A DNA stretch of 32,664 nt from Bacteroidota bacterium (GTDB lineage: Bacteria; Bacteroidota; Bacteroidia; Palsa-948): the NCBI GenBank assembly GCA_016213405.1, contig JACRAM010000009.1:1-32664 (forward strand), read 5' to 3'. Below the pieces are notes generated by a model. The model made no database searches, was not told the origin of the DNA, and saw only the letters and a list, made by a program, of their open reading frames with translations. Positions 1 through 32,664 of the stretch are shown in pieces. The translations under genes were made by a program, and so were the position numbers. Numbering within the stretch: the first letter of the stretch is position 1; every line of letters begins with the position of its first letter.

Positions 1-141
1 AAGAACATTATAATAACGAGCGCCCTCACGATTCTCTTAACTCTTTGTCTCCAAAACAATATTTACTCAACAACAAAAATCAAAATCAACCAATCCCAAA
101 ACACAATTTTGAACTGTCCTAACAATGGGGAAGCTTACACA
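1..141 (+). mobile_element. Right end of an IS3-family insertion sequence (partial)
   Basis: The window opens inside an insertion sequence. The first 40 codons of frame 3 encode the end of an IS3-family integrase-type transposase, and the stop lies at 120-122. The bases after the stop (about 123-141) end in the repeated dinucleotide CA, the usual last two bases of an IS3-family element, so the right tip is probably at 139 or 141. The left end and most of the element lie outside the window, so the terminal inverted repeats and target duplication cannot be checked. The exact tip is an inference. Confidence 0.7.
3..122 (+). CDS. IS3-family transposase (OrfB/integrase core), C-terminal fragment
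   Basis: Only the last 39 residues are present, read in frame 3 from the window edge to the TAA at 120-122. They contain YNNERPHDSLNSLSPKQYL, which matches the end of the DDE integrase domain in IS3-family OrfB proteins (YN.ERPH.sL...sP.ey). In that family this segment lies just after the catalytic glutamate, which would be upstream of the window. The protein catalyses excision and insertion of the element. The short tail after the motif is normal for the family. Identity to a named IS cannot be settled from this fragment. Confidence 0.8.
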   Translation, partial: EHYNNERPHDSLNSLSPKQYLLNNKNQNQPIPKHNFELS

Positions 142-143
142 CT

Positions 144-740
144 CTGTTTCCAAAATTCTTTACCAATACCAGTAAACATATTAATGTAGACAACCTGTAT
201 GTTACTGACCTTACTGAAAACTGCCTGAATAGTAGTTATACATTTTATGGTGATGTGCGCATTACAGGAGGTGCGCAGGGAGTAACGCTTACAAATACGC
301 ATGTGAATAGTGGCGGGCGCTTGCATGTAAGCTGCGTTGCCAGTTGTGGCGTTAATCCTGATGATTATCTTTTTGAACAACTTTCCTACGCAAAAATAAA
401 TAGTGATAACAATACTAATGGTGGTCTTCCTTCATTCGTTATGTCAGATGAGTTTAAACAAGTTGCTCCTCCTTCTGTTTTTATTTTTCCTAATCCTAGT
501 AATGGAATATTTGTCGTTGAAAGTTCTAAAGTAAATATTCAAAATATTCAGATAATAAATGCCCTCGGTCAGATAGTATACAAAACAACAATTGGCAGTG
601 GGCAATTGTCAGCAGGCAATAAACAGCCAACAACAAACGGGCAACTAACCATTGATTTGAGTTCCCATCCCAAAGGCATCTACTTTATAAAAGTGCAAAG
701 CGGAGAAAATGTGTACACCCAAAAAATAATCCTCCAATAA
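144..740 (+). CDS. T9SS type A sorting domain protein, 5'-truncated by the IS element
   Basis: The frame is open from just after the IS end to the TAA at 738-740, and reads as sensible protein from about 183 on, but it has no credible start or signal peptide. A GTG at 255 would be an internal start only. The C-terminal 80 residues form a T9SS sorting domain: IFPNPSNGIF, then a beta-rich stretch with NALGQIVYKT, then PKGIYFIKVQSGE and a basic last strand ending in KIILQ. In intact proteins this tail directs export by the type IX system and attachment to the cell surface. The part before it, with several Cys and Asn residues, resembles the end of a secreted repeat or polymorphic-outer-membrane-like protein, but I do not recognise the passenger. 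Without its N-terminus it cannot enter the Sec pathway, so it is probably a dead remnant. Confidence 0.7.
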   Translation: MFPKFFTNTSKHINVDNLYVTDLTENCLNSSYTFYGDVRITGGAQGVTLTNTHVNSGGRLHVSCVASCGVNPDDYLFEQLSYAKINSDNNTNGGLPSFVMSDEFKQVAPPSVFIFPNPSNGIFVVESSKVNIQNIQIINALGQIVYKTTIGSGQLSAGNKQPTTNGQLTIDLSSHPKGIYFIKVQSGENVYTQKIILQ

Positions 741-743
741 AAA

Positions 744-766
744 AAGCCCCGCAAAACACAGGGCTT
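744..766. terminator. Bidirectional terminator-like hairpin
   Basis: AAGCCC (744-749) pairs with GGGCTT (761-766) around an 11-nt loop. On the minus strand the stem is followed directly by a run of T, so it would best terminate the minus-strand gene ending at 881. On the plus strand it lies 3 nt after the stop of the truncated T9SS gene but has a poor T tract. Confidence 0.55.
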
Positions 767-833
767 CGTACTGTGTACCTTAGTAATTTCTTCGTACTTC
801 GCTGGAATCTTCCTCCCCCATTGGGTGAGAAAA

Positions 834-873
834 CTCCCCTCCCTAACGGGGAGGGGCAGGGGGTGGGGCTTGG
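834..873. repeat. GC-rich palindromic mini-element, copy 1
   Basis: CCCCTCCC (836-843) pairs with GGGAGGGG (849-856), followed by a G-rich tail with GGGGGTGGGG. The layout matches seven other copies in the window (19306, 19429, 25539, 26129, 26234, 27273 and 27485). This copy is intergenic, between the T9SS fragment and the hypothetical gene that ends at 881. Confidence 0.7.
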
Positions 874-880
874 GGGCTTT

Positions 881-1825
881 TTATTTCGGCTGCAACGGAA
901 AATCCCTCCCGCTCATCACCCCCGGCTTAATCACAATCACCTCCGTAACCGACTCAAATTCCGGCCCCTTCGAAATCGTAGCAGTATAAGTGCCGCTCTC
1001 CAACTTCTCCTCATAATTCCCCTCCTCATCACACACAATAAGTATCGCCTCCTTATTCTCCTGCTGCATTTTTATCTCCGCCTTCGCCAAACCCGCATTC
1101 GTACTCCCGTTCAATACAGTCCCCTTCATCCCCGACACCTTCGGATTAATCATCTCAAGTATCCTCTCAAAAATATAACGCTCCGCATACTCATGTTTTT
1201 TTCTGTAAATAATTTGCCCGTCATCCATCATGTCCCGCGCTGTAGTATAGCACGCATTATTTGCCTTTATCTTCTTTGCCGTTTCAACACCCGTCTCGCT
1301 CGCGCTCTTAAAATCGGTATACAAATCCTCAAACGCAGTAACATTCCCATCCACCGTCAACTCAAAACCCGCAGGCATGTTATTACCCCCATCCTGCAGC
1401 AGCGTCAGATTATCCGCAATATAATTATTCATGCTCGAACCCATTCCGCTCACACTCTCCCAATCATTCTGATTCGCCTTGCGGTAATATTTCTGTCCCG
1501 CCTTTTCATAATTCGCCTTCCTGAACTCTTCCGTAAACACACCATTTATATAACCCTTCGTCTGCAAAAAATTTCCTATCACCACATCAGCCGCCTTCTC
1601 CACCTTTATTCTCAACTGCTCCGCTTCCGCACCCCGCGCCTGGTCATCCGGCAATTTCTTCGCTGCCGCTATCGCCTTCTTTGCGTCCAACCCCTTTTGA
1701 GCGGTATAACTTTGCTTGTAATTCGTAAAATCAGCAATATCCTTCGCGTAATTATCCCACAGCGTATTCAATGCGCTGTACAAATCCTGCTGCGAGCAGT
1801 TGTAATTTTTTTGTTCCGGTTCCAT
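881..1825 (-). CDS. Hypothetical protein with a C-terminal carboxypeptidase-regulatory-like beta domain
   Basis: The product has 314 residues and I do not recognise the family. There is no signal peptide or membrane segment. Residues 1-230 are polar and look mostly helical, with a Lys/Ala-rich coiled-coil-like part around 45-85. Residues about 230-314 look like a small beta-sandwich of the carboxypeptidase regulatory-like type: GMKGTVLNGSTNAGLAKAEI, then YEEKLESGTYTATISKGPEF and a final strand with VIVIKP. Such domains usually pack against other domains or bind surfaces; the role here is unknown. The start ATG at 1825 gives the full frame, and no better internal start is evident. A long plus-strand frame covers the same DNA but has poor protein composition. 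A hairpin at 744-766 probably ends its transcript. Confidence 0.7.
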   Translation of the reverse strand: MEPEQKNYNCSQQDLYSALNTLWDNYAKDIADFTNYKQSYTAQKGLDAKKAIAAAKKLPDDQARGAEAEQLRIKVEKAADVVIGNFLQTKGYINGVFTEEFRKANYEKAGQKYYRKANQNDWESVSGMGSSMNNYIADNLTLLQDGGNNMPAGFELTVDGNVTAFEDLYTDFKSASETGVETAKKIKANNACYTTARDMMDDGQIIYRKKHEYAERYIFERILEMINPKVSGMKGTVLNGSTNAGLAKAEIKMQQENKEAILIVCDEEGNYEEKLESGTYTATISKGPEFESVTEVIVIKPGVMSGRDFPLQPK

Positions 1826-1949
1826 CTTTCGTGTTGCCTGATACTTAACTCTCAGGTCTTTTTTAGCGATACATTAATTTCTACTTTGGAGTATACCCTA
1901 AATCGTGCCAAACAAAGTTTTGTATATATTTTCATTCTCCATTCTGTAT

Positions 1950-1982
1950 TTTCTTCGCGTCTTTGCATCTTTGCGAGAGATT
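1950..1982. repeat. Dispersed CGCAAAGATGCAAAGACGCG-type repeat
   Basis: On the minus strand this segment reads CGCAAAGATGCAAAGACGCG, the kind of short repeat that encodes the peptide SRKDAKTRR when read as protein. From memory, close relatives of this sequence are scattered through many bacterial genomes and often give false small ORFs. It lies just before the 21-bp tandem array, with no gene evident around it (1826-2292). Confidence 0.5.
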
Positions 1983-1985
1983 GTA

Positions 1986-2288
1986 TTAAAATCCATTTCT
2001 AAACGCGTAAAACCCATTATCAAGCGTGCCTGTCCCGTTCTTCTCGGGGTAAAATCCGCTGTCAAGCATGTAAAATACATTATCAAGCATGCCTGCCCCA
2101 TTCTTCTCGGGGTAAAATCCGCTGTCAAGCGTGTAAAATCCATTTTCAAGCGTGTTAAATATCCACGGTCAAGCGTGTAAAATCCATTGTCAAACGTGTA
2201 AAATTCGCTGTCAAGCGTGTAAAATCCGTTGTCAAGCGTGCCTGCCCCGTTCTTCTCGTGGTAAAATCCACTGTCAAACGTGTAAAGG
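1986..2288. repeat. Tandem array of 21-bp units with 42-bp variants
   Basis: Eleven units begin with AAGCGTG or a one- or two-base variant (AAACGCG, AAGCATG, AAACGTG) at 2000, 2022, 2064, 2085, 2127, 2148, 2171, 2192, 2213, 2234 and 2276. Spacing is 21 nt or exactly 42 nt, with single exceptions of 22 and 23. The basic unit is AAGCGTGTAAAATCC plus a six-base tail ending in GTC. The 42-bp form (three copies) carries an extra block with CCTGCCCCGTTCTTCTCGGG. Because 21 is a multiple of three, frames stay open on both strands, which explains the apparent small ORFs here. It fills the gap between two minus-strand genes. Confidence 0.85.
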
Positions 2289-2292
2289 GGAC

Positions 2293-3432
2293 TTAAGTCA
2301 ACACCGCTCTTGAAATCACAATCTTCTGAACTTCGGTTGTCCCTTCATAAATCTGAGTGATTTTTGCATCGCGCATCAAACGCTCCACATGATATTCTTT
2401 CACATATCCATAACCGCCATGCACCTGCACCGCTTCAACTGTGGTCTCCATCGCAACGCGCGAAGCATAAACTTTTGCCATCGCGCTGGCAGTGCTGTAA
2501 TCCAAGTGATTATCTTTCAGCCATGCGGCTTTTAAGCAGAGCAAACGTGCCGCTTCAATCTCTGTTGCCATGTCGGCAAGTTTGAATTGAATTGCCTGAT
2601 GTTTTGAAATTTCTTTTCCAAATGCTTTTCTTTCTTTTGAATAAGCGAGTGCAAGTTCGTATGCGCCCGATGCAATGCCGAGCGCCTGCGCAGCAATTCC
2701 TATTCTTCCTCCAGCCAATGTTTTCATAGCGAAGGTGAACCCAAATCCGTCTTCGCCAATTCGGTTTGCTTTCGGAACTTTTACATTGGTGAACATCAGC
2801 GAATGTGTATCACTCCCGCGAATACCGAGTTTATCTTCTTTCTTTCCGACCTGAAATCCGGGCATTCCTTTTTCCACTATGAAGCAATTAATGCCTTTAT
2901 GTTTTTTTTCAGGATGCGTTTGAGCCATCACAAGATAGGTTGTTGCGCTTCCTCCGTTAGTAATCCAGTTTTTTATTCCGTTCAAAATATAATAGTCGCC
3001 TTTATCTTCAGCAGTAGTTTTTTGTGAAGTCGCATCGCTTCCGGCTTCTGGTTCGCTCAAACAAAAAGCCCCGATGATTTCTCCTTTGGCGAGTGGCACA
3101 AGATATTTCTGTTTCTGCTCTTCCGTGCCGTAAGCTTCCAGCCCCCAGCACACGAGAGAATTATTCACGCTCATCACCACAGAACACGATGCATCCACTT
3201 TTGATATTTCTTCCATTGCCAGCACATAGGAAATTGTATCCATGCCTCCTCCTCCATATTTCAGATCAACCATCATCCCGAGAAATCCTAATTGCCCAAG
3301 CTGTTTAATTTCTTCCACAGGAAATTTTTGCTGGTTATCGCGCTCAATCACGCCTGATTTCAAAACTTCCTGCGCGAAATCGCGGGCTGCTTTTTGCACG
3401 GAGAGATGCTCTTCTGATAATTCAAATTTCAT
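2293..3432 (-). CDS. Acyl-CoA dehydrogenase (short/branched-chain type)
   Basis: This 379-residue flavoprotein catalyses the first step of fatty-acyl or branched-chain acyl-CoA beta-oxidation, making the trans-2-enoyl-CoA and passing electrons to ETF. The length is standard for the family. Visible signatures are the FAD-binding stretch CLSEPEAGSDA, NGIKNWITNGG, the central GGRIGIAAQALGIASGAYE, and the C-terminal QIYEGTTEVQKIVISRA with the presumed catalytic Glu at about residue 363. I chose the ATG at 3432 (MKFELSEEHLSVQ), which matches family N-termini; the upstream extension to 3549 would run through the anmK start. It is divergent from anmK with 46 bp between starts. Substrate chain length cannot be told from sequence alone. 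Confidence 0.93.
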   Translation of the reverse strand: MKFELSEEHLSVQKAARDFAQEVLKSGVIERDNQQKFPVEEIKQLGQLGFLGMMVDLKYGGGGMDTISYVLAMEEISKVDASCSVVMSVNNSLVCWGLEAYGTEEQKQKYLVPLAKGEIIGAFCLSEPEAGSDATSQKTTAEDKGDYYILNGIKNWITNGGSATTYLVMAQTHPEKKHKGINCFIVEKGMPGFQVGKKEDKLGIRGSDTHSLMFTNVKVPKANRIGEDGFGFTFAMKTLAGGRIGIAAQALGIASGAYELALAYSKERKAFGKEISKHQAIQFKLADMATEIEAARLLCLKAAWLKDNHLDYSTASAMAKVYASRVAMETTVEAVQVHGGYGYVKEYHVERLMRDAKITQIYEGTTEVQKIVISRAVLT

Positions 3433-3446
3433 ATATGATAAGTTAG

Positions 3447-3454
3447 TAATTTTG
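3447..3454 (+). promoter_or_regulatory. Bacteroidota -7 box for anmK
   Basis: TAATTTTG fits the TAnnTTTG consensus exactly and ends 24 nt before the anmK ATG at 3479. The upstream box would overlap the start of the divergent acyl-CoA dehydrogenase gene, where TTTC (3427-3430) is a weak match. Confidence 0.5.
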
Positions 3455-3478
3455 AATAGTGCACTAAGGTATAAAAAT

Positions 3479-4549
3479 ATGATAAAGTATAAGGTGATAG
3501 GAATTATGTCAGGCACCTCATTGGACGGACTTGATATTGCATATTGCAAATTTTATAAAAATAAAAGTTGGGGATACAAAATCATTCAGGCCCGAACAAA
3601 AAACTATAATATAAAATGGAAAAAGAAACTGAATAAGGCATTTAAGATAAAGAAGAAAAACCTTGAAACTCTGAACATCGAATATGGAAATTATATAGGA
3701 AAAGAAATTTTAAAATTTATTAAACAAAAAAAACTTTCTCCGGATTTGATTTCTTCACACGGACACACTATTTTTCACCAGCCCGAGAAAGGAATCACAC
3801 TTCAGATTGGAGATGGAAAAACTATTTCTTCTTTGTGCAAACTTCCTGTCATATGTGATTTCCGCTCTGGCGATATTGAACTGGGAGGACAGGGCGCTCC
3901 GCTTGTTCCGCTGGCGGATAAGCTTCTTTTTTATGATTACGATTATTGCCTTAACCTGGGCGGTTTTGCGAATATCTCCTATGATAATTCAAAAAATAAA
4001 AGAATAGCATTTGACATTTGTCCTGCCAACATTGTGCTGAATAATTTAGCAACAAAACTCGGAAAAGATTTTGATAAAGCAGGAAAAATCGCATCTCAAG
4101 GGAAGGTAAATCGGAAGCTTCTTGAAAAACTTAATGAACTTTCATTCTATAAATGCAAGCCACCAAAATCACTGGGAAGAGAATGGGTGGAGAAATACTT
4201 TTTTCCGTTTTTAAATTCATTTAACATTTCTATTCAGGATAAACTCAGGACTGTTTGTGAGCATATTGCTTTTCAAATCACTTTAGTTGTTAACCCCGAA
4301 CCCCGAACCCCGAACTCCGGACTTTTAATTACAGGCGGTGGGGCTTACAACAAATTCCTAATAGAGAGAATTTCTGCTCAGGTAAAATGTAAAGTTGTTC
4401 TTCCTGATGACAAAACCATTCAATTCAAGGAAGCCATGGCGTTTGCATTTCTTGGAGTGTTAAGAATGCGAAATGAAATAAATATTCTGAAAAGTGTTAC
4501 GGGTGCAAAGCGAAACAGTTCTGGCGGGAAAATTTATTCACATAATTAA
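3479..4549 (+). CDS. anmK: Anhydro-N-acetylmuramic acid kinase
   Basis: AnmK hydrolyses and phosphorylates 1,6-anhydro-MurNAc to MurNAc-6-phosphate during cell-wall recycling. The product has 356 residues from the ATG at 3479, close to the family norm. The N-terminal ATP-binding motif IGIMSGTSLDGLD is intact, followed by SSHGHTIFHQP, the substrate-side DFRSGDIELGGQGAPLVP with the expected catalytic Asp, CLNLGGFANIS, and the C-terminal LLITGGGAYN. Near residues 272-280 there is an odd NPEPRTPN-type insert encoded by three AACCCCG repeats. No murQ or other recycling gene is next to it. The last four bases overlap the convergent small gene. Confidence 0.95.
   Translation: MIKYKVIGIMSGTSLDGLDIAYCKFYKNKSWGYKIIQARTKNYNIKWKKKLNKAFKIKKKNLETLNIEYGNYIGKEILKFIKQKKLSPDLISSHGHTIFHQPEKGITLQIGDGKTISSLCKLPVICDFRSGDIELGGQGAPLVPLADKLLFYDYDYCLNLGGFANISYDNSKNKRIAFDICPANIVLNNLATKLGKDFDKAGKIASQGKVNRKLLEKLNELSFYKCKPPKSLGREWVEKYFFPFLNSFNISIQDKLRTVCEHIAFQITLVVNPEPRTPNSGLLITGGGAYNKFLIERISAQVKCKVVLPDDKTIQFKEAMAFAFLGVLRMRNEINILKSVTGAKRNSSGGKIYSHN
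4292..4320 (+). repeat. AACCCCG micro-repeat inside anmK
   Basis: Three perfect AACCCCG units and a fourth degenerate one (AACTCCG) lie in frame within anmK, just before the conserved LLITGGGAYN segment. They encode a Pro/Asn/Glu-rich loop that looks foreign to the fold. Confidence 0.75.
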
Positions 4550-4851
4550 AAGCGGTCGTCATCAAAAAATCCTTCTTCTTCGTCATCATCATCTTTGTCA
4601 TCTAGCACTGCATCATCGATGTTTTCAAGTTTTGGCTCGCTTTCAGAAAAAAATTCTTCTTCTTTATCATCCTGCTCATCTTTTTCTATTGCATCATCCC
4701 AGCCATCTTCTCCTTTTGCTTTTGATTTTGATGCCGAAGCTTTCATCGCTTGTGTTTTCCGGGAAACTACTTTAGCAGCTTTCTTTTGTTTAGCTTTCGT
4801 GATGGCTTTCACCTTCGCGGGTTTTGATTTTTTAGTTTTTGATTTCTTCAT
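4546..4851 (-). CDS. Small bipolar-charge protein (Lys-rich N-half, Asp/Glu-rich C-half)
   Basis: The product has 101 residues with a striking charge split. Residues 1-46 are rich in Lys and Ala, in the style of histone-H1-like or nucleoid tails. Residues 47-101 are mostly Asp, Glu, Phe and Ser, including DDKDDDDEEEGFFDDDRF at the end. It is predicted to be disordered, with no signal peptide. Its stop overlaps the anmK stop region by 4 nt on the opposite strand, and the aminopeptidase gene lies about 100 bp upstream with no clear promoter between. I do not know the function; a nucleic-acid or chaperone-like role would be a guess from composition. Both strands are open here, but the opposite frame has poor composition. 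Confidence 0.6.
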   Translation of the reverse strand: MKKSKTKKSKPAKVKAITKAKQKKAAKVVSRKTQAMKASASKSKAKGEDGWDDAIEKDEQDDKEEEFFSESEPKLENIDDAVLDDKDDDDEEEGFFDDDRF

Positions 4852-4955
4852 AAATGAAGTTTTTCAAAATTTATTCCCTTGGTTAACGGGTTTGTGATAC
4901 AAAATTAAAAACTTTTGATATAAATAATATTCCGAAATAATTTTTTTTCACACCC

Positions 4956-7565
4956 TTAATTGGGCGTCATAACCGAATTATATAAAGTAGTTAGTTTCTG
5001 CTTCTGGTTCTGTGCCTGAGCCAATTGCTGTTCAAGGGTTTTCAGTCCGTCAGGTAGCGGATTGCTTTGTTTCAGTTTGGCAATTTGCTCTGTAATTTTC
5101 TGCTCGCGATCAGAATACATTTGGGCAAGGTCTTTTATTCCTTTCTGCCCGAAATAGCGTACCCAGCGGTTGTCTTCCGTGCGGGCAATCTTTTCAAGAA
5201 TTTTTATTCCGGCATTAATGGTATCATCGCTGCAAAGCTTGAGAAAATCCGTGTAGGTCATGGCAAAAGAAACATTTTCCCATCCACTCATTTTTTCAGA
5301 AAGGCTCACAAAAAATGATTGATTTGCATCACTGCCGTGAAGAGAATAAATCTGCGCAACCGCCAGCAGCATGTCCATACTTTTTTCTGATTCAAATTTT
5401 TTGGCGATTTCCATCGCCTCTTTTTCATCCTTTTTTGACAGAGCGGAAAGTGATGCTCCTGCCACCGAATACGATTTATCATTTATTCCATTTCGATAAA
5501 CTTGGGTGAGGTCATCATCCTGGTAATTGTTTGCAAGCTGTTCGGTGGCAAGAGCGCGCACAGAAGATTTCTCATCGTTCCTGGCAAGGGCAATAAGTTT
5601 TTCTTTCACTTTGTTTTTATATTCAGAAGGAAGTTTTTCCAGAAAGTTGATGGCTCTTTCCCGCAGGTCGGAATTTTTATCGCTCAAAGCTGAAACAATT
5701 ACATCAGCCGCATCAGGCATGCTTGCAAAGTTGGCACATTCTTTCATGGCTTCCAGTCTATCCTGATAGAGCGGGCAGTTTTTATATTCGAATACACGCT
5801 CGGCTACTGATAATTTTTCTTCTTTCACGCAGAGCAGGCTTTTTTCCGCATCCACATTAACAAAATCAGGTTTGCGGGATAGCGGGAATGAAAAATCTTC
5901 GGTCTGGTTATTTACCCATACACGCTTGCGCTCTTTTTTTCCATCAGCATAAATATCAATGTCAACCGGAATTCTGAAGACAGGAGATATGTTCAAATCC
6001 TGAAGCTGCTGAATGCGTACAAAATATTTCTGCAGCGTGTCATTGTAATTATGTTGTATAAGAAGTTTTGGATGACCTTCCGCAAAAAACCATTGATCAA
6101 AGAACCAATGTAAATCTTCTCCTGTTATCTGCTCGAACGCAAGGCGGAGGTTATCAGCTTCCACCGATGAGAATTTGTTTTTATCGAGATACAATTTAAG
6201 TGCAGAGAAGAACGCATCATCACCCAAATATTTTCTAAGCATATGAAGAACAGCGCCTCCTTTGTTATAAGAATGTGAATCAAAAACATCATCGGGCACA
6301 TCATAATAATACCGTATTAAATGCTTGGGAGATTTTTCGGCATTGGAAAGATAGCCCGACATGGACTCGCGTCCGTGCTGGTCAGCCGCATCGCGACCAT
6401 ACTTATATTCCTGCCAGAGATATTCTCCGTAAGTAGCAAAGCCCTCATTGAGCGTGATGTTTGCCCATGATTCGCAGGTAACATAATCGCCAAACCAGTG
6501 GTGAAAAAGTTCGTGAGAGATAACATCTTCATAGCTGTTGTCGAGGTTCTCCCTGTCTGTTTGATTTAAAAATTCTCCATGAAGAACCGCAGAAGTGTTT
6601 TCCATAGCTCCTGAAACATAATCGCGCACTACCACTTGTGAAAATTTTTCCCAGGGATAAGGAGTGCCGAACTTGTTGGAAAAAAACTCAAGCATCTCGG
6701 GAGTTTTTCCGAAAAGGAGTTTTGCGTAGGGTTCGAATTCGTGTTCCACATAATAATTTACATCAATGTTTCTCCATTTGTCTTTTACAATAGCAAAATC
6801 TCCCACGGTCATCATTGAAAGGTATGGGGCGGAAGGAAGTGACTGTTTCCAGTAATCCGTTCGGGAGCCATCCGGATTTTTCTTTGATGAAATTAAAAGA
6901 CCGTTTGAGAGTGTGACAAAATTTTTGTGAGCGGAATCAATGGTGATATAAATTTCCTGCGTCATTCTTTCATTCGGTTTATCAACAGTTGGAAACCAGC
7001 AGGAGTTGGATTCGGGCTCGCCTTGTGTCCAAAGTTCTGTGGGCTTATTTTTTTCTTTGCCCTGCGGATTAATAAAGTAAAGTCCTTTATCGGAAGTGAT
7101 GGCATTTCCTGCATGGATTTCGCGCTCGTTGGGTTTTGCCACATAGTCAATAAAAACCTTCAGTGTATCATTACGGGAATATTCCTTATCAAGCGAAATG
7201 GTGAGTTGGGTTTTGTTATACGTGAACGGAAGAGTTTTCGTTGGATTAGTAAGAAGAGAAACTTCTTTCACTTCAAACCCTTTTGCATCAAGCGTGATTT
7301 CTTTTGCAGGATAGAAGTACGGCTTAAATGTAATGGTTGCTTTGCCGTTCATGTATTGTTTTTCCCAATCAAAATTCACCTCAAGTTTGGTGTGAAGGAT
7401 GTCAATGCTTCTTGTGGAAGTTGGATGAAATTCTCCCGGCTCATGTTTAGCAAGTGTATCACCTGTTTTGGCAGGAAATTTCTGTGCAGACTCATGTGAT
7501 TTGCGAGAAGTCGTGCAACTTGCAGCTACGAGTATAGCAGAGATTATTATACAAAACTTTTTCAT
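4956..7565 (-). CDS. M1-family aminopeptidase, lipoprotein, with C-terminal HEAT-like repeats
   Basis: This 869-residue zinc metallopeptidase removes N-terminal amino acids from peptides. The N-terminus is a lipoprotein signal peptide with lipobox VAASC (Cys at about residue 17), so it is probably anchored to an envelope membrane. The M1 exopeptidase motif GAMEN is at about 319-323. The zinc site HELFHHW starts at residue 351 and follows HEXXH-X18-E, with the third ligand in NEGFATY (E374). Residues about 600-800 carry short alpha-helical repeats (DLRERAINFLEKLP and similar) of the HEAT type seen in longer M1 enzymes. The end is a coiled-coil-like Gln-rich tail. It is divergent from the large membrane protein gene. 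Confidence 0.95.
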   Translation of the reverse strand: MKKFCIIISAILVAASCTTSRKSHESAQKFPAKTGDTLAKHEPGEFHPTSTRSIDILHTKLEVNFDWEKQYMNGKATITFKPYFYPAKEITLDAKGFEVKEVSLLTNPTKTLPFTYNKTQLTISLDKEYSRNDTLKVFIDYVAKPNEREIHAGNAITSDKGLYFINPQGKEKNKPTELWTQGEPESNSCWFPTVDKPNERMTQEIYITIDSAHKNFVTLSNGLLISSKKNPDGSRTDYWKQSLPSAPYLSMMTVGDFAIVKDKWRNIDVNYYVEHEFEPYAKLLFGKTPEMLEFFSNKFGTPYPWEKFSQVVVRDYVSGAMENTSAVLHGEFLNQTDRENLDNSYEDVISHELFHHWFGDYVTCESWANITLNEGFATYGEYLWQEYKYGRDAADQHGRESMSGYLSNAEKSPKHLIRYYYDVPDDVFDSHSYNKGGAVLHMLRKYLGDDAFFSALKLYLDKNKFSSVEADNLRLAFEQITGEDLHWFFDQWFFAEGHPKLLIQHNYNDTLQKYFVRIQQLQDLNISPVFRIPVDIDIYADGKKERKRVWVNNQTEDFSFPLSRKPDFVNVDAEKSLLCVKEEKLSVAERVFEYKNCPLYQDRLEAMKECANFASMPDAADVIVSALSDKNSDLRERAINFLEKLPSEYKNKVKEKLIALARNDEKSSVRALATEQLANNYQDDDLTQVYRNGINDKSYSVAGASLSALSKKDEKEAMEIAKKFESEKSMDMLLAVAQIYSLHGSDANQSFFVSLSEKMSGWENVSFAMTYTDFLKLCSDDTINAGIKILEKIARTEDNRWVRYFGQKGIKDLAQMYSDREQKITEQIAKLKQSNPLPDGLKTLEQQLAQAQNQKQKLTTLYNSVMTPN

Positions 7566-7584
7566 GGATCTTCCAAAAGGAATA

Positions 7585-7592
7585 CAAAGATG
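7585..7592 (-). promoter_or_regulatory. Probable -7 box for the M1 aminopeptidase gene
   Basis: The minus strand reads CATCTTTG, one mismatch from TAnnTTTG, ending 20 nt before the ATG at 7565. The same CATCTTTG form appears before the TPP riboswitch. Confidence 0.4.
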
Positions 7593-7650
7593 TATAAAAG
7601 TTAAGATACTCTAAGGATTTCTTTATTATTCATTTGGTATAAAATTAAAA

Positions 7651-7658
7651 TATCTTTG
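7651..7658 (+). promoter_or_regulatory. -7 box (TATCTTTG) upstream of the large membrane protein
   Basis: TATCTTTG is a perfect TAnnTTTG match. TTTG at 7633-7636 lies upstream but with only 14 nt spacing. Transcription would begin near 7665, so a start at ATG 7668 would be almost leaderless and ATG 7692 would have a 27-nt leader. A TTG start at 7656 would lie inside the box and is unlikely. Confidence 0.45.
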
Positions 7659-7667
7659 CTGGAGATC

Positions 7668-10094
7668 ATGTTTTTACATAAAATATTTTCTATGAAGTCG
7701 AAGATGCCAAACCTGCTGTTTTTGGCAATTATTATTTTTCTGACCTCATTTCCAAAAATTGATCCTACTTTTTCTACAGGATTAGATTTTTCACTGCCTT
7801 TCGCTTTGAATTATTTTTTCAGTCATGATATTCATTTTGGAAGTGAGGTGATTTTTACTTACGGACCTTTGTCTTTTCTGAAAATGCCTGTTCCAATGGG
7901 GAATAATCTTGTGCTTAGCATAGGATTTATTTCCATCGTTTATTTGACTTTTATTTATGCAACGCTTTTTCTCGGACAACTTATTAATAAAGAAAAATGG
8001 CTTCTTCATTTTGGAATTGTTTTTTTATTGTGCCAAATTGTAAATGTGGATCATTTGCTGATTGGAATAACAGCAGTTTCATTATTAATTCATCATGAAG
8101 CTAAAAGCAGAAAATGGTTAATCGTTTCTTTGTTTAGTTTGGTTTTCGGATTATATATTAAATCTTCCATAGGTATCTCATCCTTTCTGCTTTTGATTTC
8201 TTATATGTTTATTTATTATTTTTTATACAAAGATTTTAAAAAACTGATTAAAATTGTTGTTAGTGTTGGCGCACTATATTTTCTTTTTTGGTTTGTGATT
8301 TACAGAGACTTTCACGGATGTTTAAAATTTTTATGGGCTACTTTTCAATTGGCGAAAGATAATTCTGCTGCTGCTTCAGTTTATCCAGAAAATAATTGGT
8401 GGTTGCTTGGCACAGCTCTTGTCGCATTTTTTTTGATTCCCGCAGTTACAAAGGATAAAAGAACTTACTTTTTATACGTGTTGTTTTTTCTTTCGGCATT
8501 TGCGTCTTGGAAGCATAGTTATTCCCGCGAGGAGGAAGTGCACTTGTCCGTATTTTATCATTTTTTAATTTTATTTTTTTTCGTGTTCCTGATTTTCATT
8601 GATAAAATAAAATTAATTCATATCATACTTATCATTGTTTCATTCTTTTTCCTTTATAGTAACATGCTTTCCACCGAACGTTACCATCAGGATGACCGTA
8701 TTGGGATAAATGGATTTAATAATTTTTATGAAACATTTTTTGACTATGGCAAACTCGCAGAGAAAAGCGCTGCCATCTCCAAGGAAAACATACAACCCGC
8801 AAAATTACCAATGGCAGTTTTAAGCATAATAGGTAATGAAAGCGTTGATGTATATCCCTGGGATTTCAGTTACGTTGTAGCCAACAATCTGAATTGGAAG
8901 CCAAGACCGGTTATACAAAGTTATGCCGCCTATACAGAATGGCTGGATAATCAGGATGCGGAATATTTTTCTTCCGATAAAAGCGCACGCTATATTGTTT
9001 GGGAGCTTACAGATGACAGATATGGGCAAAAAGGATTTTGCAGTATTGATAACCGGTATTTATTGAATGATGAACCCCATGCAATCTATCAGTTCTTTAC
9101 TAACTACAAACCTGTTTATAAAAATGAACAGATTATTTTATTTGCTAAAACAAATAAACGCATGTTGTTTTATCCAAAGAGTATCAAATCAGATACTGCC
9201 TCATGGAATCAATGGATTAAAGTTCCTCCTGCAGAAGATGGGATTGTGAGGGTTAAAACAAAATTCAACAATACTTTTTTCGGGCAGATTAAAGAATTTT
9301 TATTTAAAGGAGAGGAAATACGAATGGATTGCAGAATGAAGAATGGTAATGTAATGCAATATCGTGTGATTCCGAACTGTGCGGAAAGAGGCATATGGAT
9401 AAATCCTCTTCTTGCGAGTGATATGGACAAGAGCACCATTCAGTTTTCCGAAGTTGATGTAATCAGATTCACTTGCTCTAATATCAATCTTATGAAGTCA
9501 CGTATTTTCATGGAGTGGGAAAACATTGAAATAAATAAAGAGCATATTGCCTTTCCTGATTCTTCAGCAACTAAATTATATAGTGGAAATTATAAAAATA
9601 CTTTCAACTATTTTATGCAATACTATGTGTCTGCCGACACATTGATAGTACATTCATTAAATGATTTTGAAAGCAAAAAAGAAAATTGGTCGGGTGATAC
9701 AACAAACCTATCTTCTGAGAATATTTTTTCAGGCAAAAAATCCGAATTGCTTGACGCGAAAGATATCTACTCTTCCACTTTTACATTTTCTATTAGTAAA
9801 ATAAGGAATGATTCATCTGCTGTTATCGTCAACACTTCTGTTTGGGTAAAAATGGCAGAACATGCAAGAGGTACTTTGGTTGTTTCGCTGGAAGATAATG
9901 GAGGAATATTTTTCTGGAAAGCAAGGAAACTGGAGGACTATGTTAATGATAGAAATGAGTGGCAACAAGTTTTTTTCAAAGAGAAATTTACATCAATATC
10001 TAATGATGCAAAATTGAGTATTTATATCATTAACGATAATAAAAAAGAAATTTGTATAGATGATTTTGATGTGAAGGTTTACAAAAGTGATTGA
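7668..10094 (+). CDS. Large polytopic membrane protein with a C-terminal jelly-roll-like domain, possible GT-C-type glycosyltransferase
   Basis: The product has about 808 residues. Residues 1 to about 345 contain roughly ten hydrophobic helices, with the loop motif HFGSEVIFTYGPLSFL after the first. A conserved-looking Asp/Gly region between helices 1 and 2 (DPTFSTGLDFS) is where GT-C glycosyltransferases carry a catalytic acid, but no firm family signature is visible, so this is inference. Residues about 350-650 are soluble. Residues about 660-808 look like a carbohydrate-binding jelly roll: NDFESKKENWSGD, GKKSELL, NEWQQVFFKEKF and a closing CIDDFDVKVY. The start is uncertain: ATG 7668 is reported, but the upstream box favours ATG 7692 (MKSKMPNLLFLAI). 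The gene is AT-rich and stands alone, convergent with porZ. Confidence 0.75.
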   Translation: MFLHKIFSMKSKMPNLLFLAIIIFLTSFPKIDPTFSTGLDFSLPFALNYFFSHDIHFGSEVIFTYGPLSFLKMPVPMGNNLVLSIGFISIVYLTFIYATLFLGQLINKEKWLLHFGIVFLLCQIVNVDHLLIGITAVSLLIHHEAKSRKWLIVSLFSLVFGLYIKSSIGISSFLLLISYMFIYYFLYKDFKKLIKIVVSVGALYFLFWFVIYRDFHGCLKFLWATFQLAKDNSAAASVYPENNWWLLGTALVAFFLIPAVTKDKRTYFLYVLFFLSAFASWKHSYSREEEVHLSVFYHFLILFFFVFLIFIDKIKLIHIILIIVSFFFLYSNMLSTERYHQDDRIGINGFNNFYETFFDYGKLAEKSAAISKENIQPAKLPMAVLSIIGNESVDVYPWDFSYVVANNLNWKPRPVIQSYAAYTEWLDNQDAEYFSSDKSARYIVWELTDDRYGQKGFCSIDNRYLLNDEPHAIYQFFTNYKPVYKNEQIILFAKTNKRMLFYPKSIKSDTASWNQWIKVPPAEDGIVRVKTKFNNTFFGQIKEFLFKGEEIRMDCRMKNGNVMQYRVIPNCAERGIWINPLLASDMDKSTIQFSEVDVIRFTCSNINLMKSRIFMEWENIEINKEHIAFPDSSATKLYSGNYKNTFNYFMQYYVSADTLIVHSLNDFESKKENWSGDTTNLSSENIFSGKKSELLDAKDIYSSTFTFSISKIRNDSSAVIVNTSVWVKMAEHARGTLVVSLEDNGGIFFWKARKLEDYVNDRNEWQQVFFKEKFTSISNDAKLSIYIINDNKKEICIDDFDVKVYKSD

Positions 10095-10121
10095 AAGTAA
10101 CAGATAACTATAAAAACTGAA

Positions 10122-12473
10122 TTAGTTTACAAAAAGGATTTTTGCTATATAAGTTTTAGAGCCGTCATCATTAGCACAAAACACCATGTAAACTCCTGTG
10201 CGTGCTCGTTCACCTTTAAAATTATTGCCATACCATATTGCCTGTCCTCCCAGCGCCTTGGTTTGATAAACAAGAGATCCGCTGATATCAGTAATCTTTA
10301 CATCAGCATTTTCAACAAGTCCTGTTATCGCTATAGGACCAGCATATCCAGGTTGAACAGGATTCGGGAAAACATACACATCAGTAAAATCTTCCAGCCC
10401 TTCAGTTGCATCATTTCTATACGAAATAATTCCATCTACCGTTCCAAAAAAAACTTCTCCTGTCTTTGGATTGATAACGATGGAACGGATTTCGTTAGAA
10501 AGAAGCGGGCTGTTATCTACCGTGAAATGCTGAATTTGCTGTGTACCGTCTGCAGACATAAGGTAAACTCCGGAGTTTTGAGTGCCAATCCACTTGCGGT
10601 TGGCTCCATCCACAGCAATGGCAGTTACAAGTTCTGTTTCGAGCAGAATCTGCGTGTGCCCGTCCTGTTCAATAAAAATCTGCTGAGCATCGCATCCTGA
10701 AGAAGAAAAAATCTGGTCGGGGCAGTAAAAAACTGCAATGCCTTTATCCGTACCCACCCAGATTTCTCCGTCTTTATCTTCGGCAAGGCATTCCACTTCA
10801 TTGCTCGGAAAATTTCCATTTCCGGCACCTGCAAAAAGTTTTTTCATATTGTCATCTCCTGTTCCCCATGTTCCGTTTTCATTAAATACCAAAATTCCTC
10901 CTCCGCGCGGAAGCACCATCCATTTCTGGTTGTATTGATTGACGATGATTTGTCCAAGAGTAGGATTTAATCCTAATCCCAAATTGCTAAAGTTAAATGG
11001 TGGCTGCCATGTGCCATCGCTCTTTTTTACAGATAACGGATTAATGACATTGGAATTTGTAACCCACAAGTTACCATCCTTGTCAAAGGTTTGTCCATAC
11101 ACAGTTACCCAATGATAGGATGGAAGACCGGTAATGGATTGCAAACTGCTGTTGGTTTCATTCCAAATTTTTATAATTGAGCCGTTGTTGAGTTCAATAA
11201 GTCCATAACCAATTGTGCCGAGATACACATGTTCTTTATTTGCCGGATCAATGGCAACAGAAACAATATCACGCATTGTATCGAGTGCGGCAATTCCACC
11301 CGCACCTCCTTTTATACTTGACCAGTTTTCGCTGCTGAATTTATATACTTCTGCTTCGTTGTATCTTCCGTTCCATATTTCGTCATGGTCGCCCCGCGCT
11401 ACCCATAAATCTCCATCTGACATGCTCATGACATAAACCTCAGAAGTGTTAGGCCCATTAGGAAAATAATTTTCATTCCATGCACCGAGATTGACAACTT
11501 TTGTTAACCCATTTAGATTATCGGCAATCCATATAAAATTCAGATTGGTATTATCAATAATTCCCTGATAAGGATCAACTCCATATAGTCGTGCAAGCCA
11601 TGTTTCACTTCCATCATAGACATCCATGAATCCGGGAAAAGAAATCAACAATTTATTACTGTTGAATTCCATTTTTCTGACTGGAAAGAAACTTGTATCC
11701 GGCTTAAGAAAATGACCCCACGTTGTTCCATCATACTCATAAATTGTATCAGCAGGCCATGGCACTGTGGAGGGGGCAGAGTAGTTAACATAAATTTTTC
11801 CTGCAAAAGAAGTAATCGTGTTGTATTTACCTTTCGGCAATAAAGAAAATTTATTCCATGAATTATAGTCAGCCAAATTGGAAGAGTTCCATGAAGCCCT
11901 GTAAACTCCCGAATCAGTTGCTGCATAAAGATAATTTGCATCAGAAGTGATGTCGCGGATATTAATGTATCCTCCATTCACGCCAATATAATAGGTGTCT
12001 TCTATTTGTTTTTTATCCATATCAAGAACCACTATTCCGAACCCGCAGGCAACGTAAGCGAGTTGATTTCTCAGGTGAATATTGTTTATTGTTTTTTTTC
12101 CGGTGATGATAGCCCGCTTGATGTCAGAAATATTATAAATAATATTTCCGGAAACCAAATCAATATTGGCATTATTATACGCGATGAACAAGGTATTGTC
12201 ATAATCATTATAACGAATGGTACTAACACCCACATCAGATAGTCCCGAAATCTTTGAAAGACGCTCAATATAATTATCATCTTTTTTTAGAGAAAAAATT
12301 CCGCTTTCAGTTGCACAGTAAATTTTTTCATTGCTTTGGGTGACAGAAATTCCTTTTTTATAAGAAAGGTGGTCGCGCCACTGACCAATAGCAAGCTGGC
12401 AAATTCCATCTCCTCCCATGAGAAAAGTTAACAGCAATAATGCGGAAGTGCAGATTTGTTTCAAATGATTCAT
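10122..12473 (-). CDS. porZ: PorZ-like type IX secretion component (beta-propeller protein)
   Basis: In Porphyromonas, PorZ is a surface-exposed part of the T9SS attachment machinery that helps deliver anionic LPS to the sortase. This 783-residue product has a signal peptide (CTSALLLLTFLMGGDG), then a PorZ-like N-terminus (IGQWRDHLSYKKG, KISGLSDVGVSTIRYND, NANIDLV and DISDIKR-like segments). It continues through two-component-regulator-type beta-propeller blades with repeated DKDGNLWVTN and DKDGEIWVGTDKGIAVF motifs. The C-terminal domain (VYVFPNPVQPGYAGPI, VKITDISGSLVYQTKALGG) is the T9SS-style Ig fold typical of PorZ. Length fits the family. It is convergent with the membrane-protein gene and divergent from the tRNAs. 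No other por/gld genes are in the window. Confidence 0.88.
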   Translation of the reverse strand: MNHLKQICTSALLLLTFLMGGDGICQLAIGQWRDHLSYKKGISVTQSNEKIYCATESGIFSLKKDDNYIERLSKISGLSDVGVSTIRYNDYDNTLFIAYNNANIDLVSGNIIYNISDIKRAIITGKKTINNIHLRNQLAYVACGFGIVVLDMDKKQIEDTYYIGVNGGYINIRDITSDANYLYAATDSGVYRASWNSSNLADYNSWNKFSLLPKGKYNTITSFAGKIYVNYSAPSTVPWPADTIYEYDGTTWGHFLKPDTSFFPVRKMEFNSNKLLISFPGFMDVYDGSETWLARLYGVDPYQGIIDNTNLNFIWIADNLNGLTKVVNLGAWNENYFPNGPNTSEVYVMSMSDGDLWVARGDHDEIWNGRYNEAEVYKFSSENWSSIKGGAGGIAALDTMRDIVSVAIDPANKEHVYLGTIGYGLIELNNGSIIKIWNETNSSLQSITGLPSYHWVTVYGQTFDKDGNLWVTNSNVINPLSVKKSDGTWQPPFNFSNLGLGLNPTLGQIIVNQYNQKWMVLPRGGGILVFNENGTWGTGDDNMKKLFAGAGNGNFPSNEVECLAEDKDGEIWVGTDKGIAVFYCPDQIFSSSGCDAQQIFIEQDGHTQILLETELVTAIAVDGANRKWIGTQNSGVYLMSADGTQQIQHFTVDNSPLLSNEIRSIVINPKTGEVFFGTVDGIISYRNDATEGLEDFTDVYVFPNPVQPGYAGPIAITGLVENADVKITDISGSLVYQTKALGGQAIWYGNNFKGERARTGVYMVFCANDDGSKTYIAKILFVN

Positions 12474-12559
12474 CGCTTTGTGCTAATGTACTAAAGAAAT
12501 CGGAACGTAAAATCAAGCATGATATTGTGTTTACCTTCAGTATTGGGAATGTAAATTCA

Positions 12560-12567
12560 TATTTTTG
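12560..12567 (+). promoter_or_regulatory. -7 box for the tRNA-Arg/tRNA-Leu unit
   Basis: TATTTTTG matches TAnnTTTG exactly and ends 15 nt before the first base of tRNA-Arg. No well-spaced TTTG was found upstream, so only this box is claimed. Confidence 0.4.
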
Positions 12568-12582
12568 CCATTCATTAAAATT

Positions 12583-12655
12583 GCACCCGTAGTTCAATGG
12601 ATAGAATATCTGGCTTCGGACCAGAGGGTTGGGGGTTCGAGTCCCTCCGGGTGCA
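12583..12655 (+). tRNA. tRNA-Arg (anticodon TCG)
   Basis: A complete cloverleaf can be folded. The acceptor arm GCACCCG pairs with CGGGTGC (12648-12654), with discriminator A. The anticodon stem TCTGG/CCAGA carries loop CTTCGGA, giving anticodon TCG, which reads CGA (Arg). The T arm has GGTTCGAGTCC. The 3' CCA is not encoded. Confidence 0.95.
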
Positions 12656-12737
12656 CCGAAGAAAATAAAAGTTAATTCTTCAGAGTTAATAGCTGATTCA
12701 CGATTAACAATTAACTTTGAACGATTAACCAAGTTTT

Positions 12738-12819
12738 GCGGGCGTGGTGAAATTGGTAGACATACCAGACTTAGGATCTGGCGCTTCACGGCATGGGGGT
12801 TCGAGTCCCTCCGCCCGCA
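12738..12819 (+). tRNA. tRNA-Leu (anticodon TAG)
   Basis: A class II tRNA of 82 nt with the long variable arm expected for leucine. The acceptor GCGGGCG pairs with CGCCCGC (12812-12818). The anticodon stem CCAGA/TCTGG carries loop CTTAGGA, giving anticodon TAG, which reads CUA/CUG-type Leu codons. The T arm has GGTTCGAGTCC. No CCA is encoded. It follows tRNA-Arg by 82 nt and precedes tig. Confidence 0.95.
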
Positions 12820-12866
12820 CAAATTTTCAAGATTTTCAGGGGCAATTTCCGTCCCCATAAATCTCT

Positions 12867-12874
12867 TATCTTTG
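12867..12874 (+). promoter_or_regulatory. Promoter -7 box for tig-clpP-clpX
   Basis: TATCTTTG is an exact TAnnTTTG match ending 25 nt before the tig ATG. TTTC at 12846-12849, 17 nt upstream of the box, is a near match to the TTTG element. Confidence 0.55.
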
Positions 12875-12899
12875 CCCTCCATTTACTTTATTACCTGCT

Positions 12900-14234
12900 A
12901 TGGATATAGTTAAAGAAAACGTTGATGACCTGAATGCTGTTTTGAAAGTCAAAATCGCTCCTGCTGATTATTCGGACAGGTATAATATTGCGTTGAAAAA
13001 ATACCAAAAAAAAGTTGATCTGCCTGGCTTCCGTCCGGGAAAAGTTCCGGTAGATTTGATAAAGAAACGTTTTGGCACGCATATTTTGGTCGAAGAGATA
13101 AATGACATGCTTTCAGAATCGCTTCACAAATATATTTCTGAAAATAAAATTGATATTCTTGGCAACCCTCTTCCGAAAGAAGATTCTCATATTGATTTCG
13201 ACCATCAGACCGAATTTGAATTTCAATATGATTTAGGTCTGGCTCCTAAAATGAATATTGAACTTTCTGCAAAAGAAAAATATCCTTATTACTCGGTGAA
13301 AGTTGATGATGAGTTGATAAACAAGCACGTGGATTACTTCCGCAGAAATTACGGACAAGTGATTCATCCTGAAGCATCTGAAGAAAAGGATGTGCTGGTC
13401 GGTGATTTTACCGAAGTGGATAAAGAAGGCAATGTTGTTCCCGGAGGAGTTTTCAAAACAACACTCATTGATATTTCCAAAATCACTAATGCACAAAACA
13501 AAGTTAAACTCATCGGGCTGAAGAAAGAAGATAAAGTTGTGCTGGATAACCTTTCTGACAATGCTTCCTATATTTTCGAAATCCTCGAATTATCTGCGGA
13601 GAAGTTGAATGGGCTCTCTCTTCAATTTCGCCTGAAAAATCTCAGCCGGATTGTGCAAGCGGAAGTGAATCAGGAGTTGTTCGATAAAATTTATGGAGCA
13701 GGAAAAATTAACAGCGAAGAAGAATTCAGAAATAAAATCCGCGAAGAACTTGCAGTGATGTTCATTGGAGACAGCGACAAGAAATTCATGAATGATGTGG
13801 CGGATTCAATTCTGAAAAAGGCAAATCTTTCTCTTCCCGAAAGTTTTCTGAAAAGATTTTTGCTTGCCACCAACAAAGAAAAAATTTCTTCGGAACAAAT
13901 GGACAAAGAATATCATTCTTATTCCGATGCGCTCAAATGGCAGTTGATTGAAAATCATCTTTTGAAAACTTACAAGGTTGTTGTTCCTGCTGAAGAAGTG
14001 GAGCAATATGTAACCAATCTTGTGAAAATGAATTTCGCCAAACGCGGAATGACAAATGCAGATGATGAAACTATTAAAGCATCAGTAAAAAAAGTGCTTG
14101 AAGATGAAAAACAGGTTAGAAATGCGTATGACAGATTATATGACCAAAAACTAATTGAACTTTTCAAAAACACTTTCACCATAGAGAAAAAAGAACTTCC
14201 TTATGACGAGTTTTTCAAAAACCCTAAATCTTAA
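12900..14234 (+). CDS. tig: Trigger factor (ribosome-associated prolyl isomerase and chaperone)
   Basis: Trigger factor binds near the ribosome exit tunnel and shields nascent chains. The product has 444 residues, normal for the family. The ribosome-docking loop signature GFRPGKVP is at residues 43-50. The central FKBP-type domain (about 150-240) is poorly conserved, as is common in Bacteroidota. The C-terminal helical arms fill residues about 260-430. The ATG at 12900 follows the -7 box at 12867. clpP begins 23 nt after the stop, so tig, clpP and clpX form the classical set of co-translational folding and protein turnover. Confidence 0.95.
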   Translation: MDIVKENVDDLNAVLKVKIAPADYSDRYNIALKKYQKKVDLPGFRPGKVPVDLIKKRFGTHILVEEINDMLSESLHKYISENKIDILGNPLPKEDSHIDFDHQTEFEFQYDLGLAPKMNIELSAKEKYPYYSVKVDDELINKHVDYFRRNYGQVIHPEASEEKDVLVGDFTEVDKEGNVVPGGVFKTTLIDISKITNAQNKVKLIGLKKEDKVVLDNLSDNASYIFEILELSAEKLNGLSLQFRLKNLSRIVQAEVNQELFDKIYGAGKINSEEEFRNKIREELAVMFIGDSDKKFMNDVADSILKKANLSLPESFLKRFLLATNKEKISSEQMDKEYHSYSDALKWQLIENHLLKTYKVVVPAEEVEQYVTNLVKMNFAKRGMTNADDETIKASVKKVLEDEKQVRNAYDRLYDQKLIELFKNTFTIEKKELPYDEFFKNPKS

Positions 14235-14257
14235 TTTCTTAATCCAAAATCAAAATT

Positions 14258-14956
14258 ATGTTTGACCAAAACGAATTTCGCAAATACGCAATTAAGCACA
14301 AAGGCATCAGCAGTATGACTATGGATGCTTATACGAAACTAAACAGCACCGTCATCCGCAGCGACTATTATATTTCTCCAACCATTATCGAAGAGCGCCA
14401 GCTGAACGTTGCAACCATGGATGTTTTCTCTCGTCTCATGATGGACAGAATTATTTTTCTTGGTGTGCCTATCAACGATTATGTTTCTAACATTATTCAG
14501 GCACAGTTGCTTTTTCTTGAATCGGTGGACGCGAAAAAAGATATTCAAATTTATCTCAACACACCAGGTGGTTCTGTATATGCCGGACTTGGAATTTATG
14601 ACACGATGCAATATATTGCGCCAGATGTTGATACGATTTGTACAGGCATGGCAGCTTCGATGGGCGCGGTGATTATGTGTGCGGGCGCTCAGAAAAAACG
14701 CAGTGCACTCCCTCACGCACGTATTATGATTCACCAGCCGATGGGTGGTGCAGAAGGGCAGGCATCTGATATTGAAATCACAGCGCGTGAAATTCAGAAA
14801 CTGAAAAAGGAACTTTACGAAATTATTGCGAAGCATAGCGGACAGACCTATGAAAAAGTTTGGGAAAACAGTGACCGTGATTATTGGATGACTGCTCAGG
14901 AAGCAAAAGATTATGGAATGGTGGATGAAATTTTAGTGAGAAGCAAAACAAAATAA
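14258..14956 (+). CDS. clpP: ATP-dependent Clp protease proteolytic subunit
   Basis: ClpP is the serine peptidase barrel that degrades proteins unfolded by ClpX. The 232-residue product has the catalytic triad Ser134 (GMAASMGAV), His159 (RIMIHQP) and Asp210 (DRDYWM), so it should be active. The N-terminus is about 35 residues longer than the E. coli mature protein and is probably a processed propeptide (MFDQNEFRKYAIKHKG onward); such an extension is common in this phylum. It lies 23 nt after tig, and a repeat-rich 93-nt spacer separates it from clpX. Confidence 0.97.
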   Translation: MFDQNEFRKYAIKHKGISSMTMDAYTKLNSTVIRSDYYISPTIIEERQLNVATMDVFSRLMMDRIIFLGVPINDYVSNIIQAQLLFLESVDAKKDIQIYLNTPGGSVYAGLGIYDTMQYIAPDVDTICTGMAASMGAVIMCAGAQKKRSALPHARIMIHQPMGGAEGQASDIEITAREIQKLKKELYEIIAKHSGQTYEKVWENSDRDYWMTAQEAKDYGMVDEILVRSKTK

Positions 14957-14959
14957 ATT

Positions 14960-15036
14960 AGGATTACACCGATTATGAAATGAGATTACACCGATGGCTG
15001 TTATCTGTGTAATCAAATAAATAATCGGTGTAATCG
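14960..15036. repeat. GATTACACCGAT inverted/direct repeat between clpP and clpX
   Basis: GATTACACCGATTAT (14964-14978) is followed by a second direct GATTACACCGAT and, at the far side, by ATAATCGGTGTAATC (about 15019-15034). The outer pair can form a 15-bp stem. It has the style of the other short dispersed elements in the window and could attenuate or stabilise the clpP-clpX message, which is an inference. Confidence 0.7.
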
Positions 15037-15049
15037 TTGAAAAAAAGTT

Positions 15050-16300
15050 ATGGCAACTCAAAAAAATGTGAAGTGTTCTTTCTGCGGTCGAGACCAGCAG
15101 GATATTAATGTGATGGTCTCCGGTCTTGACGGTCATATCTGCGATCATTGTGTGGAACAAGCGCATTTAGTTGTAAAGCAGGAACTGAAAGCAAAGGGAG
15201 GCAAATCCGCACATTTTGTTTTGAATCTCATCAAGCCGAGTGAAATTAAAAAACATCTGGATGAATTTGTAATAGGGCAGGACGATGCGAAAAAAGTTTT
15301 GTCAGTTGCGGTTTACAATCATTACAAACGGATTTCACAGAAGCCGAAGAGAACCACCACAAAATCAGATGACATCGAAATAGAAAAATCAAACGTCATT
15401 CTTGTTGGTGAAACCGGCACAGGAAAAACGCTGCTTGCCAGAACCATCGCGAAAATTCTGAATGTTCCGTTTTGCATGGCAGATGCAACCGTTCTCACCG
15501 AAGCGGGATATGTAGGTGAAGATGTGGAAAGCATTCTCGCCCGATTGCTTCAGGTTGCGGATTATGATGTGACTGCCGCGGAACGGGGAATTGTTTTTAT
15601 AGATGAGATAGATAAAATTTCACGCAAGAGTGATAACCCGAGCATCACGCGCGATGTTTCCGGAGAAGGAGTTCAGCAGGGGCTTTTGAAATTATTGGAA
15701 GGCGCTGTTGTGAATGTTCCTCCACAGGGTGGAAGAAAACACCCTGAGCAGAAAATGATTCAGATTGATACTTCTAATATTCTTTTTGTTTGTGGTGGAG
15801 CATTTGATGGGATTGAAAAAATGATTGCGAGAAGAATTAAACCGCAGTCTCTCGGATATACAGCATCAAAAGAAGGAGATTCGGTTGACAGAGAAAATAT
15901 TTTGCAGTACATCGCACCGCTTGATCTGAAAAAATTCGGATTGATACCTGAATTGATTGGACGTTTGCCTGTGATTACTTATTTATCTCCTTTGGATGAA
16001 AGCACGCTCAGAAAAATTCTTACCGACCCGAAGAACGCCCTCACCAAGCAGTACATGAAATTGTTTGAGATGGATGGAGTAAAACTTTCTTTTGATGATG
16101 ACGCGCTTGATTTTATTGTTGAAAAAGCATTTGAGTTCAAACTCGGTGCGCGCGGGCTCCGTTCTCTATGCGAAGGTGTAATGAACGATGCAATGTTTGA
16201 AATTCCATCCGAAGGAAAGGTGAAAGAACTTCACATCACACTGCTTTATGCAAAAGAAAAACTTTCCAGAAGTAAGTTGAAGCGCCTCAAAGCTGCATAA
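15050..16300 (+). CDS. clpX: ATP-dependent Clp protease ATP-binding subunit ClpX
   Basis: ClpX is the AAA+ unfoldase that recognises substrates and feeds ClpP. The 416-residue product has an N-terminal C4 zinc-binding domain (Cys9, Cys12, Cys31, Cys34), the Walker A motif GETGTGKT at about 119-126, the pore loop GYVGEDVE, the Walker [10 protein letters not shown], and the C-terminal small domain with [12 protein letters not shown]. All key residues are present. The start ATG at 15050 follows the clpP-clpX spacer repeat. The gene is convergent with thiE, and the 20-bp gap and thiE stop lie in a dispersed repeat. Confidence 0.97.
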
Positions 16301-16360
16301 ACACTAATTAGCACGAATTTTCACGGATGAATTAGTGTGAATTTGTGTAATTCGTGAATG
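16301..16360. repeat. CACTAATT/CACGAATT element, copy 1 (clpX-thiE junction)
   Basis: Arms ACACTAATT (16301-16309) and CACGAATT (16312-16319) are followed by their complements in the same order, AATTAGTGT (16330-16338) and AATTCGTG (16349-16356). It sits between convergent genes and supplies the final thiE codons and the TGA stop, so it may also act as a bidirectional 3' end. Confidence 0.7.
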
Positions 16361-16956
16361 AGTTTATTGGTGGCATCAGTTTTATTCTCCGAAAGATTTA
16401 TTGCCGAAGAAACTGCAACACCGTGAATTCCGCTTTGCATTAATGATTCAACATCTTCGAGCTTAATTCCTCCTATGGCAATCATTGGAATCTTGTCACC
16501 AAATTTTTCAGCGATTGTTTTTATTCCATCTAATCCAAGAATCGGATTTAATTTTTCTTTAGTAGTTGTATGTCGAAAAGGTCCAAGTCCGATGTAATCA
16601 CATCCGTTTGCCATCTGCCATTTTACATCTTCCATCGTATTGGTGCTTCCTCCGATAATGAAATTATTTCCCAATATTTTTCTCGCCTCTTTCGGATTCA
16701 TATCCTCTTTTCCCAAATGAACACCATCGGTTGAAATTTCTTTTGCGATTATTACATTGTCATTGATAATTAATGTCGCCCCGAATTTTTTGCAAACCAA
16801 TTTTACTTCTTCCGCAATCTTCAGCCATTCATCATACGTTTTATTTTTTACACGAAGTTGTATCCAGTCCGCACCGCCTTTACAAGCAAACTCTGCAAGT
16901 TGAGAATGAGAAAAATCAGGAAGGTCTTGAGTGATGTAATGTAATCTTGAAATCAT
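16321..16956 (-). CDS. thiE: Thiamine phosphate synthase
   Basis: ThiE joins HMP-PP and the thiazole phosphate to make thiamine phosphate. The 211-residue product is a TIM barrel with the family motifs: WIQLRVKN, LIINDNV, GVHLGKEDM, IIGGSTNT, DYIGLGPFRHTTTK and MIAIGGIK, ending with GVAVSSAI. The start is the ATG at 16956 (MISRLHYITQ); a GTG 15 nt upstream falls inside a dispersed repeat and is unlikely. The last codons and stop are provided by another copy of that repeat. It is the last gene of the minus-strand cluster that begins at the TPP riboswitch, 59 nt after the carbonic anhydrase gene. Confidence 0.95.
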   Translation of the reverse strand: MISRLHYITQDLPDFSHSQLAEFACKGGADWIQLRVKNKTYDEWLKIAEEVKLVCKKFGATLIINDNVIIAKEISTDGVHLGKEDMNPKEARKILGNNFIIGGSTNTMEDVKWQMANGCDYIGLGPFRHTTTKEKLNPILGLDGIKTIAEKFGDKIPMIAIGGIKLEDVESLMQSGIHGVAVSSAINLSENKTDATNKLIHELHKFTLIHP

Positions 16957-17014
16957 AGGCACTAATTGCACGAATTGGCTCTAATTAGTTTGTGTTAATT
17001 AGTGCAATTCGTGG
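16957..17014. repeat. CACTAATT/CACGAATT element, copy 2 (upstream of thiE)
   Basis: CACTAATT then CACGAATTG are followed, after a short spacer, by AATTAGTG and CAATTCGTG. This is the same A-B-A'-B' order as copy 1. It fills the whole gap between the carbonic anhydrase stop and the thiE start and may influence thiE translation. Confidence 0.7.
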
Positions 17015-17015
17015 C

Positions 17016-17654
17016 TCAGAAATCTATTTTGTAAATATTATCCATCTCGGAATCATCCCGAACCGTCACATTCATATCTTTTATTAATCCGTTGCTCACA
17101 TCATACACCCATCCGTGCACATGCGGACGTTTATGCTTTTCCCAAGAACTTTGAATACTGGAAGTCTTGCATAAATTATATACCTGCTCAATAATATTTA
17201 ATTCAGTTAACCTCCTGTCTCGTTCCTCTAAATTTGTAATTGCGTCCAGTTCTTTTTGATGAAGACGGTAGACATCTTTAATATTGCGGAGCCAGTTATC
17301 AATCATTCCGCCATAATGCTTGTTGCCCAATGCCGCTTTAATGCCGCCACAATGGTAATGCCCGCAGACGATTACATGTTTTACTTCAAGAATAGTTACG
17401 GCATAGTCCAATACGCTCAGTAAATTGGCATCCGTATGATCCACAACGTTAGCGATGTTGCGGTGAACAAATACTTCACCTGATTTTGTTCCGGTTATTT
17501 CATTGGCAGGAACCCGACTGTCCGAACAGCCAATCCACAACACGCCCGGGCTTTGTCCTTTTGCCAGATCGCTGAAGAAATCAGGACTTTCTTTTATTTT
17601 TTTTGCAACCCAGTCTTTGTTGCCTTGCAGAAGTTTTTGATAAAGTTGTTCCAT
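17016..17654 (-). CDS. Beta-carbonic anhydrase (downstream tandem copy)
   Basis: It interconverts CO2 and bicarbonate with a zinc ion. The 212-residue product has the zinc ligands Cys43 (IGCSDSRVP), His99 and Cys102 (GHYHCGG), and the Asp45-Arg47 dyad. The residue between Tyr100 and Cys102 is His where the upstream copy has Gly. There is no signal peptide, so it should be cytoplasmic. It lies 9 nt downstream of the second carbonic anhydrase gene, and the two clearly arose by tandem duplication. The ATG at 17654 is preceded by the upstream gene's stop, so they are probably co-translated. Confidence 0.95.
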   Translation of the reverse strand: MEQLYQKLLQGNKDWVAKKIKESPDFFSDLAKGQSPGVLWIGCSDSRVPANEITGTKSGEVFVHRNIANVVDHTDANLLSVLDYAVTILEVKHVIVCGHYHCGGIKAALGNKHYGGMIDNWLRNIKDVYRLHQKELDAITNLEERDRRLTELNIIEQVYNLCKTSSIQSSWEKHKRPHVHGWVYDVSNGLIKDMNVTVRDDSEMDNIYKIDF

Positions 17655-17663
17655 AAAAATATT

Positions 17664-18317
17664 TTATAAATGATCAGGTACTGAAAAATCATATTTGTAA
17701 ATCTTATGCATCTCCTCATTGCTTCGTAAAGTTATACCCAAATCTTTTATCAATCCGGTTGAAATATCATCCACCCAACCGTGCACATGCGGATGTTTTT
17801 GAAGTTTCCATGCATTCTGAATGATGGATGTCTTGCACAGATTTCGCACTTGTTCTCTTACATTGAGTTCCACCAAACGTTTTCCCCGTTCTGTTATATC
17901 GCTGATGCTGTCCAGTTCTTTTTCATGAAGCAAATACACATCCTTGATATTTCTGAGCCAGTTGTCGAGCAGACCGAATGTCATACTACTCATTGCCGCT
18001 TTGATGCCTCCGCAACCGTAGTGCCCGCACACGATTACGTGTGTTACTCCGAGAATGTTCACCGAATAATCAAGTACGCTGAGCAAATTAATATCGGAGT
18101 GGACGACCATGTTGGCGATGTTGCGTTGCACAAATAATTCGCCCGGATGCGTACGCGTAACCTCATTCGGAGGCACACGGCTGTCGGAACAACCGATCCA
18201 CAGCGCGAGCGGATGCTGAGGTTGCGAAAGCATTTTGAAATATCCGGAATCTTCTGAAAGTTTTTGCGCCACCCATTCCTTATTTCCGCGCAAAAGTTTT
18301 TGATCAAATTTTTCCAT
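17664..18317 (-). CDS. Beta-carbonic anhydrase (upstream tandem copy)
   Basis: The 217-residue product aligns without gaps over its first 100 residues with its neighbour. It has zinc ligands Cys43, His99 and Cys102 (IGCSDSRVP, GHYGCGG) and Asp45-Arg47, so it should be a working enzyme. It begins 2 nt after the thiD stop and ends 9 nt before the next carbonic anhydrase, so transcription and translation with thiD are likely coupled. The two paralogs differ mainly in the helical part after residue 105 and in the C-terminal tail, SVPDHL here. Why a duplicated carbonic anhydrase lies between thiD and thiE is not evident. Confidence 0.95.
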   Translation of the reverse strand: MEKFDQKLLRGNKEWVAQKLSEDSGYFKMLSQPQHPLALWIGCSDSRVPPNEVTRTHPGELFVQRNIANMVVHSDINLLSVLDYSVNILGVTHVIVCGHYGCGGIKAAMSSMTFGLLDNWLRNIKDVYLLHEKELDSISDITERGKRLVELNVREQVRNLCKTSIIQNAWKLQKHPHVHGWVDDISTGLIKDLGITLRSNEEMHKIYKYDFSVPDHL

Positions 18318-18319
18318 AG

Positions 18320-19126
18320 TCAGATTTTATGGTAACCGATTAAAGTTTTATTGCTCATTAAAAATTTTGTCACGTAATCTTTCCCTTTCAGGCAGGAACG
18401 CTGTAGGTCATTTCCATTTGCAAGATTTGCCGTGATTGCCGAAGATAATACACATCCGCTTCCGTGCTTTCCGATTTCAGAAATTTTCTTTGTGCGAAAA
18501 GGAAATATTTTGCCTTCAGTTGTAAAAAGATAATCATGTCCTTTTTTCTTTTCACTGTGACCGCCTTTGAGAAATACATTGCAGTATTTTGAAAGTTCTT
18601 TTGCGCCTTTCATTTCATCTTGCGCACCCGAAAGAATTTTTATTTCATCTGTATTAGGAGTGAGGAGATAAATATTTTTAAGAGTGGAAGTAAGCTTTTC
18701 TTTTTCAAAATTTTGGTGAATATCAAATCCGGAACTTGTTCTGATTATTGGATCCCAAAGGAGTCTTGAGTCGTTAGTCGTTAGTTTTGAGATTATTTTT
18801 TCAAGAATATCTAAACTTTGAATCATTCCAATTTTCACAAACTCAAACTTATATTTTCTTGCGAGGACTTCAATCTGTTTTATGATTTCATCTTCGCTAA
18901 TCCACTTCACTCCGTCAAATTCAGAATCGTTCTGAAAAGTTAAACCGGTTACAACTCCCATGCCCTGAACTTTGTGCTGTTCAAAGGTTTTGATATCGGC
19001 AAGAACGCCTGCTCCACCGCTGGGATCAAAACCTGCAATGCTTAATACGGTTGGTCGTGCTTTCAAGATTTTTGAATATCGAATATCGAACAAGGAATTA
19101 TGAATGCCGAAGTATTTCAACTCCAT
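18320..19126 (-). CDS. thiD: Hydroxymethylpyrimidine/phosphomethylpyrimidine kinase
   Basis: ThiD phosphorylates HMP and HMP-P to HMP-PP for thiamine synthesis. The ribokinase-like fold is shown by SIAGFDPSGGAGVLADIKTF near the N-terminus, VVTGLTFQND, a PNTDEI segment, and the C-terminal anion hole KHGSGCVLSSAI. The product has 268 residues. Its first 22 residues (MELKYFGIHNSLFDIRYSKI and on) precede the family start and are encoded by a dispersed repeat that overlaps the upstream gene's end by 29 nt. No better ATG exists before the conserved core, so this extension is probably translated unless a non-ATG start is used. Confidence 0.93.
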   Translation of the reverse strand: MELKYFGIHNSLFDIRYSKILKARPTVLSIAGFDPSGGAGVLADIKTFEQHKVQGMGVVTGLTFQNDSEFDGVKWISEDEIIKQIEVLARKYKFEFVKIGMIQSLDILEKIISKLTTNDSRLLWDPIIRTSSGFDIHQNFEKEKLTSTLKNIYLLTPNTDEIKILSGAQDEMKGAKELSKYCNVFLKGGHSEKKKGHDYLFTTEGKIFPFRTKKISEIGKHGSGCVLSSAITANLANGNDLQRSCLKGKDYVTKFLMSNKTLIGYHKI

Positions 19127-19160
19127 TATTCGGTATTCCTTGTTCAGTATTCATTATTTG
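19063..19160. repeat. GAATATCGAA-type dispersed repeat at the tenI-thiD overlap
   Basis: GAATATC is repeated in tandem near 19075-19088, and AACAAGGAAT (19089-19098) is the exact complement of ATTCCTTGTT (19135-19144). The element codes for the last residues of the tenI-like gene and the first residues of ThiD, including FDIRYS. Such FDIRYS-type repeats are, from memory, common between bacterial genes. Confidence 0.55.
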
Positions 19161-19667
19161 CTTTTGTATTATTTTAAATTTCTCTATCGGATTTGTGCTG
19201 TTCCAGATTGCTCCGAGAACGGCAACTCCTGCAAAACCAAGTTCACGGCAGGTTTCAATTTTGCCCTCGTCAATTCCGCCAAGGGCAATAGGAGCCCATC
19301 CCAAACCCTTCCCCATGGGAAGGGCTTTTTGTTTTTGCAGAAATGATTTTACTTCCTGCAAGTCGAACTTTGATTTGTATCCTGTTTTAGAAATGCTGTC
19401 AAATATTGGCGAGAGAAAAAATAAATCTCCCCTCCCTTGGGGAGGGGAAGGGGGTGGGCTCAATGAATGGAATTTTGAAAAATCGGAATGCAAAAAGATT
19501 TTGTTCTGGTGCTTTGTAGAAATTTGCTGAATGAAATCTTTAATTTCTTCTTTTGAAAAAGAAGGTTTGTGGATTTGAAACATTTCCAGTCCTTCTTCGA
19601 GCAAAGAATTTATGATCTCGTGTTCGTTGGGAGCAGGTGCGGGCAAGGAGATGACGATGAGTTTCAT
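19098..19667 (-). CDS. ThiE/TenI-like thiamine-phosphate-synthase-superfamily protein with palindromic inserts, probably degraded
   Basis: The 189-residue product begins and ends like a Bacteroidota TenI/ThiE-like protein: MKLIVISLPAP, EGLEMFQIHKPSFSKEEI and FLHSDF at the front, then FFLSPIFDSISKTGYKS, PIALGGIDEGKIETC and GFAGVAVLGAIWNS at the back. The middle of the barrel, where the family has its phosphate-contacting strands (about 50 residues), is missing. In its place is SLSPPPSPPQGRG, encoded by a palindromic repeat. A second palindrome adds LPMGKGLGWA just before PIALGG. The frame is intact, but loss of central strands makes activity doubtful. It precedes thiD with a 29-nt overlap, and its end lies in another repeat. 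Confidence 0.75.
   Translation of the reverse strand: MKLIVISLPAPAPNEHEIINSLLEEGLEMFQIHKPSFSKEEIKDFIQQISTKHQNKIFLHSDFSKFHSLSPPPSPPQGRGDLFFLSPIFDSISKTGYKSKFDLQEVKSFLQKQKALPMGKGLGWAPIALGGIDEGKIETCRELGFAGVAVLGAIWNSTNPIEKFKIIQKQIMNTEQGIPNNGVEILRHS
19306..19324. repeat. GC-rich palindromic mini-element, copy 2 (inside tenI-like gene)
   Basis: CCCTTCCC (19306-19313) and GGGAAGGG (19317-19324) form an 8-bp stem with loop CAT. In frame it encodes LPMGKGLGWA within the tenI-like gene. Confidence 0.75.
19427..19460. repeat. GC-rich palindromic mini-element, copy 3 (inside tenI-like gene)
   Basis: CCCCTCCC (19429-19436) and GGGAGGGG (19440-19447) pair around TTG, followed by GGGGGTGGG as in copy 1. 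It encodes SLSPPPSPPQGRG and replaces the middle of the protein. Confidence 0.8.
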
Positions 19668-19702
19668 TGTTCTCTGCTATTTTGCCGATTCAATTTCCTT
19701 CC

Positions 19703-19912
19703 TTTTTATAACAAAAGCGTTCTCTTTTGTAGCAAGAGCAATCCCTTTTGTAACAAAATCGTTCCCTTTTGTAGCAAGAGCAATCCCTTTTGTAACAAAA
19801 TCGTTCCCTTTTGTAGCAAGAGCAATCCCTTTTGTAGCAAAAGCCTTCCCTTTTGTAGCAGGAGCGTTCCCTTTTGTAGCAAAAGCCTTCCATTTTGTAA
19901 CAAACCGGGATG
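19703..19912. repeat. Ten exact 21-bp tandem units (CTTTTGTAGCAAGAGC type)
   Basis: Units start at 19703, 19724, 19745, 19766, 19787, 19808, 19829, 19850, 19871 and 19892, with no length change. Each is CTTTTGTAGCAAGAGC plus a five-base tail, AATCC or a variant; TAGCAA alternates with TAACAA in the middle copies. It lies in the 328-nt gap between the phosphatase and the tenI-like gene. Read on the minus strand it gives a Lys/Gly/Ala heptad repeat (ATKGIAL, ATKGNDF), but frames stay open on both strands simply because 21 is a multiple of three. Confidence 0.9.
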
Positions 19913-19995
19913 GAGTATTAGCGAAATTATGATGGCATATCGAAAATTCAGTCATTTTAATTAAAATTTTGAAATTTTAATTTGCAATATCAAGA

Positions 19996-22014
19996 TCAAA
20001 CCTTTATGCCTATCACCAGCACATCATCAACTTGTTCCAAACTTCCCCTCCAATCCTCAAATGTTTTTTCAAGAATGTTTTTCTGTTCAGCTAATGACTT
20101 ATCGCTTATCGCTAATAACTTTTCATTCAGTTGCTTGTACTTGAATTTTTTTCCTTTCGGACCGCCAAACTGGTCGGCAAAGCCATCGGTGTACAAATAC
20201 AAGGTTTGAGGTTTGAGGTCTGAAGTTTGAGATTCAACAGCCCTAAGCGTAAAAGAATTTTTTCTATCACTGAGTCCAACGGGCATGTTGTCGGTTTCGA
20301 GTTCAATTATTTTTCCATCCTGCACAAGAATAGGTGCGTTATTTGCTCCCGTGTATTCCATCTGCCTTCTGCCATTTTCCATCTTACATGTTAGTAATAT
20401 GCCATCCATTCCGTCCTGAGCGCCTTCGGAAGAAATATTTTCAATCAACCGCTGGCGAACATGATTAAAAATTTCATTGGGCTTTTCAATTCCTTTTTCT
20501 GCAATCGCCTCGTTGAGAAATGAAATGTTAAGCAAACTCATGAATGCGCCCGGAACTCCGTGACCTGTTGAATCGCACACGGCAAGATAAAATCTATTGG
20601 CTGTTTCATTGCCTACTGCCGACTGCTTACTGCCAACTGCTTCTGTTGCCCAGTAAAAATCTCCGCTTACAATATCTTTTGGTTTGAATAAAACAAAATA
20701 TTCGCCAAGGTTTTTGTCGAGCAGACTGTTTGAGGCAAGCAATGCTTTTTGTATGCGCTGTGCGTAGTTAATGCTATCGGTAATGTCTTTATTTTTTTCT
20801 TCTACTAATTTCTTTTGCTCATCTACAATGTGTTTTTGTTCTTCAATAACTGCTTTTTGCTTTTGGGTAACGCGCCAGCGGTTGAACATGAAAACCGAAA
20901 ATACTGCCACTAAGAGCAAACCCCCGATAACCGAAAACAAAAACATTTTTTGCCTGCGCTTTTCTTCATTAGTAATTGCGTCTTTCTTTTCTTGCTCTGC
21001 TTTTGCTAAGGATTCTTTTTTATCAAACTCATAATTCATTTGTGCCCGAACAGTCTTTTTTGTATTCTCATCGTTTATTAAACTGTCACGATAAAGAATA
21101 TACATTTTATAATTTTCATATGCAGATTTAAAATTACCAAGAATGCTATCTAATTTTGATAATGCTTTATAACTGTTTTTAATATTTTCCTTACTTCCTA
21201 TTTCTTCTGCGATTGTTAGTGCTTTATTTATTTGTTGCTTTGCTACATCGAATTTTTTAAGTTTTATATTAAATAACCCGAGAGCATTATAGTTGCCAGA
21301 TATTCCCTCTTTGTCTCCAATTTCTTCGAATATTTTTAATCCAGCAATTTCATTTTTTAATGCCTCGCTAACATTGCCTTGGTTTTCTAAAACTTCGGCT
21401 ATATTGCTATATGAATAAGCAACACCTTGCTTGTCTTCAATTTCCTGATATGCCTTTAAAGAGGAATGAAAGTTTTCTAATGCCTCATCAATTTTATTTT
21501 GTACGACATAGATAGTCCCAATATTTGCATAAACATCTGCAACTCCATTTTTATTATTTATTTCCATATTTATCTTTAGGGAATTGAAATAATTTTTCAA
21601 AGCTTCTGAATAATTATGCTGAACTTGATAAACAATTCCAAGAGAATTATAAATGGGTGCTATTTTTTTCTTATTGCCAACTTCTTCGTTTATTTTTAAT
21701 GAAGACAAATAGTATTTTAATGACTCTGGATAATTTCCTTGCGATAAATTAATTGAACCCAGTTTTATATAGGAATCACTTATTCCTCTTTTAAAATTTA
21801 ATCTTTCAGAAATAGTTAAAGCATTGTTGGCATTTGTTATTGCTTCCTTATACATACTGACTTTCTTAAATTCAGATGCAAGTTTATTTAGCACATCTAT
21901 TTTATTTGTATCCTCTTTTGAATTTTTAATAATAAAAAGAAGCGAATCAATTTTAAATTGCTGAGAAAAAGCAAAAAGGGGAAACAGGAGTAGTAGAAGG
22001 AAATGAGTCCTCAT
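19996..22014 (-). CDS. TPR - transmembrane - SpoIIE-family PP2C phosphatase
   Basis: A 672-residue membrane-bound signalling protein. A signal peptide (RTHFLLLLLFPLFAFS) leads to about six tetratricopeptide repeats in the periplasm (residues about 40-320, each with the SLKI/YSNIAEVLENQGN pattern). One transmembrane helix follows at about 357-377, then a coiled coil (EEQKHIVDEQKKLVEEKNKD). The cytoplasmic SpoIIE/PPM domain has CDSTGHGVPGAFMS, the GMDGILL segment, NNAPILV and YLYTDGFADQFGG. Such proteins dephosphorylate anti-sigma-factor antagonists or similar partners in response to outer signals. The start overlaps the stop of the upstream two-TM gene by 4 nt. Three inserts, GSKQSAVGNE, ESQTSDLKPQT and NGRRQMEY, match dispersed repeats. 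Confidence 0.9.
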   Translation of the reverse strand: MRTHFLLLLLFPLFAFSQQFKIDSLLFIIKNSKEDTNKIDVLNKLASEFKKVSMYKEAITNANNALTISERLNFKRGISDSYIKLGSINLSQGNYPESLKYYLSSLKINEEVGNKKKIAPIYNSLGIVYQVQHNYSEALKNYFNSLKINMEINNKNGVADVYANIGTIYVVQNKIDEALENFHSSLKAYQEIEDKQGVAYSYSNIAEVLENQGNVSEALKNEIAGLKIFEEIGDKEGISGNYNALGLFNIKLKKFDVAKQQINKALTIAEEIGSKENIKNSYKALSKLDSILGNFKSAYENYKMYILYRDSLINDENTKKTVRAQMNYEFDKKESLAKAEQEKKDAITNEEKRRQKMFLFSVIGGLLLVAVFSVFMFNRWRVTQKQKAVIEEQKHIVDEQKKLVEEKNKDITDSINYAQRIQKALLASNSLLDKNLGEYFVLFKPKDIVSGDFYWATEAVGSKQSAVGNETANRFYLAVCDSTGHGVPGAFMSLLNISFLNEAIAEKGIEKPNEIFNHVRQRLIENISSEGAQDGMDGILLTCKMENGRRQMEYTGANNAPILVQDGKIIELETDNMPVGLSDRKNSFTLRAVESQTSDLKPQTLYLYTDGFADQFGGPKGKKFKYKQLNEKLLAISDKSLAEQKNILEKTFEDWRGSLEQVDDVLVIGIKV
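20202..20234. repeat. GGTTTGAGGTCTGAAG-type repeat within the phosphatase gene
   Basis: Tandem (A)GGTTTGAG units occur in frame and encode SQTSDLKPQT between conserved parts of the SpoIIE domain. The sequence style is that of a dispersed intergenic repeat rather than family sequence. Confidence 0.5.
20355..20390. repeat. TCTGCCTTCTGCCAT repeat, copy in phosphatase gene
   Basis: TCTGCCTTCTGCCAT, followed by a CATCTTACATGTT tail, is nearly the same as at 25063-25098, 4.7 kb away. Here it is in frame and encodes NGRRQMEY. Confidence 0.75.
20610..20642. repeat. CTACTGCCGACTGC-type repeat within the phosphatase gene
   Basis: Three ACTGCC/ACTGCT units in a row encode GSKQSAVGNE in the SpoIIE domain. 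It is the third repeat type found inside this one gene. Confidence 0.5.
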
Positions 22015-22436
22015 TTAATATTTGGGTAAGTTTCTTCTTTTGATTTATTAAAATTAAATTCCACGGTGCCAATCATATGTTCACTTTCTTCATATTTGTT
22101 TATTAAATCCTTTGCTGTAATTTGTTTAGATTTGAATTTATAAAGTGCAGCATTTAAATTTTTCCAACCGTTTCTTACATTACTTGCCATTGTTTTCAAA
22201 TTAAATGCATTTATTATAGTAAAAGAAACTGTCGCGGTCGCAGCAATGATTCTAATATGACCTTCATCCACCAGACCAATAAAGGCACTTACAAAAACTG
22301 AACAGGCTACAGCTAAAAAGCCAATTAGAATTAAACCAACTGATAGCAAATTAGCACCGATTCTCCATTTTAATAAGCGGCTTTCTATTTCTTTTAAAAC
22401 ACTTTCATCAATTTTTTGAGTATTGTCTTCTGTCAT
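22011..22436 (-). CDS. Small two-TM membrane protein, SLATT-like
   Basis: The 141-residue product has an N-terminal helix, two transmembrane segments (about residues 30-55 and 61-79), and a cytoplasmic helical part with RNGWKNLNAALYKFKSKQITAKDL and YEESEHMIGTVEF. The two-helix hairpin plus the W..L..AL and Y.E.E..IG pattern resembles SLATT domains (2TM effectors linked to SMODS/SLOG systems), which are proposed pore formers. No SMODS or SLOG partner is present, and the match is by eye only. The stop overlaps the start of the phosphatase gene (ATGA type, 4 nt), so the pair is probably translationally coupled. Confidence 0.7.
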   Translation of the reverse strand: MTEDNTQKIDESVLKEIESRLLKWRIGANLLSVGLILIGFLAVACSVFVSAFIGLVDEGHIRIIAATATVSFTIINAFNLKTMASNVRNGWKNLNAALYKFKSKQITAKDLINKYEESEHMIGTVEFNFNKSKEETYPNIK

Positions 22437-22503
22437 AATAATTTTTTTTAGTTGTTGGTTATTTATTGAAGAGCATTCTTTGAAAAAACATTACTTGTTG
22501 TTT

Positions 22504-22587
22504 GCGTTAGGGATAGAAGCGGAAATCCCCTGACGCTTCGGTCAGGGATTGTAGCGAATAGCCCGACCGCGTTTCGCGGGAACGCCC
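22504..22587. repeat. Structured Bacteroidota-type element GCGTTAGGGAT...GGGAACGCCC
   Basis: An 84-nt element. GCGTT (22504-22508) pairs with AACGC (22581-22585). Inside are GGGAT/ATCCC (22510-22514 with 22525-22529), CCCTGAC/GTCAGGG (22528-22534 with 22541-22547, partly exclusive with the former) and CCGCG/CGCGG (22567-22571 with 22575-22579). The bases GAAGCGG and TGTAGCGAATAGCCCG between the stems look like conserved spacers. From memory, near-identical elements are scattered through Bacteroidota genomes. It lies in the 205-nt gap between MNT and SLATT-like genes; the rest of that gap is a GTAGACAATGGGCAGTAGAC repeat. Confidence 0.7.
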
Positions 22588-22641
22588 AAAGAAGGAAGTA
22601 GACAATGGGCAGTAGACAATAAATACAAAAAAATGAAAAAG

Positions 22642-22971
22642 TTAACATGAAATTTCTACTCCGTACTTTTTAATTTCCCAGAGCAGCGGTGACGGCTCTT
22701 TAGAGAAAAAATCTTTTGGAGAATAGGGGATGGGGTCAATGTTGGCAAATTTTACATCCCATAATTTACGGAGCAGGTATTTTCCTTCTTCGTGCGGATT
22801 AACTCCGAATTTTTCAGAGATGATGGCAATATCCACATCGCTTCCTTTGCGTTGTTTCCCGTTTGCATACGAGCCAAAGAGAATCACTTTGCTTACAGGA
22901 ATTTCATTTCTTAATACAGAAACATAATCCCTGATATGTTCAATTATTTGTTTAGAAATTTTTTCAGCCAT
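22642..22971 (-). CDS. Minimal nucleotidyltransferase (MNT/MntA-like), putative antitoxin
   Basis: The 109-residue product is a small pol-beta-type nucleotidyltransferase with GSYANGKQRKGSDVDIAI at about residues 33-50, where the Gly-Ser and two Asp (45 and 47) bind metal and nucleotide. A third acidic residue would be expected in the KFANIDPI stretch. MNT proteins pair with HEPN proteins; in characterised MntA-HepT systems the MNT protein AMPylates the HEPN toxin at a Tyr. The gene overlaps the upstream HEPN gene by 28 nt, as expected for a single module. Confidence 0.85.
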   Translation of the reverse strand: MAEKISKQIIEHIRDYVSVLRNEIPVSKVILFGSYANGKQRKGSDVDIAIISEKFGVNPHEEGKYLLRKLWDVKFANIDPIPYSPKDFFSKEPSPLLWEIKKYGVEISC

Positions 22972-23336
22972 TTTTGTAATTTTTGTGTCTGCGTAAAATA
23001 AGTATGTGTGTATTTTCCGGTCGCTCTTTTATAAAATTCCTTTTTCCATTCCGGATATCTTGCTTCAATATTAAATTCGGTGAGGTCGGCAAGCAATGTC
23101 TTTTGGTTTTCATCAAAACTAATTTCCAAACTTTTTGCAAGGGCAACAAGATTATGCGAGAAAGGAGGATGATTGCCCGTTTGCTGCATGAGCAGTGACT
23201 TAAGAATTTTTTCTACAGAAAGGTGGCACATGTACAGACAATACGGATAACGCTTTGTTTGAAACATGTGTTTAGCTGTAGTCATATCATAATCGGATAA
23301 CTCTTTCCAATGAGTGATTTGTTCTTTTGTGCTCAT
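22944..23336 (-). CDS. HEPN-domain protein (putative RNase toxin)
   Basis: The 130-residue product is all-helical, with HEPN features: HWKELSDYDMTTAKHMFQTKRY at the start, CHLSVEKILKSLL in the middle, and EARYPEWKKEF near the end. An R-X6-H motif is present (Arg104, His111), followed by Thr-Tyr (Tyr113), so HTY resembles the H-X-Y used in HepT-type RNases, though the usual spacing there is R-X4-H. Whether it is an active RNase is uncertain; many ARYP-type HEPN proteins have unproved function. It starts 21 nt after the thiC stop and overlaps the MNT gene, so it could be transcribed from the riboswitch promoter. Confidence 0.85.
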   Translation of the reverse strand: MSTKEQITHWKELSDYDMTTAKHMFQTKRYPYCLYMCHLSVEKILKSLLMQQTGNHPPFSHNLVALAKSLEISFDENQKTLLADLTEFNIEARYPEWKKEFYKRATGKYTHTYFTQTQKLQKWLKKFLNK

Positions 23337-23357
23337 GATAACAAAAATACAAAATGT

Positions 23358-25302
<1,945 letters not shown>

Positions 25303-25361
25303 AGACACTAATTTTATGAATTGACACTAATTAATTTGCGCTAATTAGTGTAATTCGTGTC
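25303..25361. repeat. CACTAATT element, copy 3 (riboswitch-thiS leader)
   Basis: The plus strand has ACACTAATTA (25324-25333) and TAATTAGTGT (25342-25351), an exact 10-bp stem with an 8-nt loop. A further GACACTAATT copy adjoins the thiS start and AATTCGTG lies at the far end. It fills the space between aptamer and thiS start codon. Confidence 0.8.
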
Positions 25362-25384
25362 AGAAAACCTAAGGAGAGAGAATA

Positions 25385-25475
25385 TTGCTTTCCCTTCGCA
25401 GGCATTACCCTGTTCAGGTTCAAAGGGTTCATCTCAGCCCTGATAGTATCGTCAGAGGCGCCCCCAAGTTTTCTG
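25385..25475 (-). promoter_or_regulatory. TPP riboswitch (THI box)
   Basis: On the minus strand the order GGGGGCGCC, then GGGCTGAGATGAACCC, then TTTGAACCTGAACAGGG, then TAATGCCTGCGAAGGGAA matches the thiamine-pyrophosphate aptamer: GGGGUGC, CUGAGA, ACCCUUUGAACCUGA, GGAUAAUGCC and AGCGNAGGGAA. It binds TPP and should repress the downstream thiS-thiC message. The stem AGAAAAC (25468-25474) with its match at 25362-25368 may extend the closing helix. The region before the thiS start is a repeat hairpin; no U-rich terminator is seen, so control may be at translation. Confidence 0.95.
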
Positions 25476-25478
25476 CTG

Positions 25479-25509
25479 CAAAGATGGAAAATAAAGGGAG
25501 AAAGCAAAA
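25479..25509 (-). promoter_or_regulatory. Promoter of the thiS-thiC transcript
   Basis: The minus strand reads TTTTG (25505-25509), an 18-nt spacer, then CATCTTTG (25479-25486), close to the Bacteroidota consensus TTTG-N18/19-TAnnTTTG. The predicted start falls a few bases before the TPP aptamer. Confidence 0.6.
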
Positions 25510-25538
25510 TCAGATTTATGAACACGTCTCACCCCCAA

Positions 25539-25558
25539 CCCTCTCCTCAAGGAGAGGG
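25539..25558. repeat. GC-rich palindromic mini-element, copy 4
   Basis: CCCTCTCC (25539-25546) and GGAGAGGG (25551-25558) pair around TCAA. It lies between the LRR gene's stop and the thiS promoter, so it may act as a 3' hairpin. Confidence 0.75.
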
Positions 25559-25563
25559 GAGAA

Positions 25564-26220
25564 CTAACCTGTTACGCAGTGACAGCTGGGCGAGAAAAAA
25601 ATTTTTGCTTTTGGAAGAAGCTGGCGAATTCGTTCCTGCTGGTTGTCGTCAATCATGATGACGCGTAAATCCATCCAGCGAAGTTTTTTGAGTTTGGAAA
25701 GTTCTTCCGGAAAACTGGAAAGATCATTTTCCCACAAGTCAATTATTTCGATATTTTCCAAATCACCTATTCGTTTTGGAAGTGCCAGTAAATTATTTCG
25801 GGAGCCAACAAGTTTTTTCAGGTTTTTTAGTTCGCCAATTGAGTCAGGAAGGTATTGCAGTTTGTTTCCTGAAACATTCAGCACTTGAAGGTTGGTGAGC
25901 GTTCCGATTTGCTCTGGAAGCGAGTCAAGTTTGTTTTTGCTGATATTAAGTTCCTGAAGATTTTTGAACTTCAGAATTTCCACGGGAAAAACTTTCAGTT
26001 TCTTTTTGCTCAAATCAAGGCGGTAAACTTTGTCGGGATTCTGGAGAGCTTCCTGTAAGTTATTGTAAATGGGTGAAGCAAGGAGAGAAGCAGTGTCAAG
26101 AAGTGATTGTGCAGAAGCCCATCCCCATCCCTTCCCCAAGGGAAGGGAGAATAAAGCAAACACAAAAAATAAAACACTGAAGTGTAATCTGAATTGATAT
26201 TTATTATTTTGCTTTTTCAT
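25564..26220 (-). CDS. Secreted leucine-rich-repeat protein
   Basis: The 218-residue product has an N-terminal hydrophobic segment (FSVLFFVFALFS) as signal peptide, with a palindrome-derived LPLGKGWGWASAQS inserted right behind it. Residues about 65-185 are leucine-rich repeats of the LxxLxLxxNxLxxLPxxIxxL type, about five units (NLQELNISKNKLDSLPEQIG and similar). These make protein-protein interaction surfaces; no specific partner is evident. The C-terminus is short with CHC. It begins 6 nt after the ribF stop and is probably in the same transcript. Confidence 0.88.
   Translation of the reverse strand: MKKQNNKYQFRLHFSVLFFVFALFSLPLGKGWGWASAQSLLDTASLLASPIYNNLQEALQNPDKVYRLDLSKKKLKVFPVEILKFKNLQELNISKNKLDSLPEQIGTLTNLQVLNVSGNKLQYLPDSIGELKNLKKLVGSRNNLLALPKRIGDLENIEIIDLWENDLSSFPEELSKLKKLRWMDLRVIMIDDNQQERIRQLLPKAKIFFSPSCHCVTG
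26129..26147. repeat. GC-rich palindromic mini-element, copy 5 (inside LRR gene)
   Basis: CCCTTCCC (26129-26136) and GGGAAGGG (26140-26147), loop CAA. Encodes LPLGKGWGWA at the signal-peptide end of the leucine-rich-repeat protein. Confidence 0.8.
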
Positions 26221-26226
26221 TTTGTT

Positions 26227-27216
26227 TTAAACCCTCTCCCCTTGGGGGAGAGATGGAGAGGGGCTAAGTATCTTCAGTGTTTTTTCTTTATCTCCGTCAA
26301 TTGCTTTCTTCAGCGCTTCCATGTTCTCAAATTTTTTTTCATCTCTTAGTTTCTGTCTGAAAAAGATACGGATGTTTTCGCCATAAATGTCCTTTTCAAA
26401 ATCAAAGATGTTAACCTCGATGCTTTTTTTATGACCATTTATTCTATTGGAATCATTTCCTGTGGGATTAACAGTTGGATTGAAACCGATACTCATCATT
26501 CCGTTGTGCATTTTATTTTCTACTTGTACTGTTACTGCATAAACTCCATTTGCAGGAATCAGTTTGTGCTTGTCATCAATTTGAATGTTCGCAGTAGGAT
26601 ATCCCAATCCTTTGCCGATTCCTTTTCCTTTAACAACTTTTCCTTTGATAGAGTATTCGTATCCTAAAAATTTATTTGCGGTTTTGATATCACCGCTCTC
26701 CAGCGCCTTGCGGATTTTGGTGGAAGAGATTTCAATTTTATTAATGTCCTGCGCTGCGATTTTCTCCAGCTCGAAACCATATACGGTAGCAAGCTTTTTC
26801 AATTGCTGGAATGAGCCCTCTCTGTTTCTGCCGAAATGATGATTGTAACCGATGATGAGCTTTTTCGTTTTTATTTTGTTCACCAGAATATCACGCACGT
26901 ATTCCGTGTAGGTGAACCGCGAAAACTTTTTCGTAAACGGATGAACGATCAAATGCTCCACCCCAAGTTTTTCCAACAAATCTTTTTTCTCTTCTTCCGT
27001 GTTCAGGAGTTTCAAATCTTCGTCATCGGGAAAAAGAACCATGCGAGGGTGGGGATAAAAAGTAAGTATCACCGATTCTCCCTTGATTGTTTCCGCGCCT
27101 TCTTTCAACTGCTGAATTATTTTCTGGTGCCCCAGGTGCACGCCATCAAATGTGCCGATGGTCACTGCCGGATTCTTGGCGCCTTTAAATTGCTCTATGC
27201 TTTCGTAGACTTTCAT
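26227..27216 (-). CDS. ribF: Bifunctional riboflavin kinase / FAD synthetase
   Basis: RibF phosphorylates riboflavin to FMN and adenylates it to FAD. The 329-residue product has the N-terminal nucleotidyltransferase domain with TFDGVHLGHQ, FYPHPR, YNHHFGRNREG (about 124-134) and SSTKIRKAL (about 164-172), then the C-terminal kinase domain with GKGLGYPTAN (about 201-210), GVYAV and GFNPTV. All key motifs are present. Its final residues SPSPSLPQGERV come from a palindromic repeat and replace the usual tail. The start ATG at 27216 is clear. The LRR gene follows within 6 nt. Confidence 0.97.
   Translation of the reverse strand: MKVYESIEQFKGAKNPAVTIGTFDGVHLGHQKIIQQLKEGAETIKGESVILTFYPHPRMVLFPDDEDLKLLNTEEEKKDLLEKLGVEHLIVHPFTKKFSRFTYTEYVRDILVNKIKTKKLIIGYNHHFGRNREGSFQQLKKLATVYGFELEKIAAQDINKIEISSTKIRKALESGDIKTANKFLGYEYSIKGKVVKGKGIGKGLGYPTANIQIDDKHKLIPANGVYAVTVQVENKMHNGMMSIGFNPTVNPTGNDSNRINGHKKSIEVNIFDFEKDIYGENIRIFFRQKLRDEKKFENMEALKKAIDGDKEKTLKILSPSPSLPQGERV
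26232..26262. repeat. GC-rich palindromic mini-element, copy 6 (inside ribF 3' end)
   Basis: CTCTCCCC (26234-26241) and GGGGAGAG (26245-26252), loop TTG. It encodes the last residues of RibF (SPSPSLPQGERV), including the stop region. Confidence 0.75.
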
Positions 27217-27272
27217 TTGCCGTTATCAAATGTAAGAAATAACTGCAAAACATTTTTTGCCTCACCCCCAAA

Positions 27273-27292
27273 CCCTCTCCTCAAGGAGAGGG
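27273..27292. repeat. GC-rich palindromic mini-element, copy 7
   Basis: CCCTCTCC (27273-27280) and GGAGAGGG (27285-27292), loop TCAA, same as copy 4 and preceded by the same CTCACCCCCAA. Confidence 0.8.
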
Positions 27293-27318
27293 GAGAGATT
27301 GTGGGTTGGATTCTTTTA

Positions 27319-27458
27319 CCCCGACATAAATGTCGGGGCTATTAATATTTTTCTCCTATGGAGAAATTTACAACCCCCTTAATCCCCCTTTGTTAATGAG
27401 GATTTTCTCTTCGCTCCAGAGGAGCGAGATGTTAATAGCCCCGCGCTTTAGCGCGGGG
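27319..27458. repeat. Composite inverted REP-like (BIME-like) element
   Basis: Two perfect 9-bp hairpins, CCCCGACAT/ATGTCGGGG (27319-27338) and CCCCGCGCT/AGCGCGGGG (27439-27458), flank a central CGCTCC/GGAGCG hairpin (27412-27426). The inner flanks are complementary, GGGGCTATTAA on the left and TTAATAGCCCC on the right, so the halves are head-to-head copies of one element. This is the layout of REP/BIME sequences; no REP-associated transposase is in view. Confidence 0.75.
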
Positions 27459-27484
27459 AAAACGAAATGCCACCACAATATTTT

Positions 27485-27505
27485 CCCTCTCCCTGTGGGA
27501 GAGGG
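27485..27505. repeat. GC-rich palindromic mini-element, copy 8
   Basis: CCCTCTCCC (27485-27493) and GGGAGAGGG (27497-27505), loop TGT; a 9-bp perfect stem, upstream of atpD. Confidence 0.8.
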
Positions 27506-27645
27506 ATTAAAGGGTGAGGGATTTTGCGCGAAGGATTGAGCCATTTGTTTGAGCTCTTTTTGTGTTTCACAAAAAAGCGAGTGGCGAAAGCCTGACAGCG
27601 CGCCTCGCGGTGGCGCGCCCAAATGAAAAACCTGATAACTTTCAT

Positions 27646-27675
27646 TTTGCAGATAGACAAATACTATTATTTTCG
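27646..27675 (+). promoter_or_regulatory. Promoter of atpD
   Basis: TTTG (27646-27649), 18-nt spacer, TATTTTCG (27668-27675); one mismatch from TTTG-N18/19-TAnnTTTG. Transcription would start near 27682, with a leader of about 28 nt. Confidence 0.55.
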
Positions 27676-27706
27676 CAACACAAAACGCAAATAATACTAT
27701 TCATAA

Positions 27707-29216
<1,510 letters not shown>

Positions 29217-29218
<2 letters not shown>

Positions 29219-29302
29219 CCAATTTGATAATTTGAAAATTACCCGATTTGAAAATGTGGATTCATTTTCAAATTTTCAAATTGATTAATTGACGAATTGG
29301 CT
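29217..29302. terminator. Inverted repeat at the atpD-nuoD convergent junction
   Basis: AGCCAATT (29217-29224) pairs with AATTGGCT (29295-29302), and inner AT-rich segments (ATAATTTGAAAAT and ATTTTCAAATT) add a second stem. It overlaps the atpD stop region and ends 2 nt from the nuoD stop, so it may terminate both genes. The AATTTGAAAATT motif is of the dispersed-repeat style. Confidence 0.5.
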
Positions 29303-29303
29303 G

Positions 29304-30506
29304 TTATGCATCCAGCTCCCCCGCAATCACATTCATCGCGCTCATCGTCAGGATGGCATCGGAAAGGAAAGCGCCTTTGATAATTTCAGGATATGCCTGG
29401 TAGTATATGAAACAGGGTCTGCGGAAGTGCAAACGGTATGCGCATCTGCTTCCATCGCTCATGAGATAAAAACCGAGTTCGCCATTTCCGCCTTCTACAG
29501 CGTGATACACTTCCCCTTTCGGAACTTCGTTTTCTCCCATCACAATTTTGAAATGGTAAATAAGGGCTTCCATATTATTATACACTTCTTCTTTCGGTGG
29601 GAGATAAAATTCAGGAACATTGGCATGAAATGGTCCGTCAGGAATATTAGCAATGGCTTGTTTGATGATGCTCAACGATTCCCACATTTCCTGCTCCCGC
29701 ACCATGAAGCGGTCGTATACATCACCGTTTTGTCCTATCGGAACAATAAATTTAAAATCCTGATAAGATGAATACGGATTCATCACGCGCACATCGTAAT
29801 CCACTCCCGTTGCACGAAGATTTGGTCCGGTGAAACCATAGTTAAGCGCACGCTCTGCTGAAATAGGTCCGCAACCAACTGTTCTATCCATAAAGATGCG
29901 GTTGCGTACCAGAAGATTTTCAAACTCTTCTAATACTCTTGGCAACTCATCGACTACACGTTTAATTTTTTTCCAGGTGGTTTCGGTAAAATCACGTTCC
30001 ATTCCTCCGATACGGCCAATGTTTGTTGTGAGGCGCGCCCCGCAGATTTCTTCAAAGACCTCGTAAATATGTTCGCGAACCTGCATTACATAAAGGAAAA
30101 CAGTCATTGCTCCACTATCGACACCAATTATGCTGTTGCAAACCAAATGATCTGCAATGCGTGAAAGCTCCATAATGATCACACGAAGATACTGCGCGCG
30201 TTTGGGAACTTCGCAGCCGATAAGTTTTTCAACCGTCATGTGCCAGCCCATGTTGTTGATAGGAGAGGAACAATAGTTAAGACGGTCAGTGAGAGTAGTA
30301 ACTTGATAAAAAGGTCTTCGCTCGGCAATTTTTTCAAATGCCCGATGGATATATCCGCATTCAGGCACCGCGTCCATAATTATTTCTCCGTCCATTTTCA
30401 GTACGTTCTGAAAAATTCCGTGCGTGGCGGGATGGGTAGGACCTAAGTTTAAAGTAGAATATTCCTTCTCTTTAATTTCCTCTTGTTTGTTTTTTGCCTC
30501 TACCAT
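29304..30506 (-). CDS. nuoD: NADH-quinone oxidoreductase subunit D
   Basis: NuoD, in the peripheral arm of complex I, helps form the quinone-binding site. The 400-residue product has LGPTHPATHG near the N-terminus, GYIHRAFEKIAERRP, LTDRLNYCSSP, RIADHLVCNS, GRIGGMERDF, and the C-terminal EGGNGELGFYLMSDGS and KGAFLSDAILTMSAMNVIAGELD. NuoD is separate from NuoC here. The ATG at 30506 starts the family region after about 20 charged residues. It is last of the nuo genes seen and is separated from nuoC by the four-helix-bundle gene. Confidence 0.97.
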   Translation of the reverse strand: MVEAKNKQEEIKEKEYSTLNLGPTHPATHGIFQNVLKMDGEIIMDAVPECGYIHRAFEKIAERRPFYQVTTLTDRLNYCSSPINNMGWHMTVEKLIGCEVPKRAQYLRVIIMELSRIADHLVCNSIIGVDSGAMTVFLYVMQVREHIYEVFEEICGARLTTNIGRIGGMERDFTETTWKKIKRVVDELPRVLEEFENLLVRNRIFMDRTVGCGPISAERALNYGFTGPNLRATGVDYDVRVMNPYSSYQDFKFIVPIGQNGDVYDRFMVREQEMWESLSIIKQAIANIPDGPFHANVPEFYLPPKEEVYNNMEALIYHFKIVMGENEVPKGEVYHAVEGGNGELGFYLMSDGSRCAYRLHFRRPCFIYYQAYPEIIKGAFLSDAILTMSAMNVIAGELDA

Positions 30507-30555
30507 ATCAATAAGTCAAAAATTTTAAAATCAAAATTCAAAAGTTAATACAAAA

Positions 30556-30906
30556 TCATTTTTTCAAGTTGATAATAATAGTCGCCAACACTTTTGAGAT
30601 TTCAAGTAATTCTTTTTTGTCGTCAGTTATTCTTTCTAATTTCAAATCAAATCCCTCACTGATTATATCTATCCAGTATCCTGATTCATTTGCAGATCGA
30701 AGTGATATTTCATAGAACCGAATCAACTCTTTCCTTGTGCTGCTTGCCTTCGCTTCTACTACATTCGCTCCAACAGATGTTCCGCTTCGCAATAATTGGT
30801 TGACAAGCGGAAAATCAATTTTGTTCTTTCTTAACTCTGCACACAACCTGATAATTCTTATCGCAAACTTTTTTGTTCTTTCCTTAATATCTTTTTCGTA
30901 CGCCAA
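30556..30906 (-). CDS. Four-helix-bundle protein (23S rRNA intervening-sequence type) inside the nuo operon
   Basis: The 116-residue product has the family signature QLLRSGTSVGANVVEAKAS near residues 38-56, followed by RKELIRFYEISLRSANESGYWI and a helical tail. This family (TIGR02436 type) was named for genes in 23S rRNA intervening sequences, but is also often free-standing; it forms pentameric or similar helical bundles and its role is unknown. It lies between nuoC and nuoD in the same orientation (49 nt to nuoD, 42 nt from nuoC). Both flanks carry short AT-rich repeats (CTTTTGACTTTTGACTT at about 30918-30935), so it looks like an insertion cassette. Confidence 0.9.
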   Translation of the reverse strand: MAYEKDIKERTKKFAIRIIRLCAELRKNKIDFPLVNQLLRSGTSVGANVVEAKASSTRKELIRFYEISLRSANESGYWIDIISEGFDLKLERITDDKKELLEISKVLATIIINLKK

Positions 30907-30948
30907 CTTTGTATTTCTTTTGACTTTTGACTTGTCTCTCTTTCTCTC

Positions 30949-31452
30949 TTACCTACCAAACATTGAATCGTTTTTATCCGTTCTTGTTCCATCTTCCAGT
31001 GCATATTCTTTTCTCATTGGATGGTAATTCATTTCATTCATATTTAAAATGCGTCTCAGATCAGGATGACCTTTAAAAATAATTCCGAAGAAATCGTATT
31101 CCTGCCTTTCCTGCCAGTTGGCGGAAGAAAAAAGAGGAGTTAACGTGGGAACTTCAGGGTCAGCAATCGGGAAAAAAGTTTTTAAGCGGATGCGCCAGTT
31201 TTTAGGCATGTTGTGCAATTGATACATTACGCCAAGTTCCTGTCCTTTGTTATCGGGAAAATGTAAGCCGCAAAGCGTTGTAAGAAATTCAAATCCCATT
31301 TCGGAATCTTCTTTCAAATACTTAACAATCTCAAAAAGCTTTTCCCTTTTTATAACGAAAACCGGAAAATCATAAAGCTGCTCGGCAGAAATAATTGCAT
31401 CACCGAATTTTGTTTTTAATTTTTCTTCTATGTATCGTAAAAGATTTTCCAC
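30949..31452 (-). CDS. nuoC: NADH-quinone oxidoreductase subunit C
   Basis: NuoC is the 30-kDa-type subunit that supports the quinone module. The 167-residue product has the family motif NWQERQEYDFFGIIFKGHPD followed by LRRI. The N-terminal half is the usual alpha/beta fold. It begins 3 nt after the nuoB stop and so is coupled to it. Confidence 0.95.
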   Translation of the reverse strand: MENLLRYIEEKLKTKFGDAIISAEQLYDFPVFVIKREKLFEIVKYLKEDSEMGFEFLTTLCGLHFPDNKGQELGVMYQLHNMPKNWRIRLKTFFPIADPEVPTLTPLFSSANWQERQEYDFFGIIFKGHPDLRRILNMNEMNYHPMRKEYALEDGTRTDKNDSMFGR

Positions 31453-31455
31453 TGC

Positions 31456-32019
31456 TTACTGATTTTCCATTCCGTATTTTGTCATCAGCGCTTTATACTC
31501 AGGCGATTGTCTTTTTCTGAATGTTTCGCTGCTTACCATTTTTTGTATCAACAGGAGACCGTCAATAATCTGTTCAGGACGCGGAGGACAACCCGGAACA
31601 TAAACATCCACAGGAATTACTTTATCAATGCCTTGCAAAACGCTGTACGTATCAAAAATTCCACCGCTTGAAGCACACGCACCCATAGCCAACACCCATT
31701 TTGGTTCTGCCATCTGCTCGTACACCTGTCTTACTATCGGTCCCATTTTTTTTGAGATGGTTCCCATTACCATCAGCAGGTCGGACTGGCGGGGAGAATA
31801 GCTTAACCTTTCACTTCCGAATCTTCCCAGGTCATAATGCGGAGCCATCACAGCCATGAATTCGATACCGCAGCAGGATGTGGCAAAGGGTTGCGGCCAA
31901 ATGGAGTTTCTTCTTGCCAAGCCAACCGCTTTTTCCAGTGAAGTGGTAAAGAAACCCGGTTGAGAATACCCTTCCGGGGCTTCAACAATGGTGGGTTTTT
32001 GTGTTATTACTTCTGACAT
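31456..32019 (-). CDS. nuoB: NADH-quinone oxidoreductase subunit B
   Basis: NuoB carries the N2 [4Fe-4S] cluster that reduces quinone. The 187-residue product has all four ligands: the Cys49-Cys50 pair (ATSCCGIEFMA), Cys115 (MGACASSGG) and Cys144 (VPGCPPRPE). ERLSYSPRQSDLLMVMGT is typical of the family. It precedes nuoC by 3 nt and follows nuoA by 49 nt. Confidence 0.97.
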   Translation of the reverse strand: MSEVITQKPTIVEAPEGYSQPGFFTTSLEKAVGLARRNSIWPQPFATSCCGIEFMAVMAPHYDLGRFGSERLSYSPRQSDLLMVMGTISKKMGPIVRQVYEQMAEPKWVLAMGACASSGGIFDTYSVLQGIDKVIPVDVYVPGCPPRPEQIIDGLLLIQKMVSSETFRKRQSPEYKALMTKYGMENQ

Positions 32020-32039
32020 AATTTAAACTGTAATTTTTT

Positions 32040-32065
32040 CATCTGCCTTCTTACACCTGCCATGT
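32040..32065. repeat. TCTGCCTTCT...CTGCCATGTTT repeat in the nuoA-nuoB gap
   Basis: TCATCTGCCTTCT and CTGCCATGTTTCTTA resemble the 36-bp element at 20355 and 25063 with a short insertion. It fills most of the nuoA-nuoB spacer. Confidence 0.5.
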
Positions 32066-32068
32066 TTC

Positions 32069-32434
32069 TTATTCCCACTTCAGAGCTCCCTTCTTCATTA
32101 TATAATAAAATCCAACCATGAAAAATGCAATGAATAATCCCATTTCAATAAACCCCCGCATACCGAGTTCTTTAAAATTTACTGCCCATGGATACATGAA
32201 AATAACTTCCACATCGAACAAAACAAAAAGGATAGCTACCAAAAAATATTTTACAGAGAACGGAACGCGCGCATTACCTTGCGCTTCGATACCGCATTCA
32301 AAAACATCATTCTTTATTTTGGAACGTCTCTTTGGTCCCAGCCAATGAGAAATAAACATAACGGCTACCACAAATCCGGCTGCTACGAAGAAGGTGAGGA
32401 CGATGGGCAGAAAATCAAGTGCGTTGTTCTGCAT
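32069..32434 (-). CDS. nuoA: NADH-quinone oxidoreductase subunit A
   Basis: NuoA is a small membrane subunit of complex I. The 121-residue product from the ATG at 32434 (MQNNALDFLP) has three transmembrane helices and the loop motif KNDVFECGIEAQGNARVPFSVKYFLVAILFVLFDVEVIF, seen here in pieces: ECGI and FDVE are the key parts. A TTG-based start at 32458 would fall within the -7 box and is unlikely. It is the first gene of the nuo operon. Confidence 0.96.
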   Translation of the reverse strand: MQNNALDFLPIVLTFFVAAGFVVAVMFISHWLGPKRRSKIKNDVFECGIEAQGNARVPFSVKYFLVAILFVLFDVEVIFMYPWAVNFKELGMRGFIEMGLFIAFFMVGFYYIMKKGALKWE

Positions 32435-32455
32435 AAAAGTATTTCTGATTGCGGG

Positions 32456-32485
32456 CAAACATACATAATATTACAATGATATAAA
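32456..32485 (-). promoter_or_regulatory. Promoter of the nuo operon
   Basis: The minus strand has TTTA (32482-32485), 18 nt, then TATGTTTG (32456-32463), an exact TAnnTTTG box. Transcription would begin about 15 nt before the nuoA ATG. Confidence 0.6.
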
Positions 32486-32529
32486 TGTGATTTTACTCAT
32501 AAAATGAAGTTGTAAGTTGTTTGATTTAA

Positions 32530-32600
32530 TGACCCCGGCATGAACTCCCTGTGGTCTTGCCACAGGGATGAAATGCCGTTGCGCGAAGCGCAAAAGAGTA
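32530..32600. repeat. Structured palindromic element near the right edge
   Basis: CCCTGTGG (32547-32554) pairs with CCACAGGG (32560-32567), flanked by GGCAT (32537-32541) and ATGCC (32572-32576). A further hairpin TTGCGC/GCGCAA follows at 32579-32593. The remaining 64 bases to the window end hold no feature that I recognise. Confidence 0.6.
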
Positions 32601-32664
32601 TGTTTACTTCATGGTAGACACGAGCGAGGAGATATGGTACTGGCATCACAATGTATCGGAGTGT

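Follow-up and report, generated by a model that had tools for sequence, protein, structure and literature searches.

An IVP gene between nuoC and nuoD

The window (the whole stretch of DNA analysed here, 32,664 nucleotides from a Bacteroidota genome) carries a nuo gene cluster on the reverse strand. Its nuoC gene (30-kDa subunit; positions 30,949–31,452; PF00329, E = 9.1e-39) is the upstream and its nuoD gene (49-kDa subunit; 29,304–30,506; PF00346, E = 1.2e-106) the downstream cistron of a 442-bp element that extends from the nuoC stop codon to the nuoD start codon (30,507–30,948, reverse strand). The single family-matched ORF of this spacer, which holds no Y1 transposase, lies at 30,556–30,906 on the reverse strand, starts with TTG and encodes a protein of 116 residues. 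The nuoB and nuoA genes share the strand of this ORF, nuoC and nuoD. The nuo cluster ends after nuoD, and the next long ORF (27,710–29,218) is on the forward strand.

The encoded protein scores above the curated cut-offs of both profiles of the S23/IVP four-helix-bundle family, PF05635 (E = 2.1e-18; 66.9 bits, cut-off 33.8) and TIGR02436 (82.7 bits, cut-off 24). An AlphaFold2 model predicts four helices (pLDDT 92.6), and Foldseek places this model close to the Bacteroides thetaiotaomicron structure 2rld (TM 0.86–0.89) and to 2gsc (TM about 0.8); as predicted, the protein is a four-helix bundle like these two. The initial annotation of the locus, made from the sequence alone, had proposed an IVS-type protein, which the profile scores and the predicted fold bear out. 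The genome of the window (G000) encodes 23 family members above the Pfam cut-off.

The ORF is flanked by a 5′ arm of GTCAAAA-like heptamers (30,908–30,933, reverse strand; inverted-repeat alignment score 32), of which positions 30,917–30,933 have a period of 7 (2.4 copies), and by a 3′ arm (30,528–30,554, reverse strand) which, judged by alignment and by pairing in the predicted fold, repeats the 5′ arm imperfectly in inverted orientation. AT-rich repeats had been noted on both sides of the gene; they are present but were under-described, being inverted arms of 26–27 nt, and the check for terminal repeats at the element ends that the same note had proposed finds them in inverted orientation. 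Being imperfect, the arms escaped an exact-seed repeat search. A search of the window with 17 bases of the arm motif, allowing up to 3 mismatches, returned no further copy. Just 3′ of nuoD, positions 29,220–29,283 (no strand assigned) form a possible solo hairpin without an ORF (inverted arms scoring 35, period-8 arrays), which we infer to belong to the same class as the IVP unit.

Among 28 window ORFs hand-picked from the ORF list, the IVP ORF has the highest flank-pairing score (32, against 22 for the best of the 27 others), and none of 1296 control placements in related loci reaches 31. In the predicted RNA fold, the two arms pair with each other and would close the ORF in a loop. Taken as a whole, the predicted fold of the transcript is unremarkable in its energy (z = −1.56; 7 of 100 shuffles fold equally well), and 3 of 90 foreign 3′ flanks pair with the window 5′ flank as well as its own 3′ flank does. 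By predicted pairing, then, the window copy has the anatomy of an IVS, with an S23p-type ORF within a stem of terminal inverted repeats, and it sits between nuoC and nuoD instead of in an rRNA gene. Because the rRNA location that defines a 23S IVS was tested for and is lacking, we describe the unit as IVS-like by anatomy and not as an rRNA IVS.

Inverted repeats of another style, mostly C/G-rich, occur in the window at 26,116–26,265, 27,261–27,519, 19,292–19,461 and 14,962–15,035, and C-rich hairpins resembling them are found at some junctions in congeners. Tandem arrays with 21-, 42- and 63-bp units lie at 2,007–2,240 and 19,699–19,904. An Rfam scan placed a TPP riboswitch at 25,374–25,475 (reverse strand), a Flavo-1 RNA at 22,499–22,572 (forward strand) and two tRNAs at 12,583–12,655 and 12,738–12,819 (forward strand).

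The gene had been read as an insertion between nuoC and nuoD, and congeners support this: it is absent from this junction in G005, where the spacer is 42 nt, and in G006, where an ATG lies 3 nt past the nuoC stop codon. No target duplication is visible at the congeneric junctions compared, which are diverged enough that one could be missed. The initial annotation had added that finding the gene at the same position in distantly related genomes, without any trace of insertion, would refute this reading; the site does recur, in four families of the class (G000 and G004, f1; G025, f20; G087, f44; G091, f4), but each of these copies has arms. Judged by such sequence comparisons, the window insertion is neither recent nor unique to this genome. 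A nuoC match was found in 44 of 60 genomes, and junctions were read at 30 nuoC loci. At 23 of these, nuoD follows at −1 to 122 nt with no IVP gene between; three (the window, G004 and G025) hold an IVP gene before nuoD; one has a 303-nt spacer, one lies at a contig edge, and two have no nuoD after nuoC in the stretch examined.

Copy-specific inverted arms across the IVP family

Inverted arms specific to each copy (score of at least 25) are present in 130 of the 171 family members scored, which comprise 91 copies from the own genome and relatives and the best 80 of 587 relatives from named genomes and span many phyla; the other 41 score below 25. Just 38 of 4396 control placements overall reach the same score. 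The first set retains 91 distinct copies of 95 matches after duplicates and contig-end copies were dropped; the second was picked by closeness to the query, with three contig-end copies dropped and phylum labels taken from record titles.

In the first set, 69 of 91 copies score at least 25 and 53 at least 31, versus 8 and 0 of 1296 control placements. The arms are of low complexity, and mispaired flanks are a stricter control than control placements. The median pairing is 32 against 16 for mispaired flanks, 50 of 91 copies exceed the 99% level of mispaired flanks (31), and 44 pair best with their own partner when set against all 90 other partners. Compared in direct orientation, the flanks have a median of 17, and 8 of 91 copies exceed the 99% level. 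In the named set (best 80 of 587), 61 copies score at least 25 and 51 at least 31, versus 30 and 5 of 3100 controls; 32 of the 80 beat all 79 mispairings, direct orientation reaches 31 in 7 of the 80, and motifs shared by related copies raise the mispaired 99% level to 40.8. Broken down by group, these best 80 of 587 relatives score at least 25 in 8/8 Cyanobacteria, 14/14 Bacteroidota, 9/11 CPR bacteria, 5/8 Planctomycetes and only 9/20 Clostridia.

The arm motif varies from copy to copy. Over the 119 of 171 copies whose period was counted (arms shorter than 21 nt or scoring below 25 being left out), the best period is 7 in 72, 14 in 19 and 8 in 11, with no clear period in 13. Protein similarity and arm similarity are correlated over 130 copies (Mantel rho 0.228; at most 0.092 in 500 shuffles), a link that may come partly from shared base composition.

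No rRNA family reaches the Rfam gathering score in 101 loci, namely the window, 20 other own-genome loci (L081 and L082 being left out of the scan) and the best 80 of 587 named relatives. Two Planctomycetes loci (L135 and L159) have IVP genes among tRNA arrays, with 11 and 18 tRNA matches, all on the opposite strand. The IVP gene and both neighbors are co-directed in 74 of 91 copies of the first set, in 51 of the best 80 of 587 named relatives and in 19 of the 23 own-genome copies, as called by a simple ORF caller and given without a genome-wide baseline. Cyanobacterial copies often have neighbors on the opposite strand, and co-transcription is therefore not a condition for the presence of the unit.

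The dN/dS ratios of the IVP gene are 0.03–0.18 in 18 of 20 pairs, and low also among cyanobacterial copies with differing neighbors; these ratios are rough because dS is saturated in two pairs and above 1 in several more. They indicate that the protein is under purifying selection. The unit varies in location whereas its protein is conserved, which makes it probable that the protein serves the element.

Empty junctions, hairpins and units with differing flanks

Besides the window copy, the own genome has 22 copies; for 13 of these, we examined the corresponding junctions in six congeners, the remaining nine and the window copy being excluded by neighbor orientation or query length. We fetched 52 of the 78 possible junctions (13 × 6), those whose neighbors lie close together, with rearranged or unlisted neighbors uncounted. 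Fifty of the 52 were resolved and the gene is absent from 48: the 50 comprise 25 empty junctions (at most 30 nt), 2 filled junctions, 5 hairpins called by a shuffle criterion and 18 other spacers. At several empty junctions the two genes overlap (ATGA or TAATG), for instance at the sites corresponding to L002 (three congeners), L011 (three) and L076 (four), and loss of an element is therefore hard to invoke there. Three of the five hairpins (L208, L248 and L254) have heptamer-like arms and two (L209 and L240) are of another style. At L244, one congener retains an ORF remnant with an internal deletion, and at L227 and L254 arms with the motif of G000 were read by eye where the ORF is gone, L227 falling below the shuffle criterion for a hairpin. 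No very recent filled/empty pair was seen in the clade of the window.

Five cyanobacterial loci (L145, L155, L156, L169 and L177, from Cyanothece, two Symploca, a Xenococcaceae and Anabaena) share 80–88% DNA identity over 0.38–0.52 kb. The shared block ends 31–53 nt past the stop codon, within the 3′ arm, and the flanking genes differ. In four of the copies the similarity spans the leader up to the 5′ arm; against L156, it begins just 6–18 nt before the start codon.

Three Nostoc plasmids (L259, L264 and L265) carry a unit with (AATTCGC)n arms inside a cytosine methyltransferase gene, and the same gene is intact in L266–L268. About 0.3 kb of the methyltransferase gene is missing where the unit stands, whether in one step or more, and at the left break the intact gene contains the arm heptamer, CAATTCG. 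L265 has 3+3 heptamers versus 4+4, one fewer in each arm, and another Nostoc plasmid copy (L262) has a perfect 40-bp inverted repeat. As concerted change of arm length appears only in this one Nostoc trio, and no concerted change of copy number was found in Planktothrix or among AGAATTT arms, we do not claim it as a rule.

Plasmid copies have further neighbors of interest. On Planktothrix plasmids, an IVP gene with heptamer arms adjoins drmD (annotated as DISARM) and a restriction or methyltransferase gene (loci L257, L258 and L261, which include Dolichospermum), and on the Dolichospermum plasmid among these three loci it adjoins a helicase gene. In L260 and L263 (Anabaena and Nostoc plasmids), the IVP gene lies between cas2 and cas1 on the opposite strand, with arm scores of 25 and 61; IVP genes near cas genes are also mentioned in the available part of an earlier report (PMC3936711).

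We compared self-pairing with cross-pairing of the arms in 11 sets of related junctions. Self-pairing is 23–64 versus an average of 16.8 across copies in L010/L101/L102/L106, 21–45 versus 17.3 in L100/L111/L115, and also above cross-pairing in L083/L125, whereas most other sets keep the motif and have no such contrast (for example L126/L127 and L132/L146/L179). These comparisons suggest that, in some sets, arms at related junctions can be rewritten yet stay self-complementary.

The nuo lineage

With the window protein as query (E ≤ 1e-22), 395 genomes of the class yielded 15 copies in 13 genomes, all 15 in nuo operons. Four of the 80 named loci (best 80 of 587) also lie inside a nuo operon: L125–L127, the three closest matches, and L131, which stands at nuoF–nuoG and groups with the nuo lineage on the tree. 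All 19 copies found of this lineage are thus in nuo operons, at three junctions (nuoC–nuoD, 5; nuoD–nuoE, 4; nuoF–nuoG, 10), and G004 and G091 carry two each. Arm scores are 24–56 in 18 of these copies, two of them at 24, the 99% level of control placements; L131 scores 30. One G091 copy and L131 contain a stop codon.

The tree of the 19 copies, which has strong support on only 7 of its 21 inner branches, needs at least 5 junction changes. The nuoD–nuoE copies form one group (support 80/84). Topology testing rejects a tree that sets all nuoF–nuoG copies apart on one side (p = 0.009) but not trees uniting the nuoC–nuoD copies (p = 0.09) or the nuoC–nuoD and nuoD–nuoE copies (p = 0.06). If the copies have a common origin, their presence at three junctions requires at least two changes.

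Among the named loci, L176 and L189 are flanked by a nuoE-like or nuoB-like gene. In the window genome, L013 (G000:C20), from a different branch of the family, lies between genes read by eye as nuoI and nuoJ.

Discussion

We propose that the unit between nuoC and nuoD is an IVS-like stem-loop element outside rRNA, whose arms close an IVP ORF and which is, or once was, mobile; we consider this reading probable. The unit would consist, in order, of a 5′ heptamer arm, a short leader, the IVP ORF and an inverted heptamer arm. In a polycistronic RNA, the arms can pair; the ORF would then form a loop and the stem would bring the neighboring cistrons together at its base, and RNase III might cut it. 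Looping-out of this kind would allow an insertion at a tight operon junction to be tolerated, much as the IVS stem does in 23S rRNA. Comparison of loci suggests that the unit moves, since it appears as a block at new sites and also as solo hairpins or remnants, and the IVP protein may serve the element by recognizing its arms or stem. Against this reading count the lack of a mobilizer gene in the unit, of a visible target duplication and of a very recent filled/empty pair, the 41 of 171 copies with low arm scores, the low complexity of the arms, the unremarkable fold of the window copy and the nuo lineage, which did not roam.

As the nuo copies are confined to one operon, the lineage moves, if at all, within it, and domestication is a serious rival. 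IVP might have become a nuo regulator that binds a stem in the nuo mRNA and tunes its processing or the subunit ratio, related to mobile copies by ancestry alone. The occurrence of all 19 lineage copies found in nuo operons, an arm motif recognizable down to about 40–50% protein identity and dN/dS ratios of 0.08–0.18 in four nuo pairs agree with such a role, which nevertheless appears unlikely to us: the gene is missing at nuoC–nuoD in the congeners G005 and G006, 382 of the 395 class genomes (nuo-bearing or not) have no match at E ≤ 1e-22, two nuo copies (in G091 and L131) contain a stop, and the junction varies between relatives. Least probable by far is an ordinary small operon gene whose repeats are chance AT-rich spacers. 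Low-complexity DNA, a fold z of only −1.56 and the 3 of 90 foreign flanks that pair equally well with the window copy could be read in this way, but the counts of arm scores at control placements contradict it, as do the arms that, in some sets of related junctions, are rewritten but self-complementary.

How an IVS-like element of this kind would move can be considered separately. Matching heptamer hairpins might let host recombination or template switching carry the unit from one to another, with IVP acting elsewhere, for example in stabilizing RNA. This is conceivable, if doubtful: a search for RVT_1 genes found none in G000, which has 23 copies, or in 19 of the 27 genomes with at least 5, G015 has 12 IVP copies and no Y1 match, the left Nostoc break holds the arm heptamer CAATTCG and hairpins stand at some orthologous junctions, whereas the window has no further arm motif (17 bases, up to 3 mismatches) and the microhomology is known from one example only. 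Mobilization in trans by IS200/IS605-type Y1 transposases, as RAYTs mobilize REPINs, seems improbable. IVP and Y1 copy numbers do correlate over 60 genomes (Spearman 0.51, without control for genome size, with which IVP copy number itself correlates at 0.41), but the arms differ from copy to copy and the 12 IVP copies of G015 coexist with no Y1 match. All 8 Y1 matches in G000 are outside the unit. Two candidates are disfavored: movement driven by a reverse transcriptase, as G000 (95% complete) has no RVT_1 match, and strict dependence on a Y1 transposase, by the single genome G015.

More tentatively, and at somewhat less than an even chance, we suggest that the IVS-like units form a hitherto unrecognized, transposase-less class of mobile elements spread over many phyla, in which IVP recognizes arms that are rewritten yet complementary and whose ORF-less derivatives are one source of the dispersed heptamer repeats in Bacteroidota, Cyanobacteria and others. 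If this is true, IVS elements would leave rRNA and become multi-copy inhabitants of operons, a large nameless 'four helix bundle' family would gain a common setting, and heptamer repeats whose spread had no mechanism would have a testable source. A lineage kept in one operon but at three junctions is a natural experiment on selfish retention versus domestication.

Relation to known systems

REPINs, too, are short units of inverted repeats and have a gene-bearing relative, whose gene product, RAYT, is a Y1 transposase. The IVP four-helix bundle, in contrast, has no known catalytic activity, and the window unit lacks the Y1 transposase that REPIN/RAYT or IS200/IS605 units contain. The modeled IVP fold is similar to that of Avd from diversity-generating retroelements (8ub7, 8ube and 4dwl; TM 0.72–0.75, with weak Foldseek E-values of 0.3–1.1); those elements have a reverse transcriptase, whereas G000 (95% complete) has no RVT_1 match.

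Dispersed heptamer repeats include the cyanobacterial STRR. TAACTGA heptamers are dispersed in Beggiatoaceae, Cyanobacteria and Bacteroidetes, where the available part of the report considers horizontal transfer possible with no evident mechanism (PMC4679880), and GGGAATC heptamers, often as inverted pairs, are described in Xanthomonas (PMC4692102, in part). In the accessible portions of both reports, these arrays are mostly intergenic and sometimes inverted, and no link to IVP is described. In the open-access literature, we found no paper linking IVP genes to heptamer arms outside rRNA; the related IVS has so far been known from rRNA genes, and the occurrence of such units outside them appears to be new.

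IVP ORFs of CPR bacteria occur at a number of different insertion sites in the 16S and 23S rRNA genes; the part of that study available describes insertions in rRNA only and no arms (PMC11270868), whereas the units reported here lie outside rRNA and have arms. The closest parallel is the 23S IVS of Coxiella burnetii and Leptospira, which has in common with the window unit the protein family and the ORF-in-stem anatomy. According to the accessible text on Coxiella, its IVS is 428 nt long, with the S23p ORF in a loop closed by 28-bp terminal inverted repeats and tandem GACAGAT heptamers upstream of the ORF, and RNase III excises it (PMC4990558). The 23S IVS lies inside rRNA, whereas the units described here stand between protein genes, occur many times per genome and have arms that vary by copy; and while that paper regards in vivo production of S23p by Coxiella as unlikely (PMC4990558), the IVP ORF of the present units is under purifying selection.
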